Positions 1 through 64,000 of a stretch of DNA of 64,000 nt are shown in pieces. Origin of the DNA: Alistipes sp. GTDB taxonomy: Bacteria > Bacteroidota > Bacteroidia > Bacteroidales > Rikenellaceae. A program made the translations under genes and the position numbers. The stretch lies in NCBI GenBank assembly GCA_017536555.1, contig JAFXHE010000017.1:58719-122718 (forward strand). The letters run 5' to 3'. Numbering within the stretch: position 1 is the first letter of the stretch; the number at the start of each line of letters is the position of its first letter. The notes below the pieces were generated by a model that searched no databases, was not told the origin of the DNA, and saw nothing but the letters and a program-made list of their open reading frames with translations.

Positions 1-1
1 T

Positions 2-301
2 GTCTGTTGCGGAAAGCCTATGGAGGAGCTCACGCCCAATATCGTGGATGCAGCGACAGATATACACATTCCCACTATCACGCGACTTGACGACCATCGC
101 CTGAAGGTCGATGTGGGCAGTGTTCCGCACCCAATGACAGCAGAGCACCACCTCGAATTTATCTACGTGGAAACGTCTTATGGCGGCATTCGCGTAGACC
201 TTACTGATAGTTCAGAGGCTGTGGTATGCACGTGTGAAGGTCGTCTTGTCGCGATATATGCTTACTGCAACCTCCACGGATTATGGGTAACTCAAATGTA
301 G
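2..301 (+). CDS. dfx: Desulfoferrodoxin / superoxide reductase, 3' part (5' end outside window)
   Basis: Superoxide reductases reduce superoxide to hydrogen peroxide in the cytoplasm of anaerobes. The open frame runs back to the window edge and begins V-C-C-G-K-P-M, the end of the desulforedoxin-type N-terminal iron site (the Cys-Cys pair), so the ATG at 20 is internal and the gene starts upstream. Counting from that ATG, the catalytic iron ligands are all present: H16 (DIHIP), H37 (PHPM), H43 (EHH), and C83 and H86 in CNLHGLW. The CC pair points to the two-iron class rather than neelaredoxin. A perfect 13-bp hairpin follows 57 bp downstream. Confidence 0.93.
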   Translation, partial: VCCGKPMEELTPNIVDAATDIHIPTITRLDDHRLKVDVGSVPHPMTAEHHLEFIYVETSYGGIRVDLTDSSEAVVCTCEGRLVAIYAYCNLHGLWVTQM

Positions 302-358
302 TCCTATGTCGCTTCGGTAAAGTTGCATAAGTCGTGCATCTACCCTCCGCTTAAATGT

Positions 359-390
359 GATTACCCGAGAGTCTGAACTCTCGGGTAATC
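359..390. terminator. Perfect 13-bp inverted repeat between convergent genes
   Basis: Arms 359-371 and 378-390 are perfectly complementary around a 6-nt loop (TCTGAA). It lies between the plus-strand superoxide reductase gene and the minus-strand ompH, so it probably ends transcription from both sides. There is no long T-tract on either side. Confidence 0.75.
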
Positions 391-429
391 CTTATTATGC
401 GCCCCTTTTATGGGCTATGTGACATCTTG

Positions 430-975
430 TTACTGTGCTGCGGGAGCGTCAACAATACCAAGCTCCTTCTTAACCTCTGCGGTGATGTCGGTAAGAGCAT
501 CCTTGTCGAAGTATGCCAAGCCTGCAGCCATAGCGTTGTCACCCTCGGTATTGAACACTGCGAGGTAACCTCCATTTTTAGCAATCTTGTTCACAGCCTC
601 CTGTGCCTTGTTGTAGATAGGCTGCAACACCTCTGCCTGCTTCTTCTGCATATCCTGCTGCGCTATCTGCTGGAAGTCGGTATAACGCTGCTGAAGCTCC
701 ATAAGCTCGCGCTCCTTGAGCTGACGTACAGAGTCTGTGAGGGTTGCTGCATTCTTCTCATACTCGGCATAGAGTGTGTTATACTCAACGAGTATCTGCT
801 CCAGCTGATCCTGAAGATCCTTGCCATAGGTCTCAAGGTTGGTCTGTGCCTCCTTTGCCTCGGGCATATTGCCGATGACAGAGCTCATGTCTACTCGTCC
901 GAATTTCTGTGCAAATGCCGATGATGCGCTCAACATAAGCACCACGGCGAGGGTCAGTTTCAAAAAATTCTTCAT
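430..975 (-). CDS. ompH: OmpH/Skp family periplasmic chaperone (copy 1)
   Basis: A 181-residue protein with a signal peptide (cleavage after ...SSAFA) and a mature part that starts QKFGRVDMSSV, the typical OmpH start. Residues about 45-125 are rich in Glu, Gln, Lys and Leu with heptad spacing, matching the coiled-coil tentacles of Skp, which holds unfolded outer-membrane proteins in the periplasm. It ends in an Ala/Pro-rich tail. It follows a second ompH by 43 bp and lies downstream of bamA on the same strand, the usual Bacteroidota order. Confidence 0.92.
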   Translation of the reverse strand: MKNFLKLTLAVVLMLSASSAFAQKFGRVDMSSVIGNMPEAKEAQTNLETYGKDLQDQLEQILVEYNTLYAEYEKNAATLTDSVRQLKERELMELQQRYTDFQQIAQQDMQKKQAEVLQPIYNKAQEAVNKIAKNGGYLAVFNTEGDNAMAAGLAYFDKDALTDITAEVKKELGIVDAPAAQ

Positions 976-1018
976 CTTTATAATTTCATTATTAATTAGT
1001 TACGGTTATTTTTGGCAA

Positions 1019-1525
1019 TTATTTAAGTGCCTCGATGATGCGCTCTGTAAAGTCAACCTTTGATGAGTAGTACAACACAGTGGGGTTTGCTGCGATGTCT
1101 ATCACAAGGTCGTAGCCATACTGCTGTGACACCGACTCGATAGCATCAAACACCCTCTTCTGTATGGGCTGTATGAGCGACATACGCTGCTTCATAAGTT
1201 CACCATCTGTGCCGAAGAGCGACTCCTGATACTCGGTTGCCTCTGACTCCTTTTTGAGGATGTTCTGCTCGTACTGCTGGCGTACGCCCTCGCTCAGTGA
1301 TGCGCGCTGCTGCATATAGTTGTTGTAGAGCTTCTCCACCTCCTGAAACTTGGCATCAACCTTTGCCTGATACTCCGCCGAGAGTGTCTCTATCTGCTCA
1401 AGTGCGCTGTTATACTCCTTGAGTGACTTAAAAACGGTCTCGCTGTTGACAACCATATAGTTTTGTGCTGATGCAATATTTGCTGCGAATAGCACTGCTA
1501 CGAGCGCGATAATCATTCGTTTCAT
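1019..1525 (-). CDS. ompH: OmpH/Skp family periplasmic chaperone (copy 2)
   Basis: A 168-residue exported protein (signal peptide ending ...ANIASA) with an OmpH fold: an N-terminal strand (YMVVNSETVF), a long coiled coil at residues about 40-115, and a C-terminal segment (YGYDLVIDIAANPTVLYYSSKVDFTERI) typical of the family. It is clearly diverged from copy 1, so this is an old tandem pair. A -7 box TATATTTG lies at 1569-1562 on the minus strand, so the two ompH genes may also be transcribed apart from bamA. Confidence 0.92.
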   Translation of the reverse strand: MKRMIIALVAVLFAANIASAQNYMVVNSETVFKSLKEYNSALEQIETLSAEYQAKVDAKFQEVEKLYNNYMQQRASLSEGVRQQYEQNILKKESEATEYQESLFGTDGELMKQRMSLIQPIQKRVFDAIESVSQQYGYDLVIDIAANPTVLYYSSKVDFTERIIEALK

Positions 1526-1561
1526 AGTAGTATTCTCTTTTGGTAATTAATTTTAACTCTA

Positions 1562-1585
1562 CAAATATAATGCTTTATTTTCAAA
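1562..1585 (-). promoter_or_regulatory. Putative promoter of the ompH pair
   Basis: On the minus strand the sequence holds TATATTTG (1569-1562), matching the Bacteroidota -7 consensus TAnnTTTG. A TTTG lies 12 nt upstream (1585-1582). Another TTTG lies 24 nt upstream, so the classical -33 spacing of 19-21 nt is not met here. Confidence 0.5.
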
Positions 1586-1656
1586 TTTATTGCCAAAGTG
1601 GTGATATTATGTGCATTTATACGCGCCTCACCCCCTTTGTAACAAGACATTTATTC

Positions 1657-1793
1657 TCATTATAGAGCAGCCCCACCCTCATAACGTGGACTCTCCTCAT
1701 AGCACAGCACCCACCCCCATAACGTGGCACCCACCTTATAGTATGGCACCTATCCACAAAGCGTGACACCCACCTTATAGTACGGCACCCACA
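1657..1793. repeat. Degenerate tandem repeat, about seven 18-21 nt units
   Basis: Units of about 19 nt start near 1657, 1679, 1697, 1717, 1736, 1756 and 1775. The consensus on the plus strand is roughly YATARYRYGGCACCCACC. The array fills the gap between the bamA stop and the ompH promoter and contains no open frame. Related GGGTGCCA/CTATAA wording appears downstream of tonB near 38700-38765. Function unknown. Confidence 0.6.
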
Positions 1794-1801
1794 CTTGCGG
1801 G

Positions 1802-4357
1802 TTAGAATTGCTGACCGAGTATAAAGTGGAACTGTGAGCCACTTGGCTTGGTCGAGCCATAAGGGGCATCGAAGCCGTAACCCCAGTCGATACCGAGCAT
1901 ACCCACAACGGGGAGGTATAGGCGTACGCCGACACCTGCTGAACGTTTAATCTTGAACGGAGAGAACTCCTTCCACGAGTTGAAACCGTTACCTCCCTCC
2001 AAGAAGCCGAGAACGTATATAGACGAGTTAGGCTTGAGTATCACAGGGTAGCGTAGCTCTACGGTGTACTTATTGTATGCTACAGAGTAGTAGTTTGAGG
2101 GGTCGAGTGCGCCATCCTCATAACCACGCATAGCTATAATATCCACACCATATATATTATATCCCGTCATACCGTCGCCACCAATCTCGAAACGCTCGAA
2201 GGGCGATACCTTGTCCTTGTTGTAGTGACCGAGGTAACCCATCTCTGCACCGAGCATAAGCACAAGGTTCTGGTTGGATGTAAGTGGGAAGAACCAACGT
2301 CCCTTAAGCAGCCACTTGTGGAACTCTATCCAGCGGTAGCGATCCTGATCGCTGAGGTTCTTGTCGGCGTAGTTCTTGCCGTCCCACGCAGAGAATGGCG
2401 GTGTTGCCTGCACCGATAGGGTAAACTCCGAGCCCGAGCGTGAGAAGAAGGGTGCATCGACAGATGAGCGTTGCAGCACCAACTTCAGCGATAGCGTGTT
2501 TGCATTACCGTCGCTCAAGATGAACGAATCCCAGCCCTTAAGACCATAACGCTGGTAGCCCAGCTCACCGTAGAATGTGAAGTATGGGTCGGGCCACTGC
2601 AGACGCTTACCAAAGCCGACGGCAAGACCCATCGAGCGATAGTACATTGTTGCTGCCTGCGTGATGAAGTATGCGTTGTTTTGCTCCGAGATATATCCCG
2701 ACACTGTGAATGAGTTGGGACGACGACCACCCAACCACGGGTCGGTGAAGCTCAATGACAAAGCCTTGTAGTATGTACCATTTGTCTGACCCGATATAGA
2801 CAGACGCTGGTTCTGTCCCGATGGATAGGGTCGCCACGCCCCCTTCTTGAAGAACTTGCGCATAGAGAGGTTGTTGAGCGTGACACCTATTGAGCCGACA
2901 AATGTGCCAGAGCCCCAGCCACCAGCAATGTTAAACTGGTCGGATGCCTTCTCCTGCAATGGCCAATTGATATCCACCAACTCGTCGCTTACAGGTTTGA
3001 TGTCGGGGACTATTGCCTGCTCGTCGAAGTGTCCCATACCCATCAGCGTACGCATAGTCTGCATAAGCAGGGCGCGGTTATATAGCTCACCTGGGCGCAC
3101 ATACAACTCACGACGGATAACCTCGTCGTCGACACGCATATTACCCGAGATGCCCACCTCGTTAATGGTAAAGGGCTTACCCTCGAATACGCGTATCTCA
3201 AGGTCGATAGAGTCTTTGCCCACAACAATCTCGGCGGGCTCGATCTGCGACATTAGGTAGCCATTGTTCTGGTACATCGACGATATAGAGATCTCCTCGG
3301 GGTTCATCTCCTTGCCTATACCCAGTCGCTTGTGCATAGACTTCTTGTCGTATACATCTCCTGCTTGCACGCCAAACATCTTCTGAAGTTGCTCGGTGGT
3401 ATATACCGAGTTACCCACCCATCGCACGTCGCGGATATAATATTTGTCGCCCTCCGAAACGGTTACATCAATGCCGAGTGTCGCCTCGTCAATGTAGTAG
3501 ACGCTGTCGCTGAGGATTGTGGCGTTGCGATAACCGCGCGAGTTGTAGAAGTCGAGCAGCAGCTCCTTGTCGTTGACAAACTCCTCATCGTCGAGCTTAC
3601 GACTCTGGAAGAAGTTTATGCTCTTCTGGTGTGTCTTTTTGAATGTGCGGCGTAGACGCTTATCATCAAATGCCTCGTTGCCCTCAAAGTTGATAGCACC
3701 AATCTTCACCTTGGGGCCACGGTCAATATCGAAGGTGACATTTACGCACTGCTCATATATTGAGTCATTGTCGATGCGTACATCCACCTTGCAGGTGCGG
3801 TAACCCTTCTTCGAGAAGTGGCTCTGTATAAGTTTTACATTTTTGTCGATAACATAGTCCGAGAGCTCGGTGTTGCGGCGTAGCTTAAGCTCCTCCATCA
3901 AGTCCTCGCGCTTGCTCTTGCTCACACCCTCAAACTTCCAAGTGAGGATACGTGCGCGCTCCTTGAGGAAGACCTCCAAGTCGAGCGAGTCGCCCTCGAT
4001 GGTAGCACCAATCTGTATGTCGGAGAAGTAGCGTGGAGCCCACAGACGCTGCATAGCGTTTGATATGAACTTACTCGGCAGATATATCGAGTCGCCCTCC
4101 TCCAAGCCTGCCGACGACTTCAGAATGTCGTGGTTAAGGTACTTGACACCGTGAATGTTGATGTCGCGGATGTAGTATAACTCGCCATCGCCCTCGGTGA
4201 GTATCGGGGCGTGGAGATCGAAGTCTACGGTGTCGCTTATCTCGTTGTTGGCATCATCGCCGATGGTGTAGCGTGTAGATGTCTGCTGCGCATAGGTCGT
4301 GGGGATGCCTGCGAGCAGAGCTACTACGGCGATAAGAAGTATCCTGATTACTCTCAT
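1802..4357 (-). CDS. bamA: Outer membrane protein assembly factor BamA
   Basis: BamA is the outer-membrane insertase for beta-barrel proteins. The 851-residue product has a signal peptide (MRVIRILLIAVVALLAGIPTTYA), POTRA-type repeats from about residue 60 to 450 with recurring forms such as IKAGxxYdxxxL/VGNxxxxDxxLRR, and a C-terminal 16-strand-type barrel ending in Phe (FILGQQF), the usual outer-membrane signature. It is longer than E. coli BamA (810), as is common in Bacteroidota. It lies 11 bp after uppS on the same strand and upstream of two ompH genes, so enzyme, insertase and chaperones are probably co-transcribed. Confidence 0.95.
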   Translation of the reverse strand: MRVIRILLIAVVALLAGIPTTYAQQTSTRYTIGDDANNEISDTVDFDLHAPILTEGDGELYYIRDINIHGVKYLNHDILKSSAGLEEGDSIYLPSKFISNAMQRLWAPRYFSDIQIGATIEGDSLDLEVFLKERARILTWKFEGVSKSKREDLMEELKLRRNTELSDYVIDKNVKLIQSHFSKKGYRTCKVDVRIDNDSIYEQCVNVTFDIDRGPKVKIGAINFEGNEAFDDKRLRRTFKKTHQKSINFFQSRKLDDEEFVNDKELLLDFYNSRGYRNATILSDSVYYIDEATLGIDVTVSEGDKYYIRDVRWVGNSVYTTEQLQKMFGVQAGDVYDKKSMHKRLGIGKEMNPEEISISSMYQNNGYLMSQIEPAEIVVGKDSIDLEIRVFEGKPFTINEVGISGNMRVDDEVIRRELYVRPGELYNRALLMQTMRTLMGMGHFDEQAIVPDIKPVSDELVDINWPLQEKASDQFNIAGGWGSGTFVGSIGVTLNNLSMRKFFKKGAWRPYPSGQNQRLSISGQTNGTYYKALSLSFTDPWLGGRRPNSFTVSGYISEQNNAYFITQAATMYYRSMGLAVGFGKRLQWPDPYFTFYGELGYQRYGLKGWDSFILSDGNANTLSLKLVLQRSSVDAPFFSRSGSEFTLSVQATPPFSAWDGKNYADKNLSDQDRYRWIEFHKWLLKGRWFFPLTSNQNLVLMLGAEMGYLGHYNKDKVSPFERFEIGGDGMTGYNIYGVDIIAMRGYEDGALDPSNYYSVAYNKYTVELRYPVILKPNSSIYVLGFLEGGNGFNSWKEFSPFKIKRSAGVGVRLYLPVVGMLGIDWGYGFDAPYGSTKPSGSQFHFILGQQF

Positions 4358-4368
4358 TTGCGTTGCGA

Positions 4369-5097
4369 TTACTCTATTACGTTGTCTGTGACTAAACCAT
4401 AGCGGCGGTCACGCTGTGTATACGCCTCGATTGCTCTGTCGAATGCCTCCTCGCCGAAGTCGGGCCACAATGTCTCGGGAAAGTAGAATTCGGCATAGGA
4501 AGCCTGCCACAAGAGGAAGTTGCTCAAACGGCACTCGCCACTTGTGCGTATAATTAGGTCGGGATCGGGTGTCGAGGCTGTCATAAGGTGCTGCGATATA
4601 ACCTCCTCATCTATGCTTTCAGCAGCCATCTCGCCACGTGCCACATTGGCGGCTATGTCGCGCACAGCAAGTGTTATCTCACGACGCGACGAGTAGTTGA
4701 ATGCGAGTATTAGCGTGAGTCTATCAGCAGCCGCTGTCGTGCGCTCGATATGGTCAATCATCTCGAGTACACGCTCCGAGAAGCGAGTGCGCTCGCCCAT
4801 AATCTGCACCTTCACACCCTGGCGACACAACTCCTCTGCCTCGTTCATCACAGTCTTGCAGAACAGCTCCATTATAGCATCTACCTCGGCTTGTGGACGA
4901 CCCCAATTCTCAGTTGAGAAGGCGTACAACGTGAGGTAGCTAATGCCATTACGCACGGCAGCACGCACGACAGCACGCACCGAGTCGACACCCGCAATGT
5001 GTCCCTCATAACGCTCCTTGTTACGCTGCTTTGCCCAGCGTCCGTTGCCATCCATAATGATAGCGATGTGTCGTGGTATGTTGCGCTGTTCAGCCAT
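4369..5097 (-). CDS. uppS: Undecaprenyl (di-trans,poly-cis) diphosphate synthase
   Basis: UppS condenses isopentenyl diphosphate onto farnesyl diphosphate to make the C55 lipid carrier for peptidoglycan and surface glycans. The 242-residue protein has the signature blocks in order: IAIIMDGNGRWA (residues about 11-22, with the catalytic Asp), GHxAGxxSV, LTLYAFSTENWGRP, AFNYSSRREI, and DLIIRTSGECRLSNFLLWQ with YAEFYF. A canonical promoter lies just upstream (5117-5147). bamA follows after 11 bp. Confidence 0.96.
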   Translation of the reverse strand: MAEQRNIPRHIAIIMDGNGRWAKQRNKERYEGHIAGVDSVRAVVRAAVRNGISYLTLYAFSTENWGRPQAEVDAIMELFCKTVMNEAEELCRQGVKVQIMGERTRFSERVLEMIDHIERTTAAADRLTLILAFNYSSRREITLAVRDIAANVARGEMAAESIDEEVISQHLMTASTPDPDLIIRTSGECRLSNFLLWQASYAEFYFPETLWPDFGEEAFDRAIEAYTQRDRRYGLVTDNVIE

Positions 5098-5116
5098 AAT
5101 TTAGTCAATAACCCGA

Positions 5117-5147
5117 CAAAGTTATATAAATTTATTTATATTTCAAA
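5117..5147 (-). promoter_or_regulatory. Bacteroidota promoter of the uppS-bamA unit
   Basis: On the minus strand: -33 TTTG (5147-5144), a 19-nt spacer and -7 TAACTTTG (5124-5117). This fits the TTTG/N19-21/TAnnTTTG consensus. The leader before the uppS ATG would be only about 15 nt. Confidence 0.8.
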
Positions 5148-5211
5148 AAATACGACACTGAAGAGTGCCATTTCGCGTGGTTGGCGCGAGTGGTAATATG
5201 CCGACAAAGGG

Positions 5212-6084
5212 TTATCTTGAGTCTACGCCCCACATCATCTTCTCTCTTAACGTGTCGTAGAAGCTATTATTATGCGGCGTAGCCAAAATTAGTGGTTCGG
5301 CGGCAATGCGCAGTGTGATTGTTGCACCATCTTTGAGGGTGTATGTGCGGTTGTCGGCAGAGAGAAATGCCTCGCCACCGCGCGAATCAAGACGCAGGGT
5401 TATTGTCGCGCTGTCGGGTACTACCACAGGACGCATCGTGAGGTTGTGGGGTGCTAACGGCGATAGAACGATGCAGCGACACATAGGGTCTACAACGGGG
5501 CCTCCTGCACTCAACGAGTAGGCGGTGGAGCCTGTGGGTGTCGATACCACGATGCCGTCGCCGTGGTATGTTGCTACAGTGTCGTTGTTGATGCGGGTCT
5601 CGACGCTAACCATTGTTGCGCCGTGGCGATGTATAGCTATCTCGTTTAGGGCAAGACACTTGTTGTAATCAAAGACTATGTCTCCTTCAACCTGCAGCAT
5701 AGAGCGTTGCGTGAATTTCAGTTCACGACGTGCCATACGTTCAAAGAGGGTCTCTATGCCCTTGCCATCATCGGCAGTGAGATACCCTAATCGTCCGCAG
5801 TTGATGCCTACGACGGGAATGTCGCGCGACGGGAGCATACCCACAGCCTCGAGGAGTGTGCCGTCGCCACCATACGTTACCATAATGTCATCACCCGTCG
5901 TTGAAGGGTTGTCGCGGTAGATATGCTCCGCACCGATGACGATGCCCGTGAGGCTTTTGATGGCTGCTGCAAGCTCGCTGTTTAGCGTGTAGTTCATACC
6001 TAAACGCTCGATGGTTGCAAGCATAGTGCGCAGCTGCTCTGGATGGTGGTTTACCTGTGGACGTGAAAAAAGTATGATGTTCAT
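5212..6084 (-). CDS. nadK: NAD kinase
   Basis: NadK phosphorylates NAD to NADP. The 290-residue protein shows the GGDGT motif (residues about 72-76, [12 protein letters not shown]), the NCGRLGYL block, and the C-terminal substrate site [21 protein letters not shown]. Length and motif order match the bacterial family. It lies 114 bp upstream of uppS on the same strand and is divergent from pdxJ; this arrangement is common in Bacteroidales. Confidence 0.95.
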
Positions 6085-6107
6085 TGTGATGAAATGAAAA
6101 AAAATCG

Positions 6108-6115
6108 TAACTTTG
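6108..6115 (+). promoter_or_regulatory. -7 box of the pdxJ-cca unit
   Basis: TAACTTTG matches TAnnTTTG. It falls inside the longest possible reading frame of pdxJ, so the upstream ATG at 6094 would not be transcribed. This decides the pdxJ start at 6139. Confidence 0.7.
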
Positions 6116-6138
6116 TCTTCCGCAAATATACGAAAATT

Positions 6139-6864
6139 ATGACAAAGTTAAGCGTAAACATCAATAAGATTGCCGTTGTGCGCAATTCGCGTGGCGGAAA
6201 TGTGCCTAATTTGCTAAAGGCAGCACTCGATATAGAGCGTTTTGGTGCTGATGGCATCACTGTTCATCCGCGCCCCGATGCACGCCACATTCGTTATCAG
6301 GATGTGCGTGACCTCAAGGCAAATATCGCCACAGAGCTAAATGTTGAGGGTAACCCTATCGAGAGCTTCTGTGAGCTTGTCGAGGAGGTGCGTCCTGCGC
6401 AGGTAACACTCGTGCCCGATGCCGAAGATGCCATAACATCGTCGGCGGGCTGGGACACTATCAAGCATCGCGACTTTCTTGTGGCTATGTGTGAGCGTTT
6501 CCACAAGGCGGGAATACGTGTGAGCATCTTTGTTGACCCTGTTCCCGAGATGGTTGCTGGCGCGAAGGCGTGTGGTGCAGATCGCGTAGAGCTATACACC
6601 GAGGCGTATGCAAGTGGCTATGCCGAGAATCGTGAGGCTGCTATCGAGCCTTATGTCGTAGCTGCCGAGGAGGCGCGTCGTCAGGGCTTGGGACTTAATG
6701 CTGGACACGACCTCAATACCGAGAACCTCCAATACTTCATCGAGCGCATACCGTGGGTCGATGAGGTGTCGATAGGTCACGCCCTTATTAGCGATGCGCT
6801 CTACTGGGGTTTGGAGAATACCGTGGAGACATATCAGCGTTGTATACGTAGAGCCAAGAGGTAG
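6139..6864 (+). CDS. pdxJ: Pyridoxine 5'-phosphate synthase
   Basis: PdxJ condenses 1-deoxyxylulose 5-phosphate with 3-amino-1-hydroxyacetone phosphate to form pyridoxine 5'-phosphate in vitamin B6 synthesis. The 241-residue protein begins [20 protein letters not shown], the family start, and contains [56 protein letters not shown] and [13 protein letters not shown], covering the TIM barrel and active-site loops. A start at 6094 is possible by frame but would include the promoter box. cca starts 3 nt after its stop. Confidence 0.96.
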
Positions 6865-6867
6865 CCG

Positions 6868-8268
6868 ATGCCGTTGAAACATCCCATATTCAAGCATATC
6901 ACATCCGTCGTTGACCGTATGGGTGTGGAGGCGTATGTCGTGGGTGGATATGTGCGCGACTACTACCTACATCGCCCCTCTACCGACATAGATGTCGTGG
7001 TGGTGGGTAGCGGTGTGGCTGTTGCCGAGGAGTTAGGGCGTCAGCTCGGTGTCAAGGTTACGGTGTACCGCACCTACGGTACCGCAATGCTACGTTGGCG
7101 AGGCTCCGAGGTAGAGTTTGTTGGCGCACGCCGTGAGAGCTACACCCCCGAGTCGCGTAACCCGCACGTTGAGCCTGGTACGTTGGAGGATGATCAGCGT
7201 AGGCGCGACTTCACGATAAATGCTATGGCGTGGTCGGTCAATGGCGCGACGTTTGGTGAACTTGTCGATCCGTTTGGTGGTATGGATGACCTTGATGACT
7301 GTATCATACGTACGCCGTGTGAGCCTGAACGCACATTCTCCGATGACCCTTTGCGTATGATGCGTGCTGTGCGCTTTGCGTCGCAGTTAGGCTTCGACAT
7401 CGACGACTCTACGTTTGAGGGTATATGCCGTCAAGCGGAGCGCATAAATATCATATCGCGTGAACGTATATCGGTGGAGCTTAATAAGATACTTGCTTCA
7501 CCTGCGCCGTCAATAGGTCTTACCCTTATGCGCACATCAGGCTTGTTGCGATATGTGCTTCCCGAGTTGGATCGTATGGCGGGTATAGAGCGGAGAGGCA
7601 AGCACGCCCACAAGGATAACTTCGAGCATACTATGAAGGTGCTGGATAATGTAGCACGTCGCACAGATGATTTGTGGCTGCGCTGGGCAGCACTACTCCA
7701 CGATATAGGTAAACCGCAGACCAAGGCTTACGACTCACACGCAGGGTGGACATTCCATCAGCACGAGGCTGTAGGCTCGAAGATTGTGCCACAGATATTT
7801 CGCCGCTTGAAGCTACCTATGAATGAGCCTATGCGCTTTGTGCAGAAGATGGTCTTTCTGCATATGCGTCCTATAGTCCTCTCTGAAGATATGGTCACCG
7901 ACTCGGCTGTGCGCCGACTGCTCTTTGAGGCGGGCGATGATGTCGAGAAGTTGATGTTGTTGTGCGAGGCAGATATCACCTCGGGCAATGATAATAAGGT
8001 GAGGTTGTTCCTCAAGAACTTTGAGCTCGTGCGTGAGAAGATGCGCGATCTTGAGGAGCGTGACCGTATACGTAACTTTCAGCCGCCCGTCACTGGCGAC
8101 CTTATAATGCGCACATATAACCTCCCGCCGTCGTCGGTAATTGGCGAGATTAAGGAGGTCATTAAGAATGCTATCCTCGATGGGGTGATACCTAACGACT
8201 ATGATGCTGCCTATCGGCTTATGGAGGAGGAGGCGGAGCGTCGTGGCATAGCGCGCCCCAAACAGTAG
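6868..8268 (+). CDS. cca: CCA-adding tRNA nucleotidyltransferase / poly(A) polymerase family, HD domain
   Basis: A 466-residue cytoplasmic enzyme that repairs or adds the tRNA 3' CCA end. The nucleotidyltransferase head has GGYVRD, the catalytic pair in STDIDVVVVG, and RRRDFTINAMAW followed by LVDPFGGMDDL. The RNA-binding middle is followed by an HD domain at about residues 265-330 (AALLHDIGKP...FHQHEAVGSK). The ATG directly follows the pdxJ stop, so the two form one unit. Whether it makes full CCA or acts as a poly(A) polymerase cannot be read here; CCA addition is the default. Confidence 0.92.
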   Translation: MPLKHPIFKHITSVVDRMGVEAYVVGGYVRDYYLHRPSTDIDVVVVGSGVAVAEELGRQLGVKVTVYRTYGTAMLRWRGSEVEFVGARRESYTPESRNPHVEPGTLEDDQRRRDFTINAMAWSVNGATFGELVDPFGGMDDLDDCIIRTPCEPERTFSDDPLRMMRAVRFASQLGFDIDDSTFEGICRQAERINIISRERISVELNKILASPAPSIGLTLMRTSGLLRYVLPELDRMAGIERRGKHAHKDNFEHTMKVLDNVARRTDDLWLRWAALLHDIGKPQTKAYDSHAGWTFHQHEAVGSKIVPQIFRRLKLPMNEPMRFVQKMVFLHMRPIVLSEDMVTDSAVRRLLFEAGDDVEKLMLLCEADITSGNDNKVRLFLKNFELVREKMRDLEERDRIRNFQPPVTGDLIMRTYNLPPSSVIGEIKEVIKNAILDGVIPNDYDAAYRLMEEEAERRGIARPKQ

Positions 8269-8336
8269 TAGGTGTTACATAGTGTTCCGATAAGGTGTAT
8301 ATCGAGCTGCGAGCGAGTGTGTTGTGGTTGCCACAA

Positions 8337-8915
8337 TCAGCGTTGCAGCTCGATATATTCTGTATACACGAGCCGCGTGTTGGGGTTTGACGACCACATC
8401 TCTTGACGTATGGCGCGCGTGCCAAAGCGCATAAACCACCAGCGTCGTGGCACACGGTGTACCACCTGGCGTATCGTGTCAACAGAGTGGAGTGAGTAGT
8501 GTATGCTGTCGCGTAGCAATATCCCAGCCAACCTGCTCCATTTATCCGAGTAATTAAATATTTTAACTGTGTCGTGAACGATTATCGTGTCACGTAGCGG
8601 TAGTGTGCCTTCGTGGTGGCTTTCGAGGGCTGTGCGGGCGTAGCTCTCGGCGCGGCGTAACCGTATGCCGAGTTTGCGTATATGCTCGGTGTCAGCCTCA
8701 CGCAGAGCGCGGAACTCGTCGAGTTGCAGGGTTAGTTTCTCCACCGAAGCGGCACTCGTTGAGTCGCGTAGACGGTAGAGTGTAATGCTCTCGATAAGAG
8801 CGTGCTGGTTGCTGTTTAAGCGGCTGTTTTCGCGTCGTAAATCGGCTATGATATAGCCGAAGACGATGGTGGTGGCAGTAGCAATGACCGCCACAATGAA
8901 TAGTAGTCGTTTCAT
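8337..8915 (-). CDS. Membrane-anchored coiled-coil protein, DUF6549-like (phage-linked type)
   Basis: A 192-residue protein with one N-terminal membrane segment (residues about 4-24), a charged coiled coil (27-95), then a conserved-looking C-terminal part with VHRVPRRWWFMRFGTRAIRQ and NPNTRLVYTEYIEL. I recognise this layout from small Bacteroidales proteins that often sit in prophages or near lysis genes, possibly acting like inner-membrane spanins; that role is inference. No other phage gene is nearby, so it looks like a domesticated or orphan copy. A -7 box lies at 9018-9011. Confidence 0.6.
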   Translation of the reverse strand: MKRLLFIVAVIATATTIVFGYIIADLRRENSRLNSNQHALIESITLYRLRDSTSAASVEKLTLQLDEFRALREADTEHIRKLGIRLRRAESYARTALESHHEGTLPLRDTIIVHDTVKIFNYSDKWSRLAGILLRDSIHYSLHSVDTIRQVVHRVPRRWWFMRFGTRAIRQEMWSSNPNTRLVYTEYIELQR

Positions 8916-9249
8916 TGTGTTGTTTGTTTTGTTAGTATTGATAAATGTTGTTGATGCGCGTAGACCGAATTGTTATATGTGGTCTCTGCGTACGGGGTGG
9001 ATATCCAGTGCAAATATAATACATTGCATAGCTCTTTGTCAAGTTTTTATACAAAAATTTAACAATAGACAGTATTTATCCTCTGTTATGATGCTATAAT
9101 TCTGCTATCTATGAATGTGTGGTTGATGTGATGTTCGCTCTATTAAGTGTTTTTTTGGCAGATTTACTCACATTTTATCTTTTTTATTTGTTTTTCTACG
9201 AAAAAAACTATACCTTTGACAAATAGACAAACCTAAAACATCAAACAAT
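8916..9249. other. Intergenic region with two divergent promoters
   Basis: A 334-bp AT-rich gap. On the minus strand a -7 box TATATTTG lies at 9018-9011, serving the coiled-coil protein gene, with a leader of about 90 nt. On the plus strand the iorA promoter lies at 9187-9218. I see no open frame or strong hairpin in between. Confidence 0.6.
9187..9218 (+). promoter_or_regulatory. Bacteroidota promoter of the ior operon
   Basis: -33 TTTG (9187-9190), a 20-nt spacer and -7 TACCTTTG (9211-9218). The ATG of iorA follows 31 nt later, after an A-rich leader. Confidence 0.85.
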
Positions 9250-10869
9250 ATGAGAAAACTACTTCTCGGTGACGAGGCTATTGCACAGGCTGCAATCGAT
9301 TCAGGTCTGTCGGGTGTTTATGCTTACCCGGGTACTCCGTCTACCGAAATTACCGAATTCATTCAGCTGCGCGAGGAGAAGCGCGGCGAGGGACAGGCTC
9401 CCATTTTCTGCCGTTGGGCTACTAACGAGAAGACCGCTATGGAGGGTGCTCTCGGTATGTCTTATATGGGCAAGCGTGCTTTGGTATGTATGAAGCACGT
9501 GGGTATGAATGTTGCTGCTGACCCCTTTGTTAACTCTGCTATGACAGGTGTTAACGGTGGTCTTGTGGTTGTTGCTGCTGACGATCCGTCAATGCACTCA
9601 TCACAGAACGAGCAGGACTCACGTTTCTATGGTAAGTTCGCGTTGCTGCCCATCTTCGAGCCATCATCACAGCAGGAGGCTTACGAGATGACACGTGCTG
9701 CATTCGAGCTTTCAGAGGCTGTTAAGTTGCCCGTATTGATGCGTGTAACTACACGTATGGCTCACTCACGCGCTGTTGTCGAAATTACAGAGCAGCCCCG
9801 CAAGCAGAATGAAGTATGCCGTCCCGAGGATGTGCGTCGCTGGATTTTGTTGCCCGCATTTGCGAAGAAGCGTTATGTTGAGCTGCTCGCACAGCAGGAT
9901 GACCTTATGAAGGCTGCTGTAGAGTCGAAGTTCAACTGGTATCGCAAGGGTGACAACCCCGAGCGCGGTGTCATCACTACAGGTATCGCTTACAACTACT
10001 TTATGGAGAACTGCGCAAACTGCAACGAGCGCAGCGTATTGAAGGTGTCACAGTATCCTCTGCCCACAGCTCTTATTGAGAAGATGGTTGAGGATGGTAC
10101 CAAGGAGATTCTTGTTATGGAGGAGGGTCAGCCCGTTGTTGAGGAGATGGTACGAGCTATCGTTCCCTCGACCGTTGTTGTTAAGGGTCGCTTGACAGGT
10201 GATCTACCTCGCGTGGGCGAGCTTACTCCCGATAGTGTTCGCGCATCACTGGGTATGGAGGCATTGGAGCGTCTCGATGCTGATGAGCTCGTGGTACCTC
10301 GTCCCCCCGCATTGTGTCAGGGTTGTGGTCACCGCGATATGTACAAGGCTCTCAACGAGGTTGCTGCCGAGTATGAGAATCCCCGTATCTTCGGTGATAT
10401 CGGCTGCTACACTCTGGGTGCGTTGCCTCCATTCCAGGCATTGCACGCTTGCGTTGAGATGGGTGCATCTATCACTATGGCGAAGGGTGCATCTGATGCT
10501 GGTCAGTTCCCCGCATTTGCTGTTATTGGTGACTCTACCTTCACTCACTCTGGTATGACTGGTCTTTTGGACTGCGTAAACTCTAACGCAAATGTTGTTG
10601 TTGTTATCTCTGATAACCTCACAACAGGTATGACAGGTGGTCAGGACTCGGCTGGTACAGGTAAGATTGAGGATATCTGCCGCGGCTTGGGTGTACACCC
10701 CGACCACGTGCGCGTAGTAGTGCCTCTGCCCAAGAATATGGAGGAGATCAAGCAGATATTGCGTGAGGAGATTGAGTACAAGGGCGTATCAGTAGTTATA
10801 CCTCGTCGTGAGTGTATACAGACTGCCAAGCGTCACGCCAAGGCAAGGGCTGCAGCAGCAAAGAAGTAA
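9250..10869 (+). CDS. iorA: Indolepyruvate:ferredoxin oxidoreductase, alpha subunit (no C-terminal ferredoxin domain)
   Basis: With IorB this thiamine-diphosphate enzyme oxidatively decarboxylates arylpyruvates to arylacetyl-CoA and reduces ferredoxin. The 539-residue protein opens with LLGDEAIAQAAIDSGLSGV and AYPGTPSTEI (pyrimidine-binding half). The TPP-binding half is at about 350-470: PALCQGCGHRDM, GDIGCYTLG, AVIGDSTFTHSGMTG and VISDN. The family usually ends with a two-cluster ferredoxin domain (eight Cys); here the chain stops at a Lys/Ala-rich tail with a single nearby Cys. Two extra Cys occur in NCANC near residue 255. First gene of iorA-iorB-aminotransferase. Confidence 0.92.
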   Translation: MRKLLLGDEAIAQAAIDSGLSGVYAYPGTPSTEITEFIQLREEKRGEGQAPIFCRWATNEKTAMEGALGMSYMGKRALVCMKHVGMNVAADPFVNSAMTGVNGGLVVVAADDPSMHSSQNEQDSRFYGKFALLPIFEPSSQQEAYEMTRAAFELSEAVKLPVLMRVTTRMAHSRAVVEITEQPRKQNEVCRPEDVRRWILLPAFAKKRYVELLAQQDDLMKAAVESKFNWYRKGDNPERGVITTGIAYNYFMENCANCNERSVLKVSQYPLPTALIEKMVEDGTKEILVMEEGQPVVEEMVRAIVPSTVVVKGRLTGDLPRVGELTPDSVRASLGMEALERLDADELVVPRPPALCQGCGHRDMYKALNEVAAEYENPRIFGDIGCYTLGALPPFQALHACVEMGASITMAKGASDAGQFPAFAVIGDSTFTHSGMTGLLDCVNSNANVVVVISDNLTTGMTGGQDSAGTGKIEDICRGLGVHPDHVRVVVPLPKNMEEIKQILREEIEYKGVSVVIPRRECIQTAKRHAKARAAAAKK

Positions 10870-10901
10870 TAAGTCCGCTAACAACTAAACAGGAAACTAT
10901 C

Positions 10902-11483
10902 ATGAAGAAAGATATTATTTTGGCAGGCGTCGGCGGACAGGGTATTCTGTCGATTGCTACGGTCATCGGCGAGGCTGCCTTGACCGAGGGTTGGAACATC
11001 AAGCAGGCAGAGGTACACGGTATGAGCCAGCGTGGTGGTGATGTGCAGAGTAACCTGCGCCTCTCTACCGAGCCCATTGCCTCTGACCTTATTGCCAAGG
11101 GTGGTGCCGACATCATCATCTCGTTGGAGCCTATGGAGGCTTTGCGTTACCTTCCCTACTTGAAGAAGGATGGTTGGGTTGTTACCTCTAACGTGCCCTT
11201 CATCAACATTCCTACTTATCCCGCACAGGAGGAGCTTGATGCCCATCTCGCAGCGTTGCCCCATTGCGTATCGCTCAACGTAGAGCAGCTCGCAAAGGAT
11301 GCAGGTGCTCCGTTGCAGGCAGCAAATATGGTGTTGCTCGGCGCAGCTATCCCTATGCTTGACATCGAACTTGAGAAGATAGAGGCAGGTATCCGCCGTA
11401 TCTTTGCCCGCAAGGGTGAGGAGGTTATAGAGAAGAACCTCGCTGCGGTACACGCTGGTTATAACAACAGTATCAAGAAGTAA
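10902..11483 (+). CDS. iorB: Indolepyruvate:ferredoxin oxidoreductase, beta subunit
   Basis: A 193-residue protein starting MKKDIILAGVGGQGILS, the signature start of the gamma-type domain of 2-oxoacid oxidoreductases, followed by HGMSQRGGDVQSNLRLS and PMEALRYLPYL. The frame opens further upstream, but this ATG follows the iorA stop by 32 nt, and the family start fits only here. It works with IorA on indole-, phenyl- and hydroxyphenylpyruvate. The aminotransferase that can make these substrates follows 14 nt downstream. Confidence 0.94.
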   Translation: MKKDIILAGVGGQGILSIATVIGEAALTEGWNIKQAEVHGMSQRGGDVQSNLRLSTEPIASDLIAKGGADIIISLEPMEALRYLPYLKKDGWVVTSNVPFINIPTYPAQEELDAHLAALPHCVSLNVEQLAKDAGAPLQAANMVLLGAAIPMLDIELEKIEAGIRRIFARKGEEVIEKNLAAVHAGYNNSIKK

Positions 11484-11497
11484 GCAAACGAGTAAGT

Positions 11498-12814
11498 ATG
11501 GATCGTCCATTAGATAAACAAACGGTAGATAACATCTGTATCGCCAATGGTCTGCGCAATGCCAAGGAGCTTGGAGCAGCCTCAATACGTCAGTTTGTAA
11601 GTGTTGTCAAGGATATCGAGGCAAAGACAGGTGTGGAGTATATCCGTATGGAGATTGGCGAGCCTGGTCTGCCCGCCGAGATGATTGGTATCGAAGCCGA
11701 GCACGAGGCGTTGCTAAACGGCGTAGGCTCGAAGTATCCCCTTATCACTGGTATCGAGCCTCTTACAAAGGAGGCATCGCGCTTTGTTAAGGCATTCATC
11801 AACCTCGACATCCCTCCCGTATGTTTCGTGCCTACGGTAGGCTCTATGCAGGGTGCTTTTGCTACATTTATGGCACTTACGCAGATGCGTGAAGACCGTG
11901 ACACCATCCTCTTCATCGACCCAGGCTTTCCTGTTCAGAAGTCACAGTGTAGGGTGCAGGGCGTGCGTTATGAGTCTTTCGATGTCATCGACTATCGTGG
12001 CGAGAAGCTTGAGGCAAAGCTCGAGGAGATTTTGTCATCGGGTCGCATCAGCGGTATGATATACTCAAACCCCAACAACCCGTCGTGGATGTGTCTTAAC
12101 GAGCAGGAGCTTGAGATTATTGGTCGTATGGCTACCAAGTACGATGTTATTGTCGTAGAGGATTTGGCATACCTCAATATGGACTTCCGCGAGGATCGCT
12201 CGAAGCCCTTTGAGCCGCCCTATCAGCCCTCTGTAGCGCGCTACACCAACAACTGTATACACCTGTTGTCGGGCTCAAAGATGTTCTCGTATGCAGGTCA
12301 GCGTATCGCTGTCGTTGCAATGAACCCCTCGCTTGCAGATCGCTGCTATGAGGGCTTTGCAAAGCGTTATGGCAATGATGGTCAGTTCCGTCGTAACTTC
12401 ATCTTCAACATCCTTTACGTCTTGTCGTCAGGTGTGCCTCACTCGGCACAGTATGCCCTTGCTGCAATGTTCCGTGCAGCATCGGACGGACGCCTTGACT
12501 TCGTGGGTCACACTCGCGAATATGCACGTCGTGCAGCGCGCGTGAAGGAGATTATGGTTAAGAACGGTTTCCATATCGTTTACGACAAGGACTGTGATCA
12601 GGAGGTAAGTGACGGTTTCTTCTTCACCTTCGGCTATAAGGATATGACAGGCGAGCAGCTTATCAACAAGCTCATCTATTACGGTATCTCGGCTATCACG
12701 CTTGCACCTACGGGTAGTACTCGTGAGGGCTTGCGAGGCTGTGTATCAATGATTTCGGATTATCAGTACGACGAGTTGGATAAGCGTTTGCATCTGTTCT
12801 CACAGGACTATTAA
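11498..12814 (+). CDS. PLP-dependent aminotransferase, class I/II, probably aromatic
   Basis: A 438-residue fold-type I aminotransferase. Visible blocks are the substrate/cofactor loop IGEPGLP, YSNPNNPSW (the Asn of the PLP site), VVEDLAYLNMDF (Asp and Tyr contacting the PLP ring), and the Schiff-base Lys at residue 261 in SGSKMFSYAGQR; LAPTGSTREGLRGCVSM ends the C-terminal domain. Its position 14 nt after iorB suggests that it turns aromatic amino acids into the arylpyruvates used by IorAB; the substrate is inferred from context only. It is longer than most aspartate/tyrosine aminotransferases by about 40 residues. Confidence 0.85.
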   Translation: MDRPLDKQTVDNICIANGLRNAKELGAASIRQFVSVVKDIEAKTGVEYIRMEIGEPGLPAEMIGIEAEHEALLNGVGSKYPLITGIEPLTKEASRFVKAFINLDIPPVCFVPTVGSMQGAFATFMALTQMREDRDTILFIDPGFPVQKSQCRVQGVRYESFDVIDYRGEKLEAKLEEILSSGRISGMIYSNPNNPSWMCLNEQELEIIGRMATKYDVIVVEDLAYLNMDFREDRSKPFEPPYQPSVARYTNNCIHLLSGSKMFSYAGQRIAVVAMNPSLADRCYEGFAKRYGNDGQFRRNFIFNILYVLSSGVPHSAQYALAAMFRAASDGRLDFVGHTREYARRAARVKEIMVKNGFHIVYDKDCDQEVSDGFFFTFGYKDMTGEQLINKLIYYGISAITLAPTGSTREGLRGCVSMISDYQYDELDKRLHLFSQDY

Positions 12815-12924
12815 TAGAGTACGTATAGCGGGTGAATGTGTTGCGCTCGTCCGAAGAGTTCCTATTTACGTCAAGTAAAAAGTGACTTTTCAGCCATACA
12901 AGCCTTGTGACATCTCACGCTATC

Positions 12925-12936
12925 TACTACGTAGTA
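12925..12936. other. 12-nt perfect palindrome upstream of the CoA-transferase gene
   Basis: TACTACGTAGTA is self-complementary and lies in the leader region between the aminotransferase and the CoA-transferase genes. It could be an operator half-site pair, but there is no second copy in the window to support this. Confidence 0.25.
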
Positions 12937-12948
12937 ATAACAATAGAA

Positions 12949-12971
12949 GGGCTGCCCATATTGGACAGCCC
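12949..12971 (+). terminator. Hairpin after the ior operon
   Basis: GGGCTGCCC and GGACAGCCC form a 9-bp stem with one mismatch, followed by CTCTT. It lies 135 nt after the aminotransferase stop and only 21 nt before the CoA-transferase ATG, so it may be a terminator or an attenuator-like leader hairpin. Confidence 0.5.
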
Positions 12972-12992
12972 CTCTTAAACACAGAAGAATAT

Positions 12993-14288
12993 ATGAAATT
13001 AGTTAGTGCGGCGGAAGCCGTAAAACTCATCAAGTCGGGCGACTCGGTGTTTATTCAGGGTTCTACCTCTATTCCCGAGGTCTTGGTGCAGGCTATGACA
13101 GACCGCGCACCCGAGCTTCGCGATGTTAAGGTGTACTCTGCCTTCGCTATTGGTCGCTTCGATGCTCCCTATGCCAAGGCGGAGCTGCGTGACTCTTTCG
13201 AGCCGTTGAGTTTCTTTGTTGCTAACAACCTCCGTAATGCTATTAAGGAGGGTGTGGCACAGACTATCCCCGCCTTCTTGGGTGAGATACCCTTCCTTTT
13301 CCGTAGCGGTCAGGTACCTTTGGATGTGACGCTGCTCAACGTGTCAGAGCCCGACGAGGAGGGCTACTGCTCTTATGGTATCTCTGCCGATTTGGCATTC
13401 TCTGCAGCCGAGTGTTCGAAGGTTATCATCGCGCAGGTAAATAAGTATATGCCTCGCACATTTGGTGACCCTGTTATACACGTGTCGAAGATTGATGCTA
13501 TGGTGCGTGGTGACGAGCCTCTTGTTGAGGTGCCCACAGTTGTTCCCAACGACGTTGAGCGTGCTATTGGTAACTATATCGCACAGGAGATTCCCGATGG
13601 TGCTACTATGCAGATTGGCGTGGGTGGTATTCCTAACGCTGTGCTCGACGCTCTGCACAACCACAAGCATCTCGGTCTGCATACAGAGGCGATGACAGAT
13701 GGCGTTGTGCCCCTTATTCAGAAGGGTATCATCGACAACTCGCTCAAGAAGATCTACCCTGGTAAGTCTGTTGCTTGCCTCTGCTTGGGTAGCCAGCGTC
13801 TGTATGACTATCTCGACAACAACCGTGACGTTGTTATCCGCGATGTTGCGTGGACTAATGACCCGCAGAATATCCGTCAGAACCCAAGCGTTATGGCTAT
13901 CAACTCTGCTATCGAGGTCGACCTTACGGGTCAGATTTGTGCCGATAGTATCGGTGAGCGCATCTTCTCGGGCGTTGGTGGTCAGCACGACTTTATGTAT
14001 GGCGGTGCGCTGTCGGAGGGTGGTAAGTGCTTTATCGCACTGCCCTCTATTACCAATAAGGGACAGTCGAAGATTGTGCCTACGTTGACCAAGGGTGCTG
14101 GTGTTGTAACAACGCGTTTCCAGGCGCAGTATATCGCTACGGAGCACGGTATCGTCTACCTGCGTAACAAGTCGTTGGCACAGCGCGCCAAGCTGCTTAT
14201 CTCTATTGCTGACCCCTCGGTACGCGAGGATCTGGAGCGTGCAGCAGTTGAGCGTTTCGGCATAGGTTTCTTGCGCTGCAAGATCTAA
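12993..14288 (+). CDS. Acetyl-CoA hydrolase/transferase family protein (CoA-transferase)
   Basis: A 431-residue family I CoA-transferase. It has GDSVFIQGSTSIPEVL near the N-terminus, MQIGVGGIPNAVLDAL, the probable catalytic Glu at residue 232 (HTEAMTDGVV), FSGVGGQHDFMYGGALSEGGK and the C-terminal EHGIVYLRNKSLAQRAKLL. The ATG at 12993 is preferred over one 111 nt upstream because the family begins here and the upstream stretch includes a hairpin. Such enzymes move CoA between acetate and acyl-CoAs such as succinyl-, butyryl- or 4-hydroxybutyryl-CoA. Next to the ior genes it could release arylacetates from arylacetyl-CoA, which is inference. Confidence 0.85.
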   Translation: MKLVSAAEAVKLIKSGDSVFIQGSTSIPEVLVQAMTDRAPELRDVKVYSAFAIGRFDAPYAKAELRDSFEPLSFFVANNLRNAIKEGVAQTIPAFLGEIPFLFRSGQVPLDVTLLNVSEPDEEGYCSYGISADLAFSAAECSKVIIAQVNKYMPRTFGDPVIHVSKIDAMVRGDEPLVEVPTVVPNDVERAIGNYIAQEIPDGATMQIGVGGIPNAVLDALHNHKHLGLHTEAMTDGVVPLIQKGIIDNSLKKIYPGKSVACLCLGSQRLYDYLDNNRDVVIRDVAWTNDPQNIRQNPSVMAINSAIEVDLTGQICADSIGERIFSGVGGQHDFMYGGALSEGGKCFIALPSITNKGQSKIVPTLTKGAGVVTTRFQAQYIATEHGIVYLRNKSLAQRAKLLISIADPSVREDLERAAVERFGIGFLRCKI

Positions 14289-14314
14289 TACGCGCCTTTG
14301 TGGCTTATGGTATT

Positions 14315-14344
14315 GGGGTTGACCACTTGGTCAGCCCCTTTTTT
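14315..14344 (+). terminator. Rho-independent terminator of the CoA-transferase gene
   Basis: Arms GGGGTTGACC (14315-14324) and GGTCAGCCCC (14329-14338) pair over 10 bp with one G-T wobble around a 4-nt loop, followed by six T on the plus strand. Confidence 0.88.
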
Positions 14345-14441
14345 GTTGGGTGGATGACAACAGGCGGACAGTGGCAAATGTATACATCTCTCTTATCATA
14401 GTGGCTAAAATCTGTACACGCCATTATCAACGCCTATAAAG

Positions 14442-14479
14442 TAGCACTCCGTTGTGGCACGCGCCACAACGGAGTGCTA
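14442..14479. terminator. Perfect 17-bp inverted repeat between convergent genes
   Basis: Arms 14442-14458 and 14463-14479 pair perfectly around the loop ACGC. It lies 20 bp after the 3' end of the minus-strand lipoprotein gene and downstream of the plus-strand terminator at 14315. It probably ends the lipoprotein transcript. Confidence 0.7.
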
Positions 14480-14499
14480 AGAGTGTCTGAACGCTGGTA

Positions 14500-15375
14500 T
14501 TAGCGGTGGTTGTCCACGAGCTGATACTCGCCAGTGTATGTAACAAAGTGTCTTGCTACCTCCATTAGGTCATCGTTAACCAAGACTGCTGTAAGCTCAA
14601 TCTTATCGCCCTCGACAACGAGTGTACTGCCCTCATACATAAGATACTGCTCTGAAGAGAAGCCGCCCTCGTCGTTAAGCTGATAGAGGCTATGTCCAGG
14701 CATAAAGTGTCCACCTTGACCACTTGCCGACTTATCAAATGTATATGTGCCATCAGGTACGCGCAATGAGCCGTCGTCAGCCATCTCGGCATATAAGTCG
14801 ATGAAGTAGTAGTAGGCATTTGGCGAAGTGTAGCTGTAGCTATCATAGGTGCCGTAGATGGGATCCTCGAATGTGCCCTGGAATATCATCTCGCCATTAG
14901 TAAGGATAAGGTAGTAGTTGAAGTCGCCACCAGCCGCGCTGTAGTCGCCATAGTAGAAGCCTGTAGCATTGGTAGCTACATTGCTAACATCAATCTCGTT
15001 ATTTGAACGCTGGTTAACCATAACCTCGATGCTCTGATCCTCGTAATGGGCTACAAGTATCGTTGTGCGGCTCTCGTTGGTCTGGTTACGTTTTGCTGTG
15101 AAGGTGATAGCACCTACCTCTGATGTATTAACGTTTATGATCCAGTCAACATCGGGGGTACACGTAACAACACCTGTCTCTGTGGGGTTCACCAAATTAT
15201 ATGTAATGCGTCCTATACCACCATTATTGTCGAAGTTGATTGCACCCTCTGATGTAAGCGTGAAGCTATACTCACCAGGTGTAGGTTGTGGCTCGGGCTC
15301 GGGAGTGGGTTTCTCTTCGCAGCCGATAAATGCTATCGACACAAGCGCGAGCAGTAGGAAATAGATCTTTTTCAT
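14500..15375 (-). CDS. BACON-like lipoprotein
   Basis: A 291-residue lipoprotein. The start at 15375 gives MKKIYFLLLALVSIAFIGCEEK, a signal peptide with lipobox and Cys at about residue 19; the frame extends upstream without a signal and through a GC palindrome, so that part is not used. A Pro/Glu-rich linker is followed by a BACON-like beta domain (about 40-125, with PDVDWIINVNTSE and ITFTAKRNQTNESRTTI). The rest (about 130-290) is beta-rich with many Tyr/Ser/Gly and is not recognised. It is the last gene of an exported-protein cluster with thioredoxin-like members. Function unknown; probably surface or periplasmic. Confidence 0.75.
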   Translation of the reverse strand: MKKIYFLLLALVSIAFIGCEEKPTPEPEPQPTPGEYSFTLTSEGAINFDNNGGIGRITYNLVNPTETGVVTCTPDVDWIINVNTSEVGAITFTAKRNQTNESRTTILVAHYEDQSIEVMVNQRSNNEIDVSNVATNATGFYYGDYSAAGGDFNYYLILTNGEMIFQGTFEDPIYGTYDSYSYTSPNAYYYFIDLYAEMADDGSLRVPDGTYTFDKSASGQGGHFMPGHSLYQLNDEGGFSSEQYLMYEGSTLVVEGDKIELTAVLVNDDLMEVARHFVTYTGEYQLVDNHR

Positions 15376-15435
15376 TGCTTGTTGTAATGTTATATGTTCA
15401 GGTCTATTATATCTTTGATACGCGCGCATACGGAT

Positions 15436-15453
15436 ATGTACGCGCGCGTACAT
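15436..15453. other. 18-nt perfect palindrome containing alternating CG
   Basis: ATGTACGCGCGCGTACAT is fully self-complementary and has a second related CGCGCGC tract 15 nt before it (15420-15427). It lies just upstream of the lipoprotein gene. It may be an operator or simply a Z-DNA-prone sequence. Confidence 0.4.
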
Positions 15454-15507
15454 CATTTATCTATACAGCGCAGTAATGTGTGTCTAACACATCTATGCGC
15501 CGATATT

Positions 15508-16590
15508 TTAGCGATACTCGTAGTCCTTTGAGCCGTTAACAGGGCATACAGCGGTGTTAACAACCTCGAACTTGCCATCGTGTGCGCTGCTGGGTGCCGA
15601 CACAATTACCAACACCTTAAGGTTGCTCTTATCCCAGCCAGACTCTGCCTTGAGCTTGAGCTGCTTTGAAGCAATGCCGTCAGCCGAGATAACACCCATA
15701 TCATCGCCCGATAGGTCGTCGGAGTTACCTGCACTAATGGCACGAATACAGTTGTTGTGGTAGTTGTGGTACTCCTCACGACCGTTAGACTGTTGGCCGT
15801 AGATGTTATCCTCGAGCAACCACGCTACAACGTGGTACTGCTGCTCAACCTTTGATGTTACCTCTACGTCAACAGTGATGTCGTCGCCATTGAGTGCCGA
15901 GTTGATCTTAATACCTGCATCTGCTGCGGGCTTCCAGAGTATATCAAGCTCTGCTTGGATCATCTTAACACCAGTTGATGCTGTGGGATAGCCACTTGTA
16001 ATCTCCTTGTGGTTGAAGTTATAGGTAAGGTTGGGATAACCTGTGACAGGGAAGTGTCCGCCTACAACTGCTGCTGCATCAGAGCGTGCTGGGTCTCGTG
16101 TTGCATAACCGCCCCAGTGTGCCGCAGCCTCGCTATAACGCAAGTGGTACTTTGTCTTTGCCAACTCGTGGAGCATTGATGACATATTGGGGCAGTTAGG
16201 ACAGCCTGTACCAGTGTGGTCAACAAGCAATACGCGGTGGTTGAAGTCGTTACCTGTAACGACCTCTATGACGATAGGCTCTGACTCATAGAAACCGTAG
16301 GTTGCGTAGAACTGCATCTCGCAAGACTCCGAGGGTGCAACAAAGGGATTTGAAACAACCTCGTTGTTTGCTGCATTATAGATGGTAGACTCCGCAGTTA
16401 CATCCTCACCATTGAACTTAACGGTGAATGCCAGCTCCTGCTCAATGCGCACGGTCTGCGATGCTGCCTCGATAGTAACGATGTTTGTGTCTGGCTTGGG
16501 AGGCTCCTTTGTGCCGTCGCCACCGTTGTTATCGCACGCTACAAATGTTGCAGCGGCAACTATGAGTGCAAAAAACTTAAAAAGTTTCAT
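15508..16590 (-). CDS. Omp28-family lipoprotein with CxxC motif (copy 1)
   Basis: A 360-residue lipoprotein: the start at 16590 gives MKLFKFFALIVAAATFVACDN with lipobox Cys19. Residues about 35-112 form an Ig-like domain. The second part has RVLLVDHTGTGCPNCPNM with C130 and C133 in a thioredoxin-like CxxC, then an Omp28-type beta domain ending in VVNTAVCPVNGSKDYEYR. Omp28 proteins are outer-membrane lipoproteins; P. gingivalis Omp28 has been described as a surface adhesin. It is a paralogue of the next gene upstream, from which it is separated by a terminator. Confidence 0.85.
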   Translation of the reverse strand: MKLFKFFALIVAAATFVACDNNGGDGTKEPPKPDTNIVTIEAASQTVRIEQELAFTVKFNGEDVTAESTIYNAANNEVVSNPFVAPSESCEMQFYATYGFYESEPIVIEVVTGNDFNHRVLLVDHTGTGCPNCPNMSSMLHELAKTKYHLRYSEAAAHWGGYATRDPARSDAAAVVGGHFPVTGYPNLTYNFNHKEITSGYPTASTGVKMIQAELDILWKPAADAGIKINSALNGDDITVDVEVTSKVEQQYHVVAWLLEDNIYGQQSNGREEYHNYHNNCIRAISAGNSDDLSGDDMGVISADGIASKQLKLKAESGWDKSNLKVLVIVSAPSSAHDGKFEVVNTAVCPVNGSKDYEYR

Positions 16591-16619
16591 ACTCTTAATC
16601 TTTATCACTATGTTTAAAT

Positions 16620-16666
16620 GAAAAAAATAACACCAATAGCCCACACTATGGCAGGCTATGGTGTTA
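16620..16666 (-). terminator. Rho-independent terminator of the second Omp28-type gene
   Basis: On the minus strand TAACACCATAGCC (16666-16654) pairs with GGCTATTGGTGTTA (16641-16628) with one bulged base, followed directly by a T-tract (16627-16621). The stem ends transcription of the gene at 16681-17802 before the next Omp28 gene. Confidence 0.85.
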
Positions 16667-16680
16667 TATGTCATCTACGA

Positions 16681-17802
16681 CTATTTGTACTCGTAGTTAA
16701 CTGAACCACCGATAGGACACAAAGCGGTGTTAACAACGTCGTACTTGCCACTGCCGTTGTCAGCAGTTACGATGATCAAAATCTTAAGGTTCTCACGCAC
16801 CCACTTCTGAGAGATAACGGGAACCTCAACGAGCTTGTTCACAACCTCGCCAGCCTTGATTACGCCAAGGTCGTCACCAGAGATGTCGCCAGAGTTGCGC
16901 TGACCAGTGATGTTACGGATACCGTTGTTGTGGATGTTCTGCCACTGCTCGAAAGCACCTGACTGCTTACCCTCAACCTTATCCTCGAGCAACCAGCAAG
17001 CTACGCGGTAGTCCTGCTCCTTTGCTGCCTTAACATCTACGCTTACAAGCACGCTGTCAGAGGTCATTGATGCTGCTGCTGCGATACCTGCGTCTGCACC
17101 ATTAGCCTTATAGAGCCTGTCGATGTTGTTCTTGAACTCCTGACACAAACCAGCTACGTTGCTACCGCCACCGATAGATGCGTTGTGGTGGAAGTTGATG
17201 TTTGCCTCGGGATAGCCGTTAGTCTTCTTAATAATCGACGATACTGTGCGTGCTGCAGAAGAGTATGAGGGGTCGTTAGAGTTGAAGGTGTGAGCCATTG
17301 CCTCGTGGTACTTTGTGTGATAGTCGCTCTCGCTGAGCTGCTTGAGTGCTGACATCACATAAGGACACCAACCGCAGTTAGTACCTGTGTGGTCGATAAT
17401 AAGCACACGGTGGTTGAATGTTGTGCTTGAGGGGTTAGTATCTGCGGGAACCTTGGGAGCTACAGCGTTAACAGTAACTGTAACACGGTTAGATACGTTG
17501 GGGCCCATCACTGCATAGAATGTGTACTCGCCATCAATTGTGGGAGTGAAGGGGTTAGATACCTCTGTGTAGTTCTCGGTCTCGTAAATCTCCAATTCTT
17601 CCATAGTAGTTACATCAACATCACCCTGCATAACGGTGAATGTGATAGGGCTACCAACCTCACCAGTCTCGGGTGATACGCTCAATACGAGGTCACCTGT
17701 GGGATCGGGAGTAGGCTCGGGAGTGTTCTGATCGTCGGGATCGCACGCAACAAGGAGTGCTGAAGCTGCGCAGAAGAGCGCAAGGAACTTTGTAAGTTTC
17801 AT
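16681..17802 (-). CDS. Omp28-family lipoprotein with CxxC motif (copy 2)
   Basis: A 373-residue lipoprotein (MKLTKFLALFCAASALLVAC, lipobox Cys20) followed by a Pro/Asp linker, an Ig-like domain (about 36-115), then the Omp28 region with RVLIIDHTGTNCGWCPYVMSAL; C143 and C146 form a CGWC motif, closer to thioredoxin CGPC than the CPNC of copy 1. It ends in VVNTALCPIGGSVNYEYK, matching the end of copy 1. The pair looks like an old tandem duplication. It lies downstream of the DUF6029-like gene on the same strand. Confidence 0.87.
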   Translation of the reverse strand: MKLTKFLALFCAASALLVACDPDDQNTPEPTPDPTGDLVLSVSPETGEVGSPITFTVMQGDVDVTTMEELEIYETENYTEVSNPFTPTIDGEYTFYAVMGPNVSNRVTVTVNAVAPKVPADTNPSSTTFNHRVLIIDHTGTNCGWCPYVMSALKQLSESDYHTKYHEAMAHTFNSNDPSYSSAARTVSSIIKKTNGYPEANINFHHNASIGGGSNVAGLCQEFKNNIDRLYKANGADAGIAAAASMTSDSVLVSVDVKAAKEQDYRVACWLLEDKVEGKQSGAFEQWQNIHNNGIRNITGQRNSGDISGDDLGVIKAGEVVNKLVEVPVISQKWVRENLKILIIVTADNGSGKYDVVNTALCPIGGSVNYEYK

Positions 17803-17861
17803 TGTTTTAGTTTTTTTAAGTTAAATTATCTATATAAATTCTATCTCAAATATGCTGTTGT

Positions 17862-19538
17862 TTAGAATGATGCTGTGAGCGACAGGTTAACACCTGTATA
17901 TGCGGGCTGGAAGCGGCATACACCACCCGAGCACACATATCCTGCACGGTTACGACCGTATGAGAGCTGTGCGCGGTAGCGACCATACGTAAAGCTTGCA
18001 CCCACCTGATAGTAGTGCAACAGCTCGTTCTGATCGGTTGCAGGGTAGTAGTTATACTCTGTGCCCTCGCAGTTCCACATATCGCTAACGTATACGCTGA
18101 ACATAGGCGCGATGTTATACTCTACGAGAGCTGCTACCCAGTCGCCCTCATAGTCGTTGGACATAAGGTACTGTGCCTCCACGCGCAACGAGTGCTTCTT
18201 GTTGAACTTGTAGGTGACATCTGCCACGAAGATATCCGATGTGCAGTACTCTGCATCAATTGAGTCGAAGTGGTTGAGGCTCTCATCCCAGCGCTGGTGT
18301 GAGTAGAGCACGGTTGTCTTGAGCTTCTTGTTCCACTGACGCTCCACGTCGGCGTTGATATCTAACCAAGCATTGCGACCCTCAATCTTATCGCCCCACG
18401 GAGTAAAGTGATCCATAGTGTTGAACAACGACGCGTTGATGTGGAAGTTCCAATACTTGTTACGTACCTTGGGGTTACGCAGTGAGTAGTAGAGGTCTAC
18501 CTGACCACCAATCTCGTGACCTGTCTGCGCGCTGCAACCACGATAGGGGTTGAGGTTTGCCAACATATAGGTATACTGGCGTGTGAGCAGAGGCAAGTAG
18601 TTAAGTACGTTACCGCCGCCGATAGCCTGATCACGTACCTCGATACTTGTCTGCATACCGTCAAAGTAGCGGAATGTTGCCGATGCCGAGAAACGCTTGT
18701 AGTTGTAACCGAGGTCTACATATACCACCTCGCCCTGCTCGGCGTTGATGTTGATGTTGTAGATGTCGTCGTTGAGCTTTCTGGCATACTCACCACGCAG
18801 CGAGAAGCCTGCAACGTCGAGGTTAACACGACCTGAGACCATATTGAGGTAGTTCTCTGTGAAGCCAAAGAGTGCCATTGTAGTCAGATCCTTCTGATAG
18901 CGACCTACGTAGCTACCCTCCAATGAGAGCATACCATTCTGCCAACCTGTGATGTCAGAGAGTGACAATGAGATATCACCACCATACACCAAGTTCTTTG
19001 AACGTACATCATAGAGGCGGGGAAGACCTGCCACAACCTTCACTGTTACGTAGTTGTTGAAGTTGTAGAAGGCGCGGGCACCAGCCAACGAGTTGTTGAA
19101 CGCCAAAGCGCGATCCTCATAGGTACGCAACACCAAGCCGTTACCAAACTGCTCGAAGATGTCACCTACGCGAACACCATAGTTGCTATCTTCCCACTGT
19201 ACGTACTTTGTGAAGAAACCTGTGAGCTTGCTGTCGCGCTGCTGGTATGTCTTAATGTCGTAGCCGTGCAGACCAGGCAGATAGCCATCAATCTGGATAC
19301 CTGCAGAGAAGCGTCCGAGGCTATAGTCCAACTTAAGGAAGTCGTGTGAACCAAATGCGGGGTCGGGACGCTCTGCAAGACCGAGTGTCTCGAGTTTATC
19401 ATCAGCGGTGTAGAAGATGTTGTTGCTCTCCAATGAGCCAGATAGCTGACCCTTGCCCACCTGCACCTGTGCTGATGCGCTCTGAATACCGAGAAGTGCG
19501 GCTACTGCCACACAAATAGAAAGTAAAAATCTCTTCAT
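17862..19538 (-). CDS. DUF6029-like exported beta-barrel-like protein
   Basis: A 558-residue protein with a signal peptide (MKRFLLSICVAVAALLGIQSASA) and a mature region of alternating aromatic and polar strands that ends in F (VNLSLTASF), as in outer-membrane barrels. Segments such as GKGQLSGSLESNNIFY, VRVGDIFEQFGNGLVLRTYEDRAL and NPYRGCSAQTGHEIGGQVDLYY fit the family I know as DUF6029, found in Bacteroidales next to Omp28 and TlpA-like genes. The function is not known. A hairpin (19563-19593) lies between it and the thioredoxin gene upstream. Confidence 0.75.
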   Translation of the reverse strand: MKRFLLSICVAVAALLGIQSASAQVQVGKGQLSGSLESNNIFYTADDKLETLGLAERPDPAFGSHDFLKLDYSLGRFSAGIQIDGYLPGLHGYDIKTYQQRDSKLTGFFTKYVQWEDSNYGVRVGDIFEQFGNGLVLRTYEDRALAFNNSLAGARAFYNFNNYVTVKVVAGLPRLYDVRSKNLVYGGDISLSLSDITGWQNGMLSLEGSYVGRYQKDLTTMALFGFTENYLNMVSGRVNLDVAGFSLRGEYARKLNDDIYNININAEQGEVVYVDLGYNYKRFSASATFRYFDGMQTSIEVRDQAIGGGNVLNYLPLLTRQYTYMLANLNPYRGCSAQTGHEIGGQVDLYYSLRNPKVRNKYWNFHINASLFNTMDHFTPWGDKIEGRNAWLDINADVERQWNKKLKTTVLYSHQRWDESLNHFDSIDAEYCTSDIFVADVTYKFNKKHSLRVEAQYLMSNDYEGDWVAALVEYNIAPMFSVYVSDMWNCEGTEYNYYPATDQNELLHYYQVGASFTYGRYRAQLSYGRNRAGYVCSGGVCRFQPAYTGVNLSLTASF

Positions 19539-19562
19539 TACGAAATGTTTATGTTAGTTAGC

Positions 19563-19593
19563 AAGGGGTTGTCGATGGTGTCGGCAACCCCTT
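19563..19593 (-). terminator. Hairpin between the tlpA-like and DUF6029-like genes
   Basis: AAGGGGTTG (19563-19571) and CAACCCCTT (19585-19593) pair perfectly around a 13-nt loop that can pair further. It has no T-tract on the minus strand, so it may only reduce read-through or protect mRNA ends. Confidence 0.5.
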
Positions 19594-19623
19594 AAAACCA
19601 TCCGTTAATCGTCTACCGAACAA

Positions 19624-20106
19624 TTACTTCAGCTTGGAAATCTTCTCGAACAACTCCTGCTCGCTGCCTGGAGTATAACCCGAGTGTGAGTAAACCACGT
19701 TACCCTTGCCGTCTACGATGAAGGTGTGGGGTGTGAGGCTCACGTTCATAGCGCGCTTGAAGTCCTGATTCTTGTCATAGAGACATACAAAGTCGTCCCA
19801 GCCCTGACCCTTTGCCATAGCGCGAGCGCGGCTCACGGTACGTGCATCGTCAACAGAGATTGCAACAACCTTCATCTCTACCTCCTCCAACCACTCGTAG
19901 AGTGAGTCGTTGATGGCGTTAAGCTCCATGATGCAGGGCTTACAAGTGGTTGACCAGAATGAGATGATCATAGGTGTACCATCTACCAATTCGGTAGTGT
20001 TGATAACCTTACCCTCCTGATTCTCGATCTTGACATCGGGCATTGACTGTGCCGATGCGCTAACACCCACGAAGAGCGCGAGCATCATAAACAACATTTT
20101 TTTCAT
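19624..20106 (-). CDS. TlpA/ResA-like periplasmic thioredoxin
   Basis: A 160-residue thioredoxin-fold protein with a signal peptide (ending ...GVSASA), ISFWSTTCKPC with the active-site pair C55/C58, MELNAINDSLYEW and the cis-Pro block SLTPHTFIVDGKGNVVYSHSGY. Proteins of this type reduce or isomerise disulfides outside the cytoplasm, for example during cytochrome maturation. It heads a row of four exported proteins, two of which carry their own CxxC, so it may keep those in a reduced state (inference). Confidence 0.9.
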   Translation of the reverse strand: MKKMLFMMLALFVGVSASAQSMPDVKIENQEGKVINTTELVDGTPMIISFWSTTCKPCIMELNAINDSLYEWLEEVEMKVVAISVDDARTVSRARAMAKGQGWDDFVCLYDKNQDFKRAMNVSLTPHTFIVDGKGNVVYSHSGYTPGSEQELFEKISKLK

Positions 20107-20366
20107 AACAGCATTGAAGTTTTAAGTTAATAATTACAATTTCTCCTTCATCTCATATTTCGGTTGGTTGTGATACACCGATCACGACAACCTCCTAACA
20201 TTGTGCATTTCGTTATTTTGCCACACGGCGTGTTAAATAACCAACGCATCTAATTATATTATTTGGGTGCAAGATAGTGATAAAATTGCAATTTTTCGCA
20301 ATTTTCTTAAAAAAAAGGTGCGAAACGCCCTAAATTAAGGGTGAATTATACGGTGTATGGAGCTGT
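20107..20366. other. Intergenic region between rpoN and the tlpA-like gene
   Basis: 260 bp, AT-rich. It holds several small inverted repeats (AAAATTGC/GCAATTTT near 20284-20307) and CCCTAAATTAAGGG near 20328-20341, and a weak minus-strand TATCTTG near 20270. No open frame is recognised. Confidence 0.4.
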
Positions 20367-21794
20367 TTATATCTGCTTGCGCATTCGGGCAACTGGGATG
20401 TCGAGCATCTCGCGGTACTTTGCCACGGTGCGACGAGCTATGCAGTAGCCCTTGTCGTTGAGGATATCCATAAGGTTTTCGTCGGTCAACGGATGACGCT
20501 TATCCTCCGAGTCTATGCACTCCTGCAGGATGCTCTTTATCTCGTGCGACGACACCTCCTCGCCTGTCGAGGTCTGCATACCCTCCGAGAAGAGAGACTT
20601 GAGCAGGATTATGCCAAAATGGGTCTGTATGTACTTGCTGTTAACAACGCGCGAAATGGTCGATACGTCAAGCTCTGTGCGGTCGGCAATATCCTTGAGT
20701 ATCATAGGCTTGAGCTTGCTCTTGTCGCCATCTACGAAGTACTCGCGCTGGAAGTCGAGAATAGTCTGCATCGTGCGCATTAGCGTATCGTGACGCTGTT
20801 TGATAGCCGAGATAAACCATTTCGCCGAGTCTATCTTGCTCTTCACAAACTGCAACGCCTCGCGGTCTTTGGCGTTTACCGTGCCATCGGGAGCCACCAT
20901 ATCGCGCATCATATCGCGGTAGCGGCGAGATATGCGCACCTCGGGGATGCCTGCCGAGTTGAGCGTAAGGCGCATATTTCCATCTGTGGTGTCGAGCAGG
21001 AAGTCGGGAACGATGTAGGGTGTGGTGTCGATGCCTCCCTCGGAGTATAGATTGCCTGGCTTGGGCGAAAGGCTGCGTATATAGTCTATAGCATCGCGGA
21101 ATAGCTCCTCGTCGACATCAAGGCGCGCAATAAGCCTCTCGTAGTGCTTCTTGGCGAATGAGTCGAAATGCGAGGCTACAATCTTGTGAGCCAGGCGTTT
21201 GGCAGGGCTATCAATGTTTTGACGTTGCATCTGTAGCAGTAGGCACTCCTGTAGTGTGCGAGCGCCGATGCCAGCTGGCTCCAACTCTTGTACGATATGC
21301 AGTATGCGCTCTATCTCCTCTGTCGAAACGTCCATACTGCGCGTGAAAGCGAGGTCATCAGACAGCGATACGAGGTCGCGGCGCAGGTAGCCGTCATCGT
21401 CGATGCTACCAACGATATATGCCGCTATGGTCATCTCCTCATCTGTGAGCGAGCGGAAACGTAGCTGCTCAACGAGTGACTCGCCAAGTGAGTGCCCGTC
21501 GGTGATATATACGGGGCGTTGTTTGTCATCCTTCGAGAAGTTGTTTATGCGAGCCTTATATGCGGGGGTGTCATCCTCTTTGCCTATATACTCGTCGACA
21601 GAGATCTTCTCGGGAAGCTGATCATTTTCGTCGTGGCTCTCTGTATCCTCCTCAAGCACAATGTTCTCCTCTATCTCACGCTTGATGCGCTCCTCAAGCT
21701 GCATTGTGGGCAGCTCAAGGAGTTTTATCATCTGTATCTGCTGCGGCGATATTTTAGTCTGCAGCGAAATTGTCTGTTGGAGTTTGTTTGCCAT
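20367..21794 (-). CDS. rpoN: RNA polymerase sigma-54 factor
   Basis: A 475-residue sigma-54. The N-terminal activator-responsive region is Gln/Leu-rich (LQQTISLQTKISPQQIQMIKLLELP), followed by an acidic stretch, the core-binding region (LVEQLRFRSLTDEEMTIAAYIVGSIDDDGYL) and the C-terminal DNA-binding part with the RpoN box ARRTVAKYRE at residues 453-462. No bacterial enhancer-binding activator is seen in this window. It lies just downstream of asnS, whose terminator separates the two genes. Confidence 0.97.
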   Translation of the reverse strand: MANKLQQTISLQTKISPQQIQMIKLLELPTMQLEERIKREIEENIVLEEDTESHDENDQLPEKISVDEYIGKEDDTPAYKARINNFSKDDKQRPVYITDGHSLGESLVEQLRFRSLTDEEMTIAAYIVGSIDDDGYLRRDLVSLSDDLAFTRSMDVSTEEIERILHIVQELEPAGIGARTLQECLLLQMQRQNIDSPAKRLAHKIVASHFDSFAKKHYERLIARLDVDEELFRDAIDYIRSLSPKPGNLYSEGGIDTTPYIVPDFLLDTTDGNMRLTLNSAGIPEVRISRRYRDMMRDMVAPDGTVNAKDREALQFVKSKIDSAKWFISAIKQRHDTLMRTMQTILDFQREYFVDGDKSKLKPMILKDIADRTELDVSTISRVVNSKYIQTHFGIILLKSLFSEGMQTSTGEEVSSHEIKSILQECIDSEDKRHPLTDENLMDILNDKGYCIARRTVAKYREMLDIPVARMRKQI

Positions 21795-21812
21795 AACGTG
21801 TAACTATTATTC

Positions 21813-21845
21813 AAAAATAAACGGCGACCTCGGGTCTCCGTTTAT
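21813..21845 (-). terminator. Rho-independent terminator of asnS
   Basis: On the minus strand ATAAACGGAGACC (21845-21833) pairs with GGTCGCCGTTTAT (21829-21817) with one mismatch around a CGA loop, followed by TTTT. It lies between the asnS stop and the rpoN start. Confidence 0.85.
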
Positions 21846-21864
21846 CTTTTGTACTCGTCGTATT

Positions 21865-23253
21865 TTAGAACTCAGCGTTCTTGGGTGTACGCGGGAAGGG
21901 TATCACATCGCGGATGTTGCCCATACCCGTTACGAAGAGTAGCAGACGCTCGAAGCCGAGACCGAAGCCCGAGTGCGGTGCTGAACCCCAACGACGTGTG
22001 TCGAGATACCACCACAGCTCACGACGGCTCATACCTAACTCGTCGACTCTTGCACAAAGCTTGCCAAAATCTGCTTCGCGCTCCGAGCCACCGATAATTT
22101 CGCCAATCTGCGGGAACAAAACGTCCATAGCGCGTACTGTCTTGCCGTCGTCGTTGAGCTTCATATAGAATGCCTTAATCTCCTTGGGGTAGTTGATGAG
22201 GATTACGGGACGCTTAAAGTGCTCCTCAACGAGGTAACGCTCGTGCTCCGACTGAAGGTCGCAGCCCCAGTCGCAGGGGAACTCGAACTTCTTGCCCGAA
22301 GCCTTCAATATCTCGATACCCTCGGTGTAGTCGAGGCGCACGAAGTCGTTGTCCAAAACAAACTGAAGACGCTCCAAGAGACCCTTGTCCCACATCTTGT
22401 TCATAAACTCAAGATCCTCACGGCAGTTCTCCAACGCGTAGCGTATCAAGTACTTAAGGAAGTCCTCTGCCAAGTCCATATCGTCCTGCAACTCGTAGAA
22501 TGCCATCTCTGGCTCGATCATCCAGAACTCTGCCAAGTGGCGGGGAGTATTAGAGTTCTCGGCGCGGAAAGTGGGACCAAATGTGTAGATCTGACCAAGA
22601 GCCAAAGCACCAAGCTCACCCTCAAGCTGACCCGATACAGTGAGGCTACAAGGCTTGCCGAAGAAGTCCTGTGTGTAGTCTACAGTGCCGTCCTCATTGC
22701 GCGGAGGGTTCTGCATATCGAGTGTCGATACATTGAACATAGCTCCTGCACCCTCACAGTCTGAGGCTGTGATTAGCGGTGTGTGCAAGTAGTAGAAACC
22801 CTTGTCGTTGAAGTACTTGTGGATAGCGTACGCCATAGCGTGGCGGATGCGAAGTACAGCACCGAAGGTGTTGGTACGTGGACGCAAGTAGGCGATGTCG
22901 CGCAAGAACTCAAGTGAGTGTCCCTTCTTCTGCAAGGGGTATGTCTCGGGGTCGGCAGTGCCATATATCTCAATCTTCTCTGCCTGCACCTCGACACCCT
23001 GACCAGCACCAAGCGATGCTACGAGCTTACCGTCAACACGCAGACAAGCACCTGTGGTGACACCCTTAAGCTCTGCCTCGTCAATCTTTGCGAGGTCTAC
23101 AACAACCTGGATGTTAGATACACATGAACCATCGTTGAGGGCTATGAAGGCTACATTTTTGTTGCCTCGTTTTGTCCTAACCCAACCCTTAACGGTGACA
23201 TCTCTACCGTCACCCTCCATGCGTAGCATCTCGGCTATTCTAATAAGTTTCAT
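21865..23253 (-). CDS. asnS: Asparaginyl-tRNA synthetase
   Basis: A 462-residue class II synthetase. It has an OB-fold anticodon-binding domain (residues about 14-105, [25 protein letters not shown]), motif 2 ([25 protein letters not shown]) and motif 3 ([29 protein letters not shown]). The GGSEREAD block and absence of Asp-specific inserts fit AsnRS. A divergent promoter region separates it from the GH2-like gene. Confidence 0.97.
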
Positions 23254-23313
23254 AGTCTATATATTTTTTTGTTCGTTTGTATCGTTTACATAGTATATGT
23301 GCATACAACGCTA

Positions 23314-23337
23314 CAAAATTACTAAAAAAATTGCAAA
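23314..23337 (-). promoter_or_regulatory. Putative promoter of asnS
   Basis: On the minus strand TAATTTTG (23321-23314) fits TAnnTTTG, with TTTG 12 nt upstream (23337-23334). The ATG of asnS is about 60 nt downstream. Confidence 0.45.
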
Positions 23338-23362
23338 CGATTGCACTCTTGCCACTTTTTTG

Positions 23363-23370
23363 TACCTTTG
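23363..23370 (+). promoter_or_regulatory. -7 box of the GH2-like gene and rlmH
   Basis: TACCTTTG lies 24 nt before the ATG at 23395. A TTGC at 23341-23344 (18-nt spacer) is a weak -33 candidate. Confidence 0.6.
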
Positions 23371-23394
23371 TACACATTAATTAATGATTAAACT

Positions 23395-24738
23395 ATGAAA
23401 ATAGCAAAATATTGCACCACTATCCTTGTGTTGATGTCTGTGGCACTGCCCACATCACTCGTTGCACAATCTCGCGTCGCACGCTCGGAGTTTATATGCT
23501 ATGACAAGCGTGAAGATGCCAAGCGTGATGTGCGCACCAATATAGACAAGTATGTCGACTTTAAGCCAGCGTTGCAGTTTGAGAATAGTGAGCCTGGTGT
23601 TGTGCGTGCTGTCTACGAGCAGGTGGTAAACGTCCCTGCTGCGTGGAACGACTATAACGCCTATCTGCACACGGAGAATGTCGGTGCTGACTACACTATC
23701 TTTGTCAATGGCAAGCAGATAACATCTCCTGTTGATGCCTTCACGCCCACCGATCACTTTATCTCGCCATATCTCGATCAGGGAGATAATACGATAGCTG
23801 TCGTCGTCGTTGATGAGGCGTATATGTCACTTCTTGACGAGGGCTTGCAGCAGCCCCAGCGCGAGCGATTTACAAATAGCTATATCTTTGCGCAGCGTCG
23901 CCTTGCTGTCTATGACTTCAAGGTGCGTATGTTGCCCGATTCGCTCGATAGATTTGCACAGTTGCAACTCGACGTTGTCGTGGATAACTCATTCTCTACG
24001 CCCGAGACTATTGAGGTGGGCTATGACCTCTATGCCCCCGATGGCAAGCTTATGGAGTACAGCGTAAACGACATATCGCTGGCAGGCTATTCGCGCGACA
24101 CGTTACACTTCAAGCCCTATATATACCACTCAAACCCCAATCGCTGGTCGGCAACTAATCCCAAGCTATACGACCTTACGCTGTATGTTAAGCGCAGTGG
24201 CATCCTATGGGAGTATATACCTTTGAAGGTGGGCTTTGCAGAGTATGGCTTCACCGAGTCTGGCGATATCACACTCTTTGGTAAGACGTTGACACTCAAG
24301 ACTACACGATATAATGCGGCAGCTGATAAGGCTACTACCGAGCGCGAAATACGTTCACTCAAAACAAAGGGATTTAATACTCTTTGTCCCGATTATCCGC
24401 AGCCCAAGTGGTTCTATGCGCTGTGCGATAAGGTGGGTATATATGTTATCGACTGTGCGGCTATCTCGTCGCCCACAAACCACGAAAATCGAGCTGTTGA
24501 CGGTACACCCGCCAACCAGCCATATCTGCTTGATGACTACCTGCGACGTGTAGAAACGATGTATCGTCGTGCGCAAAACCACGTCTGTATCATCGCCTTC
24601 TCGTTGGGAGGTGATAGCTCGGGCAATGGCTACAATATGTACAAGGCGTATGAGCTGTTGAAGTCCTATGGCGACAGCCGTCCTATCATCTACCTCGGTG
24701 CCGAGGAGGAGTGGAATAGCGATATTGTGGCATTGTAA
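23395..24738 (+). CDS. Degenerate GH2-like protein (beta-galactosidase fold, catalytic residues lost)
   Basis: A 447-residue exported protein (signal peptide to about residue 25) that resembles GH2 enzymes: a jelly-roll sugar-binding domain (about 45-170, YLHTENVGADYTIFVNGK), an Ig-like domain (about 180-290, NRWSATNPKLYDLTL), and the first half of a TIM barrel with YPQPKWFYALCDKVGIYVID. The acid/base motif, normally SLGNES, reads SLGGDS here, so the catalytic Glu is missing, and the chain ends before the nucleophile. The reading frame is intact, so it is probably a binding or structural pseudoenzyme. rlmH starts 12 nt after its stop. Confidence 0.75.
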   Translation: MKIAKYCTTILVLMSVALPTSLVAQSRVARSEFICYDKREDAKRDVRTNIDKYVDFKPALQFENSEPGVVRAVYEQVVNVPAAWNDYNAYLHTENVGADYTIFVNGKQITSPVDAFTPTDHFISPYLDQGDNTIAVVVVDEAYMSLLDEGLQQPQRERFTNSYIFAQRRLAVYDFKVRMLPDSLDRFAQLQLDVVVDNSFSTPETIEVGYDLYAPDGKLMEYSVNDISLAGYSRDTLHFKPYIYHSNPNRWSATNPKLYDLTLYVKRSGILWEYIPLKVGFAEYGFTESGDITLFGKTLTLKTTRYNAAADKATTEREIRSLKTKGFNTLCPDYPQPKWFYALCDKVGIYVIDCAAISSPTNHENRAVDGTPANQPYLLDDYLRRVETMYRRAQNHVCIIAFSLGGDSSGNGYNMYKAYELLKSYGDSRPIIYLGAEEEWNSDIVAL

Positions 24739-24750
24739 CAGGTTGATGCT

Positions 24751-25224
24751 ATGAATATTGAGTTGATTGTCGTCGGCAAGACTGATATGCGAGAGGTTGA
24801 GGCGTTAGTGGATATGTACACCAAGCGCATAAACCACTATGCTCGCTTTGCTATAACCACGATAGCCGATGTGCGCAACACAAAGAAGCTCTCTGTGTCG
24901 GAGCAGAAGCGTCTTGAGGGCGAAATGATACTTAAAAATATCGTCGACTCTGACCACGTTATGCTCCTTGACGAACACGGCGCAGAGTTGCGCTCCATAG
25001 AGTTTGCCGAGAGGCTGCAACGTCACTTGGCATCGGGTGTCAAACGTTTAGTCTTTGTCATAGGTGGGCCTTATGGCTTCTCGGATGCAGTCTATGCGCG
25101 TGCCAATAGTAAGCTCTCGCTCTCAAAGATGACTTTTTCGCACCAGATTGTGCGTGCCATCTTCACAGAGCAGCTCTATAGGGCTTTTACCATCCTTCGC
25201 AACGAGCCCTACCACCACGAGTAG
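24751..25224 (+). CDS. rlmH: 23S rRNA (pseudouridine1915-N3)-methyltransferase
   Basis: RlmH methylates pseudouridine 1915 in helix 69 of 23S rRNA. The 157-residue SPOUT protein has LLDEHGAEL, the trefoil-knot block VFVIGGPYGFSDAVYARAN and the C-terminal SLSKMTFSHQIVRAIFTEQLYRAFTILRNEPYHHE, a near-perfect family ending. It follows the GH2-like gene closely. The hairpin downstream (25320-25357) has its U-tract on the other strand and does not look like the terminator of rlmH. Confidence 0.97.
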   Translation: MNIELIVVGKTDMREVEALVDMYTKRINHYARFAITTIADVRNTKKLSVSEQKRLEGEMILKNIVDSDHVMLLDEHGAELRSIEFAERLQRHLASGVKRLVFVIGGPYGFSDAVYARANSKLSLSKMTFSHQIVRAIFTEQLYRAFTILRNEPYHHE

Positions 25225-25310
25225 CCGCTCCTGACCTCGTCATTTACACCGAGTAAACTCCATCTTTTTTGAGAGCATCGCAACCCTTATCCCTCCTCAT
25301 ATTATACAAC

Positions 25311-25357
25311 TTAAAAGAGAAGAGGCTGCTGCAACAAGTATGTTGCGACAGCCTCTT
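25311..25357 (-). terminator. Terminator of a minus-strand transcript
   Basis: On the minus strand AAGAGGCTGTCGCAAC (25357-25342) pairs with GTTGCAGCAGCCTCTT (25335-25320) with a 2-nt internal mismatch, followed by CTCTTTT. The plus strand has no T-tract after the stem, so the signal serves leftward transcription. Confidence 0.8.
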
Positions 25358-25560
25358 CGGACACACACAAAATAACTATTCACAAAAATACACTATGCTG
25401 TTTTAACCAAAAGTGTCTTGCTCAAAAAAAACTCTCAACTTAACAAATTTTATCTCGTTGCACCCGTAGTTCATTCTCCTAAATTGTCTGTTTGACCAAC
25501 GGGAGACTCTATCTTTTTAATCTAATTTTAGTTTAGTTTATTGGTTGTTCTGTTTAATTT
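25320..25560 (-). ncRNA. Candidate small RNA or small-peptide transcript, about 240 nt
   Basis: A canonical promoter (25598-25567) and a terminator with a minus-strand U-tract (25357-25311) bracket about 240 nt with no known gene. The RNA could fold locally: TCTCC near 25506-25502 can pair with GGAGA at 25479-25475, and CCCGT at 25503-25499 with ACGGG at 25467-25463; the two pairings compete. A 23-codon open frame sits inside (25474-25403). I cannot assign it to 6S, SRP, RNase P or tmRNA by sequence features I know. Confidence 0.55.
25403..25474 (-). CDS. Possible 23-residue small protein inside the candidate RNA
   Basis: ATG at 25474 on the minus strand opens MNYGCNEIKFVKLRVFFEQDTFG and a TAA. 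AGGAG precedes the ATG with only 1 nt spacing, too close for a normal ribosome site. No family is recognised. It is listed because promoter and terminator flank it; it could equally be a chance frame in a non-coding RNA. Confidence 0.25.
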   Translation of the reverse strand: MNYGCNEIKFVKLRVFFEQDTFG

Positions 25561-25566
25561 TCGGTG

Positions 25567-25598
25567 CAAATATATAACGATAAAACAAATAATGCAAA
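25567..25598 (-). promoter_or_regulatory. Canonical promoter for the candidate small RNA
   Basis: On the minus strand: -33 TTTG (25598-25595), a 20-nt spacer and -7 TATATTTG (25574-25567). The spacing is the same as for the ior operon promoter. Confidence 0.75.
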
Positions 25599-25729
25599 TC
25601 ATAATTTTTTATAATGCCATAAGCAAAGTTTATACCACCGTAGGAGGTGGGCTGTGAGAGATATTTTTGTGTTGTTGTGACTCTTTTTTAGTGAATATTG
25701 GGCATAATGTGCGATTTATTGAAAAAAAA

Positions 25730-25760
25730 TTTGGTGTTATTGAATTTTTTTGTACTTTTG
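25730..25760 (+). promoter_or_regulatory. Bacteroidota promoter of lipA-lipB-recJ
   Basis: -33 TTTG (25730-25733), a 19-nt spacer and -7 TACTTTTG (25753-25760). It lies inside the longest possible lipA frame and therefore supports the start at 25788. Confidence 0.82.
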
Positions 25761-25787
25761 CATCAATTGGAAAAAAGTGAACTTATA

Positions 25788-26678
25788 ATGCCGAAGGTAC
25801 GTGAACATAGCGACTATCTGAGGAAGCCCGACTGGTTGAAAATCAGCCTGCGCAGTACGACAAACTCGGCGGATGTCGAGCAGATCGTTGAGGGGCGTTG
25901 TCTGCATACTATTTGCAGTAGCGGAATGTGCCCCAATAAGGCGGAGTGCTGGAGCCGTCGTACGGCAACCTTTATGATACTCGGCGACATTTGCACACGC
26001 AATTGTCGTTTCTGCGCAACGCAGACAGGACGTCCTCTGCCTCCTGATGAGGCAGAGCCTGATAAGGTTGCGGAGAGCGTTAAGCTCATGGGACTGAAGC
26101 ATGTTGTGGTTACGTCAGTTACGCGCGACGACCTCGAAGATCATGGTGCTACAATCTGGGCACGCACTGTCGAGGCTATACGACGTGATAACCCCGACGC
26201 AACGATAGAGCTCCTTATTTCCGATATGGATGCCCGCCCCGAACTTATCGACGTGGTGCTGGCATCGTGTCCCGACATTGTGGGACATAACATCGAAACC
26301 GTCGAGAGACTGACTCCCGAGGTGCGTTCACGTGCCAAGTATCGCACATCGTTGGCAACGCTTAAGCATATTGCTGCGAGTGGTGCTGTGGCAAAGAGCG
26401 GACTTATGCTCGGTCTCGGCGAGAGCGAAGAGGAGGTGTTGACAACGCTTGCTGACCTGCGCGAGGCGGGTGTGAGCATTGTCACGCTGGGACAGTATCT
26501 TCGTCCGACAAAGGAGCATTATCCCGTCAGGGCATACATCACTCCTGAAAAGTTTGAAGAGTACCGACTCAAAGCTCTCGAGATGGGTTTCAGCTATTGT
26601 GCGAGTGCGCCACTTGTGCGCTCCTCGTATTTGGCAGATGCCGCACTTGATGCTGTGAGAAAGGTATGCGCGAAGTAG
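25788..26678 (+). CDS. lipA: Lipoyl synthase (radical SAM)
   Basis: LipA inserts two sulfurs into octanoyl groups on E2/H proteins. The 296-residue protein has the auxiliary cluster site C43-x4-C48-x5-C54 (TICSSGMCPNKAEC), the radical SAM CxxxCxxC at C69/C73/C76 (ICTRNCRFCATQTG), GHNIETV, LMLGLGE, GQYLRPTKEH and the C-terminal RSSY with the Ser ligand. The start at 25788 is chosen because the promoter box lies upstream of it and the family begins near here. lipB overlaps by 13 nt. Confidence 0.97.
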   Translation: MPKVREHSDYLRKPDWLKISLRSTTNSADVEQIVEGRCLHTICSSGMCPNKAECWSRRTATFMILGDICTRNCRFCATQTGRPLPPDEAEPDKVAESVKLMGLKHVVVTSVTRDDLEDHGATIWARTVEAIRRDNPDATIELLISDMDARPELIDVVLASCPDIVGHNIETVERLTPEVRSRAKYRTSLATLKHIAASGAVAKSGLMLGLGESEEEVLTTLADLREAGVSIVTLGQYLRPTKEHYPVRAYITPEKFEEYRLKALEMGFSYCASAPLVRSSYLADAALDAVRKVCAK

Positions 26679-27352
26679 AGATCAGAGATTTAGGAACAAT
26701 GGCTTATGGTGAGTGCTGGGATTTGCAGCGTTCACTCTTTGATGCGTTGTGCGAGAAGAAGGCTTCGAAGAGTCTCTCGGATGACGATCCTGCTGGCACT
26801 ATACTCATAGTTGAACATAACCCTGTTTATACCCTCGGCAAGAGTGGACACGAGGAGAATATGCTTCTTACAGAGGAGCGTCTCAAGTCTTTAGGTGCCG
26901 AGTTTTATCGTATAGACCGTGGTGGGGATATAACCTTTCACGGCCCTGGACAGCTCGTATGCTACCCAATTATCGACCTTGATACAATAGGGTTGGGTGT
27001 ACGACGTTATATTGAAGCATTGGAACAGACCGTCATTGACCTTGCTGCAGAGTATGGCATCGAGGCGCACCGCTCGGAGGGAGCTTCGGGCGTGTGGGTG
27101 ACACAGGGCAACTACCTTGTTAAGTTGTGTGCTGTTGGCGTGCGTGCCTCACACGGTGTCACTATGCACGGCTTGGCGATGAATGTCATCACCGACCTCA
27201 ATTGGTTCCATATGATAAACCCGTGTGGCTTTACTGATCGTGGTGTATGTTCGCTCACGACCCTCACCCAGCGAGAGGTGACTATGGAGGAGGTGAAGCC
27301 CAAGTTTATTAATTACTTAACGAAAAATTTAAATGTTAAATATAAAAAATAG
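26666..27352 (+). CDS. lipB: Octanoyl-[ACP]:protein N-octanoyltransferase
   Basis: LipB moves octanoate from acyl carrier protein to lipoyl domains, the step before LipA. The 228-residue protein shows VEHNPVYTLGKSG, RGGDITFHGPGQLVCYP, HRSEGASGVWV, the Lys block NYLVKLCAVGVRASHGVTMHG, and the catalytic Cys in INPCGFTDRGVCSL. It overlaps the end of lipA by 13 nt and recJ begins 5 nt after its stop, so the three are probably one transcript. Confidence 0.97.
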   Translation: MREVEIRDLGTMAYGECWDLQRSLFDALCEKKASKSLSDDDPAGTILIVEHNPVYTLGKSGHEENMLLTEERLKSLGAEFYRIDRGGDITFHGPGQLVCYPIIDLDTIGLGVRRYIEALEQTVIDLAAEYGIEAHRSEGASGVWVTQGNYLVKLCAVGVRASHGVTMHGLAMNVITDLNWFHMINPCGFTDRGVCSLTTLTQREVTMEEVKPKFINYLTKNLNVKYKK

Positions 27353-27357
27353 AAGTT

Positions 27358-29118
27358 ATGCCCATAGAGAAAAGATGGGTTGTCAAGCCGCAGGGAGACC
27401 GCCAGGCTGTGGAGATGTTGTCTTCACACCTCGGTATGCCCACAGTCTTGACCAACCTACTTGTACAGAGGGGCATAGACACCGTGGAAAAGGCAAAGAA
27501 ATTTTTCTCTCCTTCGCTTCGCGACTTGCACGATCCATTCTTGATGAAGGATATGGATCTTGCGGTGAAACGTATCGAGAAGGCTGTCCGCGAGCAGGAA
27601 ATGGTTATGATATACGGCGACTACGATGTCGACGGAACCACTGCCGTGGCACTGGTCTACAAGTTTTTGAGCCAGATAGGACACAAGAATTTGTCGTTCT
27701 ACATTCCCGACAGATATGTCGATGGTTATGGCATATCAATCCGCAGTATCGACCATGCTGTACGTAAAGGCGTCAAGCTGGTCATAGCATTGGATTGCGG
27801 CATTAAAGCCGTAGAGAAGGTGGCCTATGCCAAGGAGAAGGGCGTAGATTTCATTATCTGCGACCACCATTTACCTGCCGAGGAGATTCCCGACGCAGTG
27901 GCTGTTCTGGACCCCAAGCGCACCGATTGCAACTATCCGTTTGACGAGTTGTCGGGTTGTGGCGTGGGATTTAAACTCGTCGAGGCGTATGCACGACGCA
28001 ACAAGATTCCATTTTCACAGATTGAGCATCTGCTCGACCTGCTTGTTGTGAGCATCGCATCCGACATTGTGCCTCTTGTGGATGAAAACCGCATCTTGGC
28101 ACACTATGGATTACGTAAGCTGAACACGCAGCCGTCGAAGGGCTTGCTCTCCATCATCAAGATTTGCGGTATGGAGGGACACAACATCACCATCGACGAC
28201 ATCGTCTTCAAGATTGGACCGCGCATCAACGCCGCAGGACGTATGCGTATGGACGAGGATGACGAGAATGCTGCACCTTCGGGAGGTCATGCTGCTGTAA
28301 GCCTGCTTATTGAGGGTAATGAGCAGGAGGCGGAGAGGTTTGGCGAGGTTATTGACTCGTTCAACCAAGACCGCAAGAGCATTGACCGTAATGTCACACA
28401 GGAGGCGCACGACTACGTGGAGTCGCATCCCGAGGTGAAGGCGCGCAAGAGCACTGTGATATACAATCCCAAGTGGATGAAGGGTATTGTAGGTATCGTT
28501 GCGTCGCGCCTTATTGAGACCTACTACCGTCCTACGGTGGTGCTCACCAAGTCTAATGGCTTTGTTACAGGCTCGGCTCGCTCTGTTGCGGGCTTTGACC
28601 TATATCAGGCTGTTGAGTCTTGCTCCGACTTGTTGGAGAACTTTGGCGGTCATATGTACGCAGCAGGTCTTACTATGCGTGAGGAGAATGTTGAGGCATT
28701 TACCAAGCGTTTTAACGACTATGTTGAGCAGAACATAGACCCGCAGATACTTGTACCGCAGGTAGATATCGACAGTGAGTTGCTCTTCTCGGAGATTACC
28801 GACGACTTCCACCGTCAGCTCAATAGCTTCCAGCCCTTCGGCCCAGGTAACACTGCACCTGTGTTTATGACACGTGGCGCGTGCAACCGTGGTGATGCGA
28901 AACTTGTTGGTGTCGAGTGTGACCATTTGCGCATGGATCTTATGCAGCGTCAGAAGCCTTATACGACGATTGCTGCCATCGCCTTCCAGCAGCCTACACA
29001 CTATGAGTGGGTACGTGCTGGCAAGCCAGTGTCTGTGTGCTACCAGATTGTTGAAAACCACTATCGCGGTACTGTGTCAAAGCAGTTGAGAGTCAAGGAT
29101 ATCAAGCCCGAGAGATAG
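27358..29118 (+). CDS. recJ: Single-stranded-DNA exonuclease RecJ
   Basis: RecJ degrades single-stranded DNA 5' to 3' in recombination and mismatch repair. The 586-residue protein has the DHH-family metal motifs: IYGDYDVDGTTAVALVY (about 83-99), ALDCGIK, the DHH box ICDHHLP (about 167-173), ASDIVPLVDENR, the GPRINAAGRM block and the DHHA1 domain with GSARSVAGFDLY and ENFGGHMYAAGLT. The length is normal. A terminator follows at 29152-29196. Confidence 0.96.
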   Translation: MPIEKRWVVKPQGDRQAVEMLSSHLGMPTVLTNLLVQRGIDTVEKAKKFFSPSLRDLHDPFLMKDMDLAVKRIEKAVREQEMVMIYGDYDVDGTTAVALVYKFLSQIGHKNLSFYIPDRYVDGYGISIRSIDHAVRKGVKLVIALDCGIKAVEKVAYAKEKGVDFIICDHHLPAEEIPDAVAVLDPKRTDCNYPFDELSGCGVGFKLVEAYARRNKIPFSQIEHLLDLLVVSIASDIVPLVDENRILAHYGLRKLNTQPSKGLLSIIKICGMEGHNITIDDIVFKIGPRINAAGRMRMDEDDENAAPSGGHAAVSLLIEGNEQEAERFGEVIDSFNQDRKSIDRNVTQEAHDYVESHPEVKARKSTVIYNPKWMKGIVGIVASRLIETYYRPTVVLTKSNGFVTGSARSVAGFDLYQAVESCSDLLENFGGHMYAAGLTMREENVEAFTKRFNDYVEQNIDPQILVPQVDIDSELLFSEITDDFHRQLNSFQPFGPGNTAPVFMTRGACNRGDAKLVGVECDHLRMDLMQRQKPYTTIAAIAFQQPTHYEWVRAGKPVSVCYQIVENHYRGTVSKQLRVKDIKPER

Positions 29119-29151
29119 GGTGTAGTCGTTGATGTGTGATAGTTAAGTATC

Positions 29152-29196
29152 GGGCTGAATGGTGTGTATGTGAGTACGCCTGTTCAGCCCATTTTT
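29152..29196 (+). terminator. Rho-independent terminator after recJ
   Basis: GGGCTGAA (29152-29159) and TTCAGCCC (29183-29190) pair perfectly, followed by ATTTTTG. The loop is 23 nt and can fold further. Confidence 0.8.
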
Positions 29197-29236
29197 GTAG
29201 AATTGCCAATATTACCTCTGATAAGAGACCAATATT

Positions 29237-30097
29237 ATGAAGAGTGCCAACAAGCAGATATTTAATCTAACGCCACAGTCGGGACTTGTGCTTGAGGGTG
29301 GTGGTATGCGAGGTGTCTTTACGTGTGGTGTCCTCGATAATCTTATGGATAGAGGCATACGTTTTGGATATGTTGTGGGTGTAAGTGCTGGTGCGTGCAA
29401 CGGGTTGTCGTATATGTCGGGACAGCGTGGCAGAGCCAAGTTCAGCAATATAGACCTCTTGGAGAGGTATCACTATATCGGCTTCCGCCACCTGCTGCGT
29501 AAGGGTAATATTATGGACTTTGATCTGCTCTTCCACGAATTTCCCGAGCGCATCATACCCTATGACTATGAGGCACTTGCTGCAAATGCGTCGCACTTCG
29601 AGATGGTGACGACGGACTGTCGCACAGGCGAGGCGTGCTACTTCGAGGAGCGATATGACCCGCAGCGCGTAATCAACATCGTCAAGGCATCGAGTAGCCT
29701 CCCTTACGTGTCGCCAATATGCAATGTCGACGGAGTGCCTATGCTTGATGGTGGCATTGCAGACTCAATACCTGTGGCACACGCTATGGAGCGCGGTTGT
29801 GATAACTGCCTTGTTGTGCTTACGCGTAATGAGGGCTATCGCAAGCCTGCAAAACGTAGCTTTGTGCCCCCATTTTTCTATTCGCGCTATGGGGCATTGC
29901 GTGAGGCTATAAGTAGCCGTAATCTGCGTTATAACAGCCAGATGGAGCTTGTAGAGAGGTTAGAGGCGGAGGGTCGTGTGACAATAGTGCGCCCCGTTGA
30001 GCCACTTTGTGTAGGACGTATGGAGCGTGATACTCAACGGCTTAAAAAGCTATATGATGAGGGATATAGTTGTGCTGCCGCCATTGAGTTTCGTTGA
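29237..30097 (+). CDS. Patatin-like phospholipase
   Basis: A 286-residue patatin-family lipid acyl hydrolase, cytoplasmic as no signal peptide is seen. The oxyanion-hole motif GGGMRG is at residues 21-26, the nucleophile Ser50 in GVSAG, and the catalytic Asp171 in DGG (MLDGGIADSIPV), so the Ser-Asp dyad is complete. The C-terminal third (KRSFVPPFFYSRYGALREA, NSQMELVERLEAEGRV) resembles the YjjU-type bacterial subgroup. It stands alone, with recJ upstream and a purine permease downstream. Its substrate is not known. Confidence 0.9.
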   Translation: MKSANKQIFNLTPQSGLVLEGGGMRGVFTCGVLDNLMDRGIRFGYVVGVSAGACNGLSYMSGQRGRAKFSNIDLLERYHYIGFRHLLRKGNIMDFDLLFHEFPERIIPYDYEALAANASHFEMVTTDCRTGEACYFEERYDPQRVINIVKASSSLPYVSPICNVDGVPMLDGGIADSIPVAHAMERGCDNCLVVLTRNEGYRKPAKRSFVPPFFYSRYGALREAISSRNLRYNSQMELVERLEAEGRVTIVRPVEPLCVGRMERDTQRLKKLYDEGYSCAAAIEFR

Positions 30098-30177
30098 TTG
30101 CAAAGTGTCTGCGGTCTTTGTTCTCGATTAGATTATATATGGTAGCGTGGTGCGGTGCTTTGTATCGCATTTTTTAT

Positions 30178-30185
30178 TACCTTTG
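30178..30185 (+). promoter_or_regulatory. -7 box of the purine permease gene
   Basis: TACCTTTG lies 36 nt before the ATG. The nearest TTTG (30159-30162) has only a 15-nt spacer. Confidence 0.55.
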
Positions 30186-30221
30186 CGGCGGCATATTGCC
30201 CAATGAATAAACCTAAACTTT

Positions 30222-31619
30222 ATGCTTAACAAACTATTTGGCTTTGATGCCAAGAAGCACAATATTCGCACCGAGATTCTTGCGGGTATCACCATCTTCC
30301 TTACGATGTCCTATATCCTTGCTGTCAATCCCGACATCTTTAGTAAGCTCGATATGCCCAGTGGTGCAGTATTTACCTCGACAGCTGTTGCTGCGATAAT
30401 TGGCTGCTTTGCTATGGCATTTTGGGGCAAGTTGCCATTTGGTCTTGCTCCAGGTATGGGACTTAACGCCTTCTTTGTCTATACGGTGTGCCTCGGTATG
30501 GGCTACCATTGGTCGTTTGCCCTTACTGCCGTATTCCTTGAGGGTCTAATATTTATAGTGCTTACGCTTACAAATGTACGTGAGGCTATTGTAAACTCCA
30601 TACCAGCAAATATGCGCTACGCTATTGGTGCTGGTATAGGTCTGTTTATCGCCTTTATCGGCTTGCAGCACGCCGAGATTATTGTATCTGACGGTGCTAC
30701 GCTTGTTACGTTGGGTAAGGTCACGGAGGGCCCTGCACTACTCGGTATTATTGGTCTGTTGATTACAGGCTTTATGTACATCAAAAAGGTGCGTGGAGCT
30801 ATGCTCTTTGGTGTCCTTATCACTATGGTCATAGGTATCCCTATGGGCATCACCGAGTTTAGAGGTGTGGTCTCTATGCCAGGGTCTATTGAGCCTATCT
30901 TTTGCCAGTTCCAGTGGGAGAATATCTTCTCGCTCGATATGCTTGTTGTGGTCTTTACCTTCCTTTTTATTGATATGTTCGATACTGTGGGTACGCTTAT
31001 AGGTGTCTGCCAGCGGGCTGGTATGGTGAACAAAGATGGAAGGATTGAGCGACTCAATCAGGCATTTATGGCGGATGCTATTGCCACTACCGCTGGTGCT
31101 GTGCTCGGTACCTCTACAACAACAACATACGTCGAGAGTGCTGCGGGTGTTGCGCAGGGTGGTCGTACAGGTCTTACAGCCTTTGCTGTGGGTTGCTGCT
31201 TTGTCGTTTCGCTCTTCTTCTCGCCGCTCTTCCTTTCGATACCCTCGGCAGCTACCGCGCCCGTGCTTATCATTGTGGGTCTATTGATGTTGGAGCCTGT
31301 GCGTAATATCGACTTTAGCGACTATACAGAGTCTATCCCCGCTTTTGTATGTATTATACTTATGCCTATGTCGTACTCCATCTCGGACGGTATACTTATG
31401 GGTATGATATTCTACGTGTTGCTTAATATCTTATGCGGTAAGTTCAAGAAAATATCAATAGTAATGTATATTCTTGCTACGCTCTTTATCCTCAAGTACA
31501 TATTTATCGTTGTGCCTGATGAGAAGCCTGTTGCCGAGCAGAGTGTACCCGCAGAGGTGGTTGCAGTATCGGTTAATGCTGCCGACACCTTCACAGATGT
31601 TGCAGAGTTGAATTATTAG
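30222..31619 (+). CDS. NCS2 / AzgA-type purine permease
   Basis: A 465-residue inner-membrane transporter of the adenine/guanine/hypoxanthine permease group. The N-terminus reads KKHNIRTEILAGITIFLTMSYILAVNP, followed by PFGLAPGMGLNAFFVYT, NSIPANMRYAIGAGIGLFIAFIG, FLFIDMFDTVGTLIGV, GTSTTTTYVESAAGVAQGGRTGLTA and about 12-14 hydrophobic segments. The QGGRTGLT block matches the AzgA group rather than the UraA/XanQ group. A short extra tail (Val/Ala-rich, about 35 residues) follows the last membrane segment. Confidence 0.92.
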   Translation: MLNKLFGFDAKKHNIRTEILAGITIFLTMSYILAVNPDIFSKLDMPSGAVFTSTAVAAIIGCFAMAFWGKLPFGLAPGMGLNAFFVYTVCLGMGYHWSFALTAVFLEGLIFIVLTLTNVREAIVNSIPANMRYAIGAGIGLFIAFIGLQHAEIIVSDGATLVTLGKVTEGPALLGIIGLLITGFMYIKKVRGAMLFGVLITMVIGIPMGITEFRGVVSMPGSIEPIFCQFQWENIFSLDMLVVVFTFLFIDMFDTVGTLIGVCQRAGMVNKDGRIERLNQAFMADAIATTAGAVLGTSTTTTYVESAAGVAQGGRTGLTAFAVGCCFVVSLFFSPLFLSIPSAATAPVLIIVGLLMLEPVRNIDFSDYTESIPAFVCIILMPMSYSISDGILMGMIFYVLLNILCGKFKKISIVMYILATLFILKYIFIVVPDEKPVAEQSVPAEVVAVSVNAADTFTDVAELNY

Positions 31620-31629
31620 ACGTAGCCGT

Positions 31630-31679
31630 TAAACATAAAAGACGACGTAAGGAGTACCCTACGTCGTCTTTTATGTTTA
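31630..31679. terminator. Perfect 20-bp inverted repeat, bidirectional terminator
   Basis: Arms 31630-31649 and 31660-31679 are perfectly complementary around a 10-nt loop; TTTT and AAAA runs lie inside the arms. It sits 10 bp after the permease stop and 17 bp before the 3' end of the convergent outer-membrane protein gene. Confidence 0.85.
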
Positions 31680-31695
31680 TAGTGTGAAGTGTCGG

Positions 31696-32382
31696 CTAAA
31701 ACACTACGCCAGCCTCAATGTAGAATGCGTTGTTGCCTGCGCGCATATTGGTAGCACCCTCATTGTTCAGCCACTTTATGCTCTGCGAGTTCATACCAAG
31801 ACCGAAGTTAAATCTCGATATTGTCATACCTGCGCCAAACTTCATAAAGAGACCGCCACGTAGTGAGCCGTAGCCCTCGCGGCTGAAGTTTGAAAGAGCC
31901 ACCACCGAGCCACCGATGCCGACGCATAGGTAGGGCATAACAACAGATTTGTTGGGTATGTATGCCTTGATATTGGCGTAGATAGGTATAGAGAGTGTAC
32001 CCCACGACTCGGGTACCTTATCTGTCACAGCATTTAGTAGATTGCAGTCGCCATAGGCATACTGCAAGCCTACGCCCAAGCCTGCAAAGAGAAAGTCCGA
32101 GAAGCGTGCGCCATATACCACTTCTAATGTTGGGCGCGATAGGTTTGTCTGCACCTTGTTACCGTCGCGTATACGAAGTTTGCCTGCTGTGATATAACCA
32201 GCGTTAACCTCGACCTGATGGTCTATTGAGCGTGCATGCTTGTTACGTCCATACAACTCCTCGTCATAGCTGCCAGCGACGCTTGTTGTAATGTCGGCTG
32301 TGGGTCTATGTGCAATGTGTGACGCAAAACTCGGCATAGTGAGACACATTGCTGCGATAAAGGTTATAATACTCTTTTTCAT
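31696..32382 (-). CDS. Outer-membrane beta-barrel protein, porin-like
   Basis: A 228-residue exported protein (signal peptide MKKSIITFIAAMCLTMPSFA) with about eight predicted amphipathic strands (for example DFLFAGLGVGLQYAYG, MPYLCVGIGGSVVAL, FMKFGAGMTISRFNFGLGM) and a C-terminal Phe in YIEAGVVF. The size and pattern fit small eight-stranded barrels common in Bacteroidota. No specific function can be given. It follows lysC by 26 bp on the same strand but is probably unrelated in role. Confidence 0.75.
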   Translation of the reverse strand: MKKSIITFIAAMCLTMPSFASHIAHRPTADITTSVAGSYDEELYGRNKHARSIDHQVEVNAGYITAGKLRIRDGNKVQTNLSRPTLEVVYGARFSDFLFAGLGVGLQYAYGDCNLLNAVTDKVPESWGTLSIPIYANIKAYIPNKSVVMPYLCVGIGGSVVALSNFSREGYGSLRGGLFMKFGAGMTISRFNFGLGMNSQSIKWLNNEGATNMRAGNNAFYIEAGVVF

Positions 32383-32408
32383 CTCTCTTTTTGTTGTTTT
32401 GGTTATGG

Positions 32409-33662
32409 CTACTTGCTACGCACAAAGCGCAGTGAGTGTGGTGTTGCCTGCTTGATGATGATGCGCTCGTCGAAGGCGTAGCGGTGGTATAGCTCCTCGG
32501 TATAGTAACGTATGGTCACCATCTCCACATCGTCGCGGCACTCTACGTCGAAGCCCATACTCTCCAACTCGCTGACAACAGCAGCGATATGCCACGAGCT
32601 GTCGATAGACATATATAGGTCTACTGCCGAGTTATGTACGAGGTTGCACTTTATGCGGTAGCTCTCAAATGTGGCAAATACTGCGGCAAACTTCTCTTCA
32701 AGCACAAACGACAAATCACGCGAGTGTAGCGTGAGTAACACCTGATTGCTCTTCTGTATCATTATGGGCTCGTATGCGCGCTCTACATCGCCAGTGATAA
32801 CCGAGCCTTGTGCGTGCTTGTTGCCAAAGGGTCGCACATATAGCGGGATATTCTTCTGCTGTAATGGCTTGATAGTCTTGGGGTGTATGATTTGCGCACC
32901 GCTATATGCCATCTCGATAGTATCCATATAGTTAAGACGCTCTATCTTGCGGGCATCGGGGAAGATTTTGGGATCGGCGTTGAGTATTCCATCCACATCC
33001 TTCCATACGCTCATCGACTCTGCATCAAGCACATAAGCCACCACGGCTGCCGAGTAGTCGGAGCCTTCGCGTCCGAGTGTTGTGGTAGTGCCGTCGGGAG
33101 CACCGCCAATAAAGCCCTGACCAACAAATATGCGCTCCTCGCTATCTGCGATTTCTCGCTTGAGGCGCACCTCGGTAGCATCGAGGTTGACGTTAGCATC
33201 CTTGTGACGCTGCTCGGTGAGGAAGGCGCGACGCATATCCACCCATCTATTCTTCACGCCGTGACCGTTGAGGTAGTTAGAGACGATTGTTGTCGACAGC
33301 AGCTCGCCAAAGGCTACTATGGTGTCATACCATAACTCTGCTTCAGTGGGGCGGTATAGCGTGTTACGCACGATGTTTCGCAGCTGACCGAAGAGTGTGT
33401 TTACCTGCTCAATTGTGACATCGGCACCCATAAGGTCGTCGATAATGCCGCGATGATAGGCATACGAAGCATCTATGCGCTCCATAGCAGCTGCCTCGTC
33501 CTTATGCTGCATAGCCTCGAAAACGCTCTCAAGGGCATTTGTCGTCTTACCCATTGCCGAGACTATTATAAATAGCTCCTTCTCATCCTTTACTATATCG
33601 AGTAGATTGCGAACACCTGCAGCATCCTTGACCGAGGCACCGCCAAACTTATAGACCTTCAT
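32409..33662 (-). CDS. lysC: Aspartate kinase (monofunctional)
   Basis: Aspartokinase phosphorylates aspartate, the first step to lysine, threonine and methionine. The 417-residue protein begins MKVYKFGGASVKD (family start KFGGTS-like) and has VSAMGKTT, the GREGSDYSAAVVA block, SVWKDVDGILNADP, MDTIEMAYSGAQIIHPKT and C-terminal ACT-type sequence (LDVECRDDVEMVT-like). A start at 33692 is possible but a -7 box covers that position, so 33662 is used. dapD, a later lysine-pathway gene, is divergent from it. Confidence 0.92.
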   Translation of the reverse strand: MKVYKFGGASVKDAAGVRNLLDIVKDEKELFIIVSAMGKTTNALESVFEAMQHKDEAAAMERIDASYAYHRGIIDDLMGADVTIEQVNTLFGQLRNIVRNTLYRPTEAELWYDTIVAFGELLSTTIVSNYLNGHGVKNRWVDMRRAFLTEQRHKDANVNLDATEVRLKREIADSEERIFVGQGFIGGAPDGTTTTLGREGSDYSAAVVAYVLDAESMSVWKDVDGILNADPKIFPDARKIERLNYMDTIEMAYSGAQIIHPKTIKPLQQKNIPLYVRPFGNKHAQGSVITGDVERAYEPIMIQKSNQVLLTLHSRDLSFVLEEKFAAVFATFESYRIKCNLVHNSAVDLYMSIDSSWHIAAVVSELESMGFDVECRDDVEMVTIRYYTEELYHRYAFDERIIIKQATPHSLRFVRSK

Positions 33663-33691
33663 CTTTGTTGAGTTATAATGTTTTGTTGCCA

Positions 33692-33715
33692 CAAATGTAG
33701 TAAAAAATATTCAAA
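33692..33715 (-). promoter_or_regulatory. Putative promoter of lysC
   Basis: On the minus strand TACATTTG (33699-33692) fits the -7 consensus, with TTTG 12 nt upstream (33715-33712). It overlaps the first codon of the longer lysC frame and so argues for the start at 33662. Confidence 0.55.
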
Positions 33716-33837
33716 AAACAGCAACCGCAACAAATTATAAAGGTTCAGTCGTGTAGTCAAGATGCTATGTATGGTCGCAAGTGGGGTGTGTGGCAATAAA
33801 ATTGTGAATAGGTGTAGATATTTTCAAGGAAAATAAG

Positions 33838-33845
33838 TACCTTTG
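33838..33845 (+). promoter_or_regulatory. -7 box of dapD
   Basis: TACCTTTG lies 30 nt before the dapD ATG. No clear -33 TTTG at 19-21 nt is seen. Confidence 0.55.
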
Positions 33846-33875
33846 AGCATCGAATATTTAAAAACTTAACGAGAT

Positions 33876-34700
33876 ATGTTTGAACAAGAGAGAGTACTTA
33901 TAGAGCGCGCGTGGGAGAGTCGTGAGCTGCTCGCTACGGACGAGGTGCGCGCGGCGATACGCCGTGTTGTTGAGGCTGTCGACAAGGGTAAGTTGCGCTG
34001 TGCCGAGCCTATCGACTTGGAGCGCAGCGAGTGGCAGGTGAATGAGTGGGTTAAGAAGGCTATTATTATGTACTTCCCCATTCAGACAATGCGCACTATG
34101 ACAGCGGGTGAGTTGGAGTGGTACGACAAGATGGAGCTTAAGCGTGGCTACGAGGAGCTTGGCGTGCGTGTTGTGCCTCACGCTGTGGCACGCTATGGTG
34201 CCTACATCGCTCCAGGTGCGATACTTATGCCGTCGTACGTAAATATTGGTGCCTATGTCGATAGTGGCACTATGGTAGACACGTGGGCTACAGTAGGCTC
34301 GTGTGCGCAGATTGGTAAGAATGTACACCTCTCGGGTGGTGTGGGCATAGGTGGTGTATTAGAGCCTGTGCAGGCTTCGCCCGTCATTATAGAGGACAAC
34401 TGCTTTATCGGCTCACGCTCCATTGTTGTTGAGGGTGCTCACGTGTGTCGTGAAGCGGTACTCGGCTCGAATACCGTGATTACAGGCTCTACGCACATCA
34501 TTGACGTTACGGGCGATAGCCCCGTAGAGTATAAGGGCTATGTGCCACCACGCTCTGTTGTTGTGTCGGGAACATACACCAAGCACTTCCCTGCTGGCGA
34601 CTATGGCGTGCAGTGTGCACTGATTATAGGTCGTCGCAAGGAGTCTACCGATAAGAAGACGTCGCTAAATGATGCGCTGCGCGACTATAACCTATCATAG
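33876..34700 (+). CDS. dapD: Tetrahydrodipicolinate N-succinyltransferase
   Basis: DapD succinylates tetrahydrodipicolinate in the diaminopimelate/lysine pathway. The 274-residue protein has an alpha-helical N-terminal domain and a left-handed beta-helix of hexapeptide repeats (about 105-230) with NIGAYVDSGTMVDTWATVGSCAQIG, VHLSGGVGIGGVLEP and IIEDNCFIGSRSIVVEG, the family signatures. It is divergent from lysC across 213 bp that hold both promoters. Presence of DapD implies the succinylase branch rather than the DapL shortcut, unless both occur elsewhere. Confidence 0.95.
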   Translation: MFEQERVLIERAWESRELLATDEVRAAIRRVVEAVDKGKLRCAEPIDLERSEWQVNEWVKKAIIMYFPIQTMRTMTAGELEWYDKMELKRGYEELGVRVVPHAVARYGAYIAPGAILMPSYVNIGAYVDSGTMVDTWATVGSCAQIGKNVHLSGGVGIGGVLEPVQASPVIIEDNCFIGSRSIVVEGAHVCREAVLGSNTVITGSTHIIDVTGDSPVEYKGYVPPRSVVVSGTYTKHFPAGDYGVQCALIIGRRKESTDKKTSLNDALRDYNLS

Positions 34701-34728
34701 TAGGCGGTACTATAAGTAGCTGTGCTAA

Positions 34729-34774
34729 AAGAAGATGCGAAGATGTAGGATATAATACATCTTCGCATCTTCTT
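34729..34774. terminator. Perfect 19-bp inverted repeat, bidirectional terminator
   Basis: Arms 34729-34747 and 34756-34774 pair perfectly around an 8-nt loop. It lies between the convergent ends of dapD and the sulfatase gene. Confidence 0.85.
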
Positions 34775-34789
34775 ATATCTGCTGCAAGG

Positions 34790-36661
34790 TTATCGCTTTA
34801 GCTCTATAAATGTCTTTTGCAGCATAGTCTCTCCCCGTATCAGGCGCACAGTGTCGTTTGGAGCAGCTGTACCAAGCGTTGTGCCTGTGCTATGGTCATA
34901 TATCGTAACACCAAGGCTGTCGATAACGCCAAAACCATCATTGAAACTCCAGTAGCCAAACTCGGGTGTGGTGCTGCGTGCAATGTCGCGGCTAAATAGG
35001 AAGTCGTCGTGGCGTATCTCCATCTGTGCAAGTAGCGTCGCCGCGAGGTCAGTCTGTGACGCATACTTGTCGACAACTATGCCGCTACGTGCCGCGCCAC
35101 CTATCCATAGCATCGGTATATGGTGTCGCTGCGGCGTGTTGTTACCAATGGTTGCGGGGTATGGATAGCCGTGGTCGGGGATGATGACAATAAGCGTGTT
35201 TTGCCACTTGTCGCTACTGCGCACGCGCTCAACGAAGTTACCTATAACACTATCGGTGAAGGCAAAGGCATTGAGCATAGGGTTATCAAGGCGTGAGTAT
35301 GGCACTTCAAATGGCTCGTGGCTACTCAACGTAAGCACAACATCGAGCGTAGGCTCGTTGTCGCTGTTGCGTGCAAGGATAACATCTGCAATGTGCTCTA
35401 TAACCGTGTCATCGGCAATGCCCCACTTCGATAGGTGTCCTGCGTTAGGAAGTAGCTCCTGGTCTGTGACATCATCGAAACCTGTGGCATAGAGGTAGGC
35501 GCGTGTGTTGGTAAAGTTGGCATCGCCACCATACCAGAAGTGTGTGGCATAGCCCTCGTTGGCGAGGCTTCGGGCGATGCTCGGAAGCTGTGCTGCCTTT
35601 GTTGGATACTTCATAACAGAGATCTTTGGCTGCGCTGGAAAGCCACTCAACGTAGCCACCGTGCCACGGTCTGTGCGGAAGGATGATGCGTATAGATTCT
35701 CAAACCATACACCATCGCCCTTGAGCGCATTGAGAGAGGGTGTTACAGCCTTGCCCGCCTCCTCCGCATCGGTTATGGTGCGTCCCATACCCTCGACGAT
35801 GATTAGCACAATGTTGGGACGCTTATGTGTAAGCCACACATCGCGTGTAGCACCATCTGCTGGATGTGTCTCTGCTATATCTCCCATTACAACGCGGCTG
35901 AATAGCTCCTCGCACTCCGCGTCGTCCATAAAGGTATAGCCCTCGAAGTCATTTGTCGAGCTCATTGATGAGAGTAGCGAGAATATGGGGTTTACAGCCG
36001 TCTGATTGAGGAACATCTTGGGCGAGAAATATGCCTTTGAGACATTGGCAGTGGCGGTGGTCACACCACCACGAATAACAACAAAGAGAGTACCTGCCAG
36101 CAGTAGCATACCGAGTGTAGTAGCTACGCGGCGGGTAATACTATCTTCTCGTGGCTGTATGGTTGGTATAAACCAGCGTCGCACAACGCCCCTAAAGAGC
36201 CATATCGCTATGGTGACAGTGGCGATGATGTAGAGTGTAGCAGCGATGCCGTTGACGAGCGACACGCTTGCTATCATCTCCTCGGGTGTGTAGAGAAATA
36301 TCTGCGAATCTATGCGTGTTTGCCACGCCTCAAACATACCTATATCGGCGGTCTGTATGAGGGCTATAACTATGGCAATCAGCGCAAAATAGATGTTTAA
36401 TATGCGGGTTAGAAGTCTCTCTATGCGCACACCTCTTGGTAGCCACACCGTTGCAAGTGATACAAGTAGCGGTATGGCTGTTATATATCCTGCTGTGGTG
36501 CTGTCGAGCTTTAAACCATACACCAGCGTCTGCAGAAGTTCCCACGTGCTACATCCTGCTGCCGAGGTGTGGTTATAGAGCATAAAGACCACACGGTTGG
36601 CTGCAAATAGCACAAGGGCGGCAACAAATGTCGCCACAATAAACTTCAGACGTTTGAGCAT
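34790..36661 (-). CDS. LtaS-type membrane sulfatase/phosphotransferase
   Basis: A 623-residue protein with five N-terminal membrane segments (about 5-190) and an extracytoplasmic alkaline-phosphatase-fold domain. Motifs: NIVLIIVEGMGRT (metal Glu), the catalytic Thr in SFRTDRGTVATLSGFPA, FWYGGDANFTN, HLSKWGIADDTVIEH and IIPDHGYPYP. In Gram-positive bacteria such enzymes make lipoteichoic acid; in Bacteroidota the substrate is unclear and may be phosphoglycerol or phosphoethanolamine on surface glycans. Upp begins 18 bp upstream of its start on the same strand. Confidence 0.88.
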   Translation of the reverse strand: MLKRLKFIVATFVAALVLFAANRVVFMLYNHTSAAGCSTWELLQTLVYGLKLDSTTAGYITAIPLLVSLATVWLPRGVRIERLLTRILNIYFALIAIVIALIQTADIGMFEAWQTRIDSQIFLYTPEEMIASVSLVNGIAATLYIIATVTIAIWLFRGVVRRWFIPTIQPREDSITRRVATTLGMLLLAGTLFVVIRGGVTTATANVSKAYFSPKMFLNQTAVNPIFSLLSSMSSTNDFEGYTFMDDAECEELFSRVVMGDIAETHPADGATRDVWLTHKRPNIVLIIVEGMGRTITDAEEAGKAVTPSLNALKGDGVWFENLYASSFRTDRGTVATLSGFPAQPKISVMKYPTKAAQLPSIARSLANEGYATHFWYGGDANFTNTRAYLYATGFDDVTDQELLPNAGHLSKWGIADDTVIEHIADVILARNSDNEPTLDVVLTLSSHEPFEVPYSRLDNPMLNAFAFTDSVIGNFVERVRSSDKWQNTLIVIIPDHGYPYPATIGNNTPQRHHIPMLWIGGAARSGIVVDKYASQTDLAATLLAQMEIRHDDFLFSRDIARSTTPEFGYWSFNDGFGVIDSLGVTIYDHSTGTTLGTAAPNDTVRLIRGETMLQKTFIELKR

Positions 36662-36679
36662 CGTCGTATAAACACTAAA

Positions 36680-37333
36680 TTATAGCTTCTCGCCGTATGC
36701 CAAGTCGCCAGCATCACCTATGCCAGGGACGATATACGACTTTGATGTAAGCTCCTCATCTACAGCAGCGCACCACAGCGTACACCTCTCGGGCGATGTG
36801 TGCTTAAGAACATACTCCACACCCTGCTCCGAGGCGAAGGCTGCGGCAAAATGTGTGTGGTCGGGCTGACCTGCTCGACGTATAAGAGCATCGTAAACAA
36901 GCATCAGCGATGTGCCAGTGGCTAACATTGGGTCGACAAGGATAAGTGTCTTGCCCGTAAGAGAGCTGGTAGATACATACTCTACGTCAACGATAAAACT
37001 ACCGTCGGGACGACTCTTGCGGTATGCCGAAACAAAGCCATTCTCGGCATCGTCGAAGACATTGAGGAAGCCCTGATGGAAGGGTAGTCCTGCGCGCAGA
37101 ATGGTGGCAATCACAATCTTATCGTCGATGCACTCTACGGCAGCAATGCCGAGGGGTGTCTCCACCATACGGGTCTTATAGTTGAGGGTCTTTGAAATCT
37201 CATAGGCAATAACCTCGCCTACGCGCTCCATATTGCGACGAAAACGCATAGAGTCGCGCTGAATGCTCTTGTCGCGCATCTCGGCTAAAAACTTATTGAG
37301 AACGCTGTTTGTGGTATTTAAAATCTTTACCAT
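36680..37333 (-). CDS. upp: Uracil phosphoribosyltransferase
   Basis: Upp salvages uracil to UMP with PRPP. The 217-residue protein shows ATILRAGLPFHQGFL, the PRPP loop LILVDPMLATGTSL and the C-terminal uracil-binding YIVPGIGDAGDLAYG. It sits in a minus-strand row hflX-upp-sulfatase with short gaps of 29 and 18 bp, which suggests co-transcription without an obvious shared role. Confidence 0.95.
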   Translation of the reverse strand: MVKILNTTNSVLNKFLAEMRDKSIQRDSMRFRRNMERVGEVIAYEISKTLNYKTRMVETPLGIAAVECIDDKIVIATILRAGLPFHQGFLNVFDDAENGFVSAYRKSRPDGSFIVDVEYVSTSSLTGKTLILVDPMLATGTSLMLVYDALIRRAGQPDHTHFAAAFASEQGVEYVLKHTSPERCTLWCAAVDEELTSKSYIVPGIGDAGDLAYGEKL

Positions 37334-37362
37334 AGCTCTTATTTTTGTTGTTATAACGTGCT

Positions 37363-38595
37363 CTAATATAGGAAGTTATTAAATGGATAACGTCCTGCGT
37401 GTATCTCGCGCACCATACCATAGAGGTCGCTACGCAACTTGTCTACACCCGTGCGGTCTCGCGCTGATATGAAGATGCAGGGTGTGTTAGCCTTGGCTAT
37501 CCAGCTCTTCTTCAAATCGTCAAGTGACATATTCTCCTTGGTAGCGGGGGTGAGGTCATCCTCCTCCTTTGGAGTATATGTATACGCATCAATCTTGTTG
37601 AAAATCAAGAATGTAGGCTTGTCACCTGCCCCGATATCGCTCAACGTCTGCTTAACGACAGCAATCTGATCCTCGAAGCCTGGGTGCGAGATATCCACTA
37701 CGTGTAGCAGTAGGTCTGCCTCGCGCACCTCGTCGAGGGTCGATTTAAATGATTCGATAAGCTCTGTGGGGAGCTTACGAATAAAACCAACGGTATCAGA
37801 CATCAGGAACGGCAGGTTGTCGAATACAACCTTGCGTACTGTGGTGTCGAGGGTGGCAAATAGCTTGTTCTCGGCAAACACCTCGCTCTTTGAGAGTAGG
37901 TTCATAAGTGTAGACTTGCCTACGTTGGTGTAACCAACAAGTGCCACACGCACCATCTGTCCACGATTTGAACGCTGAACGGCCATCTGGCGGTCAATCT
38001 TCTTGAGATCCTCCTTGAGTTTGGCTATGCGGTTACGCACAATACGTCGGTCTGTCTCAATCTCGCGCTCACCAGCACCACCACGCGTACCTGTGCCACC
38101 ACGCTGACGCTCAAGGTGTGTCCACATACCTGTAAGGCGGGGCAGCATATACTCGTTTTGTGCTAACTCGACCTGTGTCTTGGCGTATGCTGTCTGCGCA
38201 CGTGAGGTGAAAATGTCGAGGATGAGGCGTGTGCGGTCTATTACGCGGCAGGGCATAGCCTGCTCAATGTTGCGGGTTTGTGCTGGCGAGAGCTCGTCAT
38301 CAAATATGGCGACATCTATCTCCTGCTCCTTGCACCAGTCGGCTATCTCCTGCAACTTACCTGGGCCTACATAGATCTTCGACAGTGGCTGTGGCAGTCG
38401 CTGTGTGAAGCGTTTAACGCTCTTAATATTTGCTGTCTCGGCGAGAAACTCTAACTCGTCGAGGTATTCGTATGCCGTTTCGGGATTTTGGCTGTCGCGT
38501 ATCACAGCAACCAACACTGCGCGTATCTCGCGCTCCTCGACAGTGGGCACAGGCTCTTTACTCTTGCCCTTTTGCTTTATGTTCTCCTCTTTCAT
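37363..38595 (-). CDS. hflX: Ribosome-associated GTPase HflX
   Basis: HflX splits stalled ribosomes under stress. The 410-residue protein has the HflX N-terminal domain (AVLVAVIRDSQ..LDELEFLAETA, YVGPGKLQEI, IFDDELSPAQTRNIEQ, VIDRTRLILDIF), the Arg-rich RQRGGTGTRGGAGE loop and the G domain: G1 GYTNVGKST, G3 DTVGF, G4 FNKID. Length and order are normal. A hairpin pair separates it from tonB. Confidence 0.96.
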   Translation of the reverse strand: MKEENIKQKGKSKEPVPTVEEREIRAVLVAVIRDSQNPETAYEYLDELEFLAETANIKSVKRFTQRLPQPLSKIYVGPGKLQEIADWCKEQEIDVAIFDDELSPAQTRNIEQAMPCRVIDRTRLILDIFTSRAQTAYAKTQVELAQNEYMLPRLTGMWTHLERQRGGTGTRGGAGEREIETDRRIVRNRIAKLKEDLKKIDRQMAVQRSNRGQMVRVALVGYTNVGKSTLMNLLSKSEVFAENKLFATLDTTVRKVVFDNLPFLMSDTVGFIRKLPTELIESFKSTLDEVREADLLLHVVDISHPGFEDQIAVVKQTLSDIGAGDKPTFLIFNKIDAYTYTPKEEDDLTPATKENMSLDDLKKSWIAKANTPCIFISARDRTGVDKLRSDLYGMVREIHAGRYPFNNFLY

Positions 38596-38702
38596 CTATT
38601 ATATATATAGGTGTGTCCCTTGTGTCGCTACGATACACTACTCGTTGCTTCCTATTGGGGTGGTTGCGGGTAATGTGTCGTATTGTAGTGATATGCCACC
38701 GC

Positions 38703-38763
38703 TGGCACAAAGGGTGCCACTATAAAATAGAGGGGTGCCACCCTAAAGAGTGGACCCCTCTTA
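38703..38763 (-). terminator. Two hairpins after tonB
   Basis: TGGCAC (38703-38708) with GTGCCA (38714-38719) forms a small stem; AGAGGGGTGCCA (38729-38740) with TGGACCCCTCT (38751-38761) forms a longer one with one bulge. On the minus strand the longer stem is followed by ATTTTATA, so it is the likely tonB terminator. The sequence resembles the repeat at 1657-1793. Confidence 0.65.
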
Positions 38764-38782
38764 ACTCTGTGTCGTACCTTGA

Positions 38783-39472
38783 TTAGTTCTGAATCTTGAA
38801 TGATACGGGCAAGGTGTAGGTTACACGTACAGGCTTGTTACGCTGCTTACCAGGCTTCCACTTGGGAGACTTCTGCAATACAGCAACAGCTGCATCCGAC
38901 AATGTCTTATCGGGAGACTGCAATACCTGAATGTTAGAGAGCTTACCGTCCTTCTCAACGACAAACTTAATAACTACGTTACCCTGAATACCGTTCTCAA
39001 GAGCAATCTGTGGATACTTCACATTAGACTGTACCCATGTACGGAACTTCGAGAGGTCACCACCCTGGAATGTGGGCATCTCCTCGGCGTTAACGAAGAT
39101 CTCCTCCTCTTCGATCTCCTCCTCCTTCTCCTCGATGATAATATCGAAGTCGTCGAAGTCAGATGCGTCATCAGCGAAGACGATGTTTGTCTCAATCTTC
39201 TGGTCGTTAGAAACGATGTTGAGGACATCTGTTACCACCTGTGCCTGTGCCTTCTGCTGCTCGGGAGGTGTCTCGGGCTGATCCTGACGAGTGTTGTCAA
39301 TCTGCTCAACCTCGGTAGTCTCCTTCTTGGGCGGCTTATACTCGTCGGCTACAGGTTTTGAATTGATTGAGAGTGCGAGACCCGTAATACCAAGAGCGAT
39401 CACAAGACCGATCTCCAGAAAAAGCGTCTTCTTGCCTTCAAGATCCGCTTTGGGTGATTTTTTAATCTCCAT
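38783..39472 (-). CDS. tonB: Energy transducer TonB
   Basis: A 229-residue TonB. It has an N-terminal membrane anchor (about 17-36, LFLEIGLVIALGITGLAL), a Pro/Glu-rich periplasmic span with an acidic stretch (EEKEEEIEEEEIFV), and the C-terminal TonB domain (about 135-229: MPTFQGG, VKYPQIALENGIQGNVVIKFVVEKDG, SPKWKPGKQRNKPVRVTY). TonB passes energy from ExbBD to outer-membrane receptors; no exbB or exbD is adjacent. A -7 box is at 39550-39543. Confidence 0.93.
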   Translation of the reverse strand: MEIKKSPKADLEGKKTLFLEIGLVIALGITGLALSINSKPVADEYKPPKKETTEVEQIDNTRQDQPETPPEQQKAQAQVVTDVLNIVSNDQKIETNIVFADDASDFDDFDIIIEEKEEEIEEEEIFVNAEEMPTFQGGDLSKFRTWVQSNVKYPQIALENGIQGNVVIKFVVEKDGKLSNIQVLQSPDKTLSDAAVAVLQKSPKWKPGKQRNKPVRVTYTLPVSFKIQN

Positions 39473-39542
39473 TTATAGTTAATTTTTTAGTTTTTAATAA
39501 CTTATCAAGAGTGTCCCCCGCGCACGCACGCAGATTACTATG

Positions 39543-39566
39543 CAAATATAGATATAAATTTTCAAA
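39543..39566 (-). promoter_or_regulatory. Putative promoter of tonB
   Basis: On the minus strand TATATTTG (39550-39543) with TTTG 12 nt upstream (39566-39563). The upstream element reads TTTGAAAAT, the same as before the ompH pair. Confidence 0.55.
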
Positions 39567-39603
39567 AAAAGTAACAATCGCCCGAAAATTATTTAATTTT
39601 CAC

Positions 39604-39611
39604 TAAATTTG
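39604..39611 (+). promoter_or_regulatory. -7 box of rlmN
   Basis: TAAATTTG fits TAnnTTTG and lies 23 nt before the rlmN ATG. No clear -33 element. Confidence 0.5.
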
Positions 39612-39634
39612 TAGTCGGTAATAGGTGATATGCT

Positions 39635-40663
39635 ATGATTGACACAACAAAACAGATGCTTTATGGCTCGACATTGTCGGAGCTTAAAGCCCTCTGCGAG
39701 AGGCTCGATTTGCCGCGATTTGCCCACAAGCAGATTGCGCGCTGGCTATACACGCGCCACGTCACAGAGATTGACGCTATGACAGACTTGTCGAAGCGCG
39801 CGCGTGAGGTGTTGGCGGAGCATTGTTCGTTGGGAGTTACGCCACCGCTCAAGGTTTCGGTGTCGGCAGATGGTACCAAGAAGTATCTCTTTGCCACCTC
39901 CGAAGGCGAGTATATCGAGTCGGCACTAATCCCCGATGGCGAGCGTATGACGCTCTGCGTGTCGTCACAGGCGGGGTGTAAGATGGGCTGTAAGTTCTGT
40001 GCCACAGGGCGTATGGGTTTTCGTCATAACCTCTCGTCTACGGAGATTATCAACCAAGTGTTGTCTATTCCAGAGCGCGATAATCTCACTAATATCGTCT
40101 TTATGGGTATGGGTGAGCCGCTCGACAATATAGATAACCTGCTTCGCACGCTCGACATACTTACGTCGGAGTGGGGTATGGCGTGGTCGCCTACGCGTAT
40201 TACAGTATCTACGGCGGGTGTGGCGAAGATGTTGCCGAGGTTGCTCGACGAACAGAGGGTGCATATAGCAGTGTCGCTACACAACCCCTTCCCTATGGAG
40301 CGCAAGGAGATAATGCCTATTGAAAATGCCTACTCTATATGGGAGGTGTGCGACATCTTGCGTCGCTACGACTTTACGCACCAGCGTCGTGTATCCTTTG
40401 AATATATTGTGCTCGAGGGTATGAACGACAGCCCGCGCCATATCAAGGAGCTGCTGCGACTGCTCGATGGCATAAAGTGTCGTATCAACCTGATACGTTT
40501 TCATCGTATCCCCGATTCGCCATTCTTCTCGCCCCCTTTAGAGCGCATATTGGCATTCCGCGATACGCTCACAGCACGTGGTATACAGACCACACTGCGC
40601 GCATCACGTGGCGAGGATATCGAGGCGGCGTGTGGACTATTATCAACCGCTGAACGCAAGTAG
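39635..40663 (+). CDS. rlmN: 23S rRNA/tRNA adenine C2-methyltransferase
   Basis: RlmN is a radical SAM enzyme that methylates A2503 of 23S rRNA and A37 of some tRNAs. The 342-residue protein has the N-terminal helical domain, TLCVSSQAGCKMGCKFCATG with the cluster Cys at 115, 119 and 122, NIVFMGMGEPLDN, and RVSFEYIVLEGMND. The C-terminal GIQTTLRASRGEDIEAACGLL holds the conserved methyl-carrying Cys. It is monocistronic or leads into the GH97 gene 32 bp later. Confidence 0.97.
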   Translation: MIDTTKQMLYGSTLSELKALCERLDLPRFAHKQIARWLYTRHVTEIDAMTDLSKRAREVLAEHCSLGVTPPLKVSVSADGTKKYLFATSEGEYIESALIPDGERMTLCVSSQAGCKMGCKFCATGRMGFRHNLSSTEIINQVLSIPERDNLTNIVFMGMGEPLDNIDNLLRTLDILTSEWGMAWSPTRITVSTAGVAKMLPRLLDEQRVHIAVSLHNPFPMERKEIMPIENAYSIWEVCDILRRYDFTHQRRVSFEYIVLEGMNDSPRHIKELLRLLDGIKCRINLIRFHRIPDSPFFSPPLERILAFRDTLTARGIQTTLRASRGEDIEAACGLLSTAERK

Positions 40664-40695
40664 AATAACCGTGTAAAACCTAAAACTTTGTAGAT

Positions 40696-42720
40696 ATGAA
40701 GAGACTATGTATAATGTTTGCGGTCATGATGTGTGTGGCTACTGTATGGGCTAATGATGACCAGCGCACAACGGTTGCATCGCCCGATGGTCGCAATGTT
40801 GTTGTTGTGGATTGGGCAAATAAGGAGCTCACGTGGTCGTTGCAACGCGATGACGAGGTGTTGATCCTCCCTTCGCGCATTGCGCTTGCCACAAACGAGG
40901 GTGTGTGGGGCAGTAAGATACGCTCGGCAAAGGTCTTTCGTAGCTCTATGGATCGCCTTATCGAGTCACCGTTGTATCGTCAGTCGCACGTGCGCGATCA
41001 TCACAATATCATTGTTATAGAGTTTAATAGCCGTGAGGGTGACTTTGCCCTTGAGGTGCGTGCCTTTAATGATGGCGTGGCATACCGATTCTTGTCGCAT
41101 CAGTCGAAACGCTATTGGGTTATCGACGAGTTTGCCGAGTTTGCCGTTGCCGAGAACTCAAAGGTGTGGATACCATACGTCAATGCCAAGGCTGATGCCA
41201 CATCTGATTATAATACACAGTTTTATACATCATTTGAGAATACCTACGACTATGTTGCAGTTGAGGATATCGACCCTCGTCGTTTGGCGTTTGCTCCAAT
41301 CTTGGTGGAGTGTGATGGCGGTACGAAGCTCTGCATCACCGAGTCGGATTTGGAGAGCTACCCAGGTATGTTCTTCTCTAATGGCGATGGTAATAGTGTT
41401 ATAGATACCGAGTTTGCCCCCGTGCCTGATATCGTTGAGCAGGGTGGTCACAATATGTTGCAGGGCGAGGTTAAGTCGCGTAAGGCTTATATCGCCGAGT
41501 GTAACGGCAGGCGTGCCTTTCCGTGGCGTGTTGTGGCTGTTGCCGAAAATGATACTGACTTGGTAAACAGTGATATAGTATGGCGTTTGGCATCGAGCTG
41601 CCGTGTTGAGGATACATCGTGGATAAAGCCTGGTAAGGTAGCTTGGGAGTGGTGGAACCATTGGGGGTTGTATGGTGTGCCATTCCGTGCGGGTGTCAAC
41701 AATGAGACCTATAAGTACTATATCGACTTCGCCTCGGAGATGGGTATCGAGTATGTCATCTTGGATGAGGGTTGGTCGGTTACGGGGCGTGCCGATCTTA
41801 TGCAAGTGGTGCCAGAGATAGATTTGCGTATGCTTGTGGACTATGGTCGTGAGCGTGGTGTGGGCATCATTCTATGGGCAGGTTATTGGGCTCTTAACCG
41901 CGATATTGAGACGTTGTGTAAGTACTTCTCGGAGATGGGCGTTAAGGGCTTTAAGGTCGACTTTATGGATCGTGATGACCAGCCTATGGTGGAGTTCTAT
42001 TACGATGTGGCGCGCATTGCAGCAGAGTATAAGCTACTCGTTGATTTTCACGGAGCATATAAGCCTACAGGTTTGTCGCGCACCTATCCCAATGTGGTCA
42101 ATTATGAGGGTGTCCACGGTCTTGAGCAGATGAAGTGGTCGCCAGCAAGTGTCGACCAGATAACATACGATGTTACAATACCGTTTATACGTGGCGTGGC
42201 AGGCCCTATGGACTACACGCAGGGTGCTATGCGCAATGCCGCTGTGGGTAGCTATCACCCGAGCAATACCGAGCCTATGAGCCAGGGTACGCGTTGCCAC
42301 CAGCTGGCGATGTATGTCGTTTATGACTCGCCTTTGAATATGCTCTGTGACTCTCCATCGGCATATATGAAGGAGGAGGAGTGCGCACGATTTATTGCCG
42401 AGATACCCACCGTATGGGATGAGACCAGATGTTTGAGTGGCGAGGTAGGTAGCTATGTAGAGGTGCTACGTCGCAAGGGAAATATTGTCTATATAGCGGG
42501 TTTGAATGGTCACGAGGAGCGTATGATGTCGCTGGGACATCTTGTCAGCCCATACGGTAATAGTGTCGAGAGCATAGAGATATTTAGGGATGGCCCTAAT
42601 GCCGATCTGTTTGGTCAGGACTACTTGCACGAGACCTTCACTCGTGAGGAGCTGCCTTCGCTTTGGCAAACGTGGATGTCACGCGGAGGCGGTTATGTGG
42701 TAAAGATTGTTCTTAAATAG
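40696..42720 (+). CDS. Glycoside hydrolase family 97
   Basis: A 674-residue exported enzyme (signal peptide MKRLCIMFAVMMCVATVWA). It has the GH97 beta-sandwich N-terminal domain (SPDGRNVVVVDW, NDGVAYRFL), then the (beta/alpha)8 barrel with WEWWNHWGLYGVPFRAGVN, YVILDEGWS and GFKVDFMDRDDQ, and the C-terminal domain. GH97 includes inverting alpha-glucosidases (SusB) and retaining alpha-galactosidases with an Asp nucleophile; the barrel Asp in KVDFMDRDDQ would fit the second group, but I cannot settle this by eye. It starts a GH97-GH92-GH92 row. Confidence 0.92.
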   Translation: MKRLCIMFAVMMCVATVWANDDQRTTVASPDGRNVVVVDWANKELTWSLQRDDEVLILPSRIALATNEGVWGSKIRSAKVFRSSMDRLIESPLYRQSHVRDHHNIIVIEFNSREGDFALEVRAFNDGVAYRFLSHQSKRYWVIDEFAEFAVAENSKVWIPYVNAKADATSDYNTQFYTSFENTYDYVAVEDIDPRRLAFAPILVECDGGTKLCITESDLESYPGMFFSNGDGNSVIDTEFAPVPDIVEQGGHNMLQGEVKSRKAYIAECNGRRAFPWRVVAVAENDTDLVNSDIVWRLASSCRVEDTSWIKPGKVAWEWWNHWGLYGVPFRAGVNNETYKYYIDFASEMGIEYVILDEGWSVTGRADLMQVVPEIDLRMLVDYGRERGVGIILWAGYWALNRDIETLCKYFSEMGVKGFKVDFMDRDDQPMVEFYYDVARIAAEYKLLVDFHGAYKPTGLSRTYPNVVNYEGVHGLEQMKWSPASVDQITYDVTIPFIRGVAGPMDYTQGAMRNAAVGSYHPSNTEPMSQGTRCHQLAMYVVYDSPLNMLCDSPSAYMKEEECARFIAEIPTVWDETRCLSGEVGSYVEVLRRKGNIVYIAGLNGHEERMMSLGHLVSPYGNSVESIEIFRDGPNADLFGQDYLHETFTREELPSLWQTWMSRGGGYVVKIVLK

Positions 42721-42737
42721 TGTAAAGTGTTATTATT

Positions 42738-45020
42738 GTGATAATTAAGAGATATATATTAGCAGCCGTCGCGGTGTTCGGTATTGGCATAACAGGGCTT
42801 TATGCCGATATGCCCGATGTAGACTATACGGCGAGTGTCGACCCCTTCATTGGCACGGCAAACTATGGTACGACGCACCCAGGAGCTGTGGTACCCCACG
42901 GTATGATGGCTGTTGTGCCATTTAATGTTACAGGCTCTGCGCTTAACCGCTACGATAAGGATCGCACGTGGTGGTCTACGCCCTATGACCACCGTAATAG
43001 CTATATGGTTGGCTTTGCTCACGGTGCGTTGAGTGGTGTGGGCTGTCCCGAGATGGGAGCTATTGTGACTATGGCGACAACGGGTGAGGTAGCCCCAGAT
43101 TGTGAGCTGCGCGGTTCGGAATACATCCGCGAGAGCGCATCTCCAGGCTACTACACAGCAACCTACACCAAGTATGACATCACGGCGGAGGCTACAGCTA
43201 CGGAGCGAGCCTCTGTCGAGCGATACACATTCAATAGCGGTGGCAATGCTACCATATATGTCGACCTCGGCACAGCCCTGTCTAATGAGTCGGGTGCTAT
43301 GTTGCGTCGTGTTAGCGACTACGAGGTTGAGGGTATGCGCATCTTGGGAACATTCTGCTATAATTCGCAGGCGGTATTTCCCGTCTACTTTGTGGCACGT
43401 CTTTCGCGCGCCGCGCAGAGCACAGGCTATTGGAAGCTACAACCCGAGATGACGGGTATCGAGGCGCAGTGGTCGGGCGATAGTGGCGAGTATAAGCTCT
43501 ATGAGAGCTACTCGCGTGAGATTATGGGCGACGACATAGGCTTCTACTTCTCGCTGGGCGATGTGGCTGCGGGCGAAGAGGTGGAGCTGAAGATAGGTCT
43601 GTCGTATGTCTCTATGGAGAATGCTCGACGTAACCTCGAGGCAGAGGTGGGCAACCGCAATTTTGACGAGGTGCGAGAGTCTGCCCGCGCAGCGTGGAAC
43701 AAGGTTTTGGGTCGTATACGTGTCAAGGGAGGCACAGAGAGTGACCACACAAGATTTTATACTGCACTCTATCACGCTTTGCTGCATCCCAACCTGTTGA
43801 GTGATGTCAGTGGAGAGTACCCCACTATGGAGCGAGGCGATATCGCCGTATGCCGCGAGGGCGAGCGTTACACAGTTTTCTCGCTGTGGGATACATATCG
43901 CAACCTGCACCAGCTGCTGACGTTAGTATATCCCGAGTGTCAGAGTGATATGCTGCGCTCTATGGTCGAGATGTCAAAGGAGTGGGGCTGGTTACCACGC
44001 TGGGAGCTTTATGGTCGTGAGACCTACACTATGGAGGGCGACCCCGCCATACCTGTAATTGTTGATAGCTACCTCAAGGGGTTGCGCGACTTTGATGTTG
44101 AGGCTGCCTATGAGGCAATGCGTCGCTCGGCGACAACGCGTGGCGAGAGCAACCCTATTCGCCCCGATATCGACCCATATATCGAAGATGGCTATATCCC
44201 TGTTGGATGGTTTGCTCAAGATATGTCGGGTGATAACTCGGTGTCGCACGCCTTGGAGTACTATGTGGCAGATAATGCACTTGCAGTCTATGCCCGAGAG
44301 ATGGGTGATGTGGCATTTGCCGAGGAGTTGGAGCGTAGAGCCGCAGGCTGGAAGAACTACTACTGCAAGGAGTATGGTGTGCTGCGCCCAATATGCAAGG
44401 ATGGTAGTTTTATCGAGCCCTTCAACCCCGAGGATGGTGCCAACTTCTCTAATACTGTGGGCTTCCACGAGGGTAGCTCGTGGAACTACACCTTCTTTGT
44501 GCCACACGACATCGATGGACTCATCAAGATTATGGGTGGTAAGCAGACCTTTGTCAACCGCCTATGGCACCTCTTTGAAAAGGGCTATTATGACCCAACG
44601 AATGAGCCAGATATCGCCTATGCCTACCTTTTTAGCCGTGTGCGTGGAGAGGAATGGCGTACGCAGAGACTTGTGCGCGAACTTATCGACAAGAACTACA
44701 CCACCGAGGCGTGGGGACTTCCTGGCAACGACGACACTGGTACAATGTCGGCGTGGTTAGTATTCTCGATGATGGGTATCTATCCCGACTGTCCAGGCGA
44801 GCCTTACTACACCATTACCACACCGCGCTTCGCGAGTGTTGAGATAGATACCTCGGAGGGTATAGTGTCGATAACCGTTGAGCGTAGCAGCCCTGATGCC
44901 CACTATATTGAGAGTATGACGCTGGGTGATAAGCCTCTTAAGAGGTACCGTATATCGCACGATGAACTTCTAAAACATAAAGAGCTGAAACTAAAACTCA
45001 AACAATATGAAAAAGATTAA
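42738..45020 (+). CDS. Glycoside hydrolase family 92, alpha-mannosidase type (copy 1)
   Basis: A 760-residue exported enzyme. The GTG at 42738 is chosen because it alone leaves the signal peptide (IIKRYILAAVAVFGIGITGLYA). The mature start VDPFIGTANYGTTHPGAVVPHGMM is the GH92 hallmark. Further blocks are GFAHGALSGVGCPEMG, FSLWDTYRNLHQLL and the catalytic-base region GLPGNDDTGTMSAW. GH92 enzymes are calcium-dependent inverting exo-alpha-mannosidases. It overlaps the next GH92 gene by 14 nt, so both are translated from one mRNA. Confidence 0.94.
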   Translation: MIIKRYILAAVAVFGIGITGLYADMPDVDYTASVDPFIGTANYGTTHPGAVVPHGMMAVVPFNVTGSALNRYDKDRTWWSTPYDHRNSYMVGFAHGALSGVGCPEMGAIVTMATTGEVAPDCELRGSEYIRESASPGYYTATYTKYDITAEATATERASVERYTFNSGGNATIYVDLGTALSNESGAMLRRVSDYEVEGMRILGTFCYNSQAVFPVYFVARLSRAAQSTGYWKLQPEMTGIEAQWSGDSGEYKLYESYSREIMGDDIGFYFSLGDVAAGEEVELKIGLSYVSMENARRNLEAEVGNRNFDEVRESARAAWNKVLGRIRVKGGTESDHTRFYTALYHALLHPNLLSDVSGEYPTMERGDIAVCREGERYTVFSLWDTYRNLHQLLTLVYPECQSDMLRSMVEMSKEWGWLPRWELYGRETYTMEGDPAIPVIVDSYLKGLRDFDVEAAYEAMRRSATTRGESNPIRPDIDPYIEDGYIPVGWFAQDMSGDNSVSHALEYYVADNALAVYAREMGDVAFAEELERRAAGWKNYYCKEYGVLRPICKDGSFIEPFNPEDGANFSNTVGFHEGSSWNYTFFVPHDIDGLIKIMGGKQTFVNRLWHLFEKGYYDPTNEPDIAYAYLFSRVRGEEWRTQRLVRELIDKNYTTEAWGLPGNDDTGTMSAWLVFSMMGIYPDCPGEPYYTITTPRFASVEIDTSEGIVSITVERSSPDAHYIESMTLGDKPLKRYRISHDELLKHKELKLKLKQYEKD

Positions 45021-47199
45021 GTTAGTTAGCGTTGTTGCATCCTTGATTGCTGTTGTAGGCTGTGTAACAACCCCCGCCGAGGTTGACTACGCCTCGATGG
45101 TCGACCCCAAGATTGGCTCTGGCGGTCACGGACACGTCTTTGTTGGAGCAAATGTGCCCTTTGGTATGACGCAGGTTGGCCCTACCAGCATCACGCAGGA
45201 GTGGGATTGGTGCTCGGGCTACCACGAGTCGGAGAATAGCGTTATCGGTTTCTCGCACACACACCTCTCGGGTACGGGCTGTGGCGATCTGTTCGATGTT
45301 ACGCTTATGCCTGTTATGGGCGAGGTGACCTATGGTCGAGGCAGACTTGGCGACTACTCTACGGGCTTCTGGTCAGAGGCTGACCGTTCACAGGAGATTG
45401 TCGAGCCTGGCTACTACTCTGTGCCTCTTACACGCTACAATATCCTTGCCGAGATGACGGCTACGGAGCGTGGGGGCTTGCATCGCTACACCTTCCCCGA
45501 GGGCGACAATGCCGCTATCATCCTCGACTTGGTGCACGGTGGGTGCTGGGATCGCCCAGAGAGCCTCTTTGCCGAGGCTGTCAGCGATATCCGCGTTGAG
45601 GGTCATCGCCATAGCTACGGCTGGGCGAACAACCAGAAGGTATACTTCGTTATCGAGTTCTCGAAGCCCTTTGCCTCTTTTGAGCCTATTGGCGAAGATA
45701 ATTGGTACTACCGCATAAACTTTGATACCGAGGCTGGTGAGTGCATTGGTGTAAAGGTCGCTCTGTCGTCTACAAGTTTGGATGGTGCACGCCTTAACTT
45801 CGACAAGGAGGTTGCCGCTGCCGACTTCGATACTGTTCGCAAGGAGGCACGTGCCAAGTGGAACAACGAGATAGGTAAGATTCGTATTGAGGGAGCTACT
45901 GCCGAGCAGCAGGAGATATTCTATACAGCTATGTACCATATGTACATCGCGCCGTCACTCTTCTCGGATGTAGATGGCACATATCGTGGTGCCGACAACG
46001 AGATACACTCCAACCCTGGTCACGACACCTACACAACCTTCTCGTTGTGGGATACCTATCGTGCCAAGCTACCGTTGATGACAATCACTCATCCCGAGCG
46101 TATGGACGATGTTATCAACACTATGATAAACATCTGCGACGAGCAGCACTTCCTGCCTATCTGGCACTTGTGGGGCTGGGATAATGGCTGTATGGTGGGC
46201 TCACCTGGCATTATCGTTGTCTCTGATGCTGTTGTTAAGGGTATCGAGGGCATAGATGCCGAGCGTGCGTGGGAGGCTCTTAAGCTCTCATATATGCACG
46301 ATATGCGTGGTGGTAAGCAGCGCAAGGAGTATGGCTATATGCCTAATGACCTTGTAGCAGAGTCTATAGCCCACGATATGGAGTTTGCTATTGCCGATGC
46401 TGCTGCTTTGGAGGTTGCCGAGATGTTGGGCAAGAGCGAGGATGCAGTGTACCTCGAGCAGCGTAGCCACTCTTGGCTCAACTACTTCGACGCGTCGACG
46501 GGCTTTGTGCGCGGTAAGTCATCAAAGGGTGAGTGGCGCGAGGATTTTAATCCGCATAACGCATCGCGTATTGCTAATGAGTATTGTGAGGGTAATGCTT
46601 GGCAGTATACCTGGCTCGTTCCACACGACCTCGATAGGTTGGTGGAGTGCTTTGGTGGTCGTGAGCAGACTTTGGAGCGTCTTGATGGTCTCTTTGCTGC
46701 CGATACAAAGATGGAGGGCGAGGATGTAACGCCCGATATCTCTGGTCTTATTGGGCAGTATGTACACGGCAACGAGCCGAGCCACCATATCATCTACTTC
46801 TACACTATGCTTGGTGAGCCGTGGAAGGGTGCTGACCGCCTCTATGAGGTTATGGAGACTATGTACTCTACGGAGCCTGATGGTTTGTCGGGTAATGAGG
46901 ATGTCGGTCAGATGTCTGCGTGGTATGTTATGACAACCCTCGGCTTCTACCCCGTTGAGCCTGCTGCGGCACGCTATGTGCTGGGTGTACCTATGGTTGA
47001 TGGTGCAGAGATTGATGTTGAGGGTGGTATCTTCCGTATCGAGCGTGAGGGTTATAGCGACGAGGCTCGCTATGTGCAGCGTGTAGAGCTTAATGGTGCG
47101 GAGTGGCGTAAACCCTATATCGAGCATAAGGATATCATCAAGGGTGGTACTTTGAAGTTCATAATGGGCGCAGATAAGACCCTATACTACGACCTCTAA
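45007..47199 (+). CDS. Glycoside hydrolase family 92 lipoprotein, alpha-mannosidase type (copy 2)
   Basis: A 730-residue lipoprotein (MKKIKLVSVVASLIAVVGC, lipobox Cys19), in contrast with its soluble neighbour. The GH92 blocks are VDPKIGSGGHGHVFVGANVPFGM, GFSHTHLSGTGCGD, FSLWDTYRAKLPL, WQYTWLVPHDLDRLV and GLSGNEDVGQMSAW with the catalytic acids. The lipid anchor suggests it works at the outer membrane, with copy 1 in the periplasm, on alpha-mannosides with different linkages (inference). No SusC/SusD pair lies nearby. Confidence 0.94.
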   Translation: MKKIKLVSVVASLIAVVGCVTTPAEVDYASMVDPKIGSGGHGHVFVGANVPFGMTQVGPTSITQEWDWCSGYHESENSVIGFSHTHLSGTGCGDLFDVTLMPVMGEVTYGRGRLGDYSTGFWSEADRSQEIVEPGYYSVPLTRYNILAEMTATERGGLHRYTFPEGDNAAIILDLVHGGCWDRPESLFAEAVSDIRVEGHRHSYGWANNQKVYFVIEFSKPFASFEPIGEDNWYYRINFDTEAGECIGVKVALSSTSLDGARLNFDKEVAAADFDTVRKEARAKWNNEIGKIRIEGATAEQQEIFYTAMYHMYIAPSLFSDVDGTYRGADNEIHSNPGHDTYTTFSLWDTYRAKLPLMTITHPERMDDVINTMINICDEQHFLPIWHLWGWDNGCMVGSPGIIVVSDAVVKGIEGIDAERAWEALKLSYMHDMRGGKQRKEYGYMPNDLVAESIAHDMEFAIADAAALEVAEMLGKSEDAVYLEQRSHSWLNYFDASTGFVRGKSSKGEWREDFNPHNASRIANEYCEGNAWQYTWLVPHDLDRLVECFGGREQTLERLDGLFAADTKMEGEDVTPDISGLIGQYVHGNEPSHHIIYFYTMLGEPWKGADRLYEVMETMYSTEPDGLSGNEDVGQMSAWYVMTTLGFYPVEPAAARYVLGVPMVDGAEIDVEGGIFRIEREGYSDEARYVQRVELNGAEWRKPYIEHKDIIKGGTLKFIMGADKTLYYDL

Positions 47200-47298
47200 A
47201 CGATACTGCTACCACGTCACATCTCGACTTTTGGTGCGATTTGTGGCGTGGAGCATAAAATAAATCGAAAAAGTTGTACATTTCGGGAGAAATGTTTG

Positions 47299-47306
47299 TA
47301 CATTTG
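47299..47306 (+). promoter_or_regulatory. -7 box of the YitT-family gene
   Basis: TACATTTG, about 95 nt before the ATG, with GTTG 22 nt upstream (47273-47276). The leader is rather long for this genome. Confidence 0.5.
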
Positions 47307-47401
47307 CCCCGAGTTTCGGACGATGTCATCCCCTCTGGAGCAGAGTCTGCAAATTGAAATGTTAAAATTTAATTTTGGTTTACTATTAACTCGAATTAGT
47401 T

Positions 47402-48373
47402 ATGGCTATGAAGATCACTTCTCGTGATATTCTTATCGGTTTCAAAGAGTATCTCTTGATGACCTTTGGTATGTTCTGCTATGCCTTTGGCTGGTTGCAG
47501 TGCGTTCTTCCTGCAGGTGGTATGGGTGGTGGCGCAGCAGGTTTGGCTACAATCATCAATGCTGTCCTCCCTGCAAGCATCGCATCATTCCTTACAATTG
47601 GTACATTGGTATTTATCATCAATGTCGTCTTGCTCATTTTGGGTGTTATGATTGTAGGCTGGAAGTTTGGTATCAAAACGCTATACTGTATCTTTACGAT
47701 GTCGCTGATGTTCAACATTGTGGAGTCGGACATATTCCCGCAGGGCATTATGATTAAGATGTTCTCGGAGGTTGCTGCAGGCGACCTGTTGCTTGTCGTT
47801 ATCGGTGCAGCATCGTGCGGTCTTGGTATTGCAGTGTCATTTATGCAGGGTGGCTCAACAGGTGGTACAGATATCGTGGCGATGATTATCAATAAGTTCC
47901 GCACCGTAAGCTATGGCAAGGTGTTGCTTGGTACAGATTGCGGTATCCTTATTTCATCACTGTTCCTCACCACAACAATCACTGTAAATGGTGTCGACAC
48001 AGTAATTGAGCCGTTGTCGTCACTGGCATTTGCCCGTATGGTCTACGGTTTTATAATGATTGCTGTTATCGGATATACTGTTGACCTTGTGCAGTCTGGT
48101 AACCAGCAGTCTAACCAGATTATGATCTTCTGTAAGAACTATGAGAGTATGGCAGATGTGATTCTTACCAAGGCACATCGTGGAGCAACCCTCATCGACG
48201 CGCAGGGCTGGTACTCAAAGCAGCAGTCAAAGGCTGTGATGGTCGTATGCCGCAAGCGTGATACTGCGCAGATTCTCAAGCTCGTAAAGGAGGAGGATCC
48301 CACGGCATTTATCACCGTAGGCTCTGTTATGGGCGTTTACGGTCAGGGCTTTGATGCTCTGAACAAGGTCTGA
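47402..48373 (+). CDS. YitT family membrane protein (DUF161 and DUF2179)
   Basis: A 323-residue membrane protein of unknown function. About six hydrophobic segments (residues 15-225) carry the YitT blocks LPAGGMGGGAAGLATII, GVMIVGWKFGIKTLYC, GLGIAVSFMQGGSTGGTDIVAMII and GKVLLGTDCGILI. The C-terminal cytoplasmic DUF2179 domain (about 235-323) has KAHRGATLIDAQGWYS and VVCRKRDTAQILKLVKEEDPTAFITV. A second ATG two codons later (47408) is an equally possible start. Confidence 0.93.
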   Translation: MAMKITSRDILIGFKEYLLMTFGMFCYAFGWLQCVLPAGGMGGGAAGLATIINAVLPASIASFLTIGTLVFIINVVLLILGVMIVGWKFGIKTLYCIFTMSLMFNIVESDIFPQGIMIKMFSEVAAGDLLLVVIGAASCGLGIAVSFMQGGSTGGTDIVAMIINKFRTVSYGKVLLGTDCGILISSLFLTTTITVNGVDTVIEPLSSLAFARMVYGFIMIAVIGYTVDLVQSGNQQSNQIMIFCKNYESMADVILTKAHRGATLIDAQGWYSKQQSKAVMVVCRKRDTAQILKLVKEEDPTAFITVGSVMGVYGQGFDALNKV

Positions 48374-48406
48374 TAGGCACCCTCAAGGGCTTAAAATACT
48401 GTTGCC

Positions 48407-50665
48407 ATGCTATACGCACAGGTGGTTCTCCCGTTGGCGCAGCCGCCATATACCTTCTCGGTGGAGGAGGGGCTGGATGTCAGGGTGGGCGATGCCGTAG
48501 TCGTACAGTTTGGCAACAGTCGTTTTTATACTGGTATAGTCTGGTCTCTCTGTGACCAGCGTCCCGACTATCCGCGCATTAAACCAATCTTACGTAGGCT
48601 CTACTCCGTGCCGCTACTCACCCCACCTATACAACAACTGTGGGAGTGGATTGCTGACTACTATATGTGTAGTCTCGGTGAGGTTATGCGTATGGCACTT
48701 CCATCTCTTGCCAAGCCCTCGGCAACGACCCTTGCTGACCTTGACGAGAAGAGTATAACACCACCCGTTGAGACATATATTGCTCTCTGTAGTGACCTCC
48801 GTAGCGAGGAGGCATTGGCAGAGTACGTGGCAAAACATTCGCGTCGCGCGCCTCGTCGTACCGATACTATGGATCGTATTGCAGCACTTGCTGTTGAGCG
48901 AGGTGCTGACGATGGCTTTGTGCCGCGACGACTTGTTGATGCCGACTATCGCCATATTGCCGATCTGCGCTCAAAGGGGCTTATAGAGTGCGTGGTGCGC
49001 GAGCGTGAGCGCACGTTGCGCGATGCCGCGCAGGAGTTTCTGTTGCCTACGCTCTCCGAGGCGCAGGACGTGGCGTTAGAGTCTGTGAGAAGTGCGCATA
49101 ACGATGGTCGCGTAGCTCTGCTGCACGGTGTTACGGGCTCGGGAAAGACAGAGATATATGTACATCTTATCGCCGATGTGTTGTCATCGGGACGCGATGT
49201 GCTTATGTTGGTGCCCGAGATTGTTGTAACATCACAGCTGGTAGAGCGTTTAGAGCGTATCTTCGAGGGTCGCACAACTACCTATCATTCACACCTTACA
49301 CCCACGCGTCGTGGTCAGACCTATCTGCGCCTTGCTGCGGCATCGGGTGGAGAGCTTGTTGTGGGTGTGCGCTCGGCACTGTTCCTGCCGCTCAACAACC
49401 TCGGTCTTGTCATCGTCGACGAGGAGCACGACCCGAGCTATAAGCAGAGCGACGTGCAACCGAGATATAATGCCCGTGACTGCGCTGTTGTTATGGCGCG
49501 AATATTTGGTGCTGGCGTGGTGCTCGGCAGTGCCACACCATCGTTGGAGAGCTATACAAAGGCTCTGGCAGGCAGGTATGCCTATGTCGAGCTTAAGGAG
49601 CGTTGGGGCGAGGGTGAGCTGCCCGAAGTTGTTGTGTCCGACACGCTGCGTGCTGTTAAGCGCGGTGAGCGCAGAAGCCACTTTAACCTCGACTTGCTGC
49701 ACTATGTAACAGACTCACTGGAGGCAAAGGAGCAGGTTATGCTCTTTCAGAACCGTCGTGGTTATGCCCCTTATATTCAATGCCGTACGTGCGGCTATAC
49801 GCCACGTTGTCCACATTGCAACGTCACCCTGACACAACATAAAACCTCTGCCACGATGCAGTGTCACTACTGCGGTTTTACTGTCGAGCGTCCCAAGGTC
49901 TGCCCGGTTTGTAATATTCAGGATTTTGCCACTATGGGCTTCGGCACGGAGAAGGTTGAGGAGGAGATACAGAGGCTCTATCCCGATGCGCGTGTGGCAC
50001 GCCTTGATAGCGACACAGCGTCATCAGAACGCGCTTTTAGACAGATTGTAACCCGCTTTGAAGAGGGCGCGACAGATATTCTTGTCGGTACGCAGATTAT
50101 CACCAAGGGCTTTGATTTTGGTGGTGTCACCACTGTTGGTATTCTCAATGCAGATAACCTGCTTTCGGCTCCCGATTTCCGTGCTTCGGAGCGTGCTTTT
50201 CAGCTTATGATGCAGGTGGCAGGACGTGCTGGCAGACGTAATAATCGTGGTCGTGTTGTGGTGCAGACATCGCAACCCACACACCCTGTTATACGTCAGG
50301 TGTCAGCAGGTGACTATCACGCTATGGCACTTGCGGAACTACGTGAGCGTGAGCAGTTTGGATATCCGCCATACTCGCGCCTTGTGCGTCTACTTTTGCG
50401 TTGTAGTGACTATGAACTATTGCACGCGGCATCGCACTATATGGCACAGTTGCTACGCAAGAAGTTTGCACATCGTGTTATGGGCCCAGCCTCGGCGGCT
50501 GTGGGTATGTTACGTGGTGAGCATCGCTCAGAGATACTCCTCAAGGTTGAGGCGGGTGCATCTATGTCGCTTGCGCGTAAGATGCTACGAGAAGTTATGG
50601 AGAGTATGACCTCGGAGAGACGTTTTAGGAGTGTGGTGCTGAATGTTGATGTTGATGCGTTGTAG
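48407..50665 (+). CDS. priA: Primosomal protein N' (PriA helicase)
   Basis: PriA reloads the replisome at stalled forks. The 752-residue protein has the N-terminal DNA-binding part (ARVVLPLAQPPYTF-like start), Walker A GVTGSGKTEIY, Walker B VDEEHD, the zinc-binding insert with paired Cys (CRTCGYTPRCPHC, CHYCGFTVERPKVCPVC), and GTQIITKGFDFGGVTTVGI with QVAGRAGR of the helicase core. It starts 33 nt after the YitT gene. Confidence 0.96.
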   Translation: MLYAQVVLPLAQPPYTFSVEEGLDVRVGDAVVVQFGNSRFYTGIVWSLCDQRPDYPRIKPILRRLYSVPLLTPPIQQLWEWIADYYMCSLGEVMRMALPSLAKPSATTLADLDEKSITPPVETYIALCSDLRSEEALAEYVAKHSRRAPRRTDTMDRIAALAVERGADDGFVPRRLVDADYRHIADLRSKGLIECVVRERERTLRDAAQEFLLPTLSEAQDVALESVRSAHNDGRVALLHGVTGSGKTEIYVHLIADVLSSGRDVLMLVPEIVVTSQLVERLERIFEGRTTTYHSHLTPTRRGQTYLRLAAASGGELVVGVRSALFLPLNNLGLVIVDEEHDPSYKQSDVQPRYNARDCAVVMARIFGAGVVLGSATPSLESYTKALAGRYAYVELKERWGEGELPEVVVSDTLRAVKRGERRSHFNLDLLHYVTDSLEAKEQVMLFQNRRGYAPYIQCRTCGYTPRCPHCNVTLTQHKTSATMQCHYCGFTVERPKVCPVCNIQDFATMGFGTEKVEEEIQRLYPDARVARLDSDTASSERAFRQIVTRFEEGATDILVGTQIITKGFDFGGVTTVGILNADNLLSAPDFRASERAFQLMMQVAGRAGRRNNRGRVVVQTSQPTHPVIRQVSAGDYHAMALAELREREQFGYPPYSRLVRLLLRCSDYELLHAASHYMAQLLRKKFAHRVMGPASAAVGMLRGEHRSEILLKVEAGASMSLARKMLREVMESMTSERRFRSVVLNVDVDAL

Positions 50666-50674
50666 CGCGTAGAC

Positions 50675-51841
50675 TTACTCTACCACTACTGTATGGCAGC
50701 GTCCGAAACGGTCTGTTGCAGTTATTGTAATATGGCTATTTTGAGATGTGGGACGACAGCGGAAATAGTGATTTGCAGGACGCGCAGAACGACGCAAACG
50801 TTCCATTATAACATCGTTGTAATCAGCCTCTTGCTCTACATATTGTATATAGTCAGGGTCGATAATTTCTATCTGCTCCATATCCCCCTTTGTGATACCA
50901 TTTTCTGACCATTTTATGCTCCACTTGGAGTCCCAGTCAATAACCTTTATAACAACAGAATTTTCATACTCGTTGACACTGCCCGCGGGATATGCCACGA
51001 TGGTCTGTGGGGTGTCGTTTTGAAGTGTGCGGTGGTGCCATTGCCACTCGTTGTCGCGCTCCTCAATGCAGAATACCCCCTGCGGAGTGCCGTCGGCACA
51101 TATTGGCGCAAACCACAGATTACCATTCACTTGTGCGACACTGTGCTCGATGATACTGCTTGTAATGTCTGCCGTGGCGTGGCGGTGGCGATGTCCTGTT
51201 ATAAAGTGTAGCTCACGGCGCGCAGCAAGACGTGTTATGCGACGTGCGTAGCGCATAAGTTCGCCTGTGCGGAAGTCTGTGGCAGGTGCGTGCATCATAA
51301 TAGCTATGCGGCTTGTGCGAGGCGTTGCCTTAATCTCTTTTTTTAACCACCTCAGTTGTTCTTTATCAACATTTATAGAGTAGTCGTCGTAGCTATTGAA
51401 ACTGATGTTGTCGAGGGCAAAGAAGTGGGTGTTGCCCAGCTTTAGCGAGTAGTTTTTTGAACCGAATGTAGCAATGTAGTGGCTTTCTGCAAGCGACTCG
51501 TTATACGTCACCTCTCTGTCGTGGTCGTGGTTGCCGATAACGGCATATACGGGTACACCCAACTCCTCGAAAATACCCTTTACGCGCGGCAGAAACTCCA
51601 TAGTGTCCCATACCACGTCACCTGTGAGTAGTATAGCAGTGGGGTAGCCACTCGCAACATACTCATCTACAATGACTTTTATCTGTGGCACAATCTCATT
51701 TTCAAGGCGCATAATCTGCTCCTCGGTCTGTGGTTGCGGGTCGCCAACGACGATAAGGTTGAAGCCCTCGCCCTGGGCTGTGACAGCAGTTATTGTCAAC
51801 AGCGCTACGATTGCAAGTATAATCCTTTCGATGTATCTCAT
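50675..51841 (-). CDS. Exported calcineurin-like metallophosphoesterase
   Basis: A 388-residue protein with a signal peptide (MRYIERIILAIVALLTITAVTA). The dimetal site motifs are complete: VVGDPQPQ, LLTGDVVWD, GNHDHD, MMHAP and GHRHRH. After the catalytic domain (about 25-260) comes a beta-rich C-terminal domain (about 270-388) with DWDSKWSIKWSENG. This two-domain form is common in Bacteroidota. The substrate is unknown. It converges with priA and is divergent from dnaX; a -7 box TATCTTTG lies at 51881-51874. Confidence 0.88.
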   Translation of the reverse strand: MRYIERIILAIVALLTITAVTAQGEGFNLIVVGDPQPQTEEQIMRLENEIVPQIKVIVDEYVASGYPTAILLTGDVVWDTMEFLPRVKGIFEELGVPVYAVIGNHDHDREVTYNESLAESHYIATFGSKNYSLKLGNTHFFALDNISFNSYDDYSINVDKEQLRWLKKEIKATPRTSRIAIMMHAPATDFRTGELMRYARRITRLAARRELHFITGHRHRHATADITSSIIEHSVAQVNGNLWFAPICADGTPQGVFCIEERDNEWQWHHRTLQNDTPQTIVAYPAGSVNEYENSVVIKVIDWDSKWSIKWSENGITKGDMEQIEIIDPDYIQYVEQEADYNDVIMERLRRSARPANHYFRCRPTSQNSHITITATDRFGRCHTVVVE

Positions 51842-51873
51842 CCTCTATGCTTTGCTTTAGTGTGTTGGTGGCA

Positions 51874-51881
51874 CAAAGATA
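51874..51881 (-). promoter_or_regulatory. -7 box of the phosphoesterase gene
   Basis: On the minus strand TATCTTTG, 33 nt before the ATG. No clear -33 element at the standard distance. Confidence 0.5.
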
Positions 51882-51953
51882 GAAAAATTATCTATTATGT
51901 GTGACGAAGTGCAAAAAATCGCGCGTGTGCGTGTACATGTGGGAAAAATTTTA

Positions 51954-51961
51954 TACCTTTG
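51954..51961 (+). promoter_or_regulatory. -7 box of dnaX, implying a leaderless mRNA
   Basis: TACCTTTG ends 7 nt before the dnaX ATG at 51969, so transcription would start at or a few bases before the start codon. It also excludes the longer frame from 51897. The -33 element is weak. Confidence 0.6.
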
Positions 51962-51968
51962 TCGAGTT

Positions 51969-53768
51969 ATGGAGAATTTTGTAGTATCAGCACGTAAGTA
52001 TCGTCCAGCAACCTTCGCCTCGGTTGTTGGTCAACGTCATATAACATCCACCCTTAAGAATGCTATCGAGCGAGGTCAGTTGGCTCACGCCTACCTCTTC
52101 TGTGGCCCACGCGGTGTGGGTAAGACAACCTGTGCACGTATCTTCGCCAAGGCTATCAACTGCCTTAACCCGCAGGGTGGCGAGGCATGCAACGAGTGTG
52201 AGTCGTGTCGCTCGTTCAACGAGAGCCGCTCGCTTAATGTTCACGAGTTGGATGCCGCCTCTAACAACTCTGTGGATGATATCCGCAACCTTATTGAGCA
52301 GGTGCGTATAATTCCGCAGCAGGGTCGCTATTCAGTATTTGTAATCGACGAGGTGCATATGTTGTCGGCAAATGCCTTCAATGCCTTCCTCAAGACCCTT
52401 GAGGAGCCTCCGCATCACGCGATATTTATCCTTGCGACCACCGAGAAGCATAAGATTATCCCCACAATCTTGTCGCGTTGTCAGATTTATGACTTCAACC
52501 GCATTAAGGTTGAGGATGGTGTGGAGTATCTGCGCTATATAGCATCGCAGGAGGGCGTGACGGCGGATGACGAGGCACTCAACCTTATTGCACATAAGGC
52601 TGATGGTGGAATGCGTGATGCGTTGTCGATGTTTGATAAGGCGGTGTCGTTTTGCGGCTCAACGCTAAACTATAAGGATGTGGCAGCTACGCTCAACGTC
52701 CTCGACTATGATACATACTTCACCGTAACAGATATGTTGATTGAGGGACGTTATGTCGATGCGCTGATGACCTTCGATAATGTGTTGTCGCGCGGCTTCT
52801 CGCCCCAGACATTTATTGCGGGACTTAATGCACATATGCGCGACCTGCTTATGGCAAAGGGCCCTGCAATATCCCTCGTTGAGTTTACGGGAACGCTTAT
52901 TGAGCGATATAAACAGCAGGCGACACGTTGCGATGAGAGTCTACTCTTCAACGCGATAGCTCTGCTCACAGAGGCTGACGGCAAGATACGCCAATCGTCA
53001 AATCAACGACTGCTTGTGGAACTGGGACTTATGAAGATTGCGGGTCTCGGTCAAAAAAAAAATAGCGACACCGCGACCCTAACCCTCTCGGTGGATGTTG
53101 CCCTGCCCGAGTTGGTAGCCTCGCAGCCTGCAAAGCCTGCTACAACGCCTGTCTCTGCTTCGGCGGCTACATCAACGCCAGCAGCTCCCGCAATAGAGTC
53201 GGCTCCTGCTCCAGCACCCGTGGCGGCGTCTGCTCAAGCTCCAACATCTGCACCTGTGGCAGAGGAGTCGGCAACACCACGTCCGCGACGTGTGGCTACG
53301 GTTAAGCCGACACAGACACCTATGAGCATATCGCTCAACGCGCTGCTTGACACCACGCAAAAGAGCTCGGACGAGGAGTCTACGACTGCCACGACAACAG
53401 AGCTTGTGGTAGACCCCGACACAGAGACAAAGATTGAGGCTATACGCGATAGGTGGGTAGAGGAGGTGAAACACCATCGTCCGCGCCATATCTCGGTATT
53501 TGAGAAGATGCGCGTTGAGGGAAATACCATTACGCTGCGTGTGCCCTCGGCAGATCAGGGTGAGGATATAATGCGCTCACAAACGGAGATTACGCAGCGC
53601 ATAGCAGAGCTTGCGTCGGTAAGTGGCTATGTCGAGCTGAAGGTCGTTGTCGATGAGCGTATACGCGCCTCTCGCCCGATAAAGATTGAGGATAGGTTGA
53701 GCCATTTGGTAAAGAAGAACGACAAGCTGACGGATATGATATCGCGCTTGGAGTTAGATGTGGAGTAG
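51969..53768 (+). CDS. dnaX: DNA polymerase III subunits tau/gamma
   Basis: The clamp-loader ATPase. The 599-residue tau form has Walker A GPRGVGKTT (46-53), the zinc Cys C65, C74, C77 and C80, VIDEVHML, the SRC motif (ILSRCQIYDF) and a collar domain to about residue 355. An Ala/Pro-rich linker (about 385-450) and a C-terminal tau-like domain follow. At residues 362-365 (53053-53062) ten A in a row give QKKN; reading in the -1 frame stops at the next codon (TAG 53063-53065) and in the +1 frame six codons later. A short gamma form of about 365 residues is therefore likely. Confidence 0.95.
   Translation: MENFVVSARKYRPATFASVVGQRHITSTLKNAIERGQLAHAYLFCGPRGVGKTTCARIFAKAINCLNPQGGEACNECESCRSFNESRSLNVHELDAASNNSVDDIRNLIEQVRIIPQQGRYSVFVIDEVHMLSANAFNAFLKTLEEPPHHAIFILATTEKHKIIPTILSRCQIYDFNRIKVEDGVEYLRYIASQEGVTADDEALNLIAHKADGGMRDALSMFDKAVSFCGSTLNYKDVAATLNVLDYDTYFTVTDMLIEGRYVDALMTFDNVLSRGFSPQTFIAGLNAHMRDLLMAKGPAISLVEFTGTLIERYKQQATRCDESLLFNAIALLTEADGKIRQSSNQRLLVELGLMKIAGLGQKKNSDTATLTLSVDVALPELVASQPAKPATTPVSASAATSTPAAPAIESAPAPAPVAASAQAPTSAPVAEESATPRPRRVATVKPTQTPMSISLNALLDTTQKSSDEESTTATTTELVVDPDTETKIEAIRDRWVEEVKHHRPRHISVFEKMRVEGNTITLRVPSADQGEDIMRSQTEITQRIAELASVSGYVELKVVVDERIRASRPIKIEDRLSHLVKKNDKLTDMISRLELDVE
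53053..53062 (+). promoter_or_regulatory. A10 slippage site in dnaX
   Basis: Ten consecutive A in frame CAA AAA AAA AAT. One extra A, or a -1 ribosomal shift, gives an immediate TAG; one A fewer gives TAA after a few codons. The position is the boundary between the ATPase/collar part and the linker. Thermus thermophilus dnaX is a known case of slippage on a run of A; that this copy works likewise is inference. Confidence 0.6.
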
Positions 53769-53871
53769 CCACATTGTGTTTATAGCGCGGTTATTTGGTA
53801 AGAGTAAAAATTTAGGCGTTAGCTAAAATAGACGCACGATATAAGTTGGTAATTTATTAAAACACAATAAG

Positions 53872-55167
53872 ATGATTAAGGATTTTGTTCAGGAGCTCGA
53901 GTGGCGTGGTATGATTCATACAATTATGCCTGGTGCCAAGGAGCAGTTACAGAAGGAGATGACAACGGCATATTTGGGTATTGATCCTACTGCCGACTCG
54001 CTACATATCGGTCACCTCGTGGGTGTGATGATTTTGAAGCACTTTCAGATGTGTGGACACCGCCCAATAGCACTTATTGGAGGTGCAACAGGTATGATTG
54101 GCGATCCATCGGGTAAGTCACAGGAGCGTAACCTCCTCGATGAGGCGACATTGCGCCACAACCAGGAGGCTATTAAGAACCAGTTGGCAAAGCTTATCGA
54201 CTTTGACTCTGATGCCGAGAATCACGCGCTGCTTGTTAACAACTACGACTGGATGAAGGAGTTCTCGTTCCTCGACTTTGCACGCGATATCGGTAAGTGC
54301 ATCACCGTAAACTATATGATGGCGAAGGACTCTGTGAAGAAGCGTTTCAATGGCGAGGGCGACGGTATGTCGTTCACGGAGTTTACCTACCAGCTGTTGC
54401 AGGGCTATGACTTCTTGCACCTCTATCAGCAGTACAACTGTAAGGTGCAGCTCGGTGGCGCAGACCAGTGGGGTAATATCACAACAGGTACGGAGCTTAT
54501 CCGTCGTAAGCTCGGCAGCGAGGCAGAGGCATTTGCTATCACTTGTCCGCTTATCACAAAGGCTGATGGTACAAAGTTCGGCAAGACGGAGAGTGGTAAC
54601 GTGTGGCTCGATGCACGCTACACATCGCCCTATAAGTTCTATCAGTTCTGGCTCAATGTCAGCGATGACGATGCAAAGCGTTATATAAAAATCTTCACGC
54701 TGCTTGACCGCGAGACTATCGAGTCGCTTATTCGTGAGCACGACGAGGCACCACATTTGCGCGTATTGCAGAGACGTTTGGCAGAGGAGCTTACAACGAT
54801 GATACACTCGGCAGAGGAGCTTGCAAAGGCAAAGGAGGCATCAAACATACTCTTCGGTAATGCTACATCCGAGACGTTGCGCTCACTCGACGAGCAGACT
54901 CTCCTTCAGGTATTTGAGGGTGTGCCTCAATTCACAATGTCGCGTGTCGACCTCGGCAAGACGTTTATAGATTTCGTCTCTGAGGTGTGCAAGGTATTCC
55001 CCTCAAAGGGTGAGTGCCGTAAGATGGTGCAGGGCGGTGGTGTGCAGCTCAACAAGGAGAAGGTTGTTGACCCTATGCGCATAATCACGGAGAGCGATCT
55101 TATTGCAGGCAAGTATATCTTGGTGCAGCGCGGTAAGAAGAATTATTACCTTATCACTGTTGAGTAA
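53872..55167 (+). CDS. tyrS: Tyrosyl-tRNA synthetase
   Basis: A 431-residue class I synthetase: the HIGH motif is in [27 protein letters not shown] follows, GGADQWGNI gives the tyrosine site, the KMSKS loop reads KFGKTES, and an S4 RNA-binding domain lies at the C-terminus (about 360-431, [19 protein letters not shown]). This is the TyrRS form with KFGKT found in most bacteria. folB follows directly. Confidence 0.97.
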
Positions 55168-55171
55168 CGCT

Positions 55172-55531
55172 GTGAACCCGATATATACCATACGCCTTGA
55201 TGGCATATTCTTGCGCGCCTATCACGGTTGCTACGACCTTGAACAGCAGGTGGGTAATCGCTTTCGTGTTGATATTGTGATACGTACTCCGTTGGGCGAT
55301 CTACCTCAAACGGACGATGTCACACAGGCTGTAAACTATCTCACTGTCTATGAGATTGTCGAGCGCACGATGCAACGCACGCAACGCACCATTGAGGCGG
55401 CAGCAAGCAACATCATTGCCGCTATAAGGGAGGCATTTGCACAGATTGTTGAGGTGGAGTGCACCGTGACAAAGATTGCGCCCCCGCTCGGAGGTAAGAT
55501 TGACAAAGTATCAGTAACACTAATAGGATAA
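55172..55531 (+). CDS. folB: Dihydroneopterin aldolase
   Basis: FolB cleaves 7,8-dihydroneopterin in folate synthesis. The GTG start at 55172, 4 nt after the tyrS stop, gives 119 residues, the family size, beginning NPIYTIRLDGIFLRAYHGCYDLEQQVGNRF with the active-site Glu and Tyr. VNYLTVYEIV and KIAPPLGGKIDKVSV complete it. An ATG at 55103 would place the start inside tyrS and add an unrelated N-terminus. Confidence 0.92.
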   Translation: MNPIYTIRLDGIFLRAYHGCYDLEQQVGNRFRVDIVIRTPLGDLPQTDDVTQAVNYLTVYEIVERTMQRTQRTIEAAASNIIAAIREAFAQIVEVECTVTKIAPPLGGKIDKVSVTLIG

Positions 55532-55533
55532 TA

Positions 55534-56871
55534 ATGGCACAAGAGAAGACAAAACGTGGTGGCTTTGGCGGTAAGATTGCCGCTATTCTCGCTGCAGCAG
55601 GCTCGGCAATAGGTCTGGGCAATATATGGCGTTTCCCATACATCACCTCCGAGAATGGTGGAGGTGCATTTATTCTCATCTATTTGGGCTGCATCCTCTT
55701 TTTGGGATTACCACTGCTCATCGCCGAGTTCTCGGTGGGTCATAACTCAAAGTGTAACCCCATAGATGCCTTCTCGAAGATACGTCGTGGCTGGGGCTGG
55801 CTCGGTGCTTTAGGTCTTGTGTCGGTGTTCCTAATTATGGGTTACTACTTTGTAATCTCGGGCTGGACGCTGAACTATACTATAGCCTCGGCTACAAATA
55901 GCATTGGTGGTAACTTTGGTCAGTTCTTTACGGACTTTACCACGGCTACGTGGAAGCCGCTGATATTTACCTACCTCTTTATCATCGCCAACCACTTTAT
56001 CATCATTGGTGGTGTGCAGGGCGGTATTGAGAAGGCGTCGAAGATTATGATGCCGCTGCTGTTTGTTATCCTTGTCATCTTGGCTGTCTACTCGTTGTGG
56101 CTGCCCGAGGGTCGTGAGGCGTTGGCTAATGTCTTTACCCCCGACTTCTCAAAGGTTACGGGTAAGACCTTCCTTGACGCTATGGGTCAGGCATTCTTCA
56201 CCCTCTCAGTCGGTATGGGTGCGATGCTTATCTATGGCTCATACTTTAAGGATGGCACCAAGCTTGCGGGCACGGCTATCAGCGTAGTGTCGCTCGATAC
56301 AGTGGTGGCACTTACAGCCGCCATTATCATCTTCTCGGCAGGTGTTGAGAACGAGAGCGGTATGCAGCTCGCGTTTGTGGCTATGCCCAAGGTCTTTGCG
56401 GCAATGCCCGCAGGTAATATCTGGGCAGCCCTCTTCTTCCTGCTACTGGGTCTTGCAGCACTCTCGTCGACAATATCTATGCACGAGGCTGTTACCTCAT
56501 ACTTCGTTGAGAAGCGCGGTATGTCGCGTAATAAGGGTGCGTGGATTGTTACTATTGGTGCTCTTATGCTCTCTACTGTGGCATCGTTGTCGTTGGGTGA
56601 CTGGAGCGATATCAAGCTGCTCGGTATGAACTTCTTTGCGCTGCTTGATAACTTTACGGCTATTGTTATGTTGCCGCTATTGGGCATCCTTACCTCGGTA
56701 TTTGTAGGTTGGTTGTGGAAGAAGGAGGATATGAAGGCGGAGCTTACTGCCGAGGGTGGTATAGATAAGGCTACATACCCCGTTATTCGTTTCTTGCTTC
56801 GCTACGTATGTCCCGTGTTGGTGTCGATAGTATTCATCTTCGGCATTATTGACTTTGTGCAGAATTTATAG
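55534..56871 (+). CDS. Sodium-dependent transporter, NSS family
   Basis: A 445-residue symporter of the LeuT/SLC6 type with about 11-12 membrane segments. Segment 1 holds the sodium and substrate loop GSAIGLGNIWRFPYITSENGGGAFILIYL. GGVQGGIEKASKIMMP, GQAFFTLSVGMGAMLIYGSY and the segment 8 region LAALSSTISMHEAVTSYF follow. Family members import amino acids; tyrosine or tryptophan are possible but not readable. It begins 2 nt after folB. Confidence 0.93.
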   Translation: MAQEKTKRGGFGGKIAAILAAAGSAIGLGNIWRFPYITSENGGGAFILIYLGCILFLGLPLLIAEFSVGHNSKCNPIDAFSKIRRGWGWLGALGLVSVFLIMGYYFVISGWTLNYTIASATNSIGGNFGQFFTDFTTATWKPLIFTYLFIIANHFIIIGGVQGGIEKASKIMMPLLFVILVILAVYSLWLPEGREALANVFTPDFSKVTGKTFLDAMGQAFFTLSVGMGAMLIYGSYFKDGTKLAGTAISVVSLDTVVALTAAIIIFSAGVENESGMQLAFVAMPKVFAAMPAGNIWAALFFLLLGLAALSSTISMHEAVTSYFVEKRGMSRNKGAWIVTIGALMLSTVASLSLGDWSDIKLLGMNFFALLDNFTAIVMLPLLGILTSVFVGWLWKKEDMKAELTAEGGIDKATYPVIRFLLRYVCPVLVSIVFIFGIIDFVQNL

Positions 56872-56908
56872 TCTAAACAATAAAAACTAAACATAAAAGA
56901 GTAAAACT

Positions 56909-58522
56909 ATGGCTGATTTCATCTATCAGGAGCCGTTTCCTATCCAGCAGGATAAGACGGAGTATCGCCTTTTGACAAAGGACTATGTTAAGGTTGTAGA
57001 GTGCGATGGTCGCAAGATTTTGAAGGTCGACCCCAAGGGTCTTGAGTTGTTGGCAAAGGAGGCATATAGCGATGTGTCGTTCTATTTGCGTGCCTCACAC
57101 CTTCAGAAGTTGGCAAATATCCTTGAGGATCCCGAGGCTACCGACAACGATAAGTTTGTGGCTTACACAATGCTTATGAACCAGTGTGTTGCTGCCGAGG
57201 GCGAGTTGCCCACGTGTCAGGATACAGGTACTGCTATCTGCATTGGTCATAAGGGCGAGGATGTATACACAGGTACTAACGACGCAGAGTGCATCTCACG
57301 CGGTGTATACGAGACATATAAGGAGCGTAATTTGCGCTACTCACAGGTTGTGCCCTTCACAATGACAGAGGAGAAGAACTCGGCTACAAACCTCCCCGCA
57401 CAGATTGATATCTACGCTGGTCACCCAGGTATGGAGTATGACTTCTTGTTCATCACCAAGGGTGGTGGCTCGGCAAATAAGACCTTCCTCTATCAGCAGA
57501 CCAAGGCGTTGCTCAACGAGGAGTCGCTCACCAAGTTCATTAAGGAGCATATCCTCGACCTCGGTACGTCGGCTTGTCCTCCCTACCACCTCGCTATATG
57601 TATTGGTGGTACATCGGCAGAGATGTGCTTGTCAACAGTTAAGAAGGCATCTGCTGGCTACCTCGACGAGCTGCCTACATCGGGTAATGAGGGTGGTCGT
57701 TGCTTCCGTGATCTCGAGTGGGAGGCAAAGGTTGAGAAGATATGCCAGGAGATAGGTCTTGGTGCATAGTTTGGTGGTAAGTACTACATCCACGATGTAC
57801 GTGTCATCCGCGCACCTCGTCACGCTGCCTCTTGCCCCGTTGCTATCGGTGTAAGCTGCTCTGCTGACCGTAACATCAAGGCGAAGATTACCCCCGATGG
57901 TATCTTCCTTGAGCAGCTTGAGAAGAACCCTGCACGCTTCCTTCCCGCACAGGCTCCCGCAATGTCGCCCGCAGTAGACATCGACCTTGATGAGGGTATG
58001 GATAAGGTGCGTGAAACTTTGTCGAAGTATCCTATTAAGACACGTCTTAACCTTAAGGGTACGTTGGTTGTTGCTCGTGATATCGCTCACGCACGCATTA
58101 AGCAGATGCTCGATGAGGGTAAGCCTATGCCCGACTACTTCAAGAACCACCCTGTATACTATGCAGGCCCTGCCAAGACTCCTGCAGGTATGCCTTCAGG
58201 CTCGTTTGGCCCTACCACAGCTGGTCGTATGGACTCATACGTAGACCTCTTCCAGAAGGCTGGTGGCTCTATGGTTATGGTGGCAAAGGGTAACCGCTCA
58301 CAGCAGGTTACAGACGCTTGTAAGAACAATGGCGGCTTCTATCTTGGCTCTATTGGCGGCCCTGCAGCTATCCTTGCAAAGAACTCTATTAAGTCGGTAG
58401 AGGTTGTCGACTTCGAGGAGCTCGGTATGGAGGCTGTGCGTAAGATTTATGTTGAGAACTTCCCTGCATTTATCATCGTCGATGATAAGGGTAATGACTT
58501 CTTCGCTGACTTCGCTCACTAA
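56909..58522 (+). pseudogene. fumA: Class I fumarate hydratase, interrupted by one in-frame amber codon
   Basis: An iron-sulfur fumarase, 537 residues if read through. The cluster Cys are C103 (PTCQDTGTA), C223 (TSACPPYHL) and C317 (GVSCSADR). Codon 287 (57767-57769) is TAG in ...[14 protein letters not shown]; the family has Gln at this place (GAQFGGKY), so a CAG-to-TAG change explains it. Frame, codon use and conservation are intact on both sides, so the change is recent, a sequencing error, or read through. The 286-residue N-terminal product would lack C317. The next in-frame ATG is at 57962. Other genes here end in TAG normally. Confidence 0.9.
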
Positions 58523-58559
58523 TAGGTCATAAGAGTTGTCTGATGATTGCTTTTCGGCG

Positions 58560-58582
58560 GGGCTACCATCCTTTGGTAGCCC
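58560..58582 (+). terminator. Hairpin after fumarase
   Basis: GGGCTACCA (58560-58568) pairs with TGGTAGCCC (58574-58582) around a 5-nt loop. No T-tract follows. Confidence 0.55.
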
Positions 58583-58615
58583 GCAGCCGTGAAGTGACAA
58601 TAATAGTGTAAGCTG

Positions 58616-58645
58616 TCGAAACGGATGTGAACCATCCGTTTTCGA
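58616..58645. other. Second hairpin between fumarase and batD
   Basis: TCGAAACGGATG and CATCCGTTTTCGA pair with one bulged base around TGAAC. It lies 115 nt before batD, with no T-tract. Confidence 0.45.
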
Positions 58646-58759
58646 TGCTTATGACGCCTATGCGCGTGAAGCTATCGCACGGCAAAATGGTCGTCGTGTC
58701 GATAATAAAAGTATGTGCCAGTACGTTGTATATACTGGCGAACCAATAACGATTTTTTG

Positions 58760-60586
58760 ATGAAAAACGTTTTTCTGAAAATAGCTCTGCTGCTTGTTGC
58801 GCTCAATATGAGCGTTGCTGCGTGGGCGCAGGTGTCATTTACAGCCGAGGCTCCCGCACTTACGGCTATGGATCGACCCTTTCGCGTGGAGTTCTGCGTA
58901 AACAATGAGCCTGACAGCGACTCATTTAAGGCGCCCACATTTGAGGGTTTCGATGTGCTTGCAGGCCCGAGCCTGTCGACGGGACACTCGGTGCAGTGGG
59001 TAAATGGACGTCAGTCGTCGAGCTATACGTGTACCTATACGTATGTTCTGCTGCCTACAGCGAGCGGCACATTCACCATTGGTGCTGCCTCGGTAAAGGT
59101 CGATGGCAAGAGCTACTCGACAAAGCCCTTCCCTGTGGAGGTTATAGCCGAGAGCGATGCACAGACACAGCAACAACACTCCGTGCCGTCGCAGCAGCGT
59201 ACTCCCGAGAGCCGTATTGCCAAGGATGATATCTTGTTGCGCTTTAAGCTCTCTAATACCGACGTATACAAGGGCGAGTCGATACGTGCATCATTGGTGT
59301 TGTATACGCGTGTCAACATCGAGCATCTTGAGAGTGTTGAGGTGCCATCTTTTGATGATTTCTGGTCGCAGGAGGTGACATTTGATAACGCTCCGCAGCG
59401 CGAGGAGTATAACGGTCGTGTCTACGAGACGTATAAGATAGCAGAGTATCTGCTGTCGCCGCAGCGTAGTGGCCGTATTACCATCGAGCCAGCAATGGTT
59501 GAGGCTGTGGCGCAGGTTGTGGTGCAGGATAACCGTGCATTCGACCCCATCTTCGGTGGTCGACAGATATACCACGTCACACGTGAGGCACGTACCCCAG
59601 CCATCACTATCAACGTCAAGGAGTTCCCCGCAGGTGCCCCCGCATCGTTTGGTGGAGCTGTTGGTAGCTTTACTATGCAAAGTAAGATGCCCGAGAGTTC
59701 TATTATGGCAAATACTGCCGAGTCGATAGAGATAACAATATCTGGCAGCGGTAACCTTAAGTTTATTACAACACCCAAGATAGCTATGCCCGAGTCCTTC
59801 GAGGTCTATGATACCAAGGTGGTGGATAATGTCAAGGTCACAGCGTCTGGTACGTCGGGTAGCATAACATATACATATCCCTTTGTAGCACGCTCGGCGG
59901 GCGAGTTTGTTATCGAGCCGATTAGCTTTACCTACTTTGATACCGCGACGGGCGAGTATAAGACCCTCTCTACGGAGCGTTTTATGATGAGCGTTGCCGA
60001 TGATGGCTCAAGTAAGCAGGAGGCGGCCATCGTGGGTGGCTATGCCGACTATGGAGGTCGTATGAAGCAGTTAGATCGTGATATACGCTTTATTCATACG
60101 GGTAATCTTCCGCAGCGTGCCGCTTCGGTGTTTGTACTTTCGCCTATTTATTGGCTTATCGTTGTGGTTGTGCTTGCCGCCTTTATCACTATATATGCCA
60201 TTATGCGCAAGCGCATACGTGAAAATCGTAATGTCGTGGCGCAGCGTATGAAGCACGCCGACAAGGTTGCCGTGCAGCGTCTACGTATGGCGCAGCGATA
60301 TATGCAGGAGGGTCAGCGACACCACTTCTACGACGAGCTGCTTAAGGCTATGTGGGGATATATAAGCGATAAGTTTAATATCCCTGTATCTAACCTTACG
60401 AAGGAGACTATACGCGAGGAGCTGTACCGCCGTCAGGTGTCGGCAGCCGATGCCGAGCAGTTCTGCCAGATAATATCGCGTGCTGACGAGGCACAGTATG
60501 CTCCATCTACAGATGGCGATATGGGCGAGGTGTATGCCGATGCTGTTGAGGTGATATCAAAGATTGAGTCGATAGTAAAACGATAG
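58760..60586 (+). CDS. batD: BatD family protein
   Basis: A 608-residue envelope protein. The start at 58760 gives a signal peptide (MKNVFLKIALLLVALNMSVAAWA), whereas the upstream ATG at 58715 adds 15 polar residues before it. The mature start VSFTAEAPALTAMDRPFRVEF, the Ig-like repeats (SGTFTIGAASVKVDGKSY, SAGEFVIEPISFTYFD) and one membrane segment near 460-480 (SPIYWLIVVVVLAAFITIY), followed by a cytoplasmic Arg-rich tail, match BatD of the aerotolerance (Bat) operon. batE follows after 5 nt. Confidence 0.87.
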   Translation: MKNVFLKIALLLVALNMSVAAWAQVSFTAEAPALTAMDRPFRVEFCVNNEPDSDSFKAPTFEGFDVLAGPSLSTGHSVQWVNGRQSSSYTCTYTYVLLPTASGTFTIGAASVKVDGKSYSTKPFPVEVIAESDAQTQQQHSVPSQQRTPESRIAKDDILLRFKLSNTDVYKGESIRASLVLYTRVNIEHLESVEVPSFDDFWSQEVTFDNAPQREEYNGRVYETYKIAEYLLSPQRSGRITIEPAMVEAVAQVVVQDNRAFDPIFGGRQIYHVTREARTPAITINVKEFPAGAPASFGGAVGSFTMQSKMPESSIMANTAESIEITISGSGNLKFITTPKIAMPESFEVYDTKVVDNVKVTASGTSGSITYTYPFVARSAGEFVIEPISFTYFDTATGEYKTLSTERFMMSVADDGSSKQEAAIVGGYADYGGRMKQLDRDIRFIHTGNLPQRAASVFVLSPIYWLIVVVVLAAFITIYAIMRKRIRENRNVVAQRMKHADKVAVQRLRMAQRYMQEGQRHHFYDELLKAMWGYISDKFNIPVSNLTKETIREELYRRQVSAADAEQFCQIISRADEAQYAPSTDGDMGEVYADAVEVISKIESIVKR

Positions 60587-60591
60587 TCGTT

Positions 60592-61428
60592 ATGATTAGA
60601 ACATACATATATAATATATCGCTCTATATAGTGATGCTTGCTGCAGTACTGCTATCAACGCAGACTGTTACAGCTGCCGATAGCAAGACAACAGCCGAGA
60701 GCGTGTGGCAGCAGGGTGTCAAGGCCTACACAGATAAGGAGTATGACCGTGCTGTGGAGTGCTTTGAGCAGGTTGTGGCACTCGGCTATGGCTCGGCTGA
60801 CGTATACTATAACCTTGGTGATGCCTATTTTAAGCGAGGTCAACACAACATTAGCGGAACAAATCGACCCTTTGCTGCGGGCGAGCTTGGCAAGGCTATT
60901 ATAAACTACTACCGCGCCCTGCGTTTAGAGCCCTCTATGAAGGATGCGCGCTATAACCTTGACCTTGCACGTGACCATACCAACGACACGGAGGCTGTGC
61001 CCCAGGCTCTGCTTGCACGAGCGTGGTATGCCCTGCGCGACACTATGTCGTCGAATAGTTGGGCGGTGATATCCGTAGTAGTGTTGGTGGTAACATTGTT
61101 ACTCGTGCTACTCTATCTGCTGTCGAGCCGCGTAGTGCTACGCAAGGTGGCGTTCTTTGTCGCCATTGTCACCGCTGTTGTCTTTGTTATTACGACAATT
61201 CTTGCACTGTCGCAGCGTGCAGCCTATCTCAACGATGAGCGTGCTGTGGTAATGTGTAATGACACAACCCCCGTACACGCGTCGCCCGATAGCTCTTCAA
61301 AGATTGTACGCCAGCCCTCACAGGGTGTCACCGTGGATGTTGTGCGCGAGCACGGCGAGTGGTCGGAGATAGAGTTTGCCGACGGCGAGAAGGGGTGGAT
61401 ACGTACAACCGCCATCGAGCGTATTTAG
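60592..61428 (+). CDS. batE: BatE-like TPR and SH3 protein
   Basis: A 278-residue exported protein: an N-terminal signal or anchor (to about residue 28), TPR repeats (about 35-125: GVKAYTDKEYDRAVECFEQV, ADVYYNLGDAYFKRG, AIINYYRALRLEPSMKDARYNLDLA), two membrane segments (about 155-205), and an SH3b domain at the C-terminus (about 215-278, VHASPDSSSKIVRQ...GWIRTTAIERI). This layout is that of BatE. moxR, batA, batB and batC, which usually precede batD, are not in the window. Confidence 0.85.
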   Translation: MIRTYIYNISLYIVMLAAVLLSTQTVTAADSKTTAESVWQQGVKAYTDKEYDRAVECFEQVVALGYGSADVYYNLGDAYFKRGQHNISGTNRPFAAGELGKAIINYYRALRLEPSMKDARYNLDLARDHTNDTEAVPQALLARAWYALRDTMSSNSWAVISVVVLVVTLLLVLLYLLSSRVVLRKVAFFVAIVTAVVFVITTILALSQRAAYLNDERAVVMCNDTTPVHASPDSSSKIVRQPSQGVTVDVVREHGEWSEIEFADGEKGWIRTTAIERI

Positions 61429-61436
61429 TTACAGCT

Positions 61437-62030
61437 ATGTCGAAGTTACTCGATAATGTCACTAACGAGCTGCAGCGACTACCTGGCATTGGGCGTCGCA
61501 CCGCGTTGCGTCTGGCTATGCATATTCTGAAGATGGATACCGCTACGGTAGACTCTATGACCGAGAGCATCTCGCGCTTCAGACACGACATACGTAGCTG
61601 TCGTAGCTGCAACAACCTCTCCGACGAGGATCTATGCCCGATATGTAGCGACCCACGTCGTGATCGCTCAACGATATGCGTTGTTGAGCAGGTTGCCGAC
61701 CTTATGTCGATAGAGAATACGGCGCAGTACCGTGGTATGTATCACGTGCTGGGTGGCGTGATATCGCCTATGCAGGGCATTGGGCCCTCCGACCTTAAGA
61801 TAGACCTGCTGTGCGACAAGCTGCTCACGGGCGAGATAAAGGAGGTCATAATGGCTATATCTACCTCTGTCGAGGGCGAGACCACGCTCTTCTACCTACT
61901 CAATCGCCTCAAGGCGTTCCCCGATGTTAAGGTGTCAACTATTGCGCGAGGCATCGGCTTCGGCGATGAGCTTGAGTATGTCGACGAGCTTACTATCACC
62001 CACGCCCTTATCAACCGCCGCGAGCTGTAG
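61437..62030 (+). CDS. recR: Recombination mediator RecR
   Basis: RecR acts with RecO/RecF to load RecA on gaps. The 197-residue protein has the helix-hairpin-helix LQRLPGIGRRTALRLA, the zinc finger CRSCNNLSDEDLCPIC and the TOPRIM region DRSTICVVEQVADLMSIE...SPMQGIGPSDL. The ATG at 61437 follows batE by 8 nt; a longer frame from 61359 would overlap batE and has no family support. Confidence 0.96.
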   Translation: MSKLLDNVTNELQRLPGIGRRTALRLAMHILKMDTATVDSMTESISRFRHDIRSCRSCNNLSDEDLCPICSDPRRDRSTICVVEQVADLMSIENTAQYRGMYHVLGGVISPMQGIGPSDLKIDLLCDKLLTGEIKEVIMAISTSVEGETTLFYLLNRLKAFPDVKVSTIARGIGFGDELEYVDELTITHALINRREL

Positions 62031-62093
62031 CCGCTAACTTGCGTATTGTCAGTAGGTCAGCGCGCAGCATAAGTCTAAAATAAAGGCAAAAAA

Positions 62094-62124
62094 ATTGCTA
62101 ATTCTCTTTTTTTTACTACCTTTG
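62094..62124 (+). promoter_or_regulatory. Bacteroidota promoter of rplY-pth
   Basis: -33 ATTG (62094-62097), a 19-nt spacer and -7 TACCTTTG (62117-62124). The leader is about 80 nt and holds a small hairpin, TTGCGA (62150-62155) with TCGCAA (62163-62168). Confidence 0.75.
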
Positions 62125-62209
62125 CACACCAAAGCAGATGTCTATGGGGTTGCGAGTGACTATCGCAATTGAGTGGCATCGAAGTTAAACTATTAATTAT
62201 TAAGTATTT

Positions 62210-62770
62210 ATGAAGTCAATTCAGATTAACGGTACTGCACGTAAGGATTTCGGTAAGAAGTTCGCAAAGGCAGCACGTCGTGAGGGTCAGGTACCCTGCA
62301 TCATCTATGGTGGTGGCGAGGAGGTAGCATTTACTATCAACGCCAAGGAGCTTAACCAGCTTATCTACACTCCTAACTCATACATCGTTGAGCTCAACAT
62401 CGACGGTAAGATCGAGAAGGCAGTTATGCGCGAGGTACAGTATCACCCTGTTCGTGAGCAGGTTCTTCACGTAGATTTCTACCGTGTTCAGGAGAACAAG
62501 CCCGTTGCAGTTAGCGTTCCCGTACGCCTCACTGGTAATGCCGAGGGTGTTAAGATTGGTGGTAAGCTTCAGCTTGCAGCTCGTAAGCTCACCGTTAAGG
62601 GCTTGGTTGAGTATATTCCCGATGAGATTGTTATCGACGTTACTCCCTTGCAGGTTGGTCAGACTATCTTCGTTGGCGACGTTCAGCGTGAGAACCTTAC
62701 CTTCGTTACTCCTGCAACCACTGCAATTTGCGCAGTTCGCGTAACACGTGCTTCACGTGCTGCACAGTAG
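62210..62770 (+). CDS. rplY: 50S ribosomal protein L25 / general stress protein Ctc
   Basis: A 186-residue L25 of the long Ctc type that binds 5S rRNA. The N-terminal L25 domain (about 1-92, RKDFGKKFAKAARREGQVPCIIYGG, EVQYHPVREQVLHVDFYRV) is followed by the TL5-type beta domain (about 95-180, VPVRLTGNAEGVKIGGKLQ). pth follows 24 nt later, the usual pairing. Confidence 0.97.
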   Translation: MKSIQINGTARKDFGKKFAKAARREGQVPCIIYGGGEEVAFTINAKELNQLIYTPNSYIVELNIDGKIEKAVMREVQYHPVREQVLHVDFYRVQENKPVAVSVPVRLTGNAEGVKIGGKLQLAARKLTVKGLVEYIPDEIVIDVTPLQVGQTIFVGDVQRENLTFVTPATTAICAVRVTRASRAAQ

Positions 62771-62794
62771 TAGGCGATAATAACCTAATCTGTT

Positions 62795-63358
62795 ATGAAG
62801 TATCTTGTTGTAGGATTGGGCAACATCGGTGCCGAGTACACCGCTACCCGCCACAACATAGGTTTCAGAGTGTTGGATGCCTTGGCGGAGGCATCCAATA
62901 TCTCTTTTACGACGGTACGTTATGGTGCTATGGCTACGCTCAAGCATCGTGGTCGCACGATCTTTTTGCTTAAGCCGTCAACCTATATGAACCTCTCGGG
63001 CAAGGCTGTACGCTATTGGTTAGAGCAGGAGCGCATACCGCGCGAGAACCTGCTCGTCATCTCCGACGACATAGCCCTGCCTTTTGGCACGTTCCGTATG
63101 CGTAAGAGTGGCTCGGAGGGTGGTCACAACGGTCTTAAGAGTATCACCGAGCTGCTTGGCGGCAACAACTATGCGCGCCTGCGCTTTGGTGTCGGTGGCG
63201 ACTTCCCGCGCGGACACCAGGTCGACTATGTCCTCGGCGACTTCTCCGATGACGAGAACAAGGCTATGCCTGACCGCCTAAAGCTCTTTGGCGATGCTGT
63301 GCTGTCGTTTGTGTCGGTAGGTGCCGACCGCACTATGAACGCCTTTAACGGCAAGTAA
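62795..63358 (+). CDS. pth: Peptidyl-tRNA hydrolase
   Basis: Pth frees tRNA from peptidyl-tRNA that has fallen off the ribosome. The 187-residue protein has VGLGNIGAEYTATRHNIGF with the catalytic His20, KPSTYMNLSGKAV, the catalytic Asp in VISDDIALPFGTFRMRKSGSEGGHNGLKS, and LRFGVG. The GNIG in place of the more common GNPG is usual in Bacteroidota as far as I know. A terminator-like hairpin follows. Confidence 0.97.
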   Translation: MKYLVVGLGNIGAEYTATRHNIGFRVLDALAEASNISFTTVRYGAMATLKHRGRTIFLLKPSTYMNLSGKAVRYWLEQERIPRENLLVISDDIALPFGTFRMRKSGSEGGHNGLKSITELLGGNNYARLRFGVGGDFPRGHQVDYVLGDFSDDENKAMPDRLKLFGDAVLSFVSVGADRTMNAFNGK

Positions 63359-63379
63359 CCCGTATATCAGCATATAAGT

Positions 63380-63409
63380 AAGGGGCCATCCACTGCGGAT
63401 AGCCCCTTT
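63380..63409. terminator. Hairpin between convergent pth and ridA
   Basis: AAGGGGCCATCC (63380-63391) pairs with GGATAGCCCCTT (63397-63408) with one mismatch around ACTGC, followed by TTTG. Probably serves both directions. Confidence 0.75.
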
Positions 63410-63436
63410 GCTTTGTCGTCTGTGTAGGTGCGCTGC

Positions 63437-63811
63437 TTACTTTATTGCTATGCAGTCGATCTCTACGAGTGCGCCCATAGGCAATGCTGCCACCTGGTAG
63501 CAGATACGTGCGGGCTTGTCGCCTGTGAAGTACTCGGCATATACAGCGTTCATTGCGCCGAAGTCTGCGATGTCTGCGAGCAGTACGGTGGTCTTTGCCA
63601 CGTCGTCATACGAGTAACCTGCCTCCTTGAGGATGTGTCCGAGGTTGTCGAGTGACTGGCGTGTCTGTGCCTCTACGCCCTCTGCCATCTTGCCTGTTGC
63701 GCCATCTATGGGCAGCTGACCAGAAATGTAGAGAGTGTTGTCGTGAGCGATAGCCTGTGAGTAGGGGCCCACAGCCTTGGGTGCCAAAGGCGAAGCGATA
63801 ACTTTTTTCAT
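63437..63811 (-). CDS. ridA: RidA family enamine/imine deaminase
   Basis: RidA hydrolyses reactive 2-aminoacrylate and related imines made by PLP enzymes. The 124-residue protein has IASPLAPKAVGPYSQAI, LYISGQLPID, the conserved Arg102 in KPARICYQVAALPMGALVEIDCIA, and the usual length. It has its own -7 box TATCTTTG at 63860-63853. Confidence 0.96.
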   Translation of the reverse strand: MKKVIASPLAPKAVGPYSQAIAHDNTLYISGQLPIDGATGKMAEGVEAQTRQSLDNLGHILKEAGYSYDDVAKTTVLLADIADFGAMNAVYAEYFTGDKPARICYQVAALPMGALVEIDCIAIK

Positions 63812-63838
63812 TTTGTTATAGTTTTAGATGATTTGTAC

Positions 63839-63860
63839 TATCTTTGTTGCTACAAAGATA
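63839..63860. promoter_or_regulatory. Divergent -7 boxes arranged as a palindrome
   Basis: TATCTTTG (63839-63846, plus) and TATCTTTG (63860-63853, minus) face each other with 6 nt between them, forming a perfect 8-bp inverted repeat. The minus box serves ridA; the plus box would serve whatever lies to the right. Confidence 0.55.
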
Positions 63861-63886
63861 CAAAGAACTTGCGTAATAATGGCAGG

Positions 63887-63988
63887 ATGAGGGTGAAATT
63901 TGATAAGTGGTTGGTACATATACCATTTTTGTGTTACCTCACCATATTGTTAATTTCGGCAGAAGGAGCCGTATATGGTGGGTATTAG
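63887..63988 (+). CDS. Possible small hydrophobic protein, 33 residues
   Basis: An ATG at 63887, 40 nt after the plus-strand -7 box, opens a frame with a hydrophobic middle (IPFLCYLTILLISAEGA) ending at TAG 63986-63988. No family is recognised. It may instead be part of the leader of a gene that starts near the window edge (another ATG at 63975 stays open to the end). Confidence 0.25.
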   Translation: MRVKFDKWLVHIPFLCYLTILLISAEGAVYGGY

Positions 63989-64000
63989 AGAAAGAATTGC

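Follow-up and report, generated by a model that had tools for sequence, protein, structure and literature searches.

The locus raises the question of what a single TAG codon within an otherwise open class I fumarase gene of an Alistipes draft genome signifies: whether the base is wrong, the gene has been inactivated, or the codon is read by the cell as an amino acid. We conclude with high confidence that the TAG reflects a nonsense change of one base, isolated and private to a single draft, and that no decoding mechanism lies behind it; nothing about it calls for a new mechanism. The window, by which we mean the whole stretch of 64,000 nucleotides that was analyzed (G000:C17:58719-122718), belongs to a draft of 1,630,255 bases in 21 contigs that is 78.88% complete and 0.37% contaminated. 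The parts of the gene, together with the stops encountered in other drafts of the genus, are collected in Table 1.

Table 1. The fumarase gene and its parts in the window, and in-frame stops in fumarase, rpoB and rpoC genes of the genus
Feature	Position	Strand	Remark
Class I fumarase gene (fumA/B type)	56909..58522	+	538-codon frame, one internal stop
In-frame TAG, codon 287	57767..57769	+	Codon comparison with other fumarases
Open frame to the stop codon, inclusive; 286 aa with a truncated alpha domain	56909..57769	+	PF05681 positions 4-229 of 270
Frame 3' of the stop: the closing 38 aa of the alpha domain, with C317, and Fumerase_C	57770..58522	+	
Stop in the studied fumarase, among fumarase rows listed	TAG, codon 287		
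Stop in the G145 fumarase, among fumarase rows listed	TAA, codon 195		
Stop in the G130 fumarase, among fumarase rows listed	TAA, codon 18		
G156 rpoB (L206)	TAA at Tyr 74		Own-gene numbering
G001 rpoC (L203)	TAA at Tyr 136		Own-gene numbering; nonsense codon within the alignment
G150 rpoC (L204)	TAG at Glu 1037		Own-gene numbering; nonsense codon within the alignment
G153 rpoC	Stop at alignment break		May be an indel

The frame begins with ATG at 56909, ends with TAA at 58520-58522 and is fully open apart from codon 287, and in this we see the same gene as an earlier note on this DNA, which had described 538 codons broken by that TAG only. The frame of a class I fumarase gene is uninterrupted, and it is by the stop at this codon that the gene departs from the class. 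When the TAG is read as Gln, both domains of a class I fumarate hydratase gene are present in one frame, PF05681 (Fumerase) at residues 49-325 and PF05683 (Fumerase_C) at residues 331-534, and the resulting protein shares 97-98% identity with the nearest intact fumarases among the matches listed. By profile matching, the piece preceding the stop covers most of PF05681 (Table 1), and the piece following it covers PF05681 positions 232-269 of 270 and Fumerase_C positions 1-204 of 205. The Cys residues of TCQDTG, SACPP and SCSADR, which we take from E. coli FumA to be the ligands of the [4Fe-4S] cluster, are all encoded in the 538-codon frame, the last of them, C317, lying 3' of the stop; the earlier note had claimed as much, and all three motifs were located. 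Scores for the fumarase are above the cut-offs of the domain models TIGR00722 and TIGR00723 and under the strict cut-offs of all three full-length NCBIfam models, NF011919, NF011920 and NF011921. The gene has in common with the E. coli FumA/FumB-type class I fumarate hydratase (NF011920, PF05681 plus PF05683) a match over its whole length, the two domains and all three Cys motifs, and differs from it by the one in-frame TAG and by sub-cut-off full-length model scores.

The comparison of codon 287 drew on 151 rows from the loci compared, corresponding to 139 distinct gene sequences. The codon is CAG in 102 of these, CAA in 36 and TAG in 1, the fumarase studied here, so that the Gln (of GAQFGGKY) previously proposed as the family residue at the stop is encoded by all 138 of the other distinct sequences; among the 30 others that are at least 95% identical, 29 have CAG and 1 has CAA, with no stop. 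The TAG is thus private to one draft among the sequences compared. A second strain of the same species was not found among the best 80 loci of the contig scan, where protein identity reached at most 97% and from which records very near the window may have been omitted. By DNA, the nearest fumarase is 88.9% identical, and the named relatives whose fumarases lie closest include Alistipes drafts from the gut of cattle, yak, water buffalo, sheep and water deer. In five syntenic stretches, the fumarase is 96.5-97.6% identical, above the neighboring proteins except for a partial alignment of tyrosyl-tRNA synthetase at 98.8%. The window gene at 53872-55167 looks like this synthetase, and its homologue in G011:C89:26000-45000 (L178; approximately 5683-6971) aligns as two pieces, at 98.8% and 85.5%, a split identity that may point to a frameshift, or to a chimeric join, in the G011 draft. 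Three of the alignments of neighboring genes in kin contain one stop each, and a scan of viral sequences gave one partial fumarase, at 73%.

Amber read-through was among the options raised in the earlier note. A tRNA that reads UAG as Gln would produce full-length fumarase and would sit well with the Gln that kin have at codon 287 and with the openness of the remainder of the frame, but we consider it very improbable, and neither suppression nor recoding has support. The check that had been proposed, for a tRNA with a CUA anticodon, found none, by ARAGORN, among the 29 tRNAs detected in this 78.88% complete genome; a relaxed search added no further tRNAs, and the ordinary tRNA-Gln species with TTG and CTG anticodons are both in the list. 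Since tRNAs for Ala, Asp, His, Ile and Phe are absent from it, the list is incomplete, and a suppressor could be encoded on a missing contig. Recoding would be expected to place UAG at the same codon in relatives, and 0 of the 138 other distinct sequences have it there; it would also be expected to bring UAG into several genes and to make it a rare terminator, whereas no second TAG-split gene was found in 433 kb of the genome, and the 155 long ORFs in that sample end with TAA in 92 cases, TAG in 59 and TGA in 4. Global recoding of TAG, which the earlier note had already thought unlikely, was rejected on the grounds that TAG is a normal terminator here. Among the long ORFs of this 433-kb sample, TGA is the rare terminator (4 of 155).

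A more elaborate proposal, in which a UAG-reading tRNA-Gln from the missing part of the genome and occasional amber read-through of fumarase tune succinate fermentation, is more improbable still. UAG-to-Gln codes are described for eukaryotic nuclear genomes in passages of PMC8629427, whose introduction states that the bacterial code changes then known all reassign UGA; the same source describes a genetic-code screen in yeasts that was misled by in-frame stops in pseudogenes. The fumarase studied here is like the UAG-to-Gln codes of those passages in having UAG at a Gln position, and it differs from stop reassignment and amber suppression in that no matching tRNA was found, TAG is a common terminator and one gene only is involved.

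The position of the stop bears on whether the two pieces could work together, the stop parting alpha and beta subunits as in the two-subunit class I fumarases. The downstream piece has virtually the whole of the Fumerase_C profile, and an ATG at 57962 starts a 186-aa frame, but this ATG is codon 352 and lies already within Fumerase_C, and the break does not coincide with the domain boundary but interrupts PF05681, after profile position 229 and before position 232 of 270. The stop falls within the alpha domain, approximately 40 profile positions short of its end, and the front piece is therefore without C317. We regard a working two-piece fumarase as the least probable of the readings considered, with almost no chance of being correct.

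The frequency of such stops was examined within the draft itself and across the genus. In-frame stops flanked by coding sequence were sought in 433 kb (27% of the genome, comprising the window and L182-L201) with a scan that is able to pass 5988 of 8090 mock breaks made in its own training ORFs and that is blind to frameshifts and to stops located 40 codons or fewer from another stop. The scan returned 11 places, and the fumarase is the only gene split within a domain. Eight of the 11 were rejected as split genes, being junctions between neighboring genes with different Pfam families on either side. L189 was also rejected, though a weak, sub-cut-off SurA_N_3 match lies on both sides of the stop, and was taken as a junction because the downstream frame opens with what appears, by eye, to be a signal peptide; the L195 pair was set aside, having no Pfam match and lying antisense to a 541-aa ORF. 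Elsewhere in the window, on the plus strand at 23395-24738, a frame of glycoside hydrolase family 2 has a TIM-barrel domain that ends at position 164 of a 302-position profile; it directly precedes an RlmH-like gene (SPOUT_MTase) and is perhaps a gene shortened at its 3' end.

Of the 180 genomes searched in the genus, 177 contain some fumarase match, a figure that includes partial or weak matches such as those of G013 and G197. Among the matches listed, 3 of 150 fumarase rows have one in-frame stop each, at three different codons. At the G145 stop site relatives have Tyr (22 TAT and 10 TAC of 33 rows, the remaining row being G145 itself), and at the G130 stop site the 25 nearest rows shown have Glu in 24 cases and no letter in the last. 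A second fumarase of G058 (G058:C195:1-20000, L032, approximately 7140-8738, minus strand) has a TAG at query position 308, where the 12 nearest rows shown all have Ser; it is probably foreign to the G058 draft, since it is only 60% identical to the fumarase studied here. As yardsticks we used rpoB and rpoC, genes in which a stop should be lethal. A match to rpoB was found in 130 of 180 genomes, with a stop in 1 of 142 rows (G156, which also has an intact rpoB), and a match to rpoC in 156 of 180, with a stop in 3 of 150 rows among the matches listed; both genes are intact in the draft studied here. With all four rpo stops counted against a total of 318,000 rpoB and rpoC codons, estimated by hand from the tables, the per-codon stop rate is approximately threefold higher in fumarase, a difference that is not significant (Fisher p = 0.15). 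At the rpoB/rpoC rate, about 1.5 stops would be expected in the 433 kb of the studied genome, and 1 was seen. Given that rpoB and rpoC contain such stops too, one stop in a draft from this genus cannot on its own be taken as evidence of biology. In the things measured, the fumarase TAG shows no difference from sporadic nonsense codons in drafts or young pseudogenes, being likewise a single-base, private change in a gene that is otherwise open; a literature search on premature stops in draft genomes returned no match, which is no claim of their absence from print.

Changes unique to the fumarase studied here were counted, the stop aside, in an alignment of 32 rows that includes one duplicate pair (L070/L094). 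There are 3 synonymous changes and 1 amino-acid change before codon 287, and 3 and 2, respectively, after it. The overall ratio of amino-acid to synonymous changes is 3:6, compared with 29:180 in kin (p = 0.13), and the ratio after the stop is 2:3, compared with 9:95 (p = 0.08), the totals for kin being row sums made by hand. The excess of amino-acid changes leans slightly to a real, loosened gene and is suggestive at most.

Assembly error and fresh mutation, the remaining options of the earlier note, are thus both retained as candidates, and we would divide the probability between them in about equal parts, with about one half falling to an error and a little under one half to a real mutation. 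If the draft carries a sequence or consensus error, for which we judge the chances to be even, the cells have a sense codon and a normal, working fumarase; the stray rpoB and rpoC stops in sister drafts, which should be lethal if real, point in this direction, as do the occurrence of some fumarase match in nearly every genome of the genus and the open, conserved state of the rest of the frame. Against an error stand the length of the contigs (C1 is 286 kb), the slight tilt of the unique changes toward amino-acid changes and the finding of one split gene only in 433 kb, from which it follows that the draft is not especially error-ridden. These same observations, together with the intact rpoB and rpoC of the draft, speak for a recent null mutation, a strain-level pseudogene tolerated through fumarate supplied from aspartate or by uptake, to which we assign a chance just short of even. 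A change from CAG to TAG is a single transition, and the nonsignificant elevation of the fumarase stop rate over that of rpoB and rpoC is in the direction that such a mutation would predict; by contrast, the lack of a stop at codon 287 in any of the 30 closest distinct sequences weighs against it, and a gene for which 177 of 180 genomes have a match is unlikely to be dispensable for long.

If the base is real, the gene would be a young null allele whose translation would end after 286 residues, and a product of this length, without C317 and the beta domain, would be inactive, so that the cell would need another source of fumarate, such as aspartate via aspartase. The search for a second fumarase that had been suggested found none in two family searches of this draft, from which approximately 21% of the genome is missing: the PF05681 search gave one match only, leaving no second class I enzyme, and the class II model gave a single match under its cut-off, which was rejected as a fumarase since its best score is as an aspartate ammonia-lyase. 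An aspartate ammonia-lyase-like gene is indeed present at G000:C9 (L176), scoring 701 bits with NF008909 (cut-off 510) and 642.3 with TIGR00839, the latter under the cut-off of 681.2. Aspartase converts aspartate to fumarate, and a fumarase null allele might therefore be tolerated in these cells.

In a wider sense, the locus is a caution: since in-frame stops are found at a low rate even in rpoB and rpoC of drafts of the genus, a lone stop in a metabolic gene gives weak support to gene loss or to recoding. A null allele here, if real, would provide a small natural test of the dispensability of fumarase when aspartate can feed fumarate.
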